Below the pieces are notes generated by a model that saw only the letters and a list, made by a program, of their open reading frames with translations, was not told where the DNA came from and ran no database searches. The position numbers and the translations under genes were made by a program. From Bacterioplanes sp. (lineage in GTDB: Bacteria; Pseudomonadota; Gammaproteobacteria; Pseudomonadales; Oceanobacteraceae), in contig JACUUC010000002.1 of NCBI GenBank assembly GCA_014859445.1, forward strand, positions 1-64,000: 64,000 bases of DNA, in the 5' to 3' direction. Positions 1 to 64,000 of the stretch are shown here, one piece after another (position 1 is the first letter of the stretch; each line of letters begins with the position of its first letter).

Positions 1-2
1 TG

Positions 3-65
3 CGGGCTTATGCCGATGCTGGTGAAAACTGGCAGTTATTCAGACCTTCCCTAGGAATAAGGTAA
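3..65 (+). CDS. 3' end of upstream cassette ORF (partial)
   Basis: An open frame enters from the left edge and stops with TAA at 63-65, one base before the attC inverse core at 66-72. The visible C-terminus reads RAYADAGENWQLFRPSLGIR. A stop codon abutting an attC site is typical of an integron cassette gene, which is the main reason to believe this frame. The two other forward frames are also stopped within the first 51 bases, so this is only the best-placed candidate. The family is not recognisable from 20 residues. Confidence 0.35.
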   Translation, partial: RAYADAGENWQLFRPSLGIR

Positions 66-125
66 ATCTAACCAGTGTAGGCAGGGGACGCTCCTGACGT
101 CGCGCCCCTGCTACAAACGTTAAAT
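66..125 (+). repeat. attC recombination site 1 (integron)
   Basis: The inverse core ATCTAAC (66-72) fits RYYYAAC and the core GTTAAAT (119-125) fits GTTRRRY. Between them the arms GTAGGCAGGGG and CCCCTGCTAC pair almost perfectly, leaving one unpaired extra G on one arm. This is the bulged-hairpin layout that integron integrases recognise. The site terminates the off-window cassette and opens the HNH cassette. Recombination would fall between G119 and T120. Confidence 0.85.
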
Positions 126-144
126 GCCCATCGGAATCTGAGTC

Positions 145-768
145 ATGGTCGAAAATGAATTCGAATATATAGAGTTTTTAGTCCAAGGTGGCTTACAAGA
201 TAACAGTGCGTATAGCTACGGACGATACCTGGAAGCAGTTTCAAGGCATCTTAATATCAACCTAAACAGATCTACGGTCGCTTCTGACCGTGAAGTTAGA
301 GAAATATTGGATCGTCTTTTAGAAACAGACTTGGCTGAGCGCTATAAGAACAACTGTGGAACTGCATTAAGGGCATATTTACGTTTCCTTGGTCAAGAGC
401 AGCCAGAGTTTAGTTACCCTGAGGAAATTTCAAATCCTGAAAGCTATATAGAGGGCGCGAAAAAACAAATAACTGTTAACTCCTATGAAAGGGATCGCCA
501 AGCACGCAATAAAGCGACTGAAATACATGGTTTAGATTGTTTTGTATGCGCCATGAATTTTGAAAGTATGTATGGTGAGATAGGCATCGGCTTTATACAT
601 GTTCATCACCTGATACCGCTACACACAATTGACAGCAGGTATCAGGTTAACCCCGAGAAGGACTTGGTTCCAGTTTGTCCAAATTGTCATGCCATGCTCC
701 ATCGGTCAAGCAATCCACCAACAATAGAGCAGCTCAAAGATGCAATACGAAAGCAGAAAAGCATTTAA
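145..768 (+). CDS. HNH endonuclease (integron cassette gene)
   Basis: A 207-residue protein with two parts. Residues 1-85 are helical and resemble the SAM-like core-binding domain of tyrosine recombinases (SAYSYGRYLEAVS). Residues 130-190 form an HNH nuclease domain: zinc-ribbon cysteines C132/C135 and C178/C181, catalytic-type HH at 154-155, N169, and H182/H186 in CPNCHAMLHR. HNH domains of this kind cut DNA in restriction, homing and defence proteins; the target here cannot be read from the sequence. The gene lies alone between attC sites 1 and 2, and its stop TAA lies inside the attC 2 inverse core. A GGA-rich stretch precedes the ATG. No partner methylase or defence gene lies in the same cassette. 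It is A+T richer than the chromosomal genes to its right, as expected for a mobile cassette. Confidence 0.8.
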   Translation: MVENEFEYIEFLVQGGLQDNSAYSYGRYLEAVSRHLNINLNRSTVASDREVREILDRLLETDLAERYKNNCGTALRAYLRFLGQEQPEFSYPEEISNPESYIEGAKKQITVNSYERDRQARNKATEIHGLDCFVCAMNFESMYGEIGIGFIHVHHLIPLHTIDSRYQVNPEKDLVPVCPNCHAMLHRSSNPPTIEQLKDAIRKQKSI

Positions 769-835
769 CAAAGTGCTGCTGGGACAAACCTACGCTTCGC
801 TACGTCAAAATTACCGGTGCGCTTAGGTGTTAGCC
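763..835 (+). repeat. attC recombination site 2 (integron)
   Basis: The inverse core ATTTAAC (763-769) is the exact reverse complement of GTTAAAT at 119-125, the core that opens the same cassette. That is the relation expected when a circular cassette integrates, so 120-829 behaves as one cassette unit. The downstream core here is GTTAGCC (829-835), one base off the GTTRRRY consensus. The inner arms pair less well than in site 1. Confidence 0.8.
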
Positions 836-871
836 GTTTTCACCATCATTGGCCAAAGTCTAAATTGCAAA

Positions 872-967
872 ATGAGTAAAAAGGGGGGGATTACCGGACT
901 AACTATTAGGATCATTTCAGTCAGGCGTTCACGTAAAGCGGAGGTGAACTTATATGAAAGCGCATGA
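872..967 (+). pseudogene. brnT: BrnT toxin 3' remnant
   Basis: The frame ends GLTIRIISVRRSRKAEVNLYESA and stops at TGA 965-967, overlapping the brnA start by 14 bases. The stretch RIISVRRSRKAEVNLYE matches the conserved last strand and helix of BrnT RNase toxins. BrnT is normally about 90 residues and lies directly upstream of, and overlapping, brnA. Here only about 25 recognisable residues remain. The preceding bases, back to the cassette boundary at 829, do not extend the toxin. The first ATG in frame is at 872, but whether this stub is translated is unknown. I read it as a toxin gene truncated at its 5' end inside the cassette. Confidence 0.65.
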
Positions 968-1196
968 GTTTGATGCCAAGTTTGAAAGTGACGATGACAT
1001 TTTAGGTGAACTAGATTTATCTAAAGTTAAGCGTCCAATGCAAAAGCAGAAACGGGTAAATGTTGATTTTCCTGCATGGATGTTAGATTCACTAGATCGT
1101 GAAGCTAACCGAGTAGGCGTTACACGACAGTCGATTATCAAGATTTGGCTAGCCGAAAGGCTTGAAAATGTAGCTCATCACCACACTTCAAACTAA
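954..1196 (+). CDS. brnA: BrnA/CopG-type antitoxin (orphan)
   Basis: An 80-residue ribbon-helix-helix protein. The N-terminal part (to about residue 35) carries the acidic linker and the KRPMQKQKRVNVDFPAWM stretch usual in BrnA-type antitoxins. The DNA-binding RHH core follows, including LDREANRVGVTRQSIIKIWL (about residues 49-68). BrnA normally neutralises the RNase BrnT and represses their shared operon. Here the toxin gene immediately upstream is reduced to its 3' end, so this is an antitoxin without its own functional toxin. It could still act as an anti-toxin against related BrnT proteins or as a regulator. A strong site, GGAGG at 940-944, precedes the ATG by nine bases. The gene lies between attC sites 2 and 3 and its stop is two bases before the attC 3 inverse core. 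Confidence 0.8.
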   Translation: MKAHEFDAKFESDDDILGELDLSKVKRPMQKQKRVNVDFPAWMLDSLDREANRVGVTRQSIIKIWLAERLENVAHHHTSN

Positions 1197-1198
1197 AC

Positions 1199-1274
1199 GG
1201 CTAACAAACGCTTCATGAGGGGCATGCGTGGCATTTTTACTATGCGTTGCCTGCCCCTTAAGCGGGCGTTAACA
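1199..1274 (+). repeat. attC recombination site 3 (last in array)
   Basis: The inverse core GGCTAAC (1199-1205) is the exact reverse complement of GTTAGCC at 829-835, so 830-1268 forms a complete cassette. The inner arms pair with bulges (CGCTTCATGAGGGGCA against TGCCCCTTAAGCG). The downstream core is GTTAACA (1268-1274). A following cassette should end with TGTTAAC, and none is seen in the next 500 bases, so this appears to be the array end. Confidence 0.8.
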
Positions 1275-1307
1275 GGACTAAAGTGTGATTGGCCGAGCGT
1301 CTGGAGC

Positions 1308-1685
1308 ATGATGAATTACGAAGACTTTAATGCGTTTTGTGGTGCGTTTCCCGCGACGAGTCATGTTGTGCAGTGGGGTAATTCCGATGTCTGGAAAGTC
1401 GGGGGCAAAGTATTTGCGGTTGGTGGTTGGGGCTCGGAAGGCAAACCAGCTTTTACGTTTAAAGTATCAGCCTTGGATTTTGATTTTTTGAGTCATTGTG
1501 CGGGTTACAGGCCTGCGCCCTATTTTGCAAACCGTGGCATGAAGTGGATTCAGCAAACCGACACTGCGGGGCATCTTGACGATGACCTTCGTTATTATTT
1601 AGCGGAATCTTATAAGATCGTTGCCAGTGGCTTGAGCAAGAAGCAGCAGATTGAGTTAGGCATTCTTGCTCCAGCAAACCGCTAG
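1308..1685 (+). CDS. MmcQ/YjbR family protein
   Basis: A 125-residue protein of the MmcQ/YjbR family, small proteins with a double-wing fold whose biochemical role is unsettled. Family features visible are the N-terminal YEDFNAFCGAFPAT, WKVGGKVFAV in the first half, and the C-terminal segment with ESYKIVASGLSKKQQ. The frame is open further upstream, but the start is placed at the tandem ATG ATG (1308 or 1311) because GGAG lies at 1303-1306 and the upstream part overlaps attC site 3. The gene follows the last attC directly but has no attC of its own. It is therefore either the chromosomal flank or a cassette that has lost its 3' site. Confidence 0.8.
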   Translation: MMNYEDFNAFCGAFPATSHVVQWGNSDVWKVGGKVFAVGGWGSEGKPAFTFKVSALDFDFLSHCAGYRPAPYFANRGMKWIQQTDTAGHLDDDLRYYLAESYKIVASGLSKKQQIELGILAPANR

Positions 1686-1713
1686 TCGTTCGACCGCGCA
1701 TGTGTCGAACGAC
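1685..1713 (+). terminator. Inverted repeat between convergent genes
   Basis: GTCGTTCGAC (1685-1694) and GTCGAACGAC (1704-1713) form a perfect 10 bp stem with a nine-base loop. It starts at the last base of the mmcQ-like stop and lies just before the stop of the convergent PF10118 gene. A probable bidirectional terminator, with only a short T run on the plus side. Confidence 0.55.
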
Positions 1714-1722
1714 GAGGTTTCA

Positions 1723-2595
1723 TTAATACGCCGCCGCCAATAGTGCAGCGCACGCGTCGTGTGGGTTGCCGGTCGAGTCGTACACTTTAACCCATTCCCC
1801 GTAGTTGTGAATCACGGGTATGTCTTCTGGGTGAAAATTCGGACGGAAGTACATCAGCAGCTTAGGCAACATGGACGACAAAATGCCTTTGCGACCATAC
1901 ATCCAGTTCAAATTTTTCAGCACCATCATGCGGCGTTGCAGCCAGCTGTAGCCGTCGGTTTTCAGCAGTTCGTCGGCGTAATTGAACATCACCGAAGTGG
2001 TGTGACGAGTGGCGATGATCATGGCGGCACAGCGTTTGAAGTAACCCACCTTGGCAACGTTTTTCATGACGTTAAAGGCAACCGAGCGGTGTTCCATTTC
2101 TTCAATGGCGTGCCACGCCAGTAGCGCCCGCATTTTCGGGTGAATGTCGGCGGTGACTTCTTTGCGAGCAAAAAAGGTTTCTGCCAACAGGGCGGTAAAG
2201 TGCTCGTAGGCGGCGGTTAAGGCCAGGTTGAATTCGTCGGAGTACTTGGTCTGGTCTTTTTTTATGTATTCCTTGAGCTCCGTCAGTATGCGCGCCATCG
2301 GCATGCCCTGTGCTTCTAGCAAGGCGTTGAACTTGGTGTGGGCGATACCGTGTTGGGCTTCTTGCTGGGTGAATTCTTTGACATCTCGTTGCAATTGCGG
2401 GTCGGTAATGCGGTCGCGGAAGGCGCGTACGCTGGAAATAAAGTAACGCTCACCGTCAGGAAAACTGAGTTGCAGCGCATCCATGATGCGGGTTTTGAAG
2501 GGGTCGTTGCCGTTCCAGTATTTCGGGAAGTCGGCGTCCAGTCCAAAGTCGATGTCTTTGCGTGCTTCGATACTTGGCTGAAATGAGGTGCTCAT
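1723..2595 (-). CDS. PF10118-type predicted metal-dependent hydrolase
   Basis: A 290-residue protein of the 'predicted metal-dependent hydrolase' family PF10118, which has a ferritin-like helical bundle and probably a di-metal site. Possible ligands are in two paired motifs: EAQHGIAH (about residues 78-85) and EEMEHRSVAF (about 165-174), with the E-x-x-H spacing of di-iron carboxylate proteins. The enzymatic reaction is not established for the family. It is transcribed away from the PucR-type regulator gene, sharing a 133 bp intergenic region with a small palindrome. That makes it a candidate target of the regulator, but this is inference. Confidence 0.75.
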   Translation of the reverse strand: MSTSFQPSIEARKDIDFGLDADFPKYWNGNDPFKTRIMDALQLSFPDGERYFISSVRAFRDRITDPQLQRDVKEFTQQEAQHGIAHTKFNALLEAQGMPMARILTELKEYIKKDQTKYSDEFNLALTAAYEHFTALLAETFFARKEVTADIHPKMRALLAWHAIEEMEHRSVAFNVMKNVAKVGYFKRCAAMIIATRHTTSVMFNYADELLKTDGYSWLQRRMMVLKNLNWMYGRKGILSSMLPKLLMYFRPNFHPEDIPVIHNYGEWVKVYDSTGNPHDACAALLAAAY

Positions 2596-2629
2596 GATGT
2601 TGTCCTGTCTTTCAGATTTTACGGATGTT

Positions 2630-2644
2630 GTTCATCTTATGAAC
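2630..2644. promoter_or_regulatory. Palindrome in divergent intergenic region
   Basis: GTTCAT-ctt-ATGAAC is a perfect 6+6 palindrome midway between the divergent PF10118 gene and the PucR-type regulator gene. Its position fits an operator for autoregulation or divergent control. It is short enough to arise by chance. Confidence 0.3.
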
Positions 2645-2728
2645 GGTGTGTCGTTCTATCAATGTACAAAACAACACTAATTCGCTTATATTTGGTGCAG
2701 TTTGCACAGCGCCTGTTCTGGAGAATGT

Positions 2729-3976
2729 ATGAAATTGGCTGTCAGTACCCGTCAGCGTTGGCCCAATGTGCCGCCGCGAATTCTTGATTTGATGCGCACC
2801 GGTGCCGAGCTGGCGTTGCAATTGGCGGCCAGCCCCGAAGTGCTGGATGAGCTGGAAGGCGGTAACTTTAAAGCGGTGGAGGCGGATAATCAGTACGTTG
2901 ATCCGTTGTTATCGGCCAAGCAACGACGGGCGATTCGAGCGGGTACAATTCATTGGCTGAATGGTGTGATCGAGCGACCCGATCAGCCGGTCAGCGCGTT
3001 TTTGGTGGAAGAAGCGGTACTGGGGTTGAGTGAAATTTTTCCGACTCAGGCCGTGCAGGTGCTGCTGAGTAATGCGCGCTCGGTGCAAGACATTGCGTGG
3101 CAATACTGGATGAAAATTGTGTTTCAGTTAACGCAAGATCCGCTCGAATTGCAGCAGCTGTTGGAAATATCGTCGGTGTCGATCAGCACCTTCATTGATG
3201 ACAGCTTGCAACTGGGCATTCAGCGCATGAAACAGGATGCCGAAGCACGTAAAGGTGGCCAGCTGGAAGTGCAACGCGAGCTGATTTCACAGATTATTGC
3301 GGGCGACGCCGTGAATTTAACCAGTGCCGAAGCACAGCTGAATTACCGATTCGCGCAAACGCATCACAGCGCCATTATCTGGAGTGAAGACATTGATGCG
3401 GGTATTTCCGATTTAGAAAGCCTTGCTGCGGCGTTCCAAAAAGCGTGCCGCCAAAGCACGTCGTTAAAAATCATTGTCAGCCCATCGTTGATTTGGGTGT
3501 GGGCCTCGGCTGAATTTCCCGTGAATGAAAAAGTGCTGGAGGCGGTGTTAAAAAACAAAGAACACATTCGCATCAGTTACGGTGAAGGCGGTGCTGGGGT
3601 GGATGGTTTTCGCCGCTCGCATTTGGATGCACAGGCCGCGCAGCGGGTGTTAGGGCGATTAAAGTCCAGCGTGCAGAGCGTGAGTTACGATCGCGTGCGG
3701 TTAATGGCGTTTTTATCGAAAGATGCCAAATCCATTCAGCATTATGCGGAGCATGTGTTGGGTGATCTGGCGCAAGCACCGGCCACCATCAGGCAATCGT
3801 TGCATGCGTTTCTAGAATGCGGCTGCAATGCTACCGAAGCCGCTAAGCGGCTGCATACCCACCGCAATACCTTATTAAGACGATTGGCGAAGGCGGAAGA
3901 GATGCTGCCCAGACCCTTGGCTGACAATCGCATTCAGGTGGCGGTGGCGTTAGAGGCGCTGTACTGGATTTTGTGA
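2729..3976 (+). CDS. PucR-family transcriptional regulator
   Basis: A 415-residue regulator. The C-terminal 60 residues form the PucR/CdaR helix-turn-helix (FLECGCNATEAAKRLHTHRNTLLRRLAKAEE). The central part (about 180-310) resembles the GGDEF-like sensory domain of this family, and the N-terminal third is a family-typical helical region. PucR-like proteins usually activate catabolic operons for purines, carbonyl compounds or aromatics in response to a substrate. The ATG at 2729 is chosen because GGAGA lies at 2719-2723; an upstream in-frame TTG is less likely. The gene is followed by the aldehyde dehydrogenase and molybdenum-hydroxylase genes on the same strand. This makes it the likely regulator of that oxidation pathway. 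Confidence 0.8.
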   Translation: MKLAVSTRQRWPNVPPRILDLMRTGAELALQLAASPEVLDELEGGNFKAVEADNQYVDPLLSAKQRRAIRAGTIHWLNGVIERPDQPVSAFLVEEAVLGLSEIFPTQAVQVLLSNARSVQDIAWQYWMKIVFQLTQDPLELQQLLEISSVSISTFIDDSLQLGIQRMKQDAEARKGGQLEVQRELISQIIAGDAVNLTSAEAQLNYRFAQTHHSAIIWSEDIDAGISDLESLAAAFQKACRQSTSLKIIVSPSLIWVWASAEFPVNEKVLEAVLKNKEHIRISYGEGGAGVDGFRRSHLDAQAAQRVLGRLKSSVQSVSYDRVRLMAFLSKDAKSIQHYAEHVLGDLAQAPATIRQSLHAFLECGCNATEAAKRLHTHRNTLLRRLAKAEEMLPRPLADNRIQVAVALEALYWIL

Positions 3977-4025
3977 AGAGAACGCGTGTTGAACGTGACC
4001 ATCGTCGCGCTAGGCGTAGGGTATG

Positions 4026-4047
4026 CCAGCTGTTAGGCTGGTGTTTT
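4026..4047 (+). terminator. Weak hairpin with T run after pucR-like gene
   Basis: CCAGC (4026-4030) pairs with GCTGG (4037-4041), followed by TGTTTT. The five-base stem is weak. It may partially separate regulator from aldehyde dehydrogenase transcription. Confidence 0.25.
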
Positions 4048-4069
4048 GCGCTGTACGACGGAGGCAACC

Positions 4070-5509
4070 ATGCACGAATTACGAAAAACCGAGGCGTTAA
4101 TCGACGGGGTGTGGTGTGCACTAGATCGGCGCTTTGCCGTCACCAATCCTGCCACGGAAGACGTGATTGCACAGGTCAGTGATTGCGGAGTCGCCGAAAC
4201 CGAGCAAGCCATTGATGCCGCTCAGCGGGCGTGGCCTGCGTGGTCGGCCCTGTCTAGTTTAGCGCGCAGCGATGTGTTGTGGCGTTGGTATGAGTTGGTG
4301 GTGGCTAACCAATCTGCGCTGGCACAGTTATTAACGCAAGAACAGGGCAAACCACTGGCTGAGGCGCTTGGTGAGGTGTTGTACGGGGCGTCGTACATTC
4401 GCTGGTTTGCTGAGGAAGCGCGTCGTTTGGATGGTGATGTGCTGTCGTTGCCGCAATCCGATCGGCGCGGGTTAGTCATTCGTCAGTCTTTGGGGGTCGT
4501 GGCTGCGATTACCCCGTGGAATTTCCCGATAGCCATGTTTGCACGTAAGGTGGCACCGGCCTTGGCAGCGGGGTGTACGGTGGTGTTGAAACCGGCGGCG
4601 GAGACACCGCTGTCGGCCTTAGCGGTGGCAGAGCTCGCGCTGCGTGCCGGTGTGCCCAAAGGCGTATTTAATGTTGTAACAGGCACGGACGCCCCGGCTA
4701 TTGGTCAGGCGATGACATCGCACCCTGCCGTCAAAAAACTCACCTTTACTGGCTCGACTAAGGTGGGTCGTTTGTTATTGCGACAATGTGCCGATGCCAT
4801 CAAGCGCACCTCGATGGAGTTGGGTGGCAACGCGCCGTTGTTGGTGTTTGAGGACGCCGATGTGGATTTGGCCGTGGCCGGTACCATGGCTGCGAAGTTT
4901 CGTAATGCGGGGCAAACCTGCATTTGTGCCAATCGCATTTTGGTTCACGAGGCCATTTATCCACGTTTTTTGCAGGCGTTAACGCGCGCAGTTGACGCAT
5001 TGCAACAAGGTGCTGGTGAGCAAGAGGGCGTGACCATTGGCCCTATGATCAGTGCAGCGGCGGTGCAAACAACCCACGAACGCGTTGCCGAGGCCGTGAC
5101 GCAAGGCGCAATCGTGCATCGGGGTGGTTTTGTGTCGCCACTAGGCGAATCCTTTTACCCGCCGACCATTTTATTGCATGTTCAGCCCAGTATGCGGGTA
5201 TGGCGTGAGGAGTTGTTTGCCCCGGTATTGCCGATCATGACGTTTACCACCGATGAGCAGGCCATCGCGCTGGCGAATGATACCGAGGCGGGGTTAGCCG
5301 CGTACGTGTTTACCGAGAGTCGTCATCGCTGCTGGCAGGTCAGTGAGGCATTGCAGTTTGGCATGGTGGGCGTGAATGAAACGGCCATCAGTTCCGAGGT
5401 GATTCCGTTTGGTGGTATTAAGGCGTCGGGCAGTGGTCGTGAAGGGTCTAAGTACGGCCTGGCGGATTACACCGAGCTGAAATACATCTGCATGGGCGGG
5501 TTGTCGTAG
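4070..5509 (+). CDS. NAD(P)+-dependent aldehyde dehydrogenase (succinate-semialdehyde type)
   Basis: A 479-residue ALDH-superfamily enzyme closest in style to succinate-semialdehyde dehydrogenases (GabD-like). It oxidises an aldehyde to the acid with NAD(P)+. Visible motifs are ITPWNFP at the cofactor pocket, FTGSTKVGR, the general-base segment MELGGNAPL, and the nucleophile in GQTCICANRI. The C-terminal SGSGREGSKYG is usual for this clade. The ATG at 4070 follows a perfect GGAGG (4060-4064); the longer frame from 4046 lacks such a site. It lies between the PucR-type regulator and the molybdenum-hydroxylase genes. The combination suggests sequential oxidation of an alcohol- or aldehyde-containing substrate; the true substrate is unknown. 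Confidence 0.85.
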   Translation: MHELRKTEALIDGVWCALDRRFAVTNPATEDVIAQVSDCGVAETEQAIDAAQRAWPAWSALSSLARSDVLWRWYELVVANQSALAQLLTQEQGKPLAEALGEVLYGASYIRWFAEEARRLDGDVLSLPQSDRRGLVIRQSLGVVAAITPWNFPIAMFARKVAPALAAGCTVVLKPAAETPLSALAVAELALRAGVPKGVFNVVTGTDAPAIGQAMTSHPAVKKLTFTGSTKVGRLLLRQCADAIKRTSMELGGNAPLLVFEDADVDLAVAGTMAAKFRNAGQTCICANRILVHEAIYPRFLQALTRAVDALQQGAGEQEGVTIGPMISAAAVQTTHERVAEAVTQGAIVHRGGFVSPLGESFYPPTILLHVQPSMRVWREELFAPVLPIMTFTTDEQAIALANDTEAGLAAYVFTESRHRCWQVSEALQFGMVGVNETAISSEVIPFGGIKASGSGREGSKYGLADYTELKYICMGGLS

Positions 5510-5608
5510 CAACGGTGGTGTTTGAATAGGGCGTAACGTGGCGATAACACTTTACAGCCGCACCTATGTCGGTAACCTATCCTCACAACAATAATGTAGG
5601 TCATTACC

Positions 5609-6106
5609 ATGATCCGTCTCACCGTGAATGGCGTGGAACACACGCTGGATATTGAAGGCGATACCCCGCTGCTGTGGGTTGTTCGCGATGTATTGGGCCT
5701 TAAAGGCAGCAAGTTCGGTTGCGGCGCTGGTTTATGCGGTGCTTGCACCATGCATTTGAACGGGCAGCCCTTTCGTACCTGTATTACACCGGTCGCGGCA
5801 GTGGCTGGGCAGGCCATCACTACGATTGAAGGCATAGCGCCTGCCAATAATCTCAGCGCGGTGCAAAAAGCGTGGTTGGATTTAAACGTACCACAATGCG
5901 GTTATTGTCAGTCGGGGCAGATTATGTCGGCCACCGCACTGCTGGCGACCAATCCATCGCCCAGCAATCAAGACATTGATAACGCGATGAGCGGCAATTT
6001 GTGTCGTTGTGGAACGTATCCTCGCATTCGTAGCGCCATTCATCGTGCCGCCGAGTTACGGCGTACGGCCGAGTTTTATGAACTCACGGAGGTGCGTCAT
6101 GACTGA
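5609..6106 (+). CDS. Molybdenum hydroxylase 2Fe-2S subunit (IorA/CoxS-like)
   Basis: A 165-residue electron-transfer subunit of a xanthine dehydrogenase-family enzyme. The plant-type 2Fe-2S cluster is bound by CGAGLCGAC plus a later Cys (FRTC) in the N-terminal half. The second 2Fe-2S cluster is bound by CGYCQSGQ and the [11 protein letters not shown] motif in the C-terminal half. No FAD-subunit gene is adjacent, as in isoquinoline 1-oxidoreductase and related two-subunit enzymes. The stop overlaps the start of the large-subunit gene by eight bases (ATGACTGA), so the two are translationally coupled. The 99 bp upstream hold no gene. Confidence 0.88.
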
Positions 6107-8318
6107 TCTGACCGCCCTGAATCGTCGTGGTTTTCTAAAAAGTTCGGCATTGGCATCCGGTGGCTTATTGCTGACCATCGCACTGCCTGCGTGTTCGTCG
6201 ATGACCCATAAAGGGCCGGTCATGGATGAGCAGTGGCAAGCCAGCGCTTGGCTGCGCATTGATACCGACAATCGCGTTACGTTTGTGTTGGATCGGGTCG
6301 AAATGGGGCAAGGTACGTACACTGGTTTGGTCACACTGCTGTGTGAAGAGTTAGAAACCGATCCGGCCAATGTGCAGGTGGAATTTGCAGGCGTTGATTC
6401 GTTTTATAACAACCCGCTGTACAAGCTTCAGGTGACGGGTGGTTCGACCAGTGTGTCCACCAGTTTCGAGCGTATTCGTCTGGCTGGCGCCAGCGCGCGC
6501 GAAATGCTAAAGGCGGCTGCCAGTCAGGGGCTTGGGGTGCCGGTAGGGCAATTGCGCTGTGACAATGGTTTTGTCATTCCGCCATCGGGGCAGCCCATTG
6601 CGTATGGACAACTGGTGCGTGTTGCGGCCACGCATAAAATACCAAGCGATATTGTGTTAAAAAAGCCGGAACAATTTCGTTACATTGGCAAGTTCGATCG
6701 TCGTTTGGATGCGCATGTTAAAGTCACCGGACAAGCGCAATACGGTATTGATGTGGAATTACCGGGGATGCTGTATGCGGTCATCAGCCGCGCACCGGCC
6801 TACGGTGGCACAATCAAATCTGTGAATAGCGCGGCTGCACAGCAAGCGCCGGGCGTGGTTGATGTGTTTCCTATGGAGGCCGCTGGTCGTCATGGTGTGG
6901 CGGTGGTTGCTCGCTCTTATTGGCAGGCGCGTAAAGCGCAGCAATTGTTGGTCATTGAATGGGCATTGCCGAAAAGCGCACCGTCGGATGCTGATGTGAT
7001 GGCCGCTTATGCGCAGGATCTGGCCAGCAAATCGGGTAGCCGATTACGCAATGACGGTCATTTTTCTCGTGCGCGTCGACAGTCGAGCACCGTTCTTGAG
7101 GCGGAGTATCGGTTGCCGTATTTGGCACATGCCACGCTAGAGCCGCAGGTGTGTGTGGTTAACGCCAATCAACATGGCATGGAAGTATGGGCGCCAACGC
7201 AGGCCCCGAGCTTAGCGCGCATCGCTGCCGCGAAGCACAGCGGTTATCGAGTGGATGACATTATTGTCCATACCACTTGGATTGGCGGCGGTTTTGGCCG
7301 TCGTTTAATGCAGGATTTTGTTGCCGAGTGCGCGTTCATTGCCGACCGTCTGCAACAACCGATCAAGCTCATTTACAGCCGCGAAGAAGATACCCGTCAC
7401 GATTTTTACCGGCCGGCCAGTTTGCATCAGTTAACGGCTACCGTACACGATGACGGTCATATTCATGGTTGGCAGCATCGTTTGGCGCATCCAAAAGTGA
7501 TGCATTGGTTTGTACCCGATGCCGCAGCGGCGCAATTTTCGTTTATGCCGAAGTTTCTGTTTCCGGCATTAACCGCTGCGGGCAAACTGGGTGAGGGGAT
7601 TCTTGCGCCCAACGACAGTTCTGGTTACGAGGGTGCCGATGATTTGCCCTACGCGTTCGAGCACATTCAGGTGGATTTTGTCCACAGCGAACCGGGTGTG
7701 CCGGTTGGCTACTGGCGCGCGGTTGGCCATTCTCATAATGGTTTTGTCACCGAAAGTTTTATGGATGAATTGGCGTACCAGCAACAGCAAGATCCGCTGC
7801 AATTTCGTCGTCAGTTATTACAGCAGCATCCTCGAGCACTGGCTGTGTTGAATAAGGCGGCCGAGATGGCCCATTGGGGCACTCCGCTAGCCGGTTGTGC
7901 GCAAGGTGTCGCTGTGCACAAAAGCTTTGGTACGTGGGTTGCGCAAATTGCCGACGTGAGCGTTGACGGTGGGCGCATTCAAGTCAAGCGCATCGTGTGT
8001 GCGGTCGATTGTGGGCTGGTGGTCAACCCCGATACCGTGAAGGCGCAAATGGAAGGCGGTATGATTTTTGGATTAACCGCCGCGTTGTTCGGCAAAATCA
8101 CCCTAAAAAACGGGGCTGTTGAGCAAAGTAATTTCCATGATTATCCGCTGTTGCGCCTGCCAGAGACTCCCGAATTATCGGTCGCTATTATTGCCAGTGC
8201 AGAAGCCTCTTCGGGCGTGGGTGAACCCGGCGTTCCGCCTGTGGCGGCCGCGGTGGCCAACGCGGTGTTTGCGGCGTCGGGACAGCGTCTGCGTGAGTTA
8301 CCGTTGCAATTAGTGTAA
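6099..8318 (+). CDS. Molybdenum hydroxylase molybdopterin subunit (IorB-like, Tat signal)
   Basis: A 739-residue catalytic subunit of the xanthine dehydrogenase/aldehyde oxidase family, carrying a molybdopterin cofactor that hydroxylates aldehydes or N-heterocycles. The N-terminus has a twin-arginine motif (RRGFLK) and a hydrophobic stretch ending LPACSS. The enzyme is therefore probably exported folded through TatABC and may be lipid-anchored. The molybdopterin domain shows GGGFGRR and, near the C-terminus, GVGEPGVPP, whose Glu is the catalytic base in the family. The ATG at 6099 follows GGAGG (6088-6092); the frame upstream belongs to the preceding gene. The dedicated maturation genes XdhC-like and MocA-like follow. 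The 2Fe-2S partner would be co-exported, because it has no signal of its own. Confidence 0.87.
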
Positions 8319-8331
8319 TCAGGAGGCTCGC

Positions 8332-9384
8332 ATGGAAGAGGTTTCTTCGCCATTAGATGCGGACTTCCACGTTATTAACCGTGCTTGCCACTGGTTACAG
8401 CAAGGAGCGCCGGTGTGGTTGGCTACGGTATTAGCGACGTATGGCAGCAGCCCTCGTCCGGCGGGTTCGCTATGGGCGTGGTCGGCGAATTTTGGTATGG
8501 CAGGCTCGTTGTCGGGCGGCTGTGTCGAAGAAGACTTAGTGCAGCGTCTGCGCTGTGGGGCTGTGCCGACGGTTACGCAGCGCGTACGCTTTGGTGAGTG
8601 CTCAGAGCAACAGCAGCGTTATCGTTTGCCATGTGGTGGCGTTCTGGACGTATTGCTAGAGCCACTGACAATGGACGATCTGCCACATCTGTTGGCGATA
8701 ACGTCGTTGTTGTCACAACGGCAAGCGTTTGCACGAGAAACGTGGGCAAGCGGTTGTCGCATAGTCCACGCGGATGCTCATGACGCGGTGTTGAGTCATC
8801 GGATTGGGGGTTCTCACTTGGACGTTCAAGGCCGTGTTGATCGCATCGGTATTGTGCGCCGTGTATTTCAGCCGCGTTGGCGCTTGTTGTTGGTTGGCGC
8901 TGGAGAAGTCGCACGGCAATTGGCACAACTGGCCTTGCCGGCCGGATTTGACGTCACGCTGTGCGACCATCGTGATGATTTCTTACAGGGTTTTCATGTT
9001 CCGCATGTGCGTATCGCCTACACACAGCCCGATCAGTTAGTGAAGCAGCAGTTCAGTGATCAATACTCAGCCATTGTGGCGCTCGCTCATGATCCGCGAT
9101 TAGACGATTTGGCATTGCTGGATGCCTTTGATACGCAAGCGTATTACATCGGCGCGATGGGGTCGCAACGAACATCGACTCTGCGTCGACAGCGTCTTCA
9201 GGAGCTGGGCATCAGTTCGGCACAATTGCAGCGCTTACACGCGCCCATTGGTTTGGATATTGGCAGTAAAACGCCGTATGAAATTGCCATTTCTATTCTT
9301 GCTCACTTGTTGCAACAACGGCCAAAAGCCACCACCAATAGCCTCTATCAGCATCTAACCGCGCATCGCATGGAGTCAATATGA
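8332..9384 (+). CDS. XdhC/CoxI-family maturation factor
   Basis: A 350-residue XdhC-family protein. These proteins bind and protect the molybdenum cofactor, promote its sulfuration and insert it into xanthine dehydrogenase-type enzymes. The N-terminal domain contains TYGSSPRPAGSLWAW and SGGCVEEDLV. The C-terminal half has a Rossmann-like segment LLLVGAGEVARQLAQLA and the YYIGAMGSQRT motif. GAGG at 8322-8325 precedes the ATG closely, 13 bases after the catalytic-subunit stop. Its 3' end overlaps the MocA-like gene by four bases (ATGA). The context marks it as the chaperone of the preceding enzyme. Confidence 0.88.
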   Translation: MEEVSSPLDADFHVINRACHWLQQGAPVWLATVLATYGSSPRPAGSLWAWSANFGMAGSLSGGCVEEDLVQRLRCGAVPTVTQRVRFGECSEQQQRYRLPCGGVLDVLLEPLTMDDLPHLLAITSLLSQRQAFARETWASGCRIVHADAHDAVLSHRIGGSHLDVQGRVDRIGIVRRVFQPRWRLLLVGAGEVARQLAQLALPAGFDVTLCDHRDDFLQGFHVPHVRIAYTQPDQLVKQQFSDQYSAIVALAHDPRLDDLALLDAFDTQAYYIGAMGSQRTSTLRRQRLQELGISSAQLQRLHAPIGLDIGSKTPYEIAISILAHLLQQRPKATTNSLYQHLTAHRMESI

Positions 9385-9971
9385 GTCAAACGGGTGTGAT
9401 TTTGCTGGCGGCGGGTGCGAGTACTCGTTTCGGCAGCGATAAGCGGTTGGCCGTAATCAATGGCAAAACCTGTCAACAACCGATGATGTTGGCTACGCTA
9501 GAGCAAATAGGCCATAGCGGATTGCCCGTGTTTGTGGTGTTGCGACCCGGTGATGAGTATTGGGAAAACGCATTGAATGAGCGTGAGGTTGAGTGGGGAA
9601 CGTGTCCTGAGGCGGCACTTGGTATGGGGCACAGTTTGGCATTTGGCGTGCATGCCACACAGCATTGGCAGCATTGGTTAATCGCCTTAGCCGATATGCC
9701 CTATATACAAGCATCAACGTATCGTGCCATTGCGACAGCCTTAGAAGAGCACCCAATTGTACGTCCAGTTTTTAAATACCCAGCATCGGGAGCGAGTGAA
9801 GTAGGTCACCCGGTTGGTTTTCAGCAGCGCTTTGCGTGCGAATTGATGGAATGTGACGGCGATGCAGGCGCACGAGGGCTGCTGCAACGTCATCAGGCAT
9901 TGGTGCATCTCTTACCTGTGCAGGATGCGGGTATTCGAATCGATGTAGATCAACCTAGCGGGCTGCAATAG
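9381..9971 (+). CDS. MocA-like nucleotidyltransferase
   Basis: A 196-residue NTP-transferase domain protein related to MocA, which converts Mo-molybdopterin to the cytosine dinucleotide form used by xanthine dehydrogenase-family enzymes. The N-terminal LLAAGASTRFGSDK is the nucleotide-binding loop, and LADMPYI carries the metal-binding Asp. VGHPVGF and the final GIRIDVDQP are also usual in the family. Being last in the operon and overlapping the XdhC-like gene, it probably supplies the matured cofactor for this one enzyme. Confidence 0.82.
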   Translation: MSQTGVILLAAGASTRFGSDKRLAVINGKTCQQPMMLATLEQIGHSGLPVFVVLRPGDEYWENALNEREVEWGTCPEAALGMGHSLAFGVHATQHWQHWLIALADMPYIQASTYRAIATALEEHPIVRPVFKYPASGASEVGHPVGFQQRFACELMECDGDAGARGLLQRHQALVHLLPVQDAGIRIDVDQPSGLQ

Positions 9972-9976
9972 CCCGC
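9958..9976. terminator. Inverted repeat between convergent genes
   Basis: GCGGGCT (9958-9964) and AGCCCGC (9970-9976) form a perfect 7 bp stem with loop GCAAT, containing the mocA-like stop codon. It lies ten bases from the convergent rhodanese stop. There is no strong T run. Confidence 0.5.
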
Positions 9977-9985
9977 CTATATCGG

Positions 9986-10366
9986 TTATTCAAAACTGGG
10001 TAAGGTCGGTTTGGCAATGGCTTTTCCGGCGGCATGCCACGCATCGTAACCGCCAGCAATGGAGGTGACATTCAAGTACCCCATTTCTTTCATGCTGGCG
10101 GCGGCGAGCGCAGCGCGACCACTGGTTTTGCAGTACAGCAAGATGTTGCGGTCACGGGCTTCTAGGCTGGGGTCGGCGCTGAGTTTGAATTCCAATAAAC
10201 CGCGTGGAATGTTGATGGCGCCGGGCAGATGACCGGCTTGGTACTCGTCGGGCTCGCGCACATCAATGATGATGTCGGCGTTCTGTATATCGCGCTCGGC
10301 GCTGTCAATGTCGATTTCTTGGATGTGTTGTTTGGCTTGCATGACCAAATCGTGAGCTTGTTTCAT
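9986..10366 (-). CDS. Rhodanese-domain sulfurtransferase
   Basis: A 126-residue single-domain rhodanese. The fold signature IIIDVREPDEYQAGHLPGA occupies the centre and the active-site loop is LLYCKTSGRAALAA, whose Cys would carry the persulfide. It transfers sulfane sulfur or acts as a phosphatase-like sensor; the acceptor is unknown. It lies 14 bases downstream of the SulP transporter gene on the same strand. The two probably form one transcript, and such SulP-rhodanese pairing hints at a role in sulfur oxyanion handling. Confidence 0.85.
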   Translation of the reverse strand: MKQAHDLVMQAKQHIQEIDIDSAERDIQNADIIIDVREPDEYQAGHLPGAINIPRGLLEFKLSADPSLEARDRNILLYCKTSGRAALAAASMKEMGYLNVTSIAGGYDAWHAAGKAIAKPTLPSFE

Positions 10367-10380
10367 AAGGCAGTCCTCGC

Positions 10381-12144
10381 TTAGTGTGTTTTGGGGTCGT
10401 GCTGGGCTAAATAAGCCTGTTCGGTGGTGGTGTTATCAAGGGCGCGTAAGGCATCAAAATGGCTGGTGAAAACCTGCCCATTAAAATGCTGAAAAAAGGT
10501 ACTGCGCTGCAGCTGATCCATCACCGGTCCTTTTACTTCGGATAAATGCAATTGGATACCGGCGGTGTGTAATCGTTCCATGATGGCTTCTAGGCTCTCC
10601 AGCGCACTGGCGTCGATGAGGTTAATACCGGTGCAGAGTAGTACCAAGTGCTGCATCTGGGGGCGTTGCTCGATGAGTGCGGCGATGCGATCTTCTAAAT
10701 AACGCGCATTCGGAAAGTACAGGCTTTCATCGACACGAATCGACAGTACGGTGGGGCTTTCAATCACATTGAAACGTTCAATGTTACGAAAATGCTGGGT
10801 GCCAGGCAGTTGGCCAAGCACGGCAATGTGCGGTTGGCTGGTACGCCATAAAAACAACAATAACGATAACGCTACGCCTAACACGATGCCGACTTCCACA
10901 TCAATTAACAGCACGCCGAGCATGGTCATGATCATGGCGGCCCCGTCTTGTCGAGAATAGCGCCATGTCCGTTTCACCGCAGAGAAGTCAATCAGGCCCA
11001 GTACCGCGACGGTGATGGTCGCGGCCAACACCGCTTGCGGTAGGTAAGCAAACAAGGGTGTAAAAAATAACACGGTGAGGGCAATGGCAATGGCCGAGAA
11101 GGTGCCCGCTAAGGGCGTTTGCGCTCCCGCATCAAAGTTCACCACGGAGCGAGAAAAACCACCGGTTACGGGCATGCCACCACTGAATGCCGATGCTAAA
11201 TTGGCGGTACCAAGGCCGACTAGCTCTTGGTTCGGATCAATGCGCTGACGGCGCCGCGCCGCAAAGGTTTGGGCAACCGACACCGATTCAACAAAGCCCA
11301 CGATGCTGATCAATAACGCGATAGGAAAGAGCTGGCGCATCAACGCCCAGTCCAGTGTTGGCCAATGGAAGTCGGGTAAGCCAATGGGAACCTCTCCGAC
11401 AACGGCGACGCCACGCGTATCAAGCTGCCACACCATGACGGCGCTGGTACAGGCTACTAATGCCACGACAGGAGCCAGTTTGTTCAACAGCTCGGCATGT
11501 TTTTGGGGTAAACCTAACGCTTGTAAGGTGCGCTGGCCGTAATAGCGAGCCAGTAATAAAAATCCTACGCTGAAGGTGCTGAGTGCGAGTGTGAGTGGAT
11601 GAATGTTGGTGACTTGTGGCATGACGCTTTGCAGTAATGCCAAGGCGTTATGACCGTGTGCTTCAATGCCCAGTAGGTGACGGGTTTGCCCTAAGATAAT
11701 CAAGATCGCCGATGCGGTCACAAAACCGGATACCACGGGGTGGCTGATAAAGTTGACTAAAAAACCAAAGCGCAGCAGTGCCAGTATCATTAAGATGACG
11801 CCCGATAGAAACGTGAGCAACAGCGCAGCTTGTACGTACTCGACAGAACCGGCCACAAACAGTGGGCTAAGTGCGGTCGCGGTCATCAACGAGATAACCG
11901 CGACCGGGCCAACCGCTAAGGCGCGGCTTGTGCCAAATAGGGTATAGGCGACCAGTGGTAAAATACTGGCATACAAGCCCACCACAGGGGGTAATCCGGC
12001 CAGCATGGCGTAGGCCAGACTCTGCGGAATGAGCATCAAGGTGACAATGAATGCGGCAATGCCATCTTGGCTGGCGGTTTGCCGATTGTAGGTTTTTGCC
12101 CACTCCAAAAACGGGAAAATACGCGTTAGGTGATGGCGATTCAT
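10381..12144 (-). CDS. SulP-family anion transporter with STAS domain
   Basis: A 587-residue inner-membrane transporter of the SulP/SLC26 family, moving sulfate, bicarbonate or other anions. The N-terminal two-thirds is strongly hydrophobic, with the family motif SLAYAMLAGLPPVVGLYAS near residue 45-65 and GGMPVTGGFSRS in the middle. A STAS domain follows from about residue 450 (RVDESLYFPNARYLED, then LLCTGINLIDASALESLE). The start at 12144 is preferred because AGGAAT precedes it and the 64 codons upstream give no transporter-like sequence. Substrate cannot be told from the sequence. Pairing with a rhodanese favours a sulfur oxyanion, but bicarbonate is possible. Confidence 0.85.
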   Translation of the reverse strand: MNRHHLTRIFPFLEWAKTYNRQTASQDGIAAFIVTLMLIPQSLAYAMLAGLPPVVGLYASILPLVAYTLFGTSRALAVGPVAVISLMTATALSPLFVAGSVEYVQAALLLTFLSGVILMILALLRFGFLVNFISHPVVSGFVTASAILIILGQTRHLLGIEAHGHNALALLQSVMPQVTNIHPLTLALSTFSVGFLLLARYYGQRTLQALGLPQKHAELLNKLAPVVALVACTSAVMVWQLDTRGVAVVGEVPIGLPDFHWPTLDWALMRQLFPIALLISIVGFVESVSVAQTFAARRRQRIDPNQELVGLGTANLASAFSGGMPVTGGFSRSVVNFDAGAQTPLAGTFSAIAIALTVLFFTPLFAYLPQAVLAATITVAVLGLIDFSAVKRTWRYSRQDGAAMIMTMLGVLLIDVEVGIVLGVALSLLLFLWRTSQPHIAVLGQLPGTQHFRNIERFNVIESPTVLSIRVDESLYFPNARYLEDRIAALIEQRPQMQHLVLLCTGINLIDASALESLEAIMERLHTAGIQLHLSEVKGPVMDQLQRSTFFQHFNGQVFTSHFDALRALDNTTTEQAYLAQHDPKTH

Positions 12145-12329
12145 GCAGCGATTCCTATCGCAAAAGGTGAGCTGAGACTGCGTTAACCATAGTCGATCGT
12201 GTGTGAAATGCACGCGCGAACCTATATAACCGCTTTGGAATATAAAGGAGTTGGCGCGGGTGCGCAACGGTATTCGTGGCCCAATGTGAATGTCGAACGC
12301 AATATCCCCAATGTTTCCTGTCTCAGCGC

Positions 12330-12358
12330 AAGACATTCCGCACCGCGACCGTTAAAAT
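12330..12358 (+). promoter_or_regulatory. Candidate sigma-70 promoter of ubiE
   Basis: AAGACA (12330-12335) and TAAAAT (12353-12358) are separated by 17 bases and match -35 (four of six) and -10 (five of six) boxes. Transcription would start about 20 bases upstream of the ubiE ATG. The rest of the 240 bp gap (12145-12384) between divergent sulP and ubiE shows no gene. Confidence 0.45.
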
Positions 12359-12384
12359 GAAATCCAAATTAGGGGGAGATTCGC

Positions 12385-13134
12385 ATGTCTGAGGAAAAAA
12401 CCACGCATTTCGGTTACAAAACGGTGGCGGCTGAGCAAAAGCAAGCCATGGTGGCGGATGTGTTTCATTCGGTTGCGGCCAAGTACGACCTGATGAACGA
12501 TTTGATGTCGTTTGGCGTACACCGTTTGTGGAAGCGTTTTACCATCGATATGAGTGGTGTCCGCCCCGGTGACAGTGTGCTCGACTTGGCCGGTGGCACG
12601 GGCGACTTAACGAAAAAATTCTCCAAAGTGGTGGGCCCGAAAGGACGTGTTGTGCTGGCTGACATCAATTCATCGATGCTCAATGTCGGTCGTGATCGCC
12701 TAACCGATCAGGGTTATGTCGGCAATATTGAATACGTTCAGGCCAATGCCGAATGTCTGCCATTTGAAGACAATTCCTTCGATGTCATTACCATGGCCTT
12801 TGGCTTGCGTAACGTGACCGACAAAGACGCCGCGTTACGTTCCATGGCTCGCGTCCTTAAGCCTGGTGGTCGCTTGTTGGTGCTGGAGTTTTCTAAACCC
12901 ACCAATCCATTGATGAGCAAGGCGTACGATATTTACTCGTTTACGGCATTGCCGTTCATGGGCAAATTGGTGACGAACGACGCCGACAGCTACCAGTATT
13001 TGGCCGAGTCGATTCGCATGCATCCCGACCAAGAAACCTTGAAAGGCATGATGGAAGACGCGGGTTTGGTACGTTGCAGCTATCACAATCTCACCAGCGG
13101 TGTGGTGGCTCTACACCGAGGCGTTAAACCATGA
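12385..13134 (+). CDS. ubiE: Ubiquinone/menaquinone C-methyltransferase UbiE
   Basis: A 249-residue SAM-dependent methyltransferase for C-methylation in ubiquinone (and, where made, menaquinone) biosynthesis. N-terminal HFGYKTV and [19 protein letters not shown] are UbiE signatures. The SAM-binding motif is [12 protein letters not shown], followed by [13 protein letters not shown] and FGLRNVTD. The length equals that of typical UbiE. GGGGGAG precedes the ATG. It overlaps ubiJ by four bases and forms the conserved ubiE-ubiJ-ubiB operon. Confidence 0.96.
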
Positions 13135-13772
13135 TGAACTGGCAACGTCTGCCTGCCGAATATTGGCAAGCGGCGTTTGTGCCGCTGGAAGCCGCCTTGA
13201 ATCAAGTGCTGCACTATGATCCGGCGTTATTAAAGCAACTGGCAGCCCAGCAAGGTCGTGTGATGGCCTACGCCATTGACGGTTGGCCAACGGTGCAGGT
13301 GCGCTTGCTGGATTCGGGTGTGGCCTTGAGTATCCATAATGAAACCCCAGCCGATGTGACCTTACGTGGTCGAGTGCGTGATTTTCTTGAGTTGGCCAAT
13401 GCCGATGACAAAGCACACACGTTGATGCACAGCGAGATTGAATTGCACGGCGATACGGATTTGGCGCTGTTTGTGGCCAAGTGCTTGCAGCAGTTGGATG
13501 TGGATTGGGAGGCCATGGTCAGCCCTGTCATGGGGGGAATATTGGCACATCAATTCGGACGTAGTGTGCGTGGTTTTTTACGTTGGGGTCGCGATGTGCT
13601 GAGCACCAATCGCGTGGCTGTGCGCGATTATTTGTACGACGAAAAAGCGCTGTTAGCGGCGCCCGCATTACAGCAAGATTTTGCCGAACAGGTCGATGAG
13701 CTGCGCTTTGCCAGTGATCGTTTAGAGGCTCGTTTTCATCGCCTACAACAGGCACTTCGCAACAAGGAATAA
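13131..13772 (+). CDS. ubiJ: Ubiquinone biosynthesis accessory factor UbiJ
   Basis: A 213-residue protein with an N-terminal SCP2 sterol-carrier-like lipid-binding domain (about residues 15-110) and a C-terminal helical tail. UbiJ helps assemble the ubiquinone biosynthetic metabolon, binding hydrophobic intermediates in the cytosol. Sequence conservation in this family is weak; the assignment rests on its position between ubiE and ubiB, its length, and visible stretches such as [14 protein letters not shown] and [20 protein letters not shown]. Confidence 0.9.
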
Positions 13773-13774
13773 TC

Positions 13775-15427
13775 ATGTCCAGCTGGTGGCGCTTGTGGAA
13801 AATCGTCTTTATTTTCACCAAATATCGACTGGATAGCTTGGTTCCTATTGAACAACTGCCTTTGTCGTTGCGCATAGCGCTGTGGTTCGCACCGTGGCGT
13901 TTGAACCCAGTGCCGTCCAAATACAATCGTGGCCAGCGCTTGCGCTTGGCATTGGAATCATTGGGCCCTATTTTTGTGAAGTTCGGACAGATCTTGTCCA
14001 CCCGCCCCGACCTGATTCCCCTCGATATCGTACAGGAATTAAAGCGCCTGCAAGATGATGTGCCGCCGTTTGATAATGACCAAGCCAAGGCTTTGATTGA
14101 GCAGCAGTTAGGGCAATCCATTGCGTCGATTTTTGCTGAATTTTCTGCTCAACCGCTCGCATCGGCCTCCATTGCGCAAGTGCATGCTGCACGTTTGCAT
14201 GCCACGGCTGAACATCCTGCCGCCGAAGTAGTGGTTAAGGTGGTGCGTCCGGGTATTGAAGACACCATTGAGCGCGATTTGCAGTTGTTGGAAACCATGG
14301 CGCGCTTGTTGGTCAAATACTCCGCCGACGGACGCCGCTTAAAGCCATTGGAGGTGGTTGACGACTACCGTCACACCATTTATGGCGAGTTGAATTTGCA
14401 AATCGAAGCCTCGAATGCGACGCAGTTAAAGCGCAATTTCGCCGATTCTGAATTGTTGTATATGCCCGAGGTGTATTGGCAGTACACGCGCTCGAAAGTC
14501 ATGGTGAGCGAACGCATTTATGGCATTCCTGTGGCCGATATTGACGCTCTGCATGCACAGAACACCAACATGAAATTACTGGCCGAGCGGGGCGTAGAGA
14601 TCTTTTTTACGCAAGTGTTCCGTGACAGTTTCTTTCATGCCGATATGCACCCCGGCAATATCTTTGTTTCGCGCGAGCATCCTGATACCCCGCAATACAT
14701 CGCCATTGATTGCGGCATTGTGGGCAGTTTGACGGAAGAAGATCAGCATTATTTGGCGATGAACTTGTTGGCCTTTTTCAATCAAGATTATCACCAAGTG
14801 GCACAGCTACACATTGACTCCGGCTGGGTACCACCCACCACCAAAGTGCACGAGTTTTCGGCGGCCATTCGCAGTGTCTGCGAACCCATTTTTGATAAGC
14901 CCTTAGCGGAAATTTCATTTGGTCAGGTGTTGATTCAATTATTCAGCACGGCACGCCGTTTTAATATGGAAGTGCAGCCACAACTGGTGTTGTTGCAAAA
15001 AACCTTATTGAATATCGAAGGCTTAGGGCGTCAGCTGTACCCGCAATTGGATTTGTGGAGCACGGCAAAACCGTATCTTGAGAAATGGATGCGCGACCGC
15101 TTTGGCCCGAAAGCGGCTTGGAAAGAACTCAAGCGCCAGCTGCCAGGCTGGATCGAAAAAGCGCCACAAATTCCGGGCTTAATGCATGGCGCGTTAACGC
15201 GTTTAAATCACCTCGATGAAAGTCAGCAAAACCTGCAACACGAGCTGCAAGCCTTGCGTGCCGAGTTGCAGCAACAGCGCCTTCAGCGTCGGCACCAAGC
15301 GTTGGCGACATTGGCCGTTGCCTCGGGGTTGTTTGCTTGGTGGAATGCCTTCACCTTAGGCATTCCAGAAGTCGTCGGCGTGAGTGTGGTGGCACTGGGT
15401 TTTGTGTTGTTACTGATTCGTGCTTAA
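13775..15427 (+). CDS. ubiB: Protein kinase-like ubiquinone biosynthesis protein UbiB
   Basis: A 550-residue UbiB/ADCK atypical kinase-like protein. Its ATPase activity is required for ubiquinone assembly, possibly by extracting lipid intermediates from the membrane. The KxGQ motif appears as [16 protein letters not shown]. The Ala-rich loop is [11 protein letters not shown], the lysine is in [10 protein letters not shown], and the catalytic segment is [12 protein letters not shown] with IAIDCGIVG. The C-terminus has two hydrophobic segments (about 505-550) as a membrane anchor. It starts three bases after ubiJ. In Pseudomonas the next gene is hisI; here the nos operon intervenes. Confidence 0.95.
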
Positions 15428-15442
15428 TGGCTACGAATCAGT
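15412..15442. terminator. Inverted repeat overlapping both ubiB and nosL ends
   Basis: ACTGATTCGT (15412-15421) and ACGAATCAGT (15433-15442) form a perfect 10 bp stem with an 11-base loop. The ubiB stop (15425-15427) lies in the loop and the nosL stop (15438-15440) lies in the right arm. A probable shared terminator built from the two gene ends. No T tract is present. Confidence 0.45.
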
Positions 15443-15965
15443 GATGATGACCCATATGGTTTTGTTGTTGCTGTAATTGCTCAATTAATTCATCAAACGA
15501 CAGTACTGGGGCGTTGTCTTTAGCGGCAAATGTCTTCGCTTTTTCTAGTTCCGAAAAACTCGCAATCGGCGTTCCCATCGCGCCTCGCATGTGAGGTGCC
15601 ATCACGTAATGCGCTGATTTGGCATCCATCAAGTGTTCATTTTCCGGTTGAAACCAGTCGGTATTGCCCATGTCGTGGACGAACAGAGCCAAGCTTTGTC
15701 GTTGATTTTCGGGCTGCAACCACCACTGAAATAACTCCGTTGAAGAACAGAATTTACGAACCTTGCCGCGCGCATTGGCAGCCTCACCTTTAGGTCCCGG
15801 GAAACGCATGATGACCATGCCACAAATATGGCATTCGTCGTCACTGTGAAAGCCAGTAGCCTGAGTTGGTAATACATCATTCGTGGCCGATGTGCAGCCG
15901 CTGATCAGTAAACCAAAGGCAAGTAATAGGCTGGTGGTGCTGAGTCGTAATGTGGTCATAGTCAT
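15438..15965 (-). CDS. nosL: NosL copper chaperone lipoprotein
   Basis: A 175-residue lipoprotein that delivers Cu(I) for assembly of the nitrous-oxide reductase copper centres. The signal peptide ends at the lipobox ISGC. The copper-binding motif is CHICGM after the mature N-terminus, followed by the NosL signatures RKFCSS and VVAPHMR-like YVMAPHMRG. The C-terminus HMGHHH is rich in histidine, a possible extra metal site. It is the last gene of nosRZDFYL. AGGT lies about 10 bases before the ATG. Confidence 0.92.
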   Translation of the reverse strand: MTMTTLRLSTTSLLLAFGLLISGCTSATNDVLPTQATGFHSDDECHICGMVIMRFPGPKGEAANARGKVRKFCSSTELFQWWLQPENQRQSLALFVHDMGNTDWFQPENEHLMDAKSAHYVMAPHMRGAMGTPIASFSELEKAKTFAAKDNAPVLSFDELIEQLQQQQNHMGHHH

Positions 15966-15982
15966 AAGTGGTACCTTTCAGG

Positions 15983-16813
15983 TTAGATGATACGGCGGGT
16001 TAAACTGAAACGAGCAAGTGCGAATCCCAGTAATAACCAGAGTGAGAGAGCGATCCATAAACCCCACGCCCCCATGGGTAGGTCTTGGCCAAGTGCCATA
16101 ATGCCTGTCATCGCACTGTTGTCTCCTAGCCCTGCTAGGTTGATTTGGCGGAATACGTCAGCTGGGTTCAGTAGTAATAACCATGGGAGTAAATCGGGAC
16201 TTAAACGGCCTTCACTGATGACGAGAATGGCCAGTAACGTGAGATCAAAAACCAGCACAAATAAAAACCACAGCCCTAATGCTAATCCTGCCGCCGTGGA
16301 CTTTTCGTTACTGATACTGCTTAACCAGTAGGCCAGTGCAATGAACACCCAGCCTAATAACGACGCGGAAATAATGAAGCGTGTGAATGACACCACGAGT
16401 AATGACAAATCGACCCCATCGATCAGAACCCCGATAGCGAACGCGGCACTGCCAAAGCCAATCACCGTGGCTAACGCCAGGATACAGCCATGGCCAAGCA
16501 GTTTGCCGAGCAATACTTGCTGCCGGTTGATGGGATAGGTTAATAGCAGCAATAAGGTACCACCTTCATCTTCGCCAACGATGGCATCGTAAGCCAGTAG
16601 TAAGGCAATCAAGGGGACTAAAAAAGTCGCCAAGCTGGCTAAGCTGGCAATGGTCGCGGGAATAGAGCTAAACCCTACCTGACCAGCCGATGCTGAGCCA
16701 AACCAAGCAATACCAACCGCCAATAGAGCAAATAACAAGCTGATTGCTAGTAACCAGCGGTTGCGTAAACCATCACTGAGTTCTTTCCGCGCAATGTGCC
16801 AAATGGGTTGCAT
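15983..16813 (-). CDS. nosY: NosY ABC transporter permease
   Basis: A 276-residue membrane permease with about six transmembrane segments and the ABC-2 type motif AYDAIVGEDEGGTLLLLLTYP near residues 74-94. With NosF and NosD it forms the ABC complex needed to assemble the CuZ sulfide-bridged centre of NosZ in the periplasm. It overlaps nosF by one base (TGATG), so expression is coupled. Confidence 0.92.
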   Translation of the reverse strand: MQPIWHIARKELSDGLRNRWLLAISLLFALLAVGIAWFGSASAGQVGFSSIPATIASLASLATFLVPLIALLLAYDAIVGEDEGGTLLLLLTYPINRQQVLLGKLLGHGCILALATVIGFGSAAFAIGVLIDGVDLSLLVVSFTRFIISASLLGWVFIALAYWLSSISNEKSTAAGLALGLWFLFVLVFDLTLLAILVISEGRLSPDLLPWLLLLNPADVFRQINLAGLGDNSAMTGIMALGQDLPMGAWGLWIALSLWLLLGFALARFSLTRRII

Positions 16814-17724
16814 CAGTGGCTCTCCGTGGTCAGTTGAGCAAAATAATGGCGGTATAAGTCATCCAGTGAAGGTGGGCTGACATCCAAATCCAAATCATTC
16901 AATTCGGGTAAAAGGTGTTGTATTGCAGCTAGTCGTTGATGGTGCTCGACACGTAAGCTAAGCGTGTGCTGACCGACTACTGTGGCTGTTAGACCCAGCG
17001 CGGCGAGTTTGTTTTGTAGGGGCTGAGTGTCCATTAAGGGCGCAATGCGCAAGGTGGTCGGAAGCGCAACCTGACGGCGTAATTCGGCTAAGGTGCCAAA
17101 CGCTTGTAACTTGCCTCCGGCCAATATAGCCGCTCTATCGATGAAGGCTTCAACGCCAGGAAGAACGTGTGAGCAGAGAATGATGCTGGTGCCTTGATCA
17201 CGCAACGTGCCAATTAAGTCATACAGCTCTTGCGTAGCAATGGGGTCTAGGCCAACGGTGGGTTCATCTAAGAGTAATAAACGCGGCGTACCCAACAAAG
17301 CTTGCGCCAGCCCTAATCGTTGGCGCATGCCTTTGGAATAGGTTTTCACTTTTCGGCGTGCGGCATGAGTCAGCCCAACCTGCTCTAGTAATGTATCAAC
17401 TTGTACTGTGGGGCTGCTTTTTAAGCGTGCAAAATGGCGTAAGGTTTCCAACCCAGTGAGTTGAGGATAAAACATTACATTTTCAGGCAGATACCCCATT
17501 TGTTGGCGAACATCCAACGATTGTGGCGATTGCCCAAATACATGCACTTGGCCCTCTGTCGGTGATAGTAAGCCTAAAATCAACTTCATGGTGGTGGTTT
17601 TGCCAGCACCGTTATGGCCAAACAGCCCAATGATTTCACCGGCGGGGATGGTTAGCGTAATGTCATTCAATACTTGCAGTGTACCGTAGTATTGATTCAC
17701 CGATTGCAATTCAATCAGGTTCAT
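16813..17724 (-). CDS. nosF: NosF ABC transporter ATPase
   Basis: A 303-residue cytoplasmic ATP-binding subunit. Walker A is GHNGAGKTTT, the ABC signature is YSKGMRQRLGLAQ, and Walker B is LLLLDEPTVGLDP. It powers the NosDFY complex in CuZ centre maturation. The start at 17724 is chosen because its ATGA overlaps the nosD stop and AGGAAG precedes it. The longer open frame upstream merely shadows nosD. Confidence 0.93.
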   Translation of the reverse strand: MNLIELQSVNQYYGTLQVLNDITLTIPAGEIIGLFGHNGAGKTTTMKLILGLLSPTEGQVHVFGQSPQSLDVRQQMGYLPENVMFYPQLTGLETLRHFARLKSSPTVQVDTLLEQVGLTHAARRKVKTYSKGMRQRLGLAQALLGTPRLLLLDEPTVGLDPIATQELYDLIGTLRDQGTSIILCSHVLPGVEAFIDRAAILAGGKLQAFGTLAELRRQVALPTTLRIAPLMDTQPLQNKLAALGLTATVVGQHTLSLRVEHHQRLAAIQHLLPELNDLDLDVSPPSLDDLYRHYFAQLTTESH

Positions 17725-18998
17725 AAGGTGGCTTCCTGTGTCGGAATGGTCGTGGGTCGCATCAGTGGATAGCTGTCTCGTACACCGGGCGATTTCACTA
17801 CCGGGAATGCTTGTTGAATCCAGCGTAATAATTCGATGGCAGGGCTGTGCATAAGCAATCGCATTTGCGGATAGAGCCACAGTAAACGATCCATATTGTC
17901 ATTGGGTTCGTAGAATATATCGCCAATTCCATCGGCGTTTCGATCCCAGCCTAGGTAGTCACTCCAAAAGTTACCACGTCCATCCAATGACCATTCTTGA
18001 GTCCGAGTGGCGACGTACTTCACTTGCTGTTGGTTGTTGATGAAGTTATTGCCCGAGACTCGGTTGCGTTCTGAACCGGCGGTTAGGTGAATACCTAATG
18101 CGCTATTGGCAAAATGATTCTCAATAATGTCATTGAACACCGAGTTGTAGATGAAGAGAGCTTTGCCCTCTGCACCGGTAATCATGGTGTCACCCGTGCT
18201 ACCACTGCGTACTCCTTGGACGCGATTATGGCGTAGCTCTGAATAGGTAATGTAGTTCATTAATATGCCGTAATTTTCGTCGTCATCCGATGTATTGCCA
18301 ATGACGGTCAGATTGCGACTTTGCATCAAGGCATAGCCCGTGCGGGTACGGCGCGTTACGTTGTGACTGACGGTGTTGTTATTCGAAAACATGTAATGCA
18401 CGCCATAGCGTAAATCTTCAAAGGTGTTGTGGCTGAGCTCATTGTGGTTGGAAACGTCGATGTAAATGCCATCGCGGGTGTCGCTGACGTGGTTATGACT
18501 GACGCGGCTTCGACTCACAGAAAATAAATGAATGCCATTGCCGCGGTCTTGTGAACGTGTTTGCCGATCGCCACGAATTCGGTTGTGTAATAGCGTGATG
18601 TCTGCAGCACCGTCGACCCAAATGCCAAAGCCAACACCCTGTAAATCATTCTGTGTTATTTGTATGCGATGAGCGTGCTCGGCAATGAAAATGCCCGAAT
18701 CCATATTGGTTAAATTGCCGCCCCAATTGCGTACGGTGCAGTTTGTGAGGGTGATGTCGGATGTATTGATGAGCAGTGCGTGACCTTGTCCTTGAGCATC
18801 AATCACCGCATCTGGGTGGCACTCATAGGTGAGTGACTGGTCCATTGTGAAAGAACCTTGATAGACCCCTTTGGGGAGAAAGGCATGTTTGTCGGTGATT
18901 TGCCAAGGCAATGTTGAACCATAGGCGAACTGAATGGTACCGCCCATAAACAGACAGCACAGTCGAATAAAAAAGGTACATGAACATAGTAAACGCAT
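17721..18998 (-). CDS. nosD: NosD periplasmic copper-site assembly protein
   Basis: A 425-residue secreted protein with an N-terminal signal peptide (hydrophobic to about residue 27) and a right-handed parallel beta-helix. The helix shows as repeated short units with N-rich turns (RVSHNHVSDTRDGIYID, NNTVSHNVT). NosD interacts with NosFY and NosL in CuZ assembly. The ATG follows TTTTTT directly and is preceded only by a weak CGGA, so translation may depend on the strong hairpin region upstream. Confidence 0.92.
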   Translation of the reverse strand: MRLLCSCTFFIRLCCLFMGGTIQFAYGSTLPWQITDKHAFLPKGVYQGSFTMDQSLTYECHPDAVIDAQGQGHALLINTSDITLTNCTVRNWGGNLTNMDSGIFIAEHAHRIQITQNDLQGVGFGIWVDGAADITLLHNRIRGDRQTRSQDRGNGIHLFSVSRSRVSHNHVSDTRDGIYIDVSNHNELSHNTFEDLRYGVHYMFSNNNTVSHNVTRRTRTGYALMQSRNLTVIGNTSDDDENYGILMNYITYSELRHNRVQGVRSGSTGDTMITGAEGKALFIYNSVFNDIIENHFANSALGIHLTAGSERNRVSGNNFINNQQQVKYVATRTQEWSLDGRGNFWSDYLGWDRNADGIGDIFYEPNDNMDRLLWLYPQMRLLMHSPAIELLRWIQQAFPVVKSPGVRDSYPLMRPTTIPTQEATL

Positions 18999-19011
18999 AA
19001 AAAATCCGTAT

Positions 19012-19040
19012 TCATCAGGAGGGGAAGCCCCTCCTGATGA
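19012..19040 (-). repeat. Strong nosZ-nosD intercistronic hairpin
   Basis: TCATCAGGAGGGG (19012-19024) and CCCCTCCTGATGA (19028-19040) form a perfect 13 bp stem with a three-base loop, seven bases after the nosZ stop on the minus strand. A T6 run follows seven bases later, directly before the nosD ATG. It could be a partial terminator or a 3'-end stabiliser that raises nosZ over nosDFYL mRNA. Confidence 0.7.
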
Positions 19041-19046
19041 GGTTGC

Positions 19047-20960
19047 TTAAGCCGGTTCAACCAACATGCGGCCGACCATTTCCATGTGCAGCGCATGACA
19101 GAACCAACTGCAGTAGTACCAATGCAAACCAGGATCGTTGGCAACAAAAGTCACCGATGCGGTTTGCTGAGGACTGATCTCCATGCTGACGCCATGATTG
19201 ACCATGACAAAGCCGTGAGACACGTCTTCGATCTGATCGAGGTTGGTGACCACGACGGTGACTTCGTCACCTTGCTTCACTTTGAATTCAGTGATGCCAA
19301 AGCTGGGCGCAACCGATGTCATGTAGACACGAACCTTATTGCCGTCACGAATGATTTTGTTATCAGAATACACATCGACACCGTCTTTTTTCGCCATGGC
19401 GGTTGTGCCAGCAAAGAAGGGGTCGTTTCGGCTCCAGATTTTTTTCGGTTTGACTTGACTGCGGTGTGCCAAAATACAATCGTGTGGTTCTGCGTAGGTT
19501 GGGCCATCGTGTACCAGTTTCATGACGTCGCCAGAGATATCAATCAACTGGTCATTTTCTGGATGCAGTGGGCCAACGGGTAAGAAGCGGTCTTTCGAAA
19601 ACTTGCACAGAGCAATCAACCATTTACCATCGGCATCACGAGTTTCACACAATGAGGCATGTAAATGGCCGGGCTGATAATGCACATCCAGTTTTTGACG
19701 GATGTAATTGACCTTTTCACCGTTATACGCGCGAACGGCATCGGCCATGTTCCATTTCACCACTTGGCTATCGATAAATAAGGTGGTGTAGGCATTGCCA
19801 CGACCATCAAAGGTTGTATGCAATGGCCCTAAGCCTAATTCCGGCTCGGCGGCGATGGTATCGCGCGGATCCTTGAGTTTGTTGGCAAACAAATCAGGCA
19901 ATTTGGCAATTTCAATCATCGACACCGTTGGCGATAACTTACCGTTGGCAATGAAGTATTTGCCGTCGGAGGAGGTATTCAGACCGTGAGGGTTTTTCGG
20001 AACCGGGATGTAACGGGTAAATGGGCTATCTTTACCATTACGCTTGCGACCATCCAGTACGGGGACTTTTGAGTTGCCTAAGGTAGTGAATTTTTTCGCT
20101 TTGACGGCTTTTTCGGCGGCTTCGATGTCGAATACCACGACCCAATCGCGCTCGTTACGCATCATGCCGCCAAGATCGGTGGCTTTTTCGGAGTTGTAGC
20201 ACGTGGCTGCCGCAAAACGGCCCGTATAGTCGGCATCGGTGTTGTCTAAGTTGCCATCAACAATGATTTGGAACGCCACCTCCATGGCTTCGGCATCAAT
20301 GATGTTGTACAGGGTATAGCAGTTGTCATCCTGTAGATCGAACAGCTTGCCGTCATTCGGGTGTGGAATAATGAATTCCGCGTTCGCGAAAACGTATTTG
20401 GTATAGGGAACCTTCTGCAAGCGCAAACCGTGAATGGCCTGGCAGTTAGGAATGGTGATCATCTTGTCGCATTTCATAATGTCCAAACGAATACGAGCGA
20501 CACGGGTATTGGCTTTGTCATTAATAAAAATGTATTTGCCATCGTAACGACCATCCGTCATGGAAATATGTGGATGGTGGCAGTCGCCATTCAGGAATTT
20601 GGCACTGTCTCCCATGATGGCTTTACTTTCGTTGGTAATTCCCCAACCCGTGGCTGAGTCGATGTTAAATACCGGAATACGCATTAATTCACGCATGGAT
20701 GGAATGCCCAATACGCGTACTTCGCCTTGGTGACCGCCACTCCAGAAGCCGATGTATTCGTCCAGTTCACCTGGGGCGACATGGTAGTTTTGCTGCGCAT
20801 TTTTCACGGCGGCAGCCCATGATTCGCGGCTCATTACGGCCGAACCAATACCTGCTGTACCAACTAATGCGGCACCCGCTGCACTGGCGCCGAGGAAGCC
20901 ACGCCGACTGAGGCCTGTATTCTCTACCGGTTTTTGTTGAGGATCTTTTTCGTGTGTCAT
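19047..20960 (-). CDS. nosZ: Nitrous-oxide reductase NosZ (Tat-exported)
   Basis: A 637-residue periplasmic enzyme reducing N2O to N2. The N-terminal Tat motif LSRRGFLG marks it as the Tat-type (clade I) form. The seven-bladed propeller provides the His ligands of CuZ (CHHPHIS near residue 128, then others). The C-terminal cupredoxin domain carries CuA with [12 protein letters not shown]. All expected elements are present and the length is normal. It is the second gene of nosRZDFYL, 31 bases downstream of nosR with GGAGATGG before the ATG. Together with the full maturation set, this predicts a functional last step of denitrification. Nitrate, nitrite and nitric-oxide reductases are not in the window. 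Confidence 0.97.
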
Positions 20961-20991
20961 GGTCCATCTCCTTCGACTTTTCAGTCATCAA

Positions 20992-23175
20992 TCAATGAGT
21001 TTGAGGGTCAAGCTGAACTGCGGGTATACGATCGGGTACTGCTTTATTGCGCTGCCGCTTTTTGTTTTTAGCCACCAACGGCGGACACTTGTGCTCGTTG
21101 TGATAGGTCATTTGGCAATCGAGACAGTAGTGGCATTCGTTGTAGTTAATCTCTCCATTGGGATGGATGGCTTGGATTTCACATTCATTGGCACACAGCT
21201 GACAGGGCTGGCCGCATTCTTTGCGGCGTTTCAGCCAGGCGAATAAACGGAATTTGCTTGGAACTGCTAAGGCGGCACCCAGTGGACAGATGTAACGGCA
21301 ATACACTTTGCGCGTGAATAGATTGATCACGAGCAGTAACACCGCATACAACACAAACCCCCATTCGCGCATGAAGGTCATGGTGATGGCGGTTTTAAAG
21401 GGTTCAACTTCGGCGTATTGCTCAGCCGTTGCGAGTGATTCCAGCGAAATTGCAAACAGCGCCAGTAAAATAAGGTACTTAACGGCCCATAAACGCTCAT
21501 GTACTGCAAAGGGTAATTCGTATTGTGGGATGTTGATTTTACGAGCCATCTCATTCAGCAGTTCTTGCAAGGCCCCAAATGGGCAGAGCCAACCACAAAA
21601 CACACCTCGTCCCCAAAGCAGGATGGTTGCCGCCGTAAACGTCCAGAGGATGAAGATGACAGGATCCATTAAGAACAACTGCCAATGGAAATCATGGATA
21701 ATGGCTTGAGCAAAGGTCAGTACATTGACAATAGACAGCTGGCCCATGGCATACCAGCCGATAAAAAACACGGTGAATACCAAGTAACCACGACGAATCC
21801 AGTGCATGAGCGTCGGCCGACGTGTCAGTAAGTCTTGCAAGAACATGATCACCAATAGCAGTGCTAAAGCGATGAGTAATACCGAAATTTGGAACTGCTT
21901 TTGATACCAGATATTTAGCCAAAGAGGGCGGTTGGCTTCGGCTTGTGCTGCCAGTTCGGCGGCGGTTGGTTCGGGGCGGTCGAGTAGATACTCAGGTGTT
22001 TGATAGAGCAGTTCCATGCTACTAAACACACTATCAACTGGGCCGGTTTGGCGGCGAATGAGTAACTCCAAACTCCAGTCACTGCCTGGATCAAAGGCGT
22101 ATTGATCACGAATGATAAAAATGGACTGTTCACTGAATGAGGGCGCATCGGCCGCCACGATGTCGTAAATGCGTTCCTGATCCATATCGCGAAAGCTGAT
22201 GGTGTCGCCAAATTGACGCAATTGCACACGATCAAAAATGCCACCACGAACGTAACCATTCCCTTTGAAGGAATATTCGCCATTGGCCATGACCGCAATG
22301 GCATGCTCGTTAGGCTGTAAGTCGCGCATTAAAAAGCGATAGGTGTTGTCCCCAAGCAACGTACGTCCGATGGTCGCTGGATTCAGATGGGCAACGTACA
22401 AATCAATGAAAGTCTCGTCGATTTCCTCGGCAGAAGCGTTATCTATGTATTCACCCTCGGTGCCGACAAATGCTTGATCAACTTGCCCTTTGCTAATAAG
22501 TAATCGACGAATCGAGCCCTCACCCAATAGCACAGCCCAGTTACTGGATTGATAAAAGTCGACTTTAACTGTTGCTGGTGGTTGCTGTAAGCGCTGAGTG
22601 TCGGCGACCAAGCCAAGCGAGACAGCGACGCGTTGTGTAGCGCGCATGATGACTTCGTTAATGACCATGACAGTGACGGTGGCGCCACTGACGGCATCCA
22701 CGGTGATGGCGTTTGGATCTTTGCTGTGACCGACGACGACTCGTTGCTCAACATGAACGCCTTGGTACTTATCATTAAAGTCATGCAGGCGTTGTTCTGG
22801 AATGCCAATGAGTAAAATGGGTTCATGGTGCTCTTTCACGTACGCATCCAAGATGTGGCCATTGGGAGCTAAAATGATCTGCATATTGATCGGCTTGCCA
22901 GAATAGGCTGGGATGTTGATGACATGAATCGTTTCAAAGAGGTAACCAATAACCTCATCCTCTTGTAATACGGTTTGAACTTGATAATCGCCAGTCGGTG
23001 TAGACAGAGAGGTGTACTCGGGCAGGAATATGGCCAATCGTTCGGCGCGGAGTGATTCGGCATACGCAGGAATACTGATGAACAGCCATAGCAGCGCGAT
23101 TGCTAATGTACTCGCTAATATGCCGCCCCGGCGCCAAAAATGATTGATGGCAGAATTGTCATACATCGTACGCAT
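20992..23175 (-). CDS. nosR: NosR flavo-iron-sulfur membrane protein
   Basis: A 727-residue protein that donates electrons to NosZ and is needed for nos expression. Order: signal/anchor segment, periplasmic FMN-binding domain (about 40-200; DAVSGATVTVMV carries the flavin-linked Thr), further periplasmic region, five to six transmembrane helices (about 420-650) with the FCGWLCPFGALQE and YCRYICPLGA cysteine motifs, and a cytoplasmic C-terminus with two 4Fe-4S motifs (CGQPCQLCANEC and CHYCLDC). First gene of the nos operon, with an FNR/DNR-like site about 109 bp upstream of its ATG. Confidence 0.95.
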   Translation of the reverse strand: MRTMYDNSAINHFWRRGGILASTLAIALLWLFISIPAYAESLRAERLAIFLPEYTSLSTPTGDYQVQTVLQEDEVIGYLFETIHVINIPAYSGKPINMQIILAPNGHILDAYVKEHHEPILLIGIPEQRLHDFNDKYQGVHVEQRVVVGHSKDPNAITVDAVSGATVTVMVINEVIMRATQRVAVSLGLVADTQRLQQPPATVKVDFYQSSNWAVLLGEGSIRRLLISKGQVDQAFVGTEGEYIDNASAEEIDETFIDLYVAHLNPATIGRTLLGDNTYRFLMRDLQPNEHAIAVMANGEYSFKGNGYVRGGIFDRVQLRQFGDTISFRDMDQERIYDIVAADAPSFSEQSIFIIRDQYAFDPGSDWSLELLIRRQTGPVDSVFSSMELLYQTPEYLLDRPEPTAAELAAQAEANRPLWLNIWYQKQFQISVLLIALALLLVIMFLQDLLTRRPTLMHWIRRGYLVFTVFFIGWYAMGQLSIVNVLTFAQAIIHDFHWQLFLMDPVIFILWTFTAATILLWGRGVFCGWLCPFGALQELLNEMARKINIPQYELPFAVHERLWAVKYLILLALFAISLESLATAEQYAEVEPFKTAITMTFMREWGFVLYAVLLLVINLFTRKVYCRYICPLGAALAVPSKFRLFAWLKRRKECGQPCQLCANECEIQAIHPNGEINYNECHYCLDCQMTYHNEHKCPPLVAKNKKRQRNKAVPDRIPAVQLDPQTH

Positions 23176-23221
23176 CCTTTTTCAAGCATCTGTGCACAGT
23201 GCTTCGTTGCCTGTACCCTGT

Positions 23222-23232
23222 GACAAATTGTC
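23222..23232. promoter_or_regulatory. GACAA-A-TTGTC palindrome in nosR leader
   Basis: A 5+5 palindrome with one central base, 46 bases before the nosR ATG and downstream of the predicted transcription start. It could bind a repressor or second regulator, or be chance. No known nos regulator site is matched with confidence. Confidence 0.25.
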
Positions 23233-23252
23233 GCAGTCTTATTGCGCGGTGA

Positions 23253-23258
23253 GTTATA
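23253..23258 (-). promoter_or_regulatory. Candidate -10 box of nosR
   Basis: On the minus strand this reads TATAAC, five of six bases of the -10 consensus. Its distance to the FNR/DNR-like box fits a class II activated promoter with the activator near -41. Confidence 0.45.
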
Positions 23259-23277
23259 CCTCCTCATGGGTATTAAT

Positions 23278-23291
23278 ATGATTCATGTCAA
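23278..23291 (-). promoter_or_regulatory. FNR/DNR-type box upstream of nosR
   Basis: On the minus strand this reads TTGAC-ATGA-ATCAT, against the consensus TTGAT-N4-ATCAA (eight of ten half-site bases). It is centred about 29 bases upstream of the TATAAC box. This is the position expected for activation of nos genes by an oxygen- or NO-responsive Crp/FNR-family regulator. The regulator gene itself is not in the window. Confidence 0.6.
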
Positions 23292-23407
23292 TAAAAGTGG
23301 GCCTCGACTCTGCGCAATGGCGGCATGATGTGAAAATATGGAACAACGCTACACGCTGACCGCGGGATCGGTTATCCTCGTTGTTTTGCATCGTTAGGGT
23401 TGAAATC

Positions 23408-23785
23408 ATGTCGTGGCTGGATGAGGTTAAGTGGAACGAAGACGGTTTGGTGGCAGCGATAGCGCAAGACGTTCATACTGGGCGTGTGTTGATGTTTGCT
23501 TGGATGAACCGCGAGTCATTGGCCTTAACCGTGCAAGAGCAACGTGCCATTTATTTCTCGCGTTCGCGTCAACAACTGTGGCGTAAAGGCGAAAGCTCTG
23601 GGCATGTGCAAACATTGCATGAGCTCCGTCTCGATTGCGATGGCGATGTGGTCATTATGCAAGTTGAGCAATTAGGTGGTATTGCCTGCCATACGGGACG
23701 CCAGAGCTGCTTTTACCGTGTCTTCGAAGACGGTGATTGGCGAACGGTGGATGCCGTGTTAAAAGACCCGAAAGACATTTATTAG
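23408..23785 (+). CDS. hisI: Phosphoribosyl-AMP cyclohydrolase HisI
   Basis: A 125-residue enzyme of histidine biosynthesis that opens the purine ring of phosphoribosyl-AMP. The conserved [29 protein letters not shown], and the metal-binding DCDGDV and [11 protein letters not shown] motifs are all present. It is the single-domain form, not the HisIE fusion. The start at 23408 matches the family N-terminus (MSWLDEVKW) and has AGGG upstream. hisE follows 64 bases later. Confidence 0.95.
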
Positions 23786-23849
23786 CAATTAGTTACGCGC
23801 CTTAAATACTTGATCCGTAGGGTATTTCGATTAATTTCATACAGTAGTC

Positions 23850-24188
23850 ATGATTATGAGTGATATTTTAACCGCCTTGGGCGATATGCTAGAGCAGCGC
23901 AAAAGTGCCGCTCCAGACTCATCCTATGTGGCCAGTCTTTACCATAAAGGTCTGAATAAGATTTTAGAGAAAGTCGGCGAGGAAACCACCGAAGCGATCA
24001 TTGCCGCCAAAGATGCAGAACGCAGCGGCAATAATGACGAAGTGATCTACGAGGTGGCGGACGTGTGGTTCCATACCTTGGTTGCGTTGGCTCAGCTGGG
24101 GGAACGCCCCGAGGCCGTCGTGAATGAATTGGCGCGTCGATTTGATGTGTCGGGCTTAGAAGAAAAAGCATCGCGCACGCCAAAGTAA
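23850..24188 (+). CDS. hisE: Phosphoribosyl-ATP pyrophosphatase HisE
   Basis: A 112-residue all-helical pyrophosphatase (MazG-like fold) catalysing the second step of histidine synthesis. [21 protein letters not shown] and the [17 protein letters not shown] segment hold the metal-binding Glu/Asp residues. The start may be the ATG at 23850 or the ATG two codons later; neither has a strong ribosome site. It lies between hisI and tatA as in Pseudomonas. Confidence 0.93.
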
Positions 24189-24253
24189 ACAATAGCGAGT
24201 GACGCATCGAGCATCCTCGTCCATTATTCGCATGAACAGAGAGGTTTGTGATT

Positions 24254-24499
24254 ATGTTAGGTGGAATCAGTATTTGGCAGTTGTTGATTGTTTTGGCCAT
24301 TGTCATCATGATTTTTGGTACGAAAAAGTTGACGTCATTGGGCGGTGACCTAGGTGGTGCCATTAAAGGCTTTAAAAAAGCCATGAATGACGATGACGAT
24401 AAAAAAACCGATGACGATGTCGCTAATAAGGCCTTGCCTGCCGCGAAACAGCAAGCGGATGCCGATTTCAGCAAAACGAAGGATCAAGACAAAGCCTAA
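24254..24499 (+). CDS. tatA: Sec-independent translocase TatA
   Basis: An 81-residue pore-forming subunit of the twin-arginine translocase. One transmembrane helix ([15 protein letters not shown]) is followed by the FGTKKL hinge, an amphipathic helix ([14 protein letters not shown]) and a charged acidic tail. The start at 24254 is preferred over GTG at 24248 because GAGAGG lies nine bases before it. In this window NosZ and the molybdenum hydroxylase subunit, among others, carry Tat signals. Confidence 0.95.
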
Positions 24500-24888
24500 T
24501 GTTTGATATCGGCTTTCTAGAATTATTGGTCATTGCCATCTTAGGCTTGCTGGTGCTTGGTCCAGAGCGCTTGCCAAAGGCTGCCCGTACAATGGGTTTG
24601 CTGTTGGGGCGAGTGCGTCGCACCATGACCAATTTTCAGGATGACTTGGAGCGCCAGCTGCGTACCGAAGAGTTGCGCGAAAAGCTGAAAGACCCTTATG
24701 CCACGTTTATGGATGACGACGATAAGGCATCAGTGGATTCTGCTATTGGCTCGACGTCATCGCACCCTCCAGCAAACCCTGATGAAACCGTATCGGCTCA
24801 GCGCTCGACGTCAGTCGCAGACTCGTCTGTCAAGGATACCGTTACGCCTTCATCGACAGACTCATCAGATAGTGCAACCAAACCATGA
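24499..24888 (+). CDS. tatB: Sec-independent translocase TatB
   Basis: A 129-residue substrate-receptor subunit of the Tat system. The N-terminus is [26 protein letters not shown], shown here in parts: transmembrane helix to about residue 21, then the LGPERLP motif and an amphipathic helix. The C-terminal 50 residues are Ser/Thr/Asp-rich and unstructured. It begins on the last base of the tatA stop (TAATG). Confidence 0.95.
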   Translation: MFDIGFLELLVIAILGLLVLGPERLPKAARTMGLLLGRVRRTMTNFQDDLERQLRTEELREKLKDPYATFMDDDDKASVDSAIGSTSSHPPANPDETVSAQRSTSVADSSVKDTVTPSSTDSSDSATKP

Positions 24889-25661
24889 ATCTTGATCAAG
24901 AACAGCCGTTGATTAATCATCTGGTTGAACTCCGCAATCGGTTGTTGAAAATCGTGCTGGTCGTGCTCGTTCTGTTTTTGGCGTTGTTTTATTTCGCCAA
25001 TGACATGTACTTGATTTTGGTGAAACCGCTGTCAGCGATTTTGCCCGAAAGCGGACAAATGATTGCGACCGGTGTGACCTCACCCTTTTTAGTGCCCTTT
25101 AAATTGACGTTGGTGTTGTCGGTGTTATTGGCGGTGCCTTTTATTTTGCATCAAGTCTGGGCGTTTATTGCGCCAGGTTTGTATCAACATGAAAAACGCT
25201 TCGGCATTCCATTATTGATCAGCAGTGTGCTGTTGTTTTATTGCGGAATCGCGTTTGCGTATTTCGTGGTGTTGCCGTTGGTGTTTGGGTTCTTTACCAG
25301 TGTGGGGCCGGAAGGCATCACCCTGATGCCAGATATCAACAACATTTTAGACTTCAGCTTAAAAATCTTCTTTGCCTTTGGTTTGGCCTTTGAAATTCCC
25401 ATTGCCACGCTGTTGTTGGTATTAACAGGAATCACGACGGTTGAGTCGTTAAGCAGCAAACGTCCTTATGTGTTTTTGGGTTGTTTCGTGGTGGGTATGC
25501 TGGTTACGCCCCCTGATATCATTTCACAAACCGTATTGGCCGTACCCATGTGGTTGTTGTTTGAGGTTGGTTTATTGTTTGCCCGATTGTTCAAAGGCAA
25601 GTCGTTACCCGTCAATAGAGACGGTACGGACAGTACCTCGACGACGGATAATGCTCAGTAA
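24885..25661 (+). CDS. tatC: Sec-independent translocase TatC
   Basis: A 258-residue polytopic membrane protein with six transmembrane segments that recognises the twin-arginine motif. Family signatures: the N-terminal HLVELRNRLLK, the VPFILHQVWAFIAPGLY stretch, and GMLVTPPDIISQ. It overlaps tatB by four bases and ends the operon, followed by a strong hairpin. Confidence 0.96.
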   Translation: MNLDQEQPLINHLVELRNRLLKIVLVVLVLFLALFYFANDMYLILVKPLSAILPESGQMIATGVTSPFLVPFKLTLVLSVLLAVPFILHQVWAFIAPGLYQHEKRFGIPLLISSVLLFYCGIAFAYFVVLPLVFGFFTSVGPEGITLMPDINNILDFSLKIFFAFGLAFEIPIATLLLVLTGITTVESLSSKRPYVFLGCFVVGMLVTPPDIISQTVLAVPMWLLFEVGLLFARLFKGKSLPVNRDGTDSTSTTDNAQ

Positions 25662-25676
25662 AGGCTAAACGCAGAA

Positions 25677-25703
25677 AAGCAGTCGCTACAACAGTGACTG
25701 CTT
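25677..25703 (+). terminator. Terminator after tatC
   Basis: AAGCAGTCGCT (25677-25687) pairs with AGTGACTGCTT (25693-25703) over 11 bp including one G-U, with loop ACAAC. There is no pure T run, but it lies 16 bases past the tatC stop and before an opposing gene. Confidence 0.55.
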
Positions 25704-25763
25704 GTGCTGTTAAGCGGTGATAGAAAACGAAATACGCGCTCTGTGGGCCGCGGTCGTTATCTG

Positions 25764-25949
25764 TCAGGCTTCTTCAAAATAGTAGTTTTCTAGATCGCGC
25801 TCTAAGCGCTTGCGCTCAAGATGCGCTTCGATGGCGCGTCGTGCCATGAGTTTTTTTGACATCTGGCTTTCTTTGTTGACGACGACATTGCCTTTTCCGT
25901 CGAATGAGACCACTTCTTCGTGGGCTTCAAATTTAACCGCTGCTTCCAT
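25764..25949 (-). CDS. Small PA3496-like protein
   Basis: A 61-residue, highly charged protein. The C-terminal half, ARRAIEAHLERKRLERDLE, is a long Arg/Glu-rich helix like that of the PA3496 family (putative envelope-integrity proteins of pseudomonads). AAGGAA lies eight bases before the ATG, which supports translation. No signal peptide or membrane segment. Function unknown; the family match is by eye and moderate. Confidence 0.55.
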   Translation of the reverse strand: MEAAVKFEAHEEVVSFDGKGNVVVNKESQMSKKLMARRAIEAHLERKRLERDLENYYFEEA

Positions 25950-26112
25950 GATGATTTCCTTATTTTGTGTTTGAGAACGATTGATTGACCACGATAGTCG
26001 TAGTCGGTTCTCTGATTATTGTTGTTATTGGTTGCAAAATAATGACAGCAAAGCCCGTCTAAGCCAAGGTGTCTACTACGCCAATCTGCTGACTTTTGGC
26101 GTGTTTGGCCAG

Positions 26113-26964
26113 TCAGTCGTCTAAGCGAAGTGAGGTGATACTGCGTTTAATGGCATTCAGGTGAGCTGCAAACTCAGGCCCACGTCGTTGCGTGACCGCG
26201 ACCGCTAACATATCAATGACCATTAAGTGTGCAATGCGTGACGTCATGGGTGTGAATTGAGACGTGTCTTCGCTAATGTTGATGTGGATGGGTAGGTTGG
26301 CTTGTTGGCTTAGATAAGTATTGGCGGGTGCTAAGCTAATAACCTGAGCACCATGCTGCTGGGCTAACTGAACGGAATGCAGTAAGTCTTTGGTGCGGCC
26401 GCTTTGTGAAATTGCCACGACCACATCATCTTGTCCTAAGGTAACGGCGGACATGGCTTGCATGTGCGGGTCACTGTAAGCCGCTGTGGCGACTTGCAAA
26501 CGAAAGAACTTATGTTGTGCATCAATTGCCACGGCACCGGATGCGCCGAAACCATAAAACTCCACTCGTCGTGCCTGGCTGAGGGCTTTAACGGCCGCAG
26601 CCACTTGATCGGAAAGCAAATGGGCTTTCACTTGATGCAGTCGTTGAATGGTGGTGTCGGCAATTTTTTGGCAAATATCATCAATGCTATCGTCCGCGAC
26701 GATCGCAAATTGACCAATGTTGTTGGCGATGGCCATTTCTTGCGCAATGCGCACTTTAAATTCTTGAAAACCATTACAGCCGATGGCACGACAAAAACGC
26801 ACGATGGTGGGTTCGCTGACTTGCGCTTCTTGTGCTAAGTCGACAATGCGCATGTGCATGACATGCTCGGGGGCTGCCAGCACGTACTCGGCGACTTTGC
26901 GCTCAGATTTGCGCAGGTCGGGTATTGCCGTCGTAATTTCGACTAATATAGGGCGATTGCTCAC
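26113..26964 (-). CDS. HexR/RpiR-family transcriptional regulator
   Basis: A 283-residue regulator with an N-terminal RpiR helix-turn-helix (LRKSERKVAEYVLAAPEHV, then VSEPTIVRFCRAIGCNGFQEFK) and a C-terminal SIS phosphosugar-binding domain (about 120-260: FYGFGASGAVAIDAQHKFF, SQSGRTKDL). Overall layout and motifs are close to HexR, which represses glucose and Entner-Doudoroff genes and is released by KDPG. The central-carbon targets are not in this window. It faces away from the chemoreceptor gene across a 165 bp gap. Confidence 0.8.
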   Translation of the reverse strand: MSNRPILVEITTAIPDLRKSERKVAEYVLAAPEHVMHMRIVDLAQEAQVSEPTIVRFCRAIGCNGFQEFKVRIAQEMAIANNIGQFAIVADDSIDDICQKIADTTIQRLHQVKAHLLSDQVAAAVKALSQARRVEFYGFGASGAVAIDAQHKFFRLQVATAAYSDPHMQAMSAVTLGQDDVVVAISQSGRTKDLLHSVQLAQQHGAQVISLAPANTYLSQQANLPIHINISEDTSQFTPMTSRIAHLMVIDMLAVAVTQRRGPEFAAHLNAIKRSITSLRLDD

Positions 26965-27129
26965 AACCCAGTCCTATGAAAACAGTCGCCCGATTATAGG
27001 CAAGTTGAGGTCGTTAGTAATGCACAAATCCGCAGTTAGGGTTGCTAAATGCGGAATATTTACCATACTGAATTGACTACTTTGTCGGTAATCGACAGTT
27101 TCGTCCATCATCAAGCGAACGAGGATGCT

Positions 27130-29040
27130 ATGACACTGGGTAAAAAATTCGCGTTGGCCACCACCTCTGCGTATGTGGTGTTAATGTTGGTATTCGCTAT
27201 CGTTTACTCGGTGTTATCGGTGCGCAGCATGGAGCAACAGCTGGCTGACAGTACCGAGCAAATGCGCTTAGGGATTGTGCGAGTGTTGGCCATTACCGAT
27301 CGATTGTTAACCGATCAAGTGCAAACCAGTATGCGCTTACTGCAAGAAGAAATTGCCGTACTCGGCGATGTTCGCCAAGGCGACTCTGTCTCAGTGGGCG
27401 GCCGCATGGTGTCGGATGTTTGGTTGGGTGATGACCCGCAAGCGAACAATCATTTTTTTGTTGATCAGGTCGCGGAAATTACCGGCGGCAATGTCACTAT
27501 TTTCGGCGTGCAAGGCAGCGATTTTGTGCGCATCGCCACCAACATCGTGCGCAATGGTGAACGTGCGGTAGGCACCGTGTTAGATCCGCAAGGGGCTGCG
27601 TTGCAGTCGTTGCGTCAAGGTCAGGCGTTTTACGGCATGGTGGACATTTTGGGCGTGACCAACATCACCGCCTACGAACCATTGCGTGATGCTTCTGGGC
27701 AAGTGGTGGGGGTGTTATTTGTCGGGTTTCCGGCTGACTTGAGTGTGCTAGATGAAGCCATTGGGCCACGGCGAGTGCTTGAAAGTGGTTTTTTGGCCTT
27801 GTTAGATGCGCAGCAGCAGGTGCGCGTGCAATCGCAGCACGTTACCGCCACAGAGGTACGAGCTACGTTACAGAACCCCGACTGGGAAGTCGTCGGACAT
27901 GATTTTGAGCCTTGGAATATGACGGTGATGACGGGTTATCCTCGAGCTGAACTGCATTACCAAGAATTCCAACAAGTCATGTGGGCGTTGTTATGGATTA
28001 CGATTGCAGGTGTGGTTTTACTGCTGCTGTTGATGTTTTTGATGCATCGTATTGTCGGCCGCCCGGTGGCTGAAACCGTGCATCGCTTAGAAGACATTGC
28101 CCAAGGTGATCTCAGTGTACGCTTGCATAGCGATAGTAAAGACGAGTTAGGTGACATGGCGCGTGGTTTTAATCGTATGTTGGAGCGCTTGCAAACAACC
28201 CTTCGAGACATTCATCAAGCGACCGACCAGTTGTCGACGGCGGCAGAAGAATTATCCGCCAATGCGAATGACACCAGTGCCTCGGTGGCGGCGCAAACGG
28301 CAGAGACCGAGCAAATTGCGACAGCGATGACGCAAATGAGCGCCACGGTGGCCGAGGTCGCTCACAGCACCGATGCGGCGGCGCAATCGGCGTCGGATGC
28401 ACAGCAACAGGCCGTGACAGGGCAGCGTGTGGTGCTGGGGGCTATTCAAAGTATTGAAGGGTTGGCCAGTGACGTAGAACGTGCCGCCACCGTGATTCAT
28501 GAATTATCAAATGCCAGTGTTGATATCAGTGGCGTGCTGGATGTGATTCAGAGCGTGGCCGAGCAAACCAACTTGTTGGCACTCAATGCGGCGATTGAAG
28601 CGGCGCGCGCCGGAGAACATGGGCGCGGCTTTTCGGTGGTGGCGGATGAAGTGCGCACACTCGCCAGTCGCACTCAGCAATCCACCGAAGAAATTCAAAA
28701 AATCATTGAGCGCTTACAGAGCGAGTCAAAACGCGCGGTGGCGGTGATGGAAAGCGGACAACAAAGTGCGCACAGCAGTGTCGCGCAAGCGCATACGTCG
28801 AACGAATCCTTACAAACCATTTTGTCCGCGGTTGAGCGTATTAATGATTTGAATACCGAGGTGGCCAGTGCGGCGGAAGAACAATCAGCCGTTGCGGAAG
28901 AAATTAGCCACAATATCGTGCGCATTCGTGATGCGGCCGAGCAAAACAATGTGAATGCCGAGCAAGCTAAGCAGGCCAGCGATGAATTGGCGCGTCTGGC
29001 GGTGATGGTGCAAGAGCGCTTGCGCTTTTTCAAAGTCTAG
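27130..29040 (+). CDS. Methyl-accepting chemotaxis protein
   Basis: A 636-residue chemoreceptor. Order: transmembrane helix 1 (about 10-32), a long periplasmic sensor of the Cache type (about 35-270), transmembrane helix 2 (about 280-305), HAMP, and a cytoplasmic signalling hairpin with tip [20 protein letters not shown] (about residues 478-497). No C-terminal CheR-tethering pentapeptide is seen. The start at 27130 has GAGG just upstream; the longer frame is less likely. A chemoreceptor gene also lies near tatABC in P. aeruginosa (PA5072). Ligand unknown. Confidence 0.9.
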
Positions 29041-29097
29041 GGTGTATAGATGTACAGCATTTGATAGACTGCTCCACCTCTGATTGGGTGGTGCGTT

Positions 29098-31329
29098 ATG
29101 GATATTTCTTTATTGTTAGATCAACTCAATGACGGCCAGCGCAATGCGGTGGCCGCCAGTTCGAAACATCAGTTGGTCTTAGCCGGTGCGGGTTCGGGTA
29201 AAACACGGGTGTTGGTGCAGCGCATTGCATGGCTGGTTAACGTGGAACGAGTGTCTCCGTTTGCCATCATGGCGGTGACCTTCACCAATAAAGCCGCCAA
29301 AGAAATGCGTGGCCGACTTGAACAACTTCTGGATGCCCCAGCCAATGCGTTGTGGGTTGGCACGTTTCACGGTCTTGCTCATCGGTTGTTAAAACAACAT
29401 TGGCGTGAAGCCAAGTTGCCACAACATTTTCAGATTCTCGATAGCGACGACCAGTTGCGTTTGATTAAACGCATCATGAAAGCCAATAACATCGACGACA
29501 GTCGCTACCCTCCCAAGCAAGTGCAGTGGATGATCAATGGTCATAAAGACGAAGGACGTCGCGCTGCTCATGTGATGCCCTCTGCCGACCCGTTTGCGCG
29601 CACGATTCAGCAGATTTATCAGTGGTACGAAGACAATTGCCAACAAAATGGATTGGTGGATTTTGGTGAGATTTTGCTGCGCGCGCATGAGCTGTGGCTG
29701 CACAATCCAGAGCTATTGGCACACTACCAACAACGGTTTCGTCATATTTTGGTGGACGAGTTTCAAGACACCAACAACATTCAGTATGCGTGGATTCGTT
29801 TGTTGGCTGGCCAGCAGGTCAGTGTCATGGCCGTGGGTGACGATGATCAATCCATTTACGGTTGGCGCGGTGCCAACATCGACAATATCCGTAATTTCCA
29901 ACACGATTTTGCCGGTGCGGAGCTGATTAAGTTGGAGCAAAACTACCGTTCGACGGCGACCATTTTGTCTGCGGCGAATGCGGTTATTGCGCATAACGAA
30001 GGCCGTCTTGGTAAAAATTTGCACACCACGGGTGCGGACGGCGAGCCGATTTTGTTGTATCGCGCGTTCAACGAACAAGACGAAGCGCGATACATTGCCG
30101 ATCAAGTCGATGCGTGGTCACGCTCGGGTCGTCAGCGCAGTGATATGGCGGTGCTGTATCGCTCGAATGCGCAGTCCCGAACCCTAGAAGAAGCGTTTTT
30201 ACGGGCAGCGATTCCCTACCGCATTTATGGTGGGCAGCGCTTTTATGATCGCTTAGAAATTAAAAACGCCATGGCGTATTTGCGTTTGTTGCTTAACCGT
30301 CAAGACGATGCCGCGATGGAGCGGGTGATTAACGTTCCGGCGCGCGCTATTGGTGAAAAAACCGTCGATACCTTGCGCACGCATGCGCGTGACCAGGGAT
30401 GCTCCATGTGGCAAGCCGCGTGTGATGTGTTGCAGCACAACGTACTGCCGAAGCGAGCCAGCAGCGCGATCCAATCCTTTGTCGATTTGGTCGATGAAAT
30501 GGCGGTGAGTGTGGACGACCTGCCGTTGCATGAGCTGGTGGATCAAATCATCAACCAAAGTGGTTTGATCGAACACCATCGCAAAGAAAAAGGCGAAAAA
30601 GGCCAAGCACGCATTGAAAACTTGGAGGAGTTAATCAACGCCGCGCGTCAGTTTGACAGTGACTTTGAATTGCCCAATCGCAACGCTGATGATGACAACG
30701 AAGCAAGTGCGGAAGAGGACTTTCCGAGCGAGGACAATACGGTGAATCGCATGGTGTTGGCTGAGTTCTTAGACAGTGCTGCGCTGGATGCCGGAGAAGG
30801 TCAAGCAGACGAGTACGACGATGCGGTGCAACTGATGACACTGCACTCGGCGAAGGGCTTGGAATTTCCACAAGTGGTGTTGAGCGGGTTAGAGGAGGGG
30901 TTATTCCCGCACAAAATGTCGATGAACGAGGCCGAAGGATTGGAAGAAGAACGTCGCTTAGCGTATGTCGGTATTACTCGAGCGATGGAGCGGTTGATCA
31001 TTACTTACGCCGAAAGCCGTCGTTTGCATGGACAAGAGAACTTCAGCACGCCGTCGCGTTTTATACGTGAAATACCGTCGGAGTTATTGCAAGAGGTGCG
31101 TTTAAAAAATTCCGTAACTCGCCCTGTGACGGCGCGTCCAGTGCACAAACAGTGGCAAGACAGCAACCTGCCTTTTGCCTTAGGCCAACGGGTGTATCAC
31201 GAGATGTTTGGTGAAGGGGTGGTGATGCAGTTTGAAGGTCAGGGGCCCGGTTTGCGCGTGCAAATCGAATTCGATGACGCCGGTAGCAAGTGGTTAGTCG
31301 CGAGTTTTGCTAAGTTAGAGGCGCTCTAG
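29098..31329 (+). CDS. uvrD: DNA helicase II UvrD
   Basis: A 743-residue superfamily 1 helicase for nucleotide-excision and mismatch repair. Motif I AGAGSGKTRVL, motif Ia TFTNKAAKEM, motif II VDEFQDTN, motif III GDDDQSIYGWRGA, motif IV QNYRSTATIL, motif V MTLHSAKGLEF and motif VI VGITRAMERL are all present. The C-terminal Tudor-like segment (FGEGVVMQFEGQG...) distinguishes UvrD from Rep. It has a G-plus-T-rich leader but no clear partner genes, and ends at a hairpin shared with rsmD. Confidence 0.94.
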   Translation: MDISLLLDQLNDGQRNAVAASSKHQLVLAGAGSGKTRVLVQRIAWLVNVERVSPFAIMAVTFTNKAAKEMRGRLEQLLDAPANALWVGTFHGLAHRLLKQHWREAKLPQHFQILDSDDQLRLIKRIMKANNIDDSRYPPKQVQWMINGHKDEGRRAAHVMPSADPFARTIQQIYQWYEDNCQQNGLVDFGEILLRAHELWLHNPELLAHYQQRFRHILVDEFQDTNNIQYAWIRLLAGQQVSVMAVGDDDQSIYGWRGANIDNIRNFQHDFAGAELIKLEQNYRSTATILSAANAVIAHNEGRLGKNLHTTGADGEPILLYRAFNEQDEARYIADQVDAWSRSGRQRSDMAVLYRSNAQSRTLEEAFLRAAIPYRIYGGQRFYDRLEIKNAMAYLRLLLNRQDDAAMERVINVPARAIGEKTVDTLRTHARDQGCSMWQAACDVLQHNVLPKRASSAIQSFVDLVDEMAVSVDDLPLHELVDQIINQSGLIEHHRKEKGEKGQARIENLEELINAARQFDSDFELPNRNADDDNEASAEEDFPSEDNTVNRMVLAEFLDSAALDAGEGQADEYDDAVQLMTLHSAKGLEFPQVVLSGLEEGLFPHKMSMNEAEGLEEERRLAYVGITRAMERLIITYAESRRLHGQENFSTPSRFIREIPSELLQEVRLKNSVTRPVTARPVHKQWQDSNLPFALGQRVYHEMFGEGVVMQFEGQGPGLRVQIEFDDAGSKWLVASFAKLEAL

Positions 31330-31343
31330 CGCAGACGTTGTCG

Positions 31344-31364
31344 AGGCTCGTGAATCACGAGCCT
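31344..31364. terminator. Terminator between uvrD and rsmD
   Basis: AGGCTCGTG (31344-31352) and CACGAGCCT (31356-31364) form a perfect 9 bp stem with loop AAT, followed on the plus strand by TGTTGGTTTT. It terminates uvrD; the rsmD stop lies at the loop (31355-31357). Confidence 0.6.
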
Positions 31365-31921
31365 TGTTGGTTTTGCACTTCGAACAAACGAAAGCAAAAT
31401 TCTTTGGTGGTTTTTTGTTTGCGCTCTAACCAGTGATTCGGCAAATTGAGTTGCAGGCTCGCTTCGTGCTCAAGATACACCAATGCCCCACTGGGTAAGT
31501 GCGTTAAGGCGTCCACTGCGGGCTGCAAAAGGTTTTGGCCAAAGGGTGGATCGAGAAACACCACATCAAACGGACGAGGATTTTGGCTCAGCCACAGCAG
31601 GGCATCTCCTGCCCATACTTCGGCATTGGTTGCGCCCAGTGTGGTGAGGTTTTCTTTTAATTGCAGAGCCGCTTTGGCATTTTTCTCTAAGAAAACCGCC
31701 TGCGCCGCGCCACGCGATAAGGCTTCAAAGCCCATCGCGCCACTGCCCGCAAAGGCATCTAACACCGTGGCGTTGTGAATATCAAACTGCAGCCAGTTAA
31801 AGACGGTTTCGCGCACGCGATCGAGTGTCGGTCGCAAACCATCGACCGCAGGAAAGCGTAAGCGACGTGAACGCCATTCACCACCAATAATGCGCAGTTG
31901 TTGTGTATTGGGTTTAGTCAC
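31355..31921 (-). CDS. rsmD: 16S rRNA (guanine966-N2)-methyltransferase RsmD
   Basis: A 188-residue SAM-dependent methyltransferase modifying G966 of 16S rRNA. IIGGEWRSRRLRFP at the N-terminus, RPTLDRVRETVFNWL, the SAM motif VLDAFAGSGAMGFEALSRGA, and the catalytic DPPF motif are visible. It overlaps the upstream gene by eight bases, so the two are co-translated. In Pseudomonas the upstream genes are M16-type peptidases. Confidence 0.94.
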   Translation of the reverse strand: MTKPNTQQLRIIGGEWRSRRLRFPAVDGLRPTLDRVRETVFNWLQFDIHNATVLDAFAGSGAMGFEALSRGAAQAVFLEKNAKAALQLKENLTTLGATNAEVWAGDALLWLSQNPRPFDVVFLDPPFGQNLLQPAVDALTHLPSGALVYLEHEASLQLNLPNHWLERKQKTTKEFCFRLFEVQNQQGS

Positions 31922-32717
31922 GCGGTTTCTCTACCAAATTTGCCAGGCACTGTTGGAAATCGACCACTTGCTGGACTTGGCTGCGAGCCAGATCGTCATA
32001 CCAGAGCGCCAGTAAGTGATAAGGGAGCTGATGGTAGGCAAGATTGCTTTGAATGTCGACTTGCCCTTCGTCAGATAATGCTCGTTGATACCAGTTTCGA
32101 CTTTGCTGACTGCGCCATGCTTGCCATTCTGCGCGATTGGGCAGCGAAGACTGCGCCAGTACCGTCGCAATATCGAGTTGGGCTTGTTGATACCAGTTAA
32201 GCCCTTGCTGTTCTGCCCACCAGACAGCGGCGCTGCGGTGCGTGGCGATGCACTGCGCTAAGCCGGGTGCGATGTGCGACGTGGTGCTGGGCCAAGGTTT
32301 GAGCTGCCATTGATGAATGACGATGGCGGCCAGCGTTTGCATGTCGTGCGCATGCCAAGGGCCATGAATGAGCAATAGCGACGCTTGGTTATGAATCGCA
32401 ACCTCTGCCGTGGCAGGGTTCAGTTGCGACAATAATTCGGACACGGCACTGTCTTTGTTGAGAGTGGCGATGAGGTATGGTCGCGTTTGATCGGGTGTGA
32501 GTAAGTAGATCTGTCCTGTTGGCAAGGCGCGACTTTGCCAATAAAGGGTAATGCCTTCATGACTTTGCCAGGTTTGCCACAACGATTCTGGCCAAGGTGC
32601 CTGACTCAGAGGCGCTAACGGAATGTCATCGGCTTCATGGTCACTGAGGTGAATCCAGCTGATCACGGCGAAACAGATCAGCATAATCGCAACGAGGGTG
32701 GGGCGACGAAAACGCAT
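31914..32717 (-). CDS. Membrane-anchored protein, possibly decayed M16-like peptidase
   Basis: A 267-residue protein with an N-terminal membrane anchor (PTLVAIMLICFAVISWI) and a periplasmic, Trp- and Gln-rich body. I do not recognise a catalytic motif: the HxxEH zinc site of M16 peptidases is absent. Two things point to that family. In Pseudomonas the space between rsmD and ftsY holds two M16 genes. Also, the C-terminal stretch SNLAYHQLPYHLLALWYDDL resembles the last helical part of M16 domains. This is inference; it could be an unrelated protein. It overlaps rsmD by eight bases and is divergent from ftsY. Confidence 0.6.
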   Translation of the reverse strand: MRFRRPTLVAIMLICFAVISWIHLSDHEADDIPLAPLSQAPWPESLWQTWQSHEGITLYWQSRALPTGQIYLLTPDQTRPYLIATLNKDSAVSELLSQLNPATAEVAIHNQASLLLIHGPWHAHDMQTLAAIVIHQWQLKPWPSTTSHIAPGLAQCIATHRSAAVWWAEQQGLNWYQQAQLDIATVLAQSSLPNRAEWQAWRSQQSRNWYQRALSDEGQVDIQSNLAYHQLPYHLLALWYDDLARSQVQQVVDFQQCLANLVEKPRD

Positions 32718-32847
32718 ACCGATTCTTATCCTATAAAACCCAATGAAACACGTAAAAAATGCAACCGATGCCTAAATTTCGGTGGCAATAGTGTTAGGAT
32801 AAAGCATTCGTAGGGGCAAGCCCTAATGCCAAGTGAGAACGTACCGC

Positions 32848-34101
32848 ATGTTTGATTTTTTAAAGCGTAAGAACAGCGACAAATCGACGGATGCTGTTGT
32901 TGATAATACACCGGTTGAGAAAAAAATCACCGCACTGGATGCCATTGCCGCCTCGGCACCGGCTCGTGAAGCCGAAGCAAAGGCGCGTGAAGAAGAACAG
33001 CAAGCGATTGCTGCGCGTTTGCACGCCGAACAAGAAGCGTTAGCGGAGCAAGCGCGCTTGGCGGAAGAAGCCCGTTTGGCCGAGCAGGTGCGTCTCGAGC
33101 AGGTTCGCGCAGAACAACTCGCTTCAACAACGACGTCTGCTAACAATCCGGTGCCTGCGCAATCCGTCGGCTTTTTCGGTCGTATTCGTCAAGGGCTACA
33201 CCGCACTCGAAGTGGTTTAACCGAAAGCTTGGCGGATTTGCTGCTGGGCAAGAAAGCCATCGATGACGATTTGTTAGAGGAACTGGAAACGCAGTTAATC
33301 ATGGCCGATGTGGGCGTGATTGCGACTCAGCAAATCATGCAACGGCTCACGGCGCGGGTGGGGCGCAAAGAATTAAAAGACTCCGATGCACTCTATCAAG
33401 CATTGATTGATGAGTTGAAAGAGATGTTGGCGGTTGCGCAAGCGCCGCTGAATATTGATAACGCCGATGGCCCCTTTGTGATTTTGATGGTCGGCATTAA
33501 TGGGGTGGGCAAAACCACCACCATTGGCAAGCTGGCGAAGCAATATCAACAGCAAGGTAAAAGCGTCATGCTGGCGGCCGGTGATACGTTCCGTGCGGCC
33601 GCGGTGGAGCAATTGCAAGTGTGGGGTGAGCGTAATCAGGTGCCTGTGATTGCGCAGCATACGGGGGCGGATTCGGCCTCTGTCCTGTTCGATGCATTGC
33701 AAGCGGCTAAGTCGCGCAACATCGATGTCTTGATTGCCGATACCGCTGGGCGCTTGCACAACAAAGACAACCTGATGCAAGAGTTGGAGAAAGTGGTGCG
33801 GGTCATGAAGAAAATCGACCCGAAGGCGCCGCATGAAGTGATGTTGGTGCTGGATGCAGGTACTGGGCAAAACGCCATTAATCAGGCCAAACAGTTTCAG
33901 CAGGTGGTGGGGGTAACGGGGTTAACGCTGACCAAGCTGGACGGCACCGCGAAAGGCGGTATTATTTTTGCCCTAGCGAATCAATTCCAATTGCCGGTAC
34001 GCTACATTGGCGTGGGCGAAGGCATCGACGATCTAAGACCGTTTGACGCCGACGAATTTACCCGCGCGTTATTTGCGACGGACAATGAATCTCACGAGTA
34101 A
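32848..34101 (+). CDS. ftsY: Signal recognition particle receptor FtsY
   Basis: A 417-residue SRP receptor GTPase that docks ribosome-nascent-chain complexes to the membrane. After a short N-terminus (MFDFLKRK) comes an Ala/Glu/Arg-rich coiled A domain to about residue 100. The N and G domains follow, with G1 GINGVGKTTT, DTAGRLHNKDNL, TKLDGTAKGG and GVGEGIDDLRPF. The start at 32848 is the family-typical MFDFLKRK. First gene of ftsY-ftsE-ftsX. Confidence 0.95.
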   Translation: MFDFLKRKNSDKSTDAVVDNTPVEKKITALDAIAASAPAREAEAKAREEEQQAIAARLHAEQEALAEQARLAEEARLAEQVRLEQVRAEQLASTTTSANNPVPAQSVGFFGRIRQGLHRTRSGLTESLADLLLGKKAIDDDLLEELETQLIMADVGVIATQQIMQRLTARVGRKELKDSDALYQALIDELKEMLAVAQAPLNIDNADGPFVILMVGINGVGKTTTIGKLAKQYQQQGKSVMLAAGDTFRAAAVEQLQVWGERNQVPVIAQHTGADSASVLFDALQAAKSRNIDVLIADTAGRLHNKDNLMQELEKVVRVMKKIDPKAPHEVMLVLDAGTGQNAINQAKQFQQVVGVTGLTLTKLDGTAKGGIIFALANQFQLPVRYIGVGEGIDDLRPFDADEFTRALFATDNESHE

Positions 34102-34112
34102 ATAGGATATCT

Positions 34113-34826
34113 ATGTCGATTCTCCCTGCGGATGTGATGGTGCGATTTGACCAGGTCGGTCGGCGTTTTCCGGGTGGGAACGACGCGCTCAGCGGCGTCA
34201 GTTTTGAATTAAAACGTGGTGAATTTGCGTTTCTTACCGGTCACAGCGGTGCAGGCAAAAGCACATTGTTAAAAATGATGATGCTGATGGATCGACCTTC
34301 GCGTGGTCGAGTCGTTGTCGATGGTCATGATTTATCCACATTACGCTCGGGACAGATTCCTTATCATCGTCGCAAAGTGGGTGTGGTGTTTCAAAATCAC
34401 CAGTTGTTATTCGATCGCACGGTGTACGACAACGTTGCGCTGCCCTTGCAAATTGCGGGTTATTCACCCATTGATGCGGCGCGGCGAGTGAGGGCGGCGC
34501 TGGATTCGGTGGGACTACTGGGTAAAGAGAAGCGAAATCCGATTGAGCTCTCGGGTGGCGAACAGCAGCGGGTAGGCATTGCCCGAGCCGTCGTGAATAA
34601 ACCCGCTTTGCTGCTGGCGGATGAGCCTACCGGTAACCTTGATCCCGAGCTATCTGAAGAAATCATGAATTTGTTTTTGCGTTTCCAGCAAGTGGGCGTC
34701 ACCGTATTGATTGCCACGCACGACATTGCCTTGATTGAGCGGATGGGGCATCGTCGCTTGATTTTGGAACATGGACAATTGGTGCAAGGTGGCTTGCCAA
34801 CGGAGGAAACGGTGTATGGCGCGTAA
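34113..34826 (+). CDS. ftsE: Cell-division ABC ATPase FtsE
   Basis: A 237-residue ATPase of the FtsEX complex, which controls septal peptidoglycan hydrolases. Walker A TGHSGAGKST, signature LSGGEQQRVGIARA and Walker B LLLADEPTGNLDP are complete. The C-terminus is longer than in E. coli by about 15 residues (LVQGGLPTEETVYGA). It starts 11 bases after ftsY and overlaps ftsX by 11 bases. Confidence 0.95.
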   Translation: MSILPADVMVRFDQVGRRFPGGNDALSGVSFELKRGEFAFLTGHSGAGKSTLLKMMMLMDRPSRGRVVVDGHDLSTLRSGQIPYHRRKVGVVFQNHQLLFDRTVYDNVALPLQIAGYSPIDAARRVRAALDSVGLLGKEKRNPIELSGGEQQRVGIARAVVNKPALLLADEPTGNLDPELSEEIMNLFLRFQQVGVTVLIATHDIALIERMGHRRLILEHGQLVQGGLPTEETVYGA

Positions 34827-35829
34827 TACGGAGTCGTCAACACGTTCCGCGGGTCGCGTTCGGGTTGATCCTGGGCCGACACTGGGTGCGAAACAGCATC
34901 GTATTGGTAAACGTGCTCAAATGAGCGCATGGCTGGCGAATCATCAGTTGGTTGCGATTGAAACCCTGATGGCGCTTCTGGCACGGCCGATGGCCAGTAT
35001 CCTGACGTGGTTCGTGATTGCCATTGCCCTAACCTTGCCGGGTGCCTTATGGATGACACTGGATAACATCGAACAGTTGAGTGGTCGTTTTCAAGAATCG
35101 GGACGAATTACGGTGTATTTACAGCCCGGCAGCGAGGTGTTGGCGGGGCAAGCGTTGAGTGATCGCATTGCGCAATTACCAAACGTAGTCACCACCGATT
35201 TCATCAGTGCTGAGGACGCGCTGGCGGACTTTCGGGAAACCAGTGGGTTACAGGCCGCGTTGGATTTATTACCTGAGAACCCCTTACCTGCCGTGATTTT
35301 GGTTGAGCCACCGTTGGCGCTATCGGGGGAACCGTTGGATACCTTGTTGGCAACGTTGCGGGGTTATTCGCTGGTCGATACCGTTCAGTTGGACATGGCG
35401 TGGATCGATCGACTCATGGCGATGCTGGTGCTTGGACAGCGGATGAGTGTGGTGCTCGGGGTGCTGCTGTCGCTGGCTATTTTATTGGTGGTGGGTAACA
35501 CCATACGCTTGGCTATTGCGGCACGGGTGGATGAAATTCGTGTGGTTAAATTGGTCGGCGGTACCAATGCCTATGTCCGTCGTCCGTTTTTATACACAGG
35601 CTTGTGGTTCGGTTTTGTGGGTGGCTTGATCAGCTGGGTGTTGCTGACCATCAGCTGGTGGCTGCTCAGCGGTCCTGTTTCGCAATTGGCGGGCTTATAC
35701 AGCTCACAATTTAGCTTAAAGCCGTTATCGGCTGTCGCTGCGTTGACACTGCTGCTCTCCGCCATGCTGCTTGGCTGGATTGGCGCATGGTGGTCGGTCA
35801 GTCGCCATCTCTATCGTATTGAGCCTTAG
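34816..35829 (+). CDS. ftsX: Cell-division permease-like protein FtsX
   Basis: A 337-residue membrane protein with one N-terminal transmembrane helix (about 55-75), a periplasmic loop (SGRITVYLQPGSEV..., about 85-200) that contacts murein-hydrolase activators, and three C-terminal helices. VDEIRVVKLVGGTNAYVRRP is the conserved cytoplasmic coupling stretch. GGAGG at 34802-34806 supports the ATG at 34816. In Pseudomonas rpoH follows; here a convergent gamma-glutamyltransferase gene lies instead. Confidence 0.94.
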   Translation: MARNTESSTRSAGRVRVDPGPTLGAKQHRIGKRAQMSAWLANHQLVAIETLMALLARPMASILTWFVIAIALTLPGALWMTLDNIEQLSGRFQESGRITVYLQPGSEVLAGQALSDRIAQLPNVVTTDFISAEDALADFRETSGLQAALDLLPENPLPAVILVEPPLALSGEPLDTLLATLRGYSLVDTVQLDMAWIDRLMAMLVLGQRMSVVLGVLLSLAILLVVGNTIRLAIAARVDEIRVVKLVGGTNAYVRRPFLYTGLWFGFVGGLISWVLLTISWWLLSGPVSQLAGLYSSQFSLKPLSAVAALTLLLSAMLLGWIGAWWSVSRHLYRIEP

Positions 35830-35840
35830 CCAACCGCTTC

Positions 35841-37646
35841 TTAGTCACTCAGATCCGCGCGCCCAACGCCGCGCGGGTCACTGGCTGTCGTCACCTCATG
35901 CGCACGCTTATCCCACAGAATCGCCTGCATATTGCCATAGCGACGTTGAATTAAACGCAATTCATGTCCCATGGCTTGTAGTTGTTCGATTTCTTCGTCA
36001 CTGAAAGCATGGTCTTCGTGCTGGATAACATCGGGTCGATACTGGTGATGGAAGCGAGGTCGTGCTACCCAATCGTCCACTGGACGCTGTTGCAAGTGCT
36101 CCAACACCCCCAACAAAACCATGGTAATGATACGGCTACCGCCCGGAGTACCTAAAATGGCGGTTTGATGGGGGCTGTTGATGATGGTCGGTGTCATACT
36201 CGACAGGGGGCGCTTGCCCGGTGCAATGGCGTTGGCATGATTACCCACGAGACCATAGGCGTTGCCTGCTCCTGGCTTGGCCGAAAAATCATCCATCTCA
36301 TTGTTCAATACAATCCCTGTGCCTGCGACGGTGAAGGCTGAGCCGAAGGGTAAATTGATACTGAGTGTCGCGCTGACCATATTGCCGTCTCGATCCAGTA
36401 CGGAAAAGTGTGTCGTATGCAGACCTTGTTGTGGATCGTCGGCGGAACCTAATGCATCACTGGGGGTGGCTTGATCGGGACGAATCGACGATACCCAGTG
36501 CTGCGCCCGTTGCTCTGACAGCAGTTTGTGTGTGGGGACATCGACAAAGTCCGGATCACCCAAATAATACGCGCGATCACGATAAGCGCGGCGCATGACC
36601 TCAACCAGCAAATGCGTTTGTGCCACTTGATCCAATGATTGCCAATCGTAGTGGCTGAGCATGGTCAGCATTTGTGCAATGGCAATGCCACCCGATGACG
36701 GTGGCGGTGCGCTAATGAACTCTAATTCACCATAGTGTAGGTGAATAGGCTCACGTTCCACGATGCGATAATCGGCCAAGTCGGACAGCTGCCAGTCGCC
36801 ACCATGGCGTTGTACTTCGCTGACCATGCGCTGCGCGGTGTCACCGCGATAAAAACCATCAAAGCCTTGTTCGGCTAAGCGTTGTAAGGTGTTGGCCAGA
36901 TCCGTTTGCACCACCCGAAAACCCAGTTCCGGCATGTCATTGTTGTCCAAAAAGAGTGCGGCACTGGTCGGAAAACGTTGCATGGCGACGAGTCGATAGC
37001 CCAAAAACTGACGATAGCGCTCATCGATAAGAAAGCCATGTTGAGCATGCTGAATGGCATTGGCCAAGCTGTCACGAAGTGGTAATCGACCGTACTGCTG
37101 TTGTAGGTGAACAAACGCGGCGGCCTGTCCGGGAATGGCGGCAGCACTGGGGCCATTAATGGCACGGTCACGCTCGACGTTGCCATCGGCGTCTAAATAA
37201 TAATCGGCATGTGCCGCGGCCGGTGCGCGCTCACGAGCATCAATAAAACGATACCGTTGTTGCTCGGCGTCGTATATCAGCCAAAATCCACCACCACCGA
37301 TACCGGCGCTGTACGGCTCGACCACTCCTAAGGTGGCTGCGACGGCAATCGCGGCATCAAAGGCATTGCCACCCTGAGCCAAAATGGCCATACCGGCTTC
37401 GGTCGCTAATGGGTGTGCACTGGCAATGGCGGCTTTGGTGGGCGTGGGTTGTGTGGCTGTGGCTTCGACATTCGGTTGGGGTGTGTGCGTTGGTGCATTG
37501 AGTGCTTGCGCTTCGTCGGCGGTTACGCGCATGGAAGAAGCAGTATCATCGAGTGGTGCATGCGTACAGGCGCTGAGACTCAGTAACACGCTGAACGTCA
37601 TGATGGTAAGGCGATGGTGAGTTCGTAATGATGGATTCATACGCAT
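35841..37646 (-). CDS. ggt: Gamma-glutamyltransferase (lipoprotein signal)
   Basis: A 601-residue N-terminal-nucleophile hydrolase that cleaves glutathione and other gamma-glutamyl compounds in the periplasm. The N-terminus ends in a lipobox (LLSLSAC), so it is probably lipid-anchored. The large subunit starts near GGNAFDAAIAVAATLGVVEP. The autocleavage site and nucleophile is the second Thr of GLHTTHFSV, followed by the small subunit with NNEMDDFSAKPG and PLSSMTPTI. The GTPGGSRI motif is intact. The ATG abuts the T run of an intrinsic terminator, and the only Shine-Dalgarno-like bases are inside that hairpin. ATG at 37640 is an alternative start. Confidence 0.93.
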   Translation of the reverse strand: MRMNPSLRTHHRLTIMTFSVLLSLSACTHAPLDDTASSMRVTADEAQALNAPTHTPQPNVEATATQPTPTKAAIASAHPLATEAGMAILAQGGNAFDAAIAVAATLGVVEPYSAGIGGGGFWLIYDAEQQRYRFIDARERAPAAAHADYYLDADGNVERDRAINGPSAAAIPGQAAAFVHLQQQYGRLPLRDSLANAIQHAQHGFLIDERYRQFLGYRLVAMQRFPTSAALFLDNNDMPELGFRVVQTDLANTLQRLAEQGFDGFYRGDTAQRMVSEVQRHGGDWQLSDLADYRIVEREPIHLHYGELEFISAPPPSSGGIAIAQMLTMLSHYDWQSLDQVAQTHLLVEVMRRAYRDRAYYLGDPDFVDVPTHKLLSEQRAQHWVSSIRPDQATPSDALGSADDPQQGLHTTHFSVLDRDGNMVSATLSINLPFGSAFTVAGTGIVLNNEMDDFSAKPGAGNAYGLVGNHANAIAPGKRPLSSMTPTIINSPHQTAILGTPGGSRIITMVLLGVLEHLQQRPVDDWVARPRFHHQYRPDVIQHEDHAFSDEEIEQLQAMGHELRLIQRRYGNMQAILWDKRAHEVTTASDPRGVGRADLSD

Positions 37647-37672
37647 AAAAAAGCCCCACCCTTAGGTGAGGC
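37647..37672 (-). terminator. Intrinsic terminator abutting the ggt start
   Basis: On the minus strand: GCCTCACC, loop TAAG, GGTGGGGC, then TTTTTT, then the ggt ATG with no gap. The 8 bp stem is fully paired with one U-G. It lies 60 bases after the ferredoxin stop and would terminate that transcript. The possible ggt ribosome site (TAAGG/GGTGGGG) is within the loop and 3' arm. Confidence 0.75.
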
Positions 37673-37731
37673 TGTCCAGTAACCTAAGTAGCCATTAGTG
37701 TGGGCAACTTGGCGCGTGGCTGCAAGAGGGA

Positions 37732-40254
<2,523 letters not shown>

Positions 40255-40290
40255 ACTGAGCTCTCTTGTTGTTATACGGCGTTCGGCCCA

Positions 40291-40857
40291 TTAAGAATAA
40301 ACAATGTGTTGCGGTGGCCCAGGGTAACCACTGGTGACGAAGGTCTCCGGCTGTGCGTACCAGCAAATGCTGACCAATTTGCACAGTGATCCGTAACCCA
40401 TACGTTTTAATTGGATACGGCTTACTTTCCAATCTTGCAAAAAGGCTTCCACATCCTCAGGGCTGGCTTCGGACCAGCGCGACCAAGGAGCGCCCATGAG
40501 TTTGCGTATTGGGGCAACGGCCATGACATCGAGCAGCATCACCAGTTCTTTTTGGGCGTAATGTTGCAGGGTGCCCATCAGTCGATCGAGGGCTTGTAAC
40601 AGCCGCTCTTCCGCCTGGTCAGCCAAGGTGCCGGGGTAACTCTGGTTCAAAATCACGGGCGCGATGGCGGCAATAAATTCCAAGTGCGCTGGACGCAGCA
40701 AACGGTAGCCCGGTGCGGCAGGTGCTTGGCTACACCCGGTTAAGGCCGCAAAAGAACCTCCGACCGTCAGTAATGCCGCACTGCCCGCGCTGAGCTGCAT
40801 AAAACCACGGCGTGTCGTGTTGACGTTCAATGAACTCGATACGGTTGATTTCGACAT
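40291..40857 (-). CDS. Tat-signal small subunit-like protein (PA0365 type)
   Basis: A 188-residue protein with a clear Tat signal (NTTRRGFMQLSAG) and a following hydrophobic stretch ending TGCSQ, a possible lipobox. The body resembles the gluconate 2-dehydrogenase subunit 3-like family, whose members are exported with a GMC-type partner by hitch-hiking. Located between aldehyde dehydrogenase and GMC oxidoreductase genes, it is likely the accessory subunit that carries the GMC protein to the periplasmic side. The start at 40857 follows GAGG. Confidence 0.75.
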   Translation of the reverse strand: MSKSTVSSSLNVNTTRRGFMQLSAGSAALLTVGGSFAALTGCSQAPAAPGYRLLRPAHLEFIAAIAPVILNQSYPGTLADQAEERLLQALDRLMGTLQHYAQKELVMLLDVMAVAPIRKLMGAPWSRWSEASPEDVEAFLQDWKVSRIQLKRMGYGSLCKLVSICWYAQPETFVTSGYPGPPQHIVYS

Positions 40858-40864
40858 GGCCACC

Positions 40865-42307
40865 TCAACGAATAAACAGCTTATGGATCAATTTTTGCAA
40901 AGCACCACCGTAGGGGGGGTAGATGAATTGCCCGCTGTTAAAGCGCCCTTTGCGGTGCACCGCTTTGGCTTTTGATAACGCAATAAAACCTTCATGGCCG
41001 TGATAGTGGCCCATACCGGATGGGCCAACACCACCAAAGGGCATGTCATCTTGGGCGATGTGCATGAGGGTATCGTTGATGGTCACGCCACCGGCGTGGG
41101 TGCGCTCTAAAATGGTTTGCTGTTGTTGTTTGCTGTAACTGAAAAAATACAACGCCAAGGGACGATCGCGATCGTTGACGTAATCAATGGCATTTTCCAA
41201 CGTGCGATACGGAATCACGGGCAAAATAGGGCCAAATAATTCTTCTTGCAGCACTTTCATGTCGTCGGTGGCATTTTGAATGATGTGCAGCGGCATCTTG
41301 CGGGTGCCGCTGAAATCCTCTTGAGCCGGATTGACGACGGTGATTTTGGCACCGCGCTGTTGCGCATCATTGACCCACGACTGTAGGCGTTCATGCTGAC
41401 GATCGTTGATGATGGCGGTGTAATCGCTGTTGGTTTTGAGCGAAGGGTACATGGTTGCAAAGGTGGTTAGGTAGGTGTCGACAAAGGCCTTTTCTTGCTC
41501 TTCGGGTACCAAAATGTAATCGGGTGCAATACACGTTTGCCCGGCATTGAGGGACTTACCAAAACAAATGCGTTCGACGGCGTCCTGTAAATTAGCACCT
41601 GGCGCAATAATGGCTGGTGATTTACCACCCAGTTCGAGGGTCACGGGTGTTAAATTCTTTGCGGCGGCCGACATGACAATGCGGCCTACGGCCGTGGAAC
41701 CGGTGAAAATCAAATGATCCCAAGGCACTTCGGCAAAGGCACTGGATACTTCGACTTCGCCTTCAATGACGGCGACTTGGTTTTCGTGAAAGACACTGGC
41801 CAACAGTTTGCGCAGCACTTGGTTGGTGGCCGGAGTGAATTCGGACAACTTGATCATGGCGCGATTGCCTGCGGCCAAGGCGGTCATCAGTGGCACCAAG
41901 GTCAACTGAATGGGGTAATTCCAAGGCACTATGATGCCAACCACGCCCAGCGGTTGGTACATCACGTGATTGTGCGACGGCGCAAACAGCATACCGACGT
42001 GACGCTTAGAGGGTTTCATCCAGCCGCGCAGTTTTTTGCAGGCGTAGTTAATGCCTTCGACGCTGGTCATGATCTCGGCAATCAGGGTTTCATCACGTGA
42101 ACGGCATGAAAAATCGTGATTAACAGCATCGGCTAGCTCGTCTTGGCGCTCCAAAATAGCGGCTTTTAAGCGTTTTAGGTCACGGATGCGTTGCGTGTAA
42201 CTGGGCATGGGTTGCTGACGAAACGCCAAACGTTGTTGTTGATGCAAAGACGTAAGGCGCGCCATTTCGGCGTGGGGGGAGTGCAGCTCGGTGACAGTGG
42301 CAACCAT
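40865..42307 (-). CDS. Coniferyl-aldehyde-dehydrogenase-type ALDH
   Basis: A 480-residue NAD(P)-dependent aldehyde dehydrogenase of the coniferyl aldehyde/long-chain fatty aldehyde group. IIVPWNYPIQL, FTGSTAVGR, LELGGKSPAI and the nucleophile segment NAGQTCIAPDY are intact. The C-terminal GALQKLIHKLFIR is a hydrophobic, basic tail that may attach it to the membrane, as in fatty-aldehyde dehydrogenases. First gene of the operon with the Tat-signal protein and GMC oxidoreductase, so alcohol to aldehyde to acid oxidation is predicted. Confidence 0.88.
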   Translation of the reverse strand: MVATVTELHSPHAEMARLTSLHQQQRLAFRQQPMPSYTQRIRDLKRLKAAILERQDELADAVNHDFSCRSRDETLIAEIMTSVEGINYACKKLRGWMKPSKRHVGMLFAPSHNHVMYQPLGVVGIIVPWNYPIQLTLVPLMTALAAGNRAMIKLSEFTPATNQVLRKLLASVFHENQVAVIEGEVEVSSAFAEVPWDHLIFTGSTAVGRIVMSAAAKNLTPVTLELGGKSPAIIAPGANLQDAVERICFGKSLNAGQTCIAPDYILVPEEQEKAFVDTYLTTFATMYPSLKTNSDYTAIINDRQHERLQSWVNDAQQRGAKITVVNPAQEDFSGTRKMPLHIIQNATDDMKVLQEELFGPILPVIPYRTLENAIDYVNDRDRPLALYFFSYSKQQQQTILERTHAGGVTINDTLMHIAQDDMPFGGVGPSGMGHYHGHEGFIALSKAKAVHRKGRFNSGQFIYPPYGGALQKLIHKLFIR

Positions 42308-42345
42308 GATCAGCTCCTAATGCTTTATTATTGGTATGACTTGCA

Positions 42346-42369
42346 TTTTTAGAGTGATTACTCTAAAAA
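42346..42369. promoter_or_regulatory. Perfect palindromic operator between ALDH operon and tetR
   Basis: TTTTTAGAGT-GATT-ACTCTAAAAA is a perfect 10+10 palindrome with a four-base spacer. It lies 39 bases from the ALDH start and 41 bases before the TetR start. This symmetric central position fits binding by the divergent TetR-type protein to repress both transcription units. Confidence 0.7.
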
Positions 42370-42409
42370 GTCAACGGGCAGTTACGGCCAAATGATCAGA
42401 GAGGAAACT

Positions 42410-43075
42410 ATGAGTACAAAGCAGCGCATCTTAGATGCCAGCTTGCAGTTGTTTAATGACCTCGGCGAGCGCAAGGTCAGCACCAATGCCATTGCCAGTC
42501 ATTTGGACATATCGCCCGGTAATCTGTATTACCACTTCAACAATAAGCAGGCGATCATTTATCAGCTGTTTTTGCGCTATGAAGCGCGTGTGTTGGACGT
42601 ACTGCAAGTGCCCACCGACCGGTCATTAACCATCACCGATAAGGTGCGTTATCTTCAGGCCATTTTTGCGGGTTTGTGGGAGTACCGGTTTTTGCATCGG
42701 GATATGGAGCATTTACTGCACGACAATGCCGAATTGCACGCGCGCTATCAACAGTTCTTTCGGCATTGCTTGGCGCGCGTGGCGGATATTTTACGTGGCT
42801 TAGCGGCCGCCCATATTCTTCGTATCGACGAGCAAGATATTGATGGCTTGGCATTGAATACGTGGATTGTGGTGACCTCGTGGTTTTCGTTTTTGCGCTG
42901 CAACTTATTGCAGCATGACGACGACAGCTTGTCGCCTGAGTTGTTGCAAGGCGGGATTTATCAAGTGTTTATGCTGGAGCAGCCTTACTTAACCGATGCC
43001 TATCGAGAGCACATGACGCAATTACAGCGTCAATTTATGCCTCGCCCCGAGTGGCTTTCCACCACACAATCATAA
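42410..43075 (+). CDS. TetR/AcrR-family regulator (PA0367 type)
   Basis: A 221-residue regulator. The N-terminal TetR helix-turn-helix is TKQRILDASLQLFNDLGERKVSTNAIASHLDISPGNLYYHFNNK, best seen around STNAIASHLDISPGNLYYHF. The C-terminal ligand domain (about 75-205) is typical for regulators of lipid and alcohol metabolism. The start at 42410 follows GAGAGGAAA. It is divergent from the aldehyde dehydrogenase operon and shares a perfect palindrome with it, so it is the probable repressor; the inducer may be a long-chain alcohol or acyl compound (inference). Confidence 0.88.
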   Translation: MSTKQRILDASLQLFNDLGERKVSTNAIASHLDISPGNLYYHFNNKQAIIYQLFLRYEARVLDVLQVPTDRSLTITDKVRYLQAIFAGLWEYRFLHRDMEHLLHDNAELHARYQQFFRHCLARVADILRGLAAAHILRIDEQDIDGLALNTWIVVTSWFSFLRCNLLQHDDDSLSPELLQGGIYQVFMLEQPYLTDAYREHMTQLQRQFMPRPEWLSTTQS

Positions 43076-43076
43076 C

Positions 43077-43101
43077 TGCCCCCATGGATGGCATGGGGGC
43101 A
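43077..43101. terminator. Terminator between tetR and metE
   Basis: TGCCCCCATG (43077-43086) and CATGGGGGCA (43092-43101) form a perfect 10 bp stem with loop GATGG, two bases after the tetR stop and six before the convergent metE stop. A bidirectional terminator is likely. Confidence 0.6.
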
Positions 43102-43106
43102 AGCCG

Positions 43107-45398
43107 TTAAGCAACGCTGCTGGTGGCTATTTGCCGCAATGTTTTGGCGGCTTGCACCATGTTCTGCAAGGCCGGAATGACTTCGTGCCATTGGCGAGTT
43201 TTCAGCCCACAGTCTGGGTTAACCCACAAGCGTTCTGCCGGAATGCGTTGTGCCGCTTTTTTCATCAGCGTTACCATGTCAGCCGCGTGTGGAATGTTCG
43301 GTGAGTGAATGTCGTAAACCCCCGGGCCGATGTCGTTCGGATAATCGAAATGCTCAAAGGCATCGAGTAATTCCATATCGGAGCGTGATGTTTCTATGGT
43401 AATGACATCGGCATCCATGTGCGCAATGGCTTCAATGATGTCATTGAATTCGGAGTAACACATGTGTGTATGAATCTGAGTCGCATTGCTCACGGCGTTG
43501 GCGCAAATGCGAAAACTGTCAACCGCCCAATCCAGATAGTGCTGCCATTGTGACTGGCGCAATGGCAGCCCTTCACGCAGCGCCGCTTCATCGATTTGAA
43601 TGATCGGGACTCCGGCTTTTTCTAAATCCAACACTTCGTCACGAATGGCCAAGGCCAGTTGATAGCAGGTATCCCGTCGTGGCTGATCATCGCGCACAAA
43701 CGACCAATTCAGAATCGTCACCGGGCCAGTCAGCATGCCTTTTACGGGCTTATCCGTTAGTGATTGTGCGAACCGCGTCCAATAGACGGTCATGGCGTTC
43801 GGACGACTGATATCACCAAATAAAATGGGTGGCTTAACACAGCGTGAACCGTACGATTGTACCCAGCCAAATTGACTGAAGACGTAGCCATCGAGTTGCT
43901 CTCCAAAGTATTCCACCATGTCGTTGCGTTCGGCCTCTCCATGCACGAGTACGTCCAAGCCAAGGGTTTCTTGCTCGCGAATGGCGCGTTCAATTTCGAG
44001 TTTCATTAATTCCGTGTAGCGTACTTGATCCAGTTTCCCTTGACGCCATTGCTGACGTGCTTGGCGAATGTCGGGCGTTTGCGGGAATGAGCCGATGGTG
44101 GTGGTTGGGTAAAGCGGTAAGTTTAAACAGCGTGTCTGTTCAAGCTGGCGTGTGGCAAAGTCGGCTTGGCGTTGACCGAACGACGTCGTGATGCTGTCCA
44201 CAGCGTGTTTGACGACCGGATTGTGTACTCGTGACGAGGTTTGGCGACTGTAGATCGCTTTGGCGTTGATGGCCAAGGCACTGGCGACTCGGTCTCGCCC
44301 TTCATTTAAGGCTCGTGCCAGCAGAGCCAGCTCGTGCAGTTTTTGTTGCGCAAACGCGAGCCAGTGTTTGACCTCGTTATCGATCTGTTGCTCGTTGTCT
44401 ACATCCACCGGTACGTGCAGCAGGGAACAAGACGGCGCTAACCACAAGCGATCGCCCAGCTTGGCGGCGATGGGCTCTAGCCAATCTAAGGTGGCGCTCA
44501 GGTCGCTTTTCCAGATATTACGGCCATTGATGACACCCAATGACAACACTTTATGAGTCGGTAGCCAATCAATCACTCGGTTGACCTCAAGATGGCCATT
44601 GATGGCGTCGATGTGTAGGCCTTGTACAGGCAATTCACACGCCAGTTGTAGGTTGTCTTGCAGCTCGCCAAAGTAGGTGGCCAACAGGAGTTTGACGCCG
44701 GTGTGCTTCAGGTGATGGTAGGCGTTGGTTAATGCATGACGCCAATCGCTGGACAATTCGGTCACCAAAATGGGTTCGTCTATTTGTACCCACTCAGCGC
44801 CTTCTGCGGCCAAAATACCCAATAGCTCGCTGTACACAGACAGTAAATCGGGCAACAAGTTGAGTTTGTTGCTGCGGTCTTTCTCTTTTCCTAGCCACAG
44901 GTACGTGACTGGACCTATGAGCACAGGCTTGGCACGATGGCCTTGTGCTCTGGCTTCACGTAATTGCTCAACCAGTCGTTGTGCGTTTAAGGTGAAGGTG
45001 GTGTCGGCATGAAATTCGGGCACGATGTAGTGATAGTTGGTATCGAACCATTTGGTCATTTCGCTGGCATGAACGCATTGGCACTCGCTGTCGTTGGCGG
45101 AGCGACCACGAGCGGCGCGAAAGTACTGGTCGAGCGCATGGCCGTGTTCACTCTGCACACGTTGCGGTAAATTACCTAAGGTCACGCTCATGTCCAGTAC
45201 GTGATCGTATAGCGAGAAATCGCCCACAGGCTGTATGTCGAGTACGGCTTGCTGTTGCCAGTGACGACGACGTAGCTCTGTTGCCACCTGTTGCAGTTGG
45301 TTTGTATCGCTTTGGCCATGCCAAAAGGATTCGAGGGCAAATTTTAATTCGCGGTGCGCGCCAATGCGGGGAAAACCAAGAGAGTGCGTAGTGACCAT
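43107..45398 (-). CDS. metE: Cobalamin-independent methionine synthase MetE
   Basis: A 763-residue enzyme transferring methyl from 5-methyltetrahydropteroyl-triglutamate to homocysteine. N-terminal [17 protein letters not shown] is the family start. The zinc site in the C-terminal half is built from HTHMCYSEF (His and Cys), a Glu, and NPDCGLKTR (Cys). [10 protein letters not shown] marks the second barrel. The full length is normal. The 69 bp leader is too short for a cobalamin or SAM riboswitch, and no MetR box (TGAA-N5-TTCA) is clear. AAGGAA precedes the ATG. Confidence 0.96.
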
Positions 45399-45467
45399 AA
45401 TGCATTCCTTTTCAATCTGTCGTGCGGGGTTTATGTTGAATAGTGCTCAGAGTAAGGGAAACTCTTC

Positions 45468-46304
45468 ATGAGAAAAAATGGTATTAATTCAATTTGTAAT
45501 GAGTTTATTTCATGTTTGTGGGCGGGAAGTGGATCGCTTGGGCGGTTTGTCGGGCTGTTGCTGGTGCTGTGCTTGCCCGTTCAATCTGTGTATGGCTTTG
45601 ATGGTCGTACGCATGCGCTGATTTGTGACATGGCGTACGAGCGGTTATCGGCCAAAGCGCAGCAACGGGTGCAACAGTTGGTGAAACAATCGGGCAAAAA
45701 GCACTTTGCACAGGCTTGTGCTTGGCCAGATGAGGTGCGCCGACAGGCACGCTTTAGCCATACTCGCCCGTGGCATTTTGTGAATGTGGCGCGTGGCGCG
45801 AGCACGGTTAAGGCGAGCGATTGTGAGCAACAAGGCTGCGTGGTCACGGCCATACAGATCATGGAAAAACGCTTAGCGGCTAAGCCGAATGACGACTGGC
45901 AAGCCTTATTGTTTTTGGCGCATTTTATTGCGGATGTGCATCAACCACTGCACGTCAGTTATGCCAATGACCTCGGTGGCAATCGTGCGTCAGTCCGATA
46001 TCATGGCCGTCCTTCCAATCTGCATCGGTTATGGGATGGTCAGCTGATGCCGAAGGAACAGTTTCATGTGACACGGCAACGGTTAGTTCGGGGCATCGCA
46101 GGCAATCCTGCGCATTGGCGACAAGGCGATGAGTGGCGCTGGGCCAACGAGTCGCTGACCATCACGCGCCAGTTATATCGCCAACACCGTGACGGCCAAG
46201 TGATTGACGCCGTTTACTTAGCCAAGTATCGGCCTGTGTTCGAACAACGGGTACAACAAGCCGCCGTGCGCTTAGCATGGCGGCTCGAACGCTTGTTAGG
46301 CTAG
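45468..46304 (+). CDS. S1/P1-type nuclease (secreted)
   Basis: A 278-residue zinc-dependent nuclease or phosphodiesterase of the S1/P1 family, acting on single-stranded nucleic acid outside the cytoplasm. The signal peptide covers roughly residues 1-42. Candidate zinc ligands are in GRTHALICDMA, the central RPWHFVNV, LAHFIADVHQPLHV (HxxxDxHxP type), DLGGNRASVRYHG and NLHRLWD. The predicted mature N-terminus is FDGRTH, with Phe where many family members have a metal-binding Trp. Divergent from metE and convergent with aidB-like. Confidence 0.85.
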   Translation: MRKNGINSICNEFISCLWAGSGSLGRFVGLLLVLCLPVQSVYGFDGRTHALICDMAYERLSAKAQQRVQQLVKQSGKKHFAQACAWPDEVRRQARFSHTRPWHFVNVARGASTVKASDCEQQGCVVTAIQIMEKRLAAKPNDDWQALLFLAHFIADVHQPLHVSYANDLGGNRASVRYHGRPSNLHRLWDGQLMPKEQFHVTRQRLVRGIAGNPAHWRQGDEWRWANESLTITRQLYRQHRDGQVIDAVYLAKYRPVFEQRVQQAAVRLAWRLERLLG

Positions 46305-47998
46305 TGGGCTGTGTTCGCGTCCAGTTGTGGCTGAGCCCGTTGCATAATCGCACGACAATCAATGCCCGGTTCCAGTGTGCCGTAATTAAAGGCACCGTTG
46401 CGAGCAATGCGCGAGCGCACAAAAGCATCGGCAATGAGGGACTCGCCTTTTTGAATTAGCACGCTGGCTTGCAAAGCCACGGCGAGTTTGTCCACCACGG
46501 TACGCGAGCGATATTCCAGTGTGGCTAAGTCGGAAAACTCGCCCTGTAAATCGTGTAAAAACTGATCGTAAGCCGGGTATGTGCCGATGGCTTTTTTCAG
46601 TTCGTTAAAAAAGGCATCCACCACGGCGGGTTCTTTTTGCATGGCGCGCAACACGTCTAAACACTGCACATTGCCTGACCCTTCCCAGATGGCATTGACC
46701 GGTGCTTCGCGGTAGATGCGCGGCAGGATATTGTCTTCCACATAGCCCACACCGCCGATGCACTCCATGGCTTCGTAAGCAAAATGCGGCGCGCGTTTAC
46801 AAATCCAGTATTTGCCAACGGCGGTGGCTAAGCGGGCGAATAAATTCTGTTGCTCGTCGTCAAGGTGATCCAACGCGTGACCCACGCGCATGGTCATGGC
46901 CAGCGCCGCTTCGCTTTCCAGTGCTAAGTCGGCCAGTACGTTTTGCATGAGCGGCTGCTCGTGCAGGTTGTTGCCAAAGGCACTGCGCCCGGCGGTGTGG
47001 TGCATGGCTTGCGCTAACGCGCCACGCATCAATGCGGCTGAGCCAATCATGCAGTCGAAGCGGGTCATGGAAACCATTTCAATAATGGTGCGCACACCAC
47101 GGCCTTCGTCGCCGATCATCCAGGCAAACGCGCCGCGGAATTCCACTTCCGACGAGGCGTTAGAGATATTGCCCAGTTTGTTTTTTAAGCGTTGAACGAA
47201 CAGGGCATTCTTGCTGCCATCGGGGCGCCAGCGTGGCAACAAAAAACAACTTAAGCCTTTTTCTGTCTGCGCCAGCACCAAAAAGGCATCGCACATGGGG
47301 GCGGAACAAAACCACTTATGACCGACTAATTCGTATTCCGCCCCGTTGCCGGTTTGGTCGCGCAGTGGATAAGCGCGGGTGGTGTTGGCGCGCACATCGG
47401 AACCGCCCTGTTTTTCGGTCATCGCCATGCCAATGGTGACGCCTTGTTTTTCAAAATACGGTACGTTGCGTTCGTCATACACGGGCGCGAGGATTTTCGG
47501 CAGCCAGTCTTTGGCAATGGCCGGTGCGTGTTGCAGTGCGGGTACGGCTGCGAAGGTCATGGTGAGCGGGCAACCGGAACCGGCATCGGCGTTCATGTGC
47601 TGATACACCAATCCGGCGCGGGCGACGTGCGCGCCTTTATTTGGCTGCAACCAAGGCAGCGAATGTATACCGGCCTCAATCGCCGTGCGCATGAGTTCGT
47701 GATAGGCCGGATGGAATTTCGCCAAATCCACGCGGTTGCCAAAACGGTCGTGCGGGTAAAACACCGGTTTGTTTTCGTTGGCCTGAAAACCCGCCTCAAT
47801 CAAATCACCGCCGCAGCGCTGGCCGTATGCGGTGAGTGCGTCATTGGCCCAATCGCCACCGTAAGCCGCTACCCAATATTGCAGCGGGGTATCGCTCCGG
47901 TAGGTGTTGAAATTCTCAAGCGCTGTTGGCTGGTTGAACACCGGATGCGTTTCGGCTTGGCTTAGATGTTGAATACGATCAAATGCGGTGTTCGTCAT
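46301..47998 (-). CDS. AidB-like acyl-CoA dehydrogenase
   Basis: A 565-residue flavoprotein of the AidB branch of the acyl-CoA dehydrogenase family. THPVFNQPTALENFNTY at the N-terminus is an AidB mark. The FAD and substrate regions include MAMTEKQGGSDVRANTT, GGVGYVEDNILPRIYREAP and NAIWEGSGNV. E. coli AidB is part of the alkylation (Ada) response; whether this one is a dehydrogenase or an alkylation-response protein is unknown. The 47998 ATG sits eight bases after GGGAG and inside the end of the upstream tetR gene (20-base overlap). The two are thus one transcript. Its 3' end overlaps the convergent nuclease gene by four bases. Confidence 0.85.
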   Translation of the reverse strand: MTNTAFDRIQHLSQAETHPVFNQPTALENFNTYRSDTPLQYWVAAYGGDWANDALTAYGQRCGGDLIEAGFQANENKPVFYPHDRFGNRVDLAKFHPAYHELMRTAIEAGIHSLPWLQPNKGAHVARAGLVYQHMNADAGSGCPLTMTFAAVPALQHAPAIAKDWLPKILAPVYDERNVPYFEKQGVTIGMAMTEKQGGSDVRANTTRAYPLRDQTGNGAEYELVGHKWFCSAPMCDAFLVLAQTEKGLSCFLLPRWRPDGSKNALFVQRLKNKLGNISNASSEVEFRGAFAWMIGDEGRGVRTIIEMVSMTRFDCMIGSAALMRGALAQAMHHTAGRSAFGNNLHEQPLMQNVLADLALESEAALAMTMRVGHALDHLDDEQQNLFARLATAVGKYWICKRAPHFAYEAMECIGGVGYVEDNILPRIYREAPVNAIWEGSGNVQCLDVLRAMQKEPAVVDAFFNELKKAIGTYPAYDQFLHDLQGEFSDLATLEYRSRTVVDKLAVALQASVLIQKGESLIADAFVRSRIARNGAFNYGTLEPGIDCRAIMQRAQPQLDANTAH

Positions 47999-48677
47999 GA
48001 GCATGGCTCCCTGAGTGAATGATGACGCCTAATGCGCGCAAGCATAAGGCGGTCAGTTCGTGCTGTAACAAGGCTTGTATGTCGGTTGGTATGGCCTGAC
48101 GTGGCATGGTGTTCGCCGCTTGGGTGGTGGGTGTGCTGTGTTTTTGCAGAAACAACGGCCCGACCAGCGCTTCCGACAACAAACCCACCATGGCGGCTGC
48201 GCTGATACTGGCTTCTTGCGGGGCAAGCTCGCCGTTATCGATTCCTTCGCTGATCAGGTCTTCAAAAATGTCGGCATAAGCCAAACGATAGGTCAGACGC
48301 TCTTGCTCGACGCGGGGATCAACGGGTTCGGCGATTAAGGCATAGGCGAGGGTTGGGCCACGCAAGGCACGCTCAATAAACACCTGAATACCCTGACTCA
48401 GGCGTTGCGCGACGGTAGTGTCATCCTGTTGGCTTGCGGCCGCCACTTGCGCCACTTCGTGTGCGGTGGCATAGCGGAATACTTCGGCCACCAATTCAGA
48501 TTTGTTGGGAAAGTGACGATAAATCGTGCCTGTAGCAACACCGGAGCGCTCAGCCACGGCAAGGGCCGTCGCCGCCGCAAAGCCTTGTTCAGCGACAATG
48601 TCACGCGCAGCACTCAGTAGGCGTTGCCGTGTGTGCGCTTTTTTATCCCGAGTATGCTCGGTTTCACGATAAGCCAT
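47979..48677 (-). CDS. TetR/AcrR-family regulator
   Basis: A 232-residue regulator with an N-terminal TetR domain (RQRLLSAARDIVAEQGFAA, then VAERSGVATGTIYRHFPNKSELV) and a variable C-terminal domain. GGAG precedes the ATG at 48677; the 13 upstream codons of the open frame are not needed. It overlaps and precedes the AidB-like gene, so it probably autoregulates that pair in response to an acyl or lipid ligand (inference). Confidence 0.85.
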   Translation of the reverse strand: MAYRETEHTRDKKAHTRQRLLSAARDIVAEQGFAAATALAVAERSGVATGTIYRHFPNKSELVAEVFRYATAHEVAQVAAASQQDDTTVAQRLSQGIQVFIERALRGPTLAYALIAEPVDPRVEQERLTYRLAYADIFEDLISEGIDNGELAPQEASISAAAMVGLLSEALVGPLFLQKHSTPTTQAANTMPRQAIPTDIQALLQHELTALCLRALGVIIHSGSHAHDEHRI

Positions 48678-48754
48678 GAAGTACTCCGATGGGCTGAATA
48701 GCAATAAGTGAATCATGATTCATTTATTTGGGCAACTCAATTGCTGTGCATTTC

Positions 48755-48789
48755 CCAAGAAATGTTATATGCAAAGCAGATTTTCTTGG
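48755..48789. promoter_or_regulatory. Inverted repeat upstream of porin gene
   Basis: CCAAGAAA (48755-48762) and TTTCTTGG (48782-48789) are perfect 8 bp inverted repeats 19 bases apart, about 70 bases upstream of the porin ATG in the 180 bp gap between tetR and porin. A possible regulator site. Spacing is too wide for a simple dimer. Confidence 0.3.
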
Positions 48790-48857
48790 TTCGTTGGCAT
48801 AAGAGCGCTGATTAAAGTAGACACACTTAAATCAAAAAGCATTTCTGAGGAATCACC

Positions 48858-49928
48858 ATGCTACCCGTTCATAAGAACTATTTATCAGCCATCATTGCAG
48901 CCTCTGTACTGGCCATTGGTAACGCTCATGCCAGTGAGGCAGAAACTTCCACCCCATTGTTTTATGGCAATTTGAATCTGTCATTGGACCTTGTTGATGC
49001 CGAAAAAGCCAAAAGCGTCGGCAGTTATGGCGATGCTGACCATGTAAAAATCAGTTCCAATAACTCCCGCTTAGGCTTTAGCCACACTCTACCGTTAGAT
49101 GCGGGATTAACAGCGCTGATTAAAGCGGAGGTTCGGCTGAAAGCCGATGATGGTAAAGACGGCGGTAACTCACCATTCACAGCCCGTGAAATTTACGTAG
49201 GTGTTAAAGGCGACTTTGGCCAGCTGATTGCTGGGCGTATAAATCGGCCAGTACGCGCCGTACAGGGGCGTCTGGACGTGTTTAATCACCTGTACGGTGA
49301 TATTAATACGGTTATTGGTGGAGAAGGATTCAGTGATAACGTGGTGCAATACAGCACCCCTAAATTAGGTCATCTGTTGGCGAAATTCGCATACCATGCG
49401 GCGGAAAGTGAAAATCAGGATAAACAGCCTACCGATCTTAAAGATGGCTACAGCGCCTCATTAACCTACGACAATAACCGGTTGTATGCCGCCTTAGGCT
49501 ATGAAGTGGATGTCAAAAATCCCGGTGCCGGAATTGAGACAACGAATGCCCAAAACGTTGATGCCGCCCGCTTGGGCATCGGCTATAAAGTCGGCAGTGC
49601 TTCTGTGGGAACCATTCTGCAATATCAGAAAGGCACTGCGGTCACTGGATCAGGCACCCCAGTTCAATATAACAGTGTTGATAATGAGGAATTCGGCTAC
49701 GTCATCAACGGCAGCTACCAACTTGATCGCTTAAAAATTAAGGCTCAGTACGGTTCCGTTAAAGGGCAGCGGACCGATTATCAACGGGATCTCTGGGTTG
49801 CCGGAGCGGACTACTCATTAAGTAACAAGTCACATTTGTTTGTGGCCTACACCCACATTAATAAAGACGAAATCAATACAGAAAAAACCGATAACGTCCT
49901 TCAAATTGGCTTTAATCAGTCTTTTTAA
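48858..49928 (+). CDS. Outer-membrane porin (Porin_4 type)
   Basis: A 356-residue trimeric-porin-like beta-barrel. The signal peptide ends around NAHAS. The mature part alternates polar and hydrophobic residues, with NSRLGFSHTLPLDAG and TAREIYVGVKGDFGQLIAGRI near the N-terminus, as in proteobacterial general porins, and the C-terminus ends in Phe (GFNQSF), the signal for BamA insertion. GAGG precedes the ATG. A sulfate-binding protein gene starts 27 bases downstream. It probably lets sulfate or organosulfur compounds cross the outer membrane, which would make the set a complete uptake route; this role is inferred from position. Confidence 0.82.
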   Translation: MLPVHKNYLSAIIAASVLAIGNAHASEAETSTPLFYGNLNLSLDLVDAEKAKSVGSYGDADHVKISSNNSRLGFSHTLPLDAGLTALIKAEVRLKADDGKDGGNSPFTAREIYVGVKGDFGQLIAGRINRPVRAVQGRLDVFNHLYGDINTVIGGEGFSDNVVQYSTPKLGHLLAKFAYHAAESENQDKQPTDLKDGYSASLTYDNNRLYAALGYEVDVKNPGAGIETTNAQNVDAARLGIGYKVGSASVGTILQYQKGTAVTGSGTPVQYNSVDNEEFGYVINGSYQLDRLKIKAQYGSVKGQRTDYQRDLWVAGADYSLSNKSHLFVAYTHINKDEINTEKTDNVLQIGFNQSF

Positions 49929-49955
49929 CATCGAGATTATAAGAGATTATTTACC

Positions 49956-50966
49956 ATGAAAAATTTTATTAAAAAAACGGCCCTTATCGTAACTTTAGCA
50001 GCGAGTATTATTCCCGCATCTTATGCTCAGAAGAGAGTGGAGATATTGAATGTATCGTATGACCCAACTCGTGAGTTTTATCAAGAACTGAATCCAATCT
50101 TTATTAAGCAATGGCGTGAACAGACCGGACAAGAACTCACAATTCGTCAAAGCCATGGCGGAGCAGGCAAACAAGCGCGTTCGGTGATTGATGGATTGGA
50201 AGCCGATGTTGTTACATTAGCATTAGCCTATGATATCGATGCCATTGGTGAGAAAACAGGAAAAATCGCACCAGACTGGCAGAGTCAGTTGGCTAATAAT
50301 AGCTCACCCTATACTTCCACCATTGTGTTTCTGGTGCGTAAAGGCAATCCGAAAGGCATTAAGGATTGGGATGATCTGGTCAAGCCCGGCGTTAGTGTGA
50401 TTACGCCTAATCCGAAAACATCAGGTGGCGCTCGTTGGAACTATCTGGCAGCTTGGGGATATGCTGAAAATAAATATGGAAGCGCTGAGGAGGCCGAAAA
50501 ATTTGTCACTCAGCTTTATAAAAATGTTCCGGTACTTGATTCTGGTGCTCGTGGCTCAACCAACACATTCGTGCAGCGAGGCATTGGCGATGTATTCCTG
50601 TCATGGGAAAACGAAGCGTTCTTAGCCGTCAATGAATTAGGGCCGGATAAATTTGAAATCATTGTACCTTCGGTATCCATTCTGGCAGAACCTCCGGTTA
50701 CTGTTGTCACAGGGAATGCTGAACGCCGCGGCACAGTGGACGTATCAAAAGCCTATCTGGATTTTCTCTACACGGCGGAAGGCCAGAGTCTAGCTGCGAA
50801 ACACTATTATCGCCCAACATACCCTAATTTGGTTGATCCTAAGTTACTAAAAAACTTTCCAACGGTGACAACATTTACCATCGATGAAGCGTTTGGCGGA
50901 TGGCAACAAGCCCAAAAGGCGCATTTTTCTGATGGTGGGTTTTTCGACAAGATTTATCAGCGATAA
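49956..50966 (+). CDS. Sulfate-binding periplasmic protein (copy 1)
   Basis: A 336-residue periplasmic substrate-binding protein of the Sbp/CysP family for the sulfate/thiosulfate ABC transporter. The signal peptide ends at ASYAQ. Family motifs: [69 protein letters not shown] and [19 protein letters not shown]. All the sulfate-cradling Ser/Gly residues appear present. A stem of GGCCGGA/TCCGGTC (50983-51001) lies between this gene and the next. It is the first of two paralogues in the island, separated from the permease genes. Confidence 0.92.
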
Positions 50967-51025
50967 CACTTTTTTAAGCCGTGGCCGGAATCTCTCCGGT
51001 CAAACATACCTAAGAGGATACCAAT

Positions 51026-51253
51026 ATGACCATTAAAGCAATCAATGCCCGCAACCAATTTGAGGGCACGGTCAAACACATCAAGCGCGGTGATGTCGTA
51101 TCAGAAGTTGTCGTCGAAATTGGCAACGACAAACTGATTACGTCAATCGTATCAACCAGTTCGATTGACGATCTTAAACTTAAGCCAGGCAGCGCCGTAA
51201 TCGCACTGTTTAAGTCTACCGAGGTAGCGTTGGCGAGTTTTCAGCCCGCCTAA
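51026..51253 (+). CDS. SsuF-like TOBE (Mop) protein
   Basis: A 75-residue single TOBE/Mop-domain protein. Small Mop proteins bind molybdate or related oxyanions between subunits. The sequence MTIKAINARNQFEGTVKHI closely resembles SsuF, the molybdopterin-binding-like protein of the Pseudomonas putida sulfonate operon ssuEADCBF. That gene is needed for growth on organosulfur compounds by an unknown mechanism. The position between a sulfate-binding protein and a hydrolase gene supports a sulfur role. GAGG precedes the ATG. Confidence 0.85.
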   Translation: MTIKAINARNQFEGTVKHIKRGDVVSEVVVEIGNDKLITSIVSTSSIDDLKLKPGSAVIALFKSTEVALASFQPA

Positions 51254-51273
51254 CCGCGGTAATGGAGGTTATC

Positions 51274-51903
51274 ATGAGCATCAGAATTCTGATCGTTCCG
51301 GGCTACAACGGCAGTGATGAAAAACATTGGCAAAGCTGGCTGGAACCACAGTTTAAAAATTGCCAGCGAATCAGTTCCATCGACTGGGATCGTCCGGTTC
51401 TACATAACTGGTCAAAAGAAATTGTCCGCACGATCGATAATAGTCCGGATAAAGTTCTGCTGATTGCTCATAGTTTTGGTTGCCTCGCATCTGTAATGGC
51501 TGCAGAGCAACGTCGATACAAAGTAGCAGGAGTAATCTTGGTTGCTCCGGCTGATCCGCAACGGTTCGGCTTATTTGGCCATAACGAAGCCGCGAGCAGT
51601 CAGAGCATTGCGCCATTTTTGCCGGAAACCCTGGCCATTCCTGGCGTTCTGGTGGCCAGCAGGAACGATCCCTGGATAGCGTTCAGGCATGCATGGGCCT
51701 GGTCGAAACGCTGGAACTTAACCTTTATTGATGCGGGCGAAGCCGGCCATATCAATACCAAATCAGGCCACGGCTCATGGCCATTGATCCGGCTGATTAC
51801 TGATTCTGTGATCGACAGCATCCATCACCGCCAACAGGGAAAACCGGCTCAGCTCAGCTATCCGCTACTCAGCCAATACGCGGTGCGCATGAATTATCTG
51901 TAA
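51274..51903 (+). CDS. RBBP9/YdeN-family alpha/beta hydrolase
   Basis: A 209-residue serine hydrolase of the RBBP9/YdeN family. PGYNGSDEKHWQSW at the N-terminus is typical. The nucleophile elbow is AHSFGC, and the acid and His are expected in SRNDPW and AGHINTKSGHGSWP. Substrate unknown in bacteria; the sulfur context suggests an ester or thioester. The start at 51274 follows GGAGG (51264-51268). It ends the first half of the island, before an intrinsic terminator. Confidence 0.85.
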   Translation: MSIRILIVPGYNGSDEKHWQSWLEPQFKNCQRISSIDWDRPVLHNWSKEIVRTIDNSPDKVLLIAHSFGCLASVMAAEQRRYKVAGVILVAPADPQRFGLFGHNEAASSQSIAPFLPETLAIPGVLVASRNDPWIAFRHAWAWSKRWNLTFIDAGEAGHINTKSGHGSWPLIRLITDSVIDSIHHRQQGKPAQLSYPLLSQYAVRMNYL

Positions 51904-51914
51904 TTCATCCTTAT

Positions 51915-51935
51915 GGCCTCAACTGAGGCCTTTTT
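51915..51935 (+). terminator. Rho-independent terminator after hydrolase gene
   Basis: GGCCTC and GAGGCC form a 6 bp GC-rich stem with loop AACT, followed directly by TTTTT (51931-51935), 11 bases after the hydrolase stop. A textbook intrinsic terminator that splits the sulfur island into two transcription units. Confidence 0.8.
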
Positions 51936-51965
51936 GATGGCCGGATTCTATATCTGAATAAATCC

Positions 51966-52015
51966 GCTAAGCATGTGAATTTTTCTTCGTTCGGTTGCTA
52001 AGTTACAAAGCTTAG
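51966..52015 (+). promoter_or_regulatory. Repeated GCTAAG motifs upstream of second sulfate-binding protein
   Basis: GCTAAG occurs at 51966-51971 and 51997-52002, 31 bases (three helical turns) apart. CTTAG at 52011-52015 forms an inverted pair with the second (CTAAG-N8-CTTAG). The motifs lie 30-80 bases before the start codon at 52046. A candidate site for the CysB protein encoded at the operon end; CysB sites are poorly conserved, so this is tentative. Confidence 0.35.
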
Positions 52016-52045
52016 ACTCACTGCATACTGAATGAGGAATGAATC

Positions 52046-53047
52046 ATGCGTTTTTCTGTTATCCCCAAAACGCTGGCGGCAGCACTGTCCAGCACACTGC
52101 TGATTGCCAGCGCCCACAGCCAGACACTGCTGAATGTGTCGTACGATGTGTCACGCGAGCTGTACAAAGACATCAACCCAGCCTTTGCCAGCCATATGCG
52201 CCAACAGCATCAACAAACCGTCAGCGTTAATCAATCCCATGGTGGCTCCAGCCGTCAAGCCATGGCGGTGGCTGCCGGTCTGGAGGCTGACATTGTGACC
52301 ATGAATCAGTCACCGGATATCGACATGCTGGTGAGCAACGGTCTGGTCGACAGCAATTGGCGCGAGCAATTTCCACACCAGGCCACCCCCTACACCACCA
52401 CCTCGGTCTTTTTGGTGCGCAAAGGCAACCCGAAAAATATCCGTGACTGGGATGATCTAACCCGTGCGGGATTGACTGTGATTGTGCCTAATCCGAAAAC
52501 ATCCGGTAATGGTCGTTATACCTACGTGGCCGCCTGGGGTTATGCGCTGGAAAAAACCGGCAGCGATGCTGGCGCAGAACAATTCGTACGGGCCTTGCTG
52601 GGTAATGTGCCGGTACTGGATGGCGGTGGTCGTGGGGCTACTACTACCTTTACCCAACGCGGTGTCGGCGACGTCTTAGTGACCTTTGAAAACGAAGCGA
52701 TTCTGATTGCCCAGGAACTGGGCTCAGCCGGATTTGATATTGTTTACCCCTCCGTTTCAGTTGATGCCGCGGCACCGGCTGCGATTGTTAAAAAAGTGAC
52801 GGAGCGCCGCGGTACTACCGCGTTGGCACGCCAGTATCTGGACTTTCTGTTCACTACTGAAGGCCAGCAAATTATTGCCAAACACAATTTTCGTCCGCGT
52901 AATGAGGATGTTCTGGCGGAAAACGCTAACCGCTTCCCACCGGTAGCAACTTTCACCGTGGAAGAAAAACTGGGTGGCTGGGAGGCGGTGAATAAACGTC
53001 ATTTTGTCGAAGGTGCTTTGTTTGATCAGATTATGGTGAATCGCTAA
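52046..53047 (+). CDS. Sulfate-binding periplasmic protein (copy 2)
   Basis: A 333-residue Sbp/CysP-family binding protein, paralogous to the copy at 49956 (shared [30 protein letters not shown], FxQRGxGDV, NEA). The signal peptide ends at SAHSQT. It is directly upstream of cysT with a one-base overlap (TAATG), so this is the copy co-translated with the transporter. Sulfate or thiosulfate is expected; the different ligand preference of the two copies cannot be judged. Confidence 0.92.
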   Translation: MRFSVIPKTLAAALSSTLLIASAHSQTLLNVSYDVSRELYKDINPAFASHMRQQHQQTVSVNQSHGGSSRQAMAVAAGLEADIVTMNQSPDIDMLVSNGLVDSNWREQFPHQATPYTTTSVFLVRKGNPKNIRDWDDLTRAGLTVIVPNPKTSGNGRYTYVAAWGYALEKTGSDAGAEQFVRALLGNVPVLDGGGRGATTTFTQRGVGDVLVTFENEAILIAQELGSAGFDIVYPSVSVDAAAPAAIVKKVTERRGTTALARQYLDFLFTTEGQQIIAKHNFRPRNEDVLAENANRFPPVATFTVEEKLGGWEAVNKRHFVEGALFDQIMVNR

Positions 53048-53883
53048 TGGCTAAGTCTCGCTCATACTCTGTTCTGCCGGGCTTTGGCCTTAGCTTGGGT
53101 TATACCTTGGTGTATTTAGGATTGATCGTACTGATTCCAATGGCAGCAGTGTTTATAAAAACCGCCGAACTGAGCTGGGATCAGTTCTGGAATGTCGTGT
53201 CATCACCGCGGGTAGTGGCCTCTTATAAACTGTCATTCGGAGCATCATTATTAGCGGCGGCTATTAATGCGGTATTCGGTATGCTGTTGGCCTGGGCGCT
53301 GGTACGTTACAGTTTTCCAGGTAAAAAAATTATTGATGCATTGATCGATCTGCCATTTGCATTACCCACTGCCGTTGCTGGTATTGCCTTAACCGCACTC
53401 TATGCTCCGAACGGTTGGTTGGGACAATACTTGGAGCCACTGGGCATTAAAGTGGCCTTTGCGCCGCTGGGGGTGTTGGTGGCGCTGGTATTTATTGGCT
53501 TACCGTTCGTAGTGCGCACGGTACAGCCGATTCTGGAAGATCTGGAAACGGAACTGGAAGAAGCCGCCGCCAGTCTGGGCGCCAACCGTTGGCAAACGTT
53601 CTGGTATGTGGTGTTTCCGATTCTGTTGCCGGCCCTGCTGACCGGTTTTGCCTTGGCTTTTGCTCGCGCAGTCGGTGAATACGGATCGGTGATTTTTATT
53701 GCCGGTAATATTCCGATGGTATCGGAAATTACGCCATTGATGATTATTACCCGCCTGGAGCAATACGATTATAACGGTGCTACCGCGATTGCTGTGGTTA
53801 TGCTGGTGTTTTCTTTTGTGTTGTTGTTGGCGATTAACGGATTGCAGGCCTGGACTGCCCGCCGTACTGGGAGAACACTCTGA
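53047..53883 (+). CDS. cysT: Sulfate/thiosulfate ABC permease CysT (CysU)
   Basis: A 278-residue permease with six transmembrane segments. The cytoplasmic coupling motif is EEAAASLGANRWQTFWYVVFP and is followed by GFALAFARAVGEYGSVIFIAGN, diagnostic of sulfate permeases. It pairs with CysW to form the membrane channel and receives sulfate from the binding protein. It overlaps both neighbours by one base. Confidence 0.94.
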   Translation: MAKSRSYSVLPGFGLSLGYTLVYLGLIVLIPMAAVFIKTAELSWDQFWNVVSSPRVVASYKLSFGASLLAAAINAVFGMLLAWALVRYSFPGKKIIDALIDLPFALPTAVAGIALTALYAPNGWLGQYLEPLGIKVAFAPLGVLVALVFIGLPFVVRTVQPILEDLETELEEAAASLGANRWQTFWYVVFPILLPALLTGFALAFARAVGEYGSVIFIAGNIPMVSEITPLMIITRLEQYDYNGATAIAVVMLVFSFVLLLAINGLQAWTARRTGRTL

Positions 53884-54779
53884 TGAGTATTGTAATCGGT
53901 AAGCAAGCGCTGGTAACGGCTGCGCCGGGCAGCGCAGCACAAACCCGCTTTGAAAAAAACAGAGCCACTCGAGAACCTGTGTGGGTTAAGCGGATAATTC
54001 TGGGCCTTGGCTTAACGTTTTTTACCATTTTTCTGCTGATGCCGTTGTTGGCAGTCTTCGTGGAAGCGTTACGGAAAGGACTGGATGTTTACTGGCAGGC
54101 GTTGCGTGATCCGGATGCTATAGCGGCGATTAAACTGACCTTATTGACCGCTGTTATTGCTGTGCCATTGAATCTGGTGTTTGGTATCGCGGCGGCCTGG
54201 TCTATTGCCAAGTTTGATTTCCGTGGCAAGCAGCTATTAATCACCTTAATTGATCTGCCTTTTTCAGTATCTCCGGTGATTGTCGGTTTGATGTATGTGC
54301 TGGTCTTCGGTGCCAGCGGCTGGTTTGGCAGTTGGCTGATCGAAAATGACATCAAAATTATTTTCGCGGTGCCCGGTATTGTATTGGCAACGATATTTGT
54401 CACCTTCCCCTTTATTGCCCGCGAATTGATTCCACTGATGCAGGCTCAGGGGCGTGAAGAAGAAGAGGCCGCTGTGGTATTAGGTGCCCGGGGCTGGCAG
54501 GTTTTTTGGTATGTCACCCTGCCGAATATTAAGTGGGGTTTACTCTACGGCGTGATTCTGTGTAATGCCCGCGCTATGGGCGAATTTGGTGCGGTATCGG
54601 TGGTGTCCGGGCATATCCGTGGCTTAACCAACACTATGCCGTTACACGTAGAGATTTTGTACAACGAATATCAGTTTGCCGCAGCCTTTGCCGTCGCATC
54701 GCTGTTGGCTATTTTGGCTGTCTTTACCTTGGTTATTAAAAGCTGGGTGGAATATCGCACCCATAAGCTCGGTCATTAA
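53883..54779 (+). CDS. cysW: Sulfate/thiosulfate ABC permease CysW
   Basis: A 298-residue permease, partner of CysT. It has a longer polar N-terminus (about 35 residues) before the first helix. The coupling motif [23 protein letters not shown] and [19 protein letters not shown], ending the region, are family signatures, as is [16 protein letters not shown] near the C-terminus. It overlaps cysT by one base (TGATG). Confidence 0.94.
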
Positions 54780-54792
54780 GAGATTTTTTACT

Positions 54793-55875
54793 ATGAGTAT
54801 TCAGGTTAACAATTTACATAAAGAATTCGGCAATTTTACTGCATTGAATGATATTTCTCTGGATTTTCCAGCCGGTGAACTGGTCGCGCTGCTTGGGCCG
54901 TCGGGCTGTGGTAAAACGACCCTGCTGCGAATTATTGCCGGGCTGGAACAAGCAGACCGTGGCAGCGTGATTCTGGAAGGTGAGGATGCTTCTGATACCC
55001 ATGTACGGGAGCGTCAGGTGGGTTTTGTATTTCAGCATTATGCCTTGTTCAAACACATGACCGTATTCGACAACGTGGCCTTTGGCTTAAGGATGCGCCC
55101 GAAAGCGACTCGCCCAACGGAGACGCAGATTAAAGAAAAAGTAATGTCATTACTGCAACTGGTGCAACTTGATTGGTTGGCGGATCGTTTTCCTGCACAA
55201 CTGTCCGGTGGTCAGCGCCAGCGTATTGCCCTGGCGCGGGCACTGGCTGTTGAACCAAGGGTTTTATTACTGGATGAACCCTTTGGTGCATTGGATGCCA
55301 AAGTGCGTAAAGAGCTGCGCCGCTGGCTACGCAAACTACATGATGAACTGCACATAACCTCCATCTTTGTGACCCACGATCAGGAAGAAGCGTTGGAAGT
55401 GGCTGACCGGGTGGTGCTCATGGATCATGGCAAAGTTGAACAAGTCGGCACGCCAGAAGAGGTTTATAATCATCCGGCTACCCCGTTTGTGTATGGTTTT
55501 CTGGGTTCCGTTAATTTATTTCATGGCCGGATTGAACAGGATTCGTTACGCGTAGGCGATGATGAACTGCCACATCAGCAGCAGGATTTGCCGGCCGGTG
55601 CTGATGTCTTCGCCTTTGCTCGCCCGCACGAACTGGACATTATTACTGATCCGAATGCGACCGATGGCATTGCTGCGATAGTTGACCGAATTTTATCCTT
55701 CGGGAATACCGCCCGAGTTGAGTTGGATGGCGCTAACGGGGCATCAGGCCAGCATTTTGAGGTGGTGGTGCCGGTAGTTGAGCTGCAAAACTTACAGTTG
55801 GTCCGCGGTCAGCAAGTGCGCTTGCGCCCGGCCAAATTAAAATTATTTGAGCGTCACGGAGATCAGCACGGATGA
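54793..55875 (+). CDS. cysA: Sulfate/thiosulfate ABC ATPase CysA
   Basis: A 360-residue ATPase driving sulfate import. Walker [10 protein letters not shown], signature [15 protein letters not shown] and Walker [23 protein letters not shown] are complete. The C-terminal regulatory region (about 240-355) has a TOBE-like fold. The start at 54793 ([12 protein letters not shown]) is the family N-terminus, with AAGAGA upstream; the longer frame is a shadow of cysW. It overlaps cysB by four bases. Confidence 0.94.
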
Positions 55876-56786
55876 ATTTCCAGCAATTACGGATAATCCG
55901 CGAAACGGTGCGGCGCAATTTTAATTTAACCGATGTCGCCAACAGCCTGCACACATCGCAGTCCGGCGTGTCCAAACACATCAAAGACCTGGAAGATGAA
56001 CTCGGCGTCGAGTTGTATGTTCGCAAGGGCAAACGCCTGCTGGGGCTGACCGAGCCGGGTAAAGAAATGGTGAAAATTGTCGAACGCATGCTGCTGGATG
56101 CCGGCAATATCAAAAATCTGGCTGATCAATACAGTCAGCAAGACAGTGGCCAGCTGACGATTGCCACCACCCACACTCAGGCCCGCTATGTATTGCCGCA
56201 GGTTGTCACGGCGTTTAAGCGCCAGTATCCGAAGGTGCACTTACGCCTTCATCAGGGCAGCCCGAAAGAAATTGCTCAGATGCTGCTGGAAGGTGAAGCC
56301 GATATTGGCCTGGCCACTGAAACCCTAGCCGACATCGCTGAGCTGGCCAGCTTTCCTGTGTACTCCTGGCACCACAGTGTCGTGGTGCCAGACCATCATC
56401 CTTTGTTGCAACAACCGCTGACCCTAGCTGCTCTGGCCGAGTATCCGATTATTACCTACCACGAAGGGTTTACTGGCCGGGCACGGATTGAACAGGCGTT
56501 TAATCGCGCCGGACTGGTGCCCGATATTGTGATGTCAGCGCTGGATGCCGATGTGATCAAATCCTATGTCGAACTGGAGCTGGGCATCGGCATCATTGCT
56601 TCCATCGCCTTTTCCACGGAGCGGGATAGTGGGCTGCATTTATTGGATGGGGCGGCACTGTTTGACCGTAATGAAACGAAACTGGCGATCCGAAAAGGAC
56701 ACTTGCTGCGTCACTTTGCGTATCGTTTTGTTGAGTTATGCTCGGCAGATTTAACCAAACAACGGGTTGAGCAGGCACTTACTTAA
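55872..56786 (+). CDS. cysB: LysR-family sulfur regulator CysB
   Basis: A 304-residue LysR-type activator of sulfate assimilation, responding to acetylserine. The N-terminal [20 protein letters not shown] and [18 protein letters not shown] are nearly invariant in CysB and Cbl. The effector domain has [12 protein letters not shown] and ITYHEGFTG, which shape the sulfate/acetylserine pocket. It is co-transcribed with cysTWA, as is common in betaproteobacteria. In most gammaproteobacteria cysB lies elsewhere. A second copy elsewhere in the genome is possible. Leucine codons are mainly CTG here, unlike the TTG-rich flanks. Confidence 0.9.
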
Positions 56787-56994
56787 TCGCTACAGTGCTG
56801 AATGCCACGATGCCCTTTTAACTCTGGGAAGTGCTAGTTAACTGCTTGGTTGAATATATGTTCGAGGAGAGATTCATAGCGCATGGTTGGCATGATTTTT
56901 ATCAATAAAATTCGCAATCGTATCAATAACGGGTTGCTATCCACGAAGGGGTATGGAACGCTGGCTTTTTCGATGATTTAGCTAGGATAGCGTT

Positions 56995-57906
56995 ATGACC
57001 AGTTCTGTTGTGTCGGCACGTGCTTTGGTGCAATCCAGTCGTGTGCCGTTTTTGTTACTTCCTCCGATGTGTGTGTTGTTGGGTTTGGCGACCGCTTGGC
57101 ATGGGTCTCCTCAGCCCGATGCGCAGGTGTTGGCGTGGGTCTTGGTTGGTGCACTGTTGGCGCACATCAGTGTGAATTTACTGAATGAGTATCTGGATTT
57201 TCGCAGTGGTCTGGATTTGCTCACACAGCGCACGCCCTTCAGTGGCGGGAGTGGCTCGTTACCCGAGCAGCCGAATGCGGCGCGTGTGGTGTTGTGGGGC
57301 GGTGTTGTCACTTTGTTGGCGACGGCAGCGGTGGGTTTGTATTTAACGTTCTTGAGCGGCTGGTGGTTGCTTCCAATCGGTGTCTTGGGTCTGTTGTTGG
57401 TGGCGTTTTACACGCAACCCATTAATCGTATGCCGTGGTTGTGTTTGATTTCACCGGGCTTGGGCTTTGGTGTGTTGATGGTATTGGGTACTCACTATGC
57501 TTTGGCGGCGAGCGTGAATGCGTTGGTGATTGTGGCGTCGTTGGTGCCATTTTTTATGGTGAACAATCTACTGCTGCTGAATCAATTTCCCGATGTGCGA
57601 GCCGATGAGCAGGTCGGTCGTCGTCATTTGGCGATTGCATCGGGTATGGCGGTCGCAACGCGTGTTTATTTGGTCATGACACTGTGCGTGCCCGCGTTGT
57701 TGTTACTGGGCATCGCCTTCAACGTGTGGAGCGTTTGGATATTACTCGCGTTGTTGCCGTGGAGTCTGACTTTGATCTCTTGGCGAGCGGCGCAACAATG
57801 GGGTGAAGACATCGGCCAACACCCGCAGGCCATGGCCATGAATGTGATGGCCACCCTGTTAACGCCTTTAGTGATGGCATTGGTGATTATGTTGCTGCCC
57901 AGTTAG
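56995..57906 (+). CDS. UbiA-family prenyltransferase
   Basis: A 303-residue membrane protein with about eight to nine transmembrane helices. The two Asp-rich motifs, NEYLDFRSGLD (about 63-73) and NQFPDVRADEQVGRR (about 198-212), match the diphosphate- and magnesium-binding sites of UbiA/MenA-type prenyltransferases. MenA-like (1,4-dihydroxy-2-naphthoate) enzymes show a similar NxxxDxxxGxD. No other quinone gene is adjacent; the product is unknown. The 208 bp upstream hold no supported gene. Confidence 0.85.
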   Translation: MTSSVVSARALVQSSRVPFLLLPPMCVLLGLATAWHGSPQPDAQVLAWVLVGALLAHISVNLLNEYLDFRSGLDLLTQRTPFSGGSGSLPEQPNAARVVLWGGVVTLLATAAVGLYLTFLSGWWLLPIGVLGLLLVAFYTQPINRMPWLCLISPGLGFGVLMVLGTHYALAASVNALVIVASLVPFFMVNNLLLLNQFPDVRADEQVGRRHLAIASGMAVATRVYLVMTLCVPALLLLGIAFNVWSVWILLALLPWSLTLISWRAAQQWGEDIGQHPQAMAMNVMATLLTPLVMALVIMLLPS

Positions 57907-57971
57907 TTTGCAGTCGTCATGAAGGCTGGATAAGTAAGCTTGGTATTTAACTTGCTTAGCAATAGAGAGCG

Positions 57972-58910
57972 ATGATGATTGGTTTTGGCCAACATCATCA
58001 TAACCGTGCCCATTTCGTTATATGGACGAGGGGTATGGATCTTTTGAGCCGACTCATGAGTTCAGTGTCGATGGTAGCGATTGTGCTCGCCGTGGTGGCT
58101 GGCATGGCGATCTTATTCTTGTGGCTGCATCAGCGACAAAAGCAGTTGCAGCGCATACAGAGTGAACAGGTATTAAAAGAATTGAGGCTATTGCGTCAAT
58201 TAATCACGGCGTTGCAACGGCATCGTGGTTTGAGTAACGGTGTATTGAATGGCGATGATCGTTTGTTGGCGGAGTTAATAAAAACTCGTGATCTCGTGAG
58301 TCATCACATACAGAGCATGTCGTCACTGCATCCCTCACGAATAGAAGCGTGGGAGGCACTGTGTGATCATTGGGGGCGACTGCGCCAAAACGATGGTTTG
58401 ACCGTTGACACTAACTTGGCCCAGCACAATATATTGATTCGCAATAGTTTGTATTTGTTGGAAGACGTGGCCGTCAGTGCCGATTTAACCCATCAATATC
58501 CGAACTTGCAGCATGTGCCCGCTTTGTGGCGACATTTGGTGCCTGCGGCAGAGTGGACAGGGCAAGCGCGAGCGTTGGGAACTGGATTGGCAGCACAGGG
58601 CGTCAGCACGCCAGAACAGCGGGTTCGTATGCGTTATCTGTATCAGAAAATAGCGCAAACCACGCAGTCTACCTTCCAAATTTTGCAGGCGCATACGCGT
58701 CAGTTTCCTGAGATGAAGTTGACGACTGTGGATGAGTGCCGTGCGGCGGTGGATGCGTTCTTGGCCTGTATTCAATCGGACTTGTTAGCGGGAGAAGAGC
58801 CAACCATGGCGGCACCGTTGTTTTTTGAGAAAGCAACCTACACCATTGATCGGTTATTTGATGTAGTGGATGAGGGATTGTCGCAGTTAGAACAGGTACA
58901 TCACTCATGA
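57972..58910 (+). CDS. Membrane protein with NIT-like sensor region
   Basis: A protein of 312 residues if started at 57972, or 291 if started at ATG 58035. The second start has GAGGGG only one base upstream, which is very close; the first has AGAG. A transmembrane helix (MVAIVLAVVAGMAILFLWL) is followed by a helical periplasmic or cytoplasmic domain. That domain has the LQRHRGLSNGVLNG motif and the final FFEKATYTIDRLFDVVDEGL, both like the nitrate/nitrite-sensing NIT domain. No kinase, HAMP or output domain follows. Function is inferred only from the motif; nothing adjacent is a clear partner. Confidence 0.6.
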   Translation: MMIGFGQHHHNRAHFVIWTRGMDLLSRLMSSVSMVAIVLAVVAGMAILFLWLHQRQKQLQRIQSEQVLKELRLLRQLITALQRHRGLSNGVLNGDDRLLAELIKTRDLVSHHIQSMSSLHPSRIEAWEALCDHWGRLRQNDGLTVDTNLAQHNILIRNSLYLLEDVAVSADLTHQYPNLQHVPALWRHLVPAAEWTGQARALGTGLAAQGVSTPEQRVRMRYLYQKIAQTTQSTFQILQAHTRQFPEMKLTTVDECRAAVDAFLACIQSDLLAGEEPTMAAPLFFEKATYTIDRLFDVVDEGLSQLEQVHHS

Positions 58911-58955
58911 AAGGGCGTCTCTCAACCACGGATCACCGAGGATGGCCGCGTTAAT

Positions 58956-58979
58956 CAGAGCCTCCCTTGGGAGACTCTG
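58956..58979. terminator. Terminator between NIT-like gene and SLC13 permease
   Basis: CAGAGCCTCC (58956-58965) and GGAGACTCTG (58970-58979) pair over 10 bp; the one mismatch on the plus strand becomes a U-G pair on the minus strand. Loop CTTG. It lies between convergent stops; no T run. Confidence 0.5.
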
Positions 58980-58997
58980 TCATCATGGGGACGGTTA

Positions 58998-60764
58998 TCA
59001 CAGTGGCCAGAACAACAACAGAATACTGATGGTCGATACGCCAATCAGTAAGTTCATGGGAATACCGACCCGCAAGAAATCACTGAATTTATAGCCACCA
59101 GGGCCATAGACCATGAGGTTCGTTTGGTAGCCCAGTGGTGTGGCGAAGCTGGCGGACGCTGCAATCATAATGGCAAAAATAAAGGGCTCTGGGTTCACGC
59201 TTGCCTTTTCTGTTAGTTCAATCGCGATTGGCACCATGATGACGGCGGCTGCGTTGTTGGTGATGATTTCGGTTAAGAAAGACACCGCAACGTAGATTAA
59301 AATCAACATTAACCAAGGACGGAAGTCACTTAGCTGCACGATATTGTCAGCAATCCATGCAGCAACACCGGTCTTTTGCAGCGCAACACCTAAGGCAAAC
59401 GAGGCGGCAATGGTAATAATTACCGTCAAATCCAAACTTCGCTCGGCTTGGTTCACGTTCAAACAGCCGGTCATGAGCATTAACCCCGCCCCAATCAAGC
59501 TGGCATTGAGCATGCTGATCACGCCCAATCCAGCGGCGGATACCACACCGATCAAAATGCCCCACGCTAAATACGCTCGATTGTGGCGTGGTGTTTCTTT
59601 CCCTAAATCGTTGATCAGTAAAAAGTCTTTGTTGAAGCGCTGACGACTGATAAATGCGGGGCGAGCTTCCAGCAATAAGGTGTCACCGGCTTGCAGTTTG
59701 ATTGAGCGGAGGTTGCCTTGCACGCGTTCACCGTTGCGCGCGACAGCGAGCACTACCGCGCCATAACGATCGCGGAATTGCGCATCGCGAATGGCTTGGC
59801 CAATGGCGGCACAATGCGGTGATACCACCGCTTCCACTAAGCAGCGTTCCGCGCGTTGTTTGCTCAGGGCGTTCTCATTTTCGAGGGCTGACGGCACGAT
59901 GCCATGAATACGGAGCAATTCGGAAATGGCTTCGGTATCACCGGCAAACACCAAGCGGTCACCGCCTTGCAGCGGTTGTTCGGAGGCGACGGCGGTTAAT
60001 ACGGTATCGCCTCGTTCAATTTCCACAAGATAGACCCGTTCTAATTCGCGCAGGCCGGCTTCCTCAACGGTTTTACCGACCAATGGGCCATCGCTAGCAA
60101 CGGAGACTTCGAGGGTAAATTCACGCAGATTGGTAAAGGCTTGGCTATTGCTGCGATCGGGCAAAATACGTGGAAAGACCACCCAAATAAAAAACAGACC
60201 AATGATGGCCACGGGCAAACCAACAGCCGTAATCGAAAATAAAGAAAACCCTTCATTGCCTGTCAAGGCTTGGTATTGACCGTTAACCACCAAGTTGGTG
60301 CTGGTACCAATGAGGGTTAAGGTGCCGCCTAAAATAGCGGTATAGCTCAAAGGAATCATCAGTTTGGAGGGTGGAATGCCGATTTTTTGCGACCAACTGT
60401 TGATGGCCGGAATCATGGTTGCTACAACGGGGGTGTTGTTGAGGAACGCGCTGAGCACGACAACCGGACTGAAAATACGCAACATGGCGGATCGGAGCGT
60501 GCTGGGCGTGCCCAGTAAGCGATTCACTAAAATGTCGATACCGCCCGAGCTGTGTAGGCCTGCGGCCACCACAAACATGGCAGCGACGGTGATCAAACCA
60601 CTGTTACTAAAGCCAGCGAGTGCCTCGCTGCTGGTTAAAATACCCGTGGCACTGAGCAATGTCAGTGCCGCCATCATTGCAATGTGTGGTTGAACGCGAG
60701 TGAATACGAGGGTTAGTAACACCCCTAGCGTCAACGATAAAGCAAACCAACCTTGCCAATCCAC
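58998..60764 (-). CDS. SLC13/DASS-family permease with TrkA-C domains
   Basis: A 588-residue transporter of the SLC13 (divalent anion:Na+) group in the version with two RCK/TrkA-C ligand-binding domains inserted centrally. Residues 1-180 and 400-588 carry the membrane halves, with SAFLNNTPVVATMIP and ITNNAAAVIMVP as the two cation/substrate loops. TrkA-C domains lie at about 200-280 and 300-380. Substrate could be sulfate, dicarboxylate or other anion. The coiled-coil gene lies 82 bases upstream on the same strand. Confidence 0.87.
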   Translation of the reverse strand: MDWQGWFALSLTLGVLLTLVFTRVQPHIAMMAALTLLSATGILTSSEALAGFSNSGLITVAAMFVVAAGLHSSGGIDILVNRLLGTPSTLRSAMLRIFSPVVVLSAFLNNTPVVATMIPAINSWSQKIGIPPSKLMIPLSYTAILGGTLTLIGTSTNLVVNGQYQALTGNEGFSLFSITAVGLPVAIIGLFFIWVVFPRILPDRSNSQAFTNLREFTLEVSVASDGPLVGKTVEEAGLRELERVYLVEIERGDTVLTAVASEQPLQGGDRLVFAGDTEAISELLRIHGIVPSALENENALSKQRAERCLVEAVVSPHCAAIGQAIRDAQFRDRYGAVVLAVARNGERVQGNLRSIKLQAGDTLLLEARPAFISRQRFNKDFLLINDLGKETPRHNRAYLAWGILIGVVSAAGLGVISMLNASLIGAGLMLMTGCLNVNQAERSLDLTVIITIAASFALGVALQKTGVAAWIADNIVQLSDFRPWLMLILIYVAVSFLTEIITNNAAAVIMVPIAIELTEKASVNPEPFIFAIMIAASASFATPLGYQTNLMVYGPGGYKFSDFLRVGIPMNLLIGVSTISILLLFWPL

Positions 60765-60846
60765 AGAGAATCTCGATATATCATGATGAAGAGTGAGGAG
60801 AATAGGGGGCGTATAGAAAAACTCAAAAGAATATTAAACCATATTA

Positions 60847-61716
60847 TTATCTTTTTTGGTTATATTGGGGTGTGGGTTGATCCATTTCTAAAATGGCATT
60901 TTCGAGCAGGGCAATTTCGCGCCGTTTGCGTTCGAGTTCTTCTTGCATTTTTTCGGGCTCTTGTTCAGATAATTCTAAAAAATGTTGTTCAATGAATTCT
61001 TTTTCGGCCAGCGTTCGTTGCAGTTGATCTTCGGCCTGTTTCAATTCTTGATGCAGCATGTCCATGTCTTCCGCGCGAAAGCGGGTACTGAGCTCTTTTT
61101 TCAGGTTTTGGGTGAGTAGTTGTTCTTGGCGGTAGTCTTCTTCCAACACTTTGATGCGCGCACTGAGTTGTCGTTGATCTCTTTCCAGGCGGTCACGACT
61201 GACCCTTAGGCTGTTCAGGCGAGTTAAGTCGCCTGAAATGCTGCGTAATTTGAGTTTCAGTTTGTTACTTTCGTCTTTTAAGTGACGCTGATTCACGCGA
61301 AAATTTTCGATGATCTCTTTGGCACGTTCTTGTTTGGCAATGAGTGCTTCCAGTTCACGGCGCAGAGTTTGTTGATCAATATCCCCTTCTTTCAGCATGG
61401 CTAAAAGCGCATGCTTTTCCGTTTCGAAATGCGCTTGTAGATGATCGAGTTCTTGCTGGATTGCGGTGCTGGGATTGAATGAGCCTTGGGTTAGTTGTTG
61501 TTCGGCTTCGGCGACTTGTTGCAACAGTTGCTGCTCTTGTTGTTCTCGATCGTCATTGTGGCTTTGTTGCTCGCTCAACAATCCCATCAAGCTATCAATT
61601 TGTTCAAGAAGCGCTACCATTTCTTGCTTTTTCATGCGCCATTGCACCCAGATGATGGCGATGGCCGCCACTAAAAATAAACAAAGCTGGAAAATAATCA
61701 GATAACTGAGCGGCAT
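60847..61716 (-). CDS. Membrane-anchored coiled-coil protein
   Basis: A 289-residue protein. A single N-terminal transmembrane helix (LIIFQLCLFLVAAIAIIWV) is followed by Gln/Glu/Leu-rich heptads from about residue 30 to 270. No catalytic domain is visible. The arrangement is like scaffold or polar-organising proteins, but no family was recognised. Its start is divergent from the response-regulator gene, 98 bp away, so a functional link is possible. The C-terminus (DQPTPQYNQKR) is short and polar. Confidence 0.65.
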   Translation of the reverse strand: MPLSYLIIFQLCLFLVAAIAIIWVQWRMKKQEMVALLEQIDSLMGLLSEQQSHNDDREQQEQQLLQQVAEAEQQLTQGSFNPSTAIQQELDHLQAHFETEKHALLAMLKEGDIDQQTLRRELEALIAKQERAKEIIENFRVNQRHLKDESNKLKLKLRSISGDLTRLNSLRVSRDRLERDQRQLSARIKVLEEDYRQEQLLTQNLKKELSTRFRAEDMDMLHQELKQAEDQLQRTLAEKEFIEQHFLELSEQEPEKMQEELERKRREIALLENAILEMDQPTPQYNQKR

Positions 61717-61814
61717 GTGTTCATCCTAATAGTGCTTGCCCTTGAGTATAGCGGGTTTGTCCGCGGTTTCTAAAAAGCCATCTATACTGACAGAAGTTAT
61801 GTCGGGGGTATGGA

Positions 61815-62729
61815 ATGAAGTTTTTGATCGTAGACGATAGCTTGGCAATGCAAACCATCATTCGTCGTTCATTGCAGCGCGCAGGTTATGGCGATATCGA
61901 GTTTAAATTGGCCGCGAATGGTCGAGAAGCGATTGAGATTATTCGCACTTGGGAACCCGAGGTGGTGATTACCGATTGGCACATGCCGGAAATGACCGGC
62001 TTAGATTTGATTCGTGAATGCCAGCGCCAAATGCTGGGAATCAAGATCGGATTGGTGACCACCGAAACCAGCCCAGAACGTATTCAAGAAGCCCGCGATG
62101 CCGGTGCGCTATTTGTGCTGCATAAGCCATTTGAGCAAGAAGAGTTTCGCCAAGTGCTGTTGCCGATTGTGCAGGGGGCCGATGAAGGTGAGCAATTACT
62201 GAATAAAACGGAGCATCAACAAGATCAGACGTCTTACGAGTTACGTTTGCCGTCGTTACGGGCTTTGAACAAGGTGATTGATGGCATTGCGATCGGTAAT
62301 GTTCACTTGGCGGATTGCCCTCGGCATGCCATCGATTATCAGTATTTGCCTTACGTCGTGGCGCTGTTTGCGGATCATGAGCATTCCACGATTAAGTCGA
62401 TTTGTATTATGGATATTCGAGCGGCGGCGGTGTTTGCCTGTTCGGTGACGGGGGAATCGCCGGATGTGTATCGGCATTGCATCGAACAGAAAGAACTCAG
62501 TAAAAAACTGTTGGACAACATCAAGCGCGTAATGAAATTAGTCGGTGCGTTGTTTTATGATCCTGCCAATCAGCAAGACTTGGATTTAAAAAGTGTTCAT
62601 TTGATTCCGAAGCCGTTCGAACGCTTGGATAAGCTCGGTGCCAGTGAGGCGGATAAGCGCATGGACTTTACCATTGCTTCCGATCATTACGGAATTGGAC
62701 AAATGATCTTGATGGAAGTCATCGAATAA
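61815..62729 (+). CDS. Response regulator with uncharacterised C-terminal domain
   Basis: A 304-residue protein. Residues 1-125 are a complete receiver domain: acid pocket D7/D8, phospho-acceptor D54 in ITDWHMPE, Thr in VTTET and Lys in LHKPF. A linker leads to about 160 residues I do not recognise, including DYQYLPYVVALFADH, CIMDIRAAAVFACSV and LDNIKRVMKLVGALFYD. The hydrophobic pattern and the late GIGQMILMEVIE weakly recall CheC/CheX-type phosphatase folds, but the ExxN motif is not evident. No kinase gene is adjacent. GGGGTATGGA precedes the ATG. Confidence 0.75.
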   Translation: MKFLIVDDSLAMQTIIRRSLQRAGYGDIEFKLAANGREAIEIIRTWEPEVVITDWHMPEMTGLDLIRECQRQMLGIKIGLVTTETSPERIQEARDAGALFVLHKPFEQEEFRQVLLPIVQGADEGEQLLNKTEHQQDQTSYELRLPSLRALNKVIDGIAIGNVHLADCPRHAIDYQYLPYVVALFADHEHSTIKSICIMDIRAAAVFACSVTGESPDVYRHCIEQKELSKKLLDNIKRVMKLVGALFYDPANQQDLDLKSVHLIPKPFERLDKLGASEADKRMDFTIASDHYGIGQMILMEVIE

Positions 62730-62747
62730 ACAGAATGTGATCAAAAA

Positions 62748-62780
62748 AACAGCAGATGAGTCATTCACGCATCTGCTGTT
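62748..62780. terminator. Bidirectional terminator between response regulator and pyrX
   Basis: AACAGCAGATG (62748-62758) and CATCTGCTGTT (62770-62780) form a perfect 11 bp stem with an 11-base loop. On the minus strand a run of T from 62749 to 62743 follows, making a strong terminator for pyrX; on the plus strand GTTGCGTCTTT follows. Confidence 0.75.
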
Positions 62781-62789
62781 GTTGCGTCT

Positions 62790-64000
62790 TTAAAACACGT
62801 GACGACCACCAATAAACACGGCGCTGACATGACCGTTGAGCGTTTCTCCCGGACAGGGAATATTGCCACCACGAGACTTTAGCGCCCGACGACTGATGGT
62901 GACTTGGCTGTTGGGATTGATCAGTGCGGCATTGAAGGTGGCACCTTCGCTCAGCCGTTGTTCCATGCCAAGCAATTGGGCCGGTTGGCTGCTACAGGCT
63001 TGAATCAGCGCCGACAGTTGCAGCTCGCCACGTTCAACCAATTGCAACGCCAGCGGAATGAATACATCGAACAAGCTCATGCCCGCTTCGGCATCGGAGA
63101 ATGGGGCTTTTTTGGCGGCAATTTCATGCGGACGATGATTGGAACTGATGCACAGCTCGCCTGCATTGACGGCGGCCAATAACGCTTGGCGATCGTGTTC
63201 ACTGCGCAACGGTGGTTGAGCGTGAAATTGGCTGTTGTAACCGGTGACGGCTTCATCGGTGTACACCAAATTGGCCAAGGCCACATCGGCGGTCACGCGC
63301 AGACCTTGTTGGCGTGCATGGTTCAGCATACGTACACTTCGAGCACAACTGATTTGGCTAATATGCGCTCGTACGCCCGTTTGTTCGATCAGCAATAAAA
63401 GCTGTGCTAAGGCAACCGTTTCGGCCGTTTCAGGGACGCCAGCTAAGCCAAGGCGCGTGGCGGTTGGCCCTTCGTGCATACAGCCGCCAGCGGCCAGAGC
63501 CGCATCATTGGCGGTTAGGAACAGTAACAAATCGTAGGTGGCGGCGTATTCCATCACGCGTCGCAGTACGTAACTGTCTTTAAATGGCGCACGAGCATTG
63601 CTCAATGCCACACAACCGACTTCCGTCAGGCTGACCATGTTGGCTAATTGTTCGCCCTCTAGCCCTTGGGTGAGTGCCCCCAGTGGCAACACTCGTGCAT
63701 AACCGGCTTGGTTGGCTTTTTCTTGAATCAGCTTAATGACGGCAGGACTGTCGGCCACGGGTTTGCTGTCGGGCAATGCGCACACATGGGTAAAGCCTGC
63801 GGCACAGGCAGCTTGCGTCTCGCTGCCGATGGTGCCTTTGTGCGGGTAACCCGGTTCTGGTAGGTGCGCACCCAAATCAATGAAACCGGGTACTAGCCAT
63901 TGTCCGCTGGCATCGATGCTGTGCTCGATTTCGCCCGCGTGAGGCTTGTGACCGATGGCTTGAATGCGCCCGTCGGCAACGTACACGTCGATGACTTGAT
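62790..64000 (-). CDS. pyrX: Dihydroorotase-like PyrC' (PyrX), 5' end beyond window
   Basis: At least 403 residues of an amidohydrolase-fold protein; the frame stays open to the window edge (QVIDVYVADGRIQAIG), so the true start is outside. It resembles the inactive dihydroorotase homologue that forms a complex with aspartate transcarbamoylase PyrB in Pseudomonas. The usual metal motif HxH (normally HVHLREPG) reads GAHLPEPG here. The first His is lost, so catalysis is not expected. pyrB should lie just beyond the right edge. Confidence 0.82.
   Translation of the reverse strand, partial: QVIDVYVADGRIQAIGHKPHAGEIEHSIDASGQWLVPGFIDLGAHLPEPGYPHKGTIGSETQAACAAGFTHVCALPDSKPVADSPAVIKLIQEKANQAGYARVLPLGALTQGLEGEQLANMVSLTEVGCVALSNARAPFKDSYVLRRVMEYAATYDLLLFLTANDAALAAGGCMHEGPTATRLGLAGVPETAETVALAQLLLLIEQTGVRAHISQISCARSVRMLNHARQQGLRVTADVALANLVYTDEAVTGYNSQFHAQPPLRSEHDRQALLAAVNAGELCISSNHRPHEIAAKKAPFSDAEAGMSLFDVFIPLALQLVERGELQLSALIQACSSQPAQLLGMEQRLSEGATFNAALINPNSQVTISRRALKSRGGNIPCPGETLNGHVSAVFIGGRHVF

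Follow-up and report, generated by a model that had tools for sequence, protein, structure and literature searches.

In the insertion sequences IS10 and IS50, RNA that enters from upstream folds over the ribosome binding site (RBS) of the transposase gene, while RNA from the element's own promoter does not. In phage T4, the RBSs of genes e, soc, 49 and I-TevI are buried on long RNA, and the RNA made from the late promoters of gene e, which is without the 5' portion of the inhibitory structure, is well translated (excerpts of PMC3014915). For the repC attenuator of plasmid pT181, a repression of 85% is given, against 98% in the dual form (excerpts of PMC5435934). The gene order coaD-fdx1-PA0361 of Pseudomonas aeruginosa is the same as in the window examined here (the whole stretch of 64,000 nt); fdx1 RNA forms a single band of <500 nt and is reported to be monocistronic, and the word terminator does not occur in that report (PMC2984482).

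The boundary between the ferredoxin gene (fdx) and the gamma-glutamyltransferase gene (ggt) in the window joins T4-type and pT181-type features, both halves of which are already known, and the sequence comparisons indicate that it is a real, conserved and compact element combining two known tricks in one short stretch. The protection of IS10 and IS50 sits at the ends of mobile elements, whereas the ggt unit appears to be a terminator between genes. As in T4 gene e, where a longer upstream RNA buries the RBS and RNA from the gene's own promoter escapes, the same is predicted for ggt in g2 and g8, two related genera; the T4 hairpins, however, are described as translational locks in a phage (PMC3014915, excerpts), whereas the ggt hairpin has a U-tract in addition, resembles an intrinsic terminator and lies at a boundary between chromosomal genes. 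The likeness to pT181 repC is that one hairpin can act on both transcription and translation, but in pT181 an antisense RNA switches a single transcript (PMC5435934, excerpts), while no antisense RNA is proposed for ggt, where the choice would lie in which promoter made the RNA. No description of a chromosomal start in one arm of a terminator with the Shine-Dalgarno (SD) sequence in the other was recognised, coverage of the subscription literature being thin and this being weak evidence of absence.

On the minus strand of the window, the order is coaD, fdx, hairpin and ggt, with the following features:

38018..38497, minus strand: coaD, pantetheine-phosphate adenylyltransferase, which heads the upstream unit (TIGR01510, 196.9 bits)
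37732..37992, minus strand: fdx, YfhL-type 2[4Fe-4S] ferredoxin, its start taken as the ATG at 37992 (NF033683, 136.6 bits)
37652..37673, minus strand: predicted terminator hairpin of 9 bp with loop TAAG, AGCCTCACC-TAAG-GGTGGGGCT (from sequence, predicted fold and comparison)
37654..37660, minus strand: SD-like GGTGGGG in the 3' arm of the hairpin, the only SD-like stretch before the ggt ATG
37647..37652, minus strand: U-tract, T6, directly before the ggt ATG (from sequence)
35841..37646, minus strand: ggt, gamma-glutamyltransferase with a lipoprotein-type signal (TIGR00066, 467.9 bits)

The start codon of ggt is the ATG at 37646-37644, and it is credible because translation from it gives a lipoprotein-type N-terminus, MRMNPSLRTHHRLTIMTFSVLLSLSAC, and because the start position is identical in 17 relatives. 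A lipobox is recognisable in this N-terminus. A second ATG, two codons into the gene (37640), has no better SD.

A sequence-only reading of this DNA had placed a hairpin and U6 directly against the ggt ATG, and the fusion is confirmed, with the stem corrected from eight pairs to nine, six of them G-C and one G-U; the first T of the T6 run is also the last paired base of the hairpin (37652). Its statement that the only SD-like bases lie inside the hairpin also holds (GGTGGGG, 37660-37654). A 33 nt piece with the hairpin folds at -15.5 kcal/mol (z = -3.95, equalled by 0 of 200 shuffles), and the G+C-rich 9 bp stem followed by T6 on the transcribed sense is the pattern of an intrinsic terminator. 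Predicted folds agree with the earlier view that RNA arriving from the ferredoxin side and forming this hairpin would be unlikely to continue efficiently or to expose the SD. The genome contains 27 matches to GGNGG..TTTTT..ATG, compared with 11 in a reversed-pattern control, and among these only ggt joins a hairpin to the intergenic start of a long gene. Since it is the sole such case and is kept in two other genera, the fusion appears to go beyond chance. A search of Rfam with 37400-38100 returned no matches at E values up to 1, and membership of a riboswitch or known leader RNA class was rejected on that result.

The sequence-only reading had also argued that ggt would need either a nearby promoter or regulated readthrough; a conserved promoter exists, which that reading had missed:

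37720..37725, minus strand: -35 hexamer TTGCAG of the ggt promoter (fits TTGNNN-17-[CG]ANACT in relatives)
37697..37702, minus strand: -10 hexamer CACACT of the ggt promoter (same motif)

It was recognised by comparing relatives, taken from GGT protein searches of 44 genomes of the family with some stretches added by hand; g1 denotes the window's own genus (a singleton here) and g2 to g8 other genera of the family. All 27 loci of g1, g2, g3, g5 and g8 carry the motif TTGNNN-17-[CG]ANACT in the gap after the fdx stop and ahead of ggt; 300 dinucleotide shuffles gave on average 0.26 and at most 2, a test that is partly circular in that the motif was derived from these same related sequences. A looser search allowing spacers of 15-19 nt again gave 17 nt for the 27 loci, and the strict motif was not seen in the 12 loci of g4, g6 and g7. 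Conservation is bipartite (16 of the 18 loci with the fusion), the hexamers lying mostly near 2 bits and the spacer mostly below 0.6, with 2 bits at four of the six -10 positions. A generic sigma-70 scan missed the promoter, CACACT failing its -10 rule, and the -10 is CACACT-like and far from TATAAT in all 27 loci. We take this to resemble a sigma-S type -10, which could mean stationary-phase expression of ggt. There was no sign of a regulon sharing this type of promoter: TTGCA-N18-CACACTA gave 13 matches in the 44 genomes, ten of them ggt, compared with 31 in a reversed-pattern control. In six g3 loci (L016, L019, L021, L022, L025 and L026), inspection by eye shows a strong inverted repeat, lacking a U-run, that overlaps the ggt -35, a different kind of overlap between fdx 3' end and ggt promoter.

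All three genes, coaD, fdx and ggt, are present in each of the 30 loci of the first set. The fusion of hairpin, U-run and ATG is found in all 18 readable loci of g1, g2 and g8 (19 genomes; g1 1/1, g8 9/9, g2 8/8), a ninth g2 genome (G061) being left out of the count as it has only a ggt fragment. It is found in none of 21 loci of the other five genera (seven of g3, seven of g4, two of g5, four of g6 and one of g7), two g6 and two g4 genomes with fragments only or no match being uncounted. Every fused stem has nine pairs and ends 3-5 nt from the ATG (18/18), a constancy of spacing that the sequence-only reading had named as a check on its proposal, and a T-run of T6-T7, on one strand only, directly adjoins the ATG in all 18. 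The 3' arm reads GGAGG in 17 of 17 relatives and GGTGGGG in the window, with anti-SD duplex energies of -9.3 to -12.2 and -7.8 kcal/mol, respectively. Across these sequences, the conservation of fused hairpin, SD and promoter is thus well documented. The leader of locus L007 (G022) is included in the counts despite a frameshift within the first 74 codons: the ATG after its hairpin opens a 74-codon lipoprotein-like frame and the remaining ggt lies in another frame, reflecting either a real frameshift or an assembly error. The g2 locus L036 (G060) is without fdx, the P. aeruginosa homologue of which is reported as essential (excerpts of PMC2984482); there, promoter, hairpin and ATG come straight after coaD, with about 90 nt between the end of coaD (~1312) and the ATG of the forward-oriented ggt (~1405). 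Because this unit is kept beside coaD though fdx is lost, the comparison assigns it to ggt.

In the 17 fused loci of g2 and g8, the stem begins with the base that follows the -10 (distance 0), and 27-29 nt separate the -10 from the ATG. In the reading preferred here, the hairpin would terminate the coaD-fdx unit intrinsically and at the same time be part of the ggt 5' leader, the 27-29 nt stretch serving as initial transcribed region, terminator, SD and spacer. RNA from coaD-fdx would make the whole hairpin and mostly end in the U-tract, and in any readthrough RNA the GGAGG would stay buried in the 3' arm. Predicted folds place the cost of freeing it there at a mean of 13.2 kcal/mol (11.0-15.6, n = 17), and with 10.3 kcal/mol in the window's species the RBS would be sequestered in the longer RNA in the T4 manner throughout. 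Because the -10 touches the 5' arm in g2 and g8, transcription of ggt probably begins within this arm, giving an RNA that avoids the hairpin. A start at the seventh base after the -10 would lie within the 5' arm and leave three of nine pairs, with a predicted SD-opening cost averaging 4.4 kcal/mol (2.3-6.4, n = 17). The cost would be 10.3 kcal/mol from base 4 and 6.9 kcal/mol from base 5, a start on the G at nucleotide 4 leaving 6 bp still paired. Bases 5-10 after the -10 are pyrimidines only, and an all-pyrimidine window is poor for transcription initiation. The T4-type geometry, with a start inside or after the 5' strand, is predicted in 17 of 17 relatives but not in the window's species, where -10 and hairpin are 23 nt apart. 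RNA from the gene's own promoter, starting within the 5' arm, would form no full hairpin and would expose GGAGG 7-9 nt before the AUG, so that the unit would silence ggt toward upstream transcription and leave its own promoter free.

Judged from sequences and modelled folds, the fused unit in g2 and g8 looks more like an insulator combined with an RBS than like an attenuator; a start within the arm is the best reading for these two genera, with the window's species as a variant. An insulator that makes ggt deaf to upstream transcription is the best explanation overall, that variant included, and we hold it with moderate confidence. It draws on sequence, conservation and predicted folds, from which we infer termination, the start site and the translational effect. 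Against it, the run of pyrimidines makes a poor start window, CACACT is far from TATAAT, even RNA from the gene's own start needs 2.3-6.4 kcal/mol to free the SD, and the window's species does not have the start-in-arm geometry, opening of the SD costing 8.1 kcal/mol there even when RNA begins at the predicted start. In bacteria, adjacent genes have to be shielded from one another's transcripts, and such an element would insulate both transcription and translation in <30 nt without cost to the downstream gene's own expression. It would show, in a form open to test, how two closely packed genes become uncoupled, and would be an inexpensive natural model for compact insulators; at the ggt boundary, predictors of terminators and callers of start codons would disagree.

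The leading alternative is a regulated attenuator, in which the RNA that yields the ggt product contains the complete hairpin, and polymerase and ribosomes get past it through a signal or an alternative fold; we consider it unlikely. The sequence-only reading had suggested attenuation, which does not suit the 17 relatives, where the promoter touches the hairpin, the start would fall in the 5' arm and the leader is too short for a switch. It may apply in the window's species only, where 23 nt separate the conserved -10 from the hairpin, compared with 0 in g2 and g8, and the hairpin would lie wholly within the leader:

37690, minus strand: predicted ggt transcription start at the seventh base after the -10, from geometry only, giving a leader of 44 nt
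37682..37688, minus strand: CTTAGGT, possible 5' strand of an antiterminator, in this species only, with 7 Watson-Crick pairs to 37667-37661
37661..37667, minus strand: ACCTAAG, possible 3' strand of the antiterminator, pairing with CTTAGGT and overlapping the 5' arm and loop of the terminator

The 44 nt leader from 37690 contains the whole terminator, and CUUAGGU/ACCUAAG would be the antiterminator. While the nascent RNA is 30-36 nt long and the terminator still incomplete, this 7 bp pairing is its best predicted fold, and freeing the SD (seven-base SD window) costs 8.5 kcal/mol in leaders with CUUAGGU, compared with 15.2 kcal/mol in those starting after it. With a five-base SD window, the cost is 8.1 kcal/mol from the species' own start and 10.3 kcal/mol in readthrough RNA. 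The final energy nevertheless favours the terminator (-15.5 vs -6.7 kcal/mol), no Rfam family matched, and the pT181-like antiterminator candidate occurs in this one genome only, the genus being a singleton here. The pairing was a post hoc find, and a seven-pair match was reached in 25 of 5000 shuffles of the 17 nt spacer. Under the insulator reading, this species would have kept hairpin and start with compensating changes while its -10 came to lie 23 nt further away; its own transcript would carry the terminator, perhaps partly relieved by CUUAGGU/ACCUAAG, or a nearer start would be used. A bolder proposal, which we regard as tentative and somewhat doubtful, is that one hairpin provides the upstream terminator, the downstream transcription start (5' arm) and the SD (3' arm), with promoter choice alone deciding whether terminator and translational lock are present at all, and that in the window's species an extension of about 23 nt has turned it into an attenuator controlled by an antiterminator. 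If true, insulator and attenuator forms would be an evolutionary pair.

Less probable still, and in our view distinctly so, is that an ordinary fdx terminator touches the next start codon through a small gap, ribosomes melting the hairpin with no regulation or insulation. Terminators with CCTCC/GGAGG are common enough to adjoin an ATG by chance: a search for CCTCC/GGAGG-T-ATG gave 40 matches in the family, 17 of them ggt and 23 others, and of the 17 non-ggt matches with loci of their own, two looked like gene starts (L078 and L083). The ggt arrangement, however, is kept with constant spacing in 18 of 18 loci and persists in L036 where fdx is gone, promoter and start are retained in further genera of the family that lack the hairpin fusion, and opening readthrough RNA would cost 11.0-15.6 kcal/mol.

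Very improbable is a DNA operator, an inverted repeat bound by a repressor. Its place just downstream of the -10 would suit, this being a classic operator position, but an operator would have fixed spacing and symmetric half-sites, and here the loops differ in sequence and in length (4-7) across the 18 hairpins, G-U changes affect one side only, and T6-T7 always follows on one strand. Of 162 stem pairs, counted in a structural register set by the author of the analysis, 151 are Watson-Crick and 11 are G-U, with no A-C, a tolerance of transitions expected of an RNA stem and not of a DNA palindrome. At pair 7, ten loci have G-C, five have A-U, two have G-U and the window's genome has C-G; the stem of that genome shows two-sided changes relative to the others at pairs 3, 6, 7 and 8. 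This pairing pattern, together with the variable loops, favours an RNA stem. RNAalifold returned no consensus structure on a MAFFT alignment in which some 3' arms are one base out of register. A start of ggt RNA within or shortly ahead of the U-tract, with almost leaderless translation, is scarcely credible: the T-run does adjoin the ATG in all 18 fused loci, but the conserved -10 is 27-29 nt upstream in relatives and GGAGG is perfectly kept at good SD spacing.

The GGT protein tree joins g1 to g8 (83/94, not starred) without fixing how g2, g3 and g5 branched, so that it fits a single gain of the hairpin as well as a gain with losses. Among 80 GGT loci outside the family, 41 have fdx upstream. 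In 13 or more of these 41, ggt could start at a codon that overlaps the fdx stop, a lower bound from the first four candidate ggt starts per locus; three have any terminator-like hairpin within 25 nt of a candidate start. Because fdx and ggt are tightly packed outside the family, it seems from these sequences that an ancestral tightly packed pair was uncoupled within it.

The CCTCC/GGAGG-T-ATG search of 293 genomes of the order gave 46 matches, six of them ggt, and two of 24 readable non-family loci looked like real gene starts by eye (L191 and L201); a widespread class of such fusions was not found in the family or these 293 genomes. A CCTCC/GGAGG hairpin and T-run lead into the ATG of a phosphatase-like long ORF in L078 (G020), a MOSC-like long ORF in L083 (G033), an unnamed ORF of 325 aa in L191 (G280) and an acylphosphatase-like long ORF in L201 (G171), the names being given by eye. 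At G033:C32:81936-82235 (L098), there are three tandem CCTCC..GGAGG-T7-ATG hairpins, 135-140 nt apart, each followed by a four-codon ORF.
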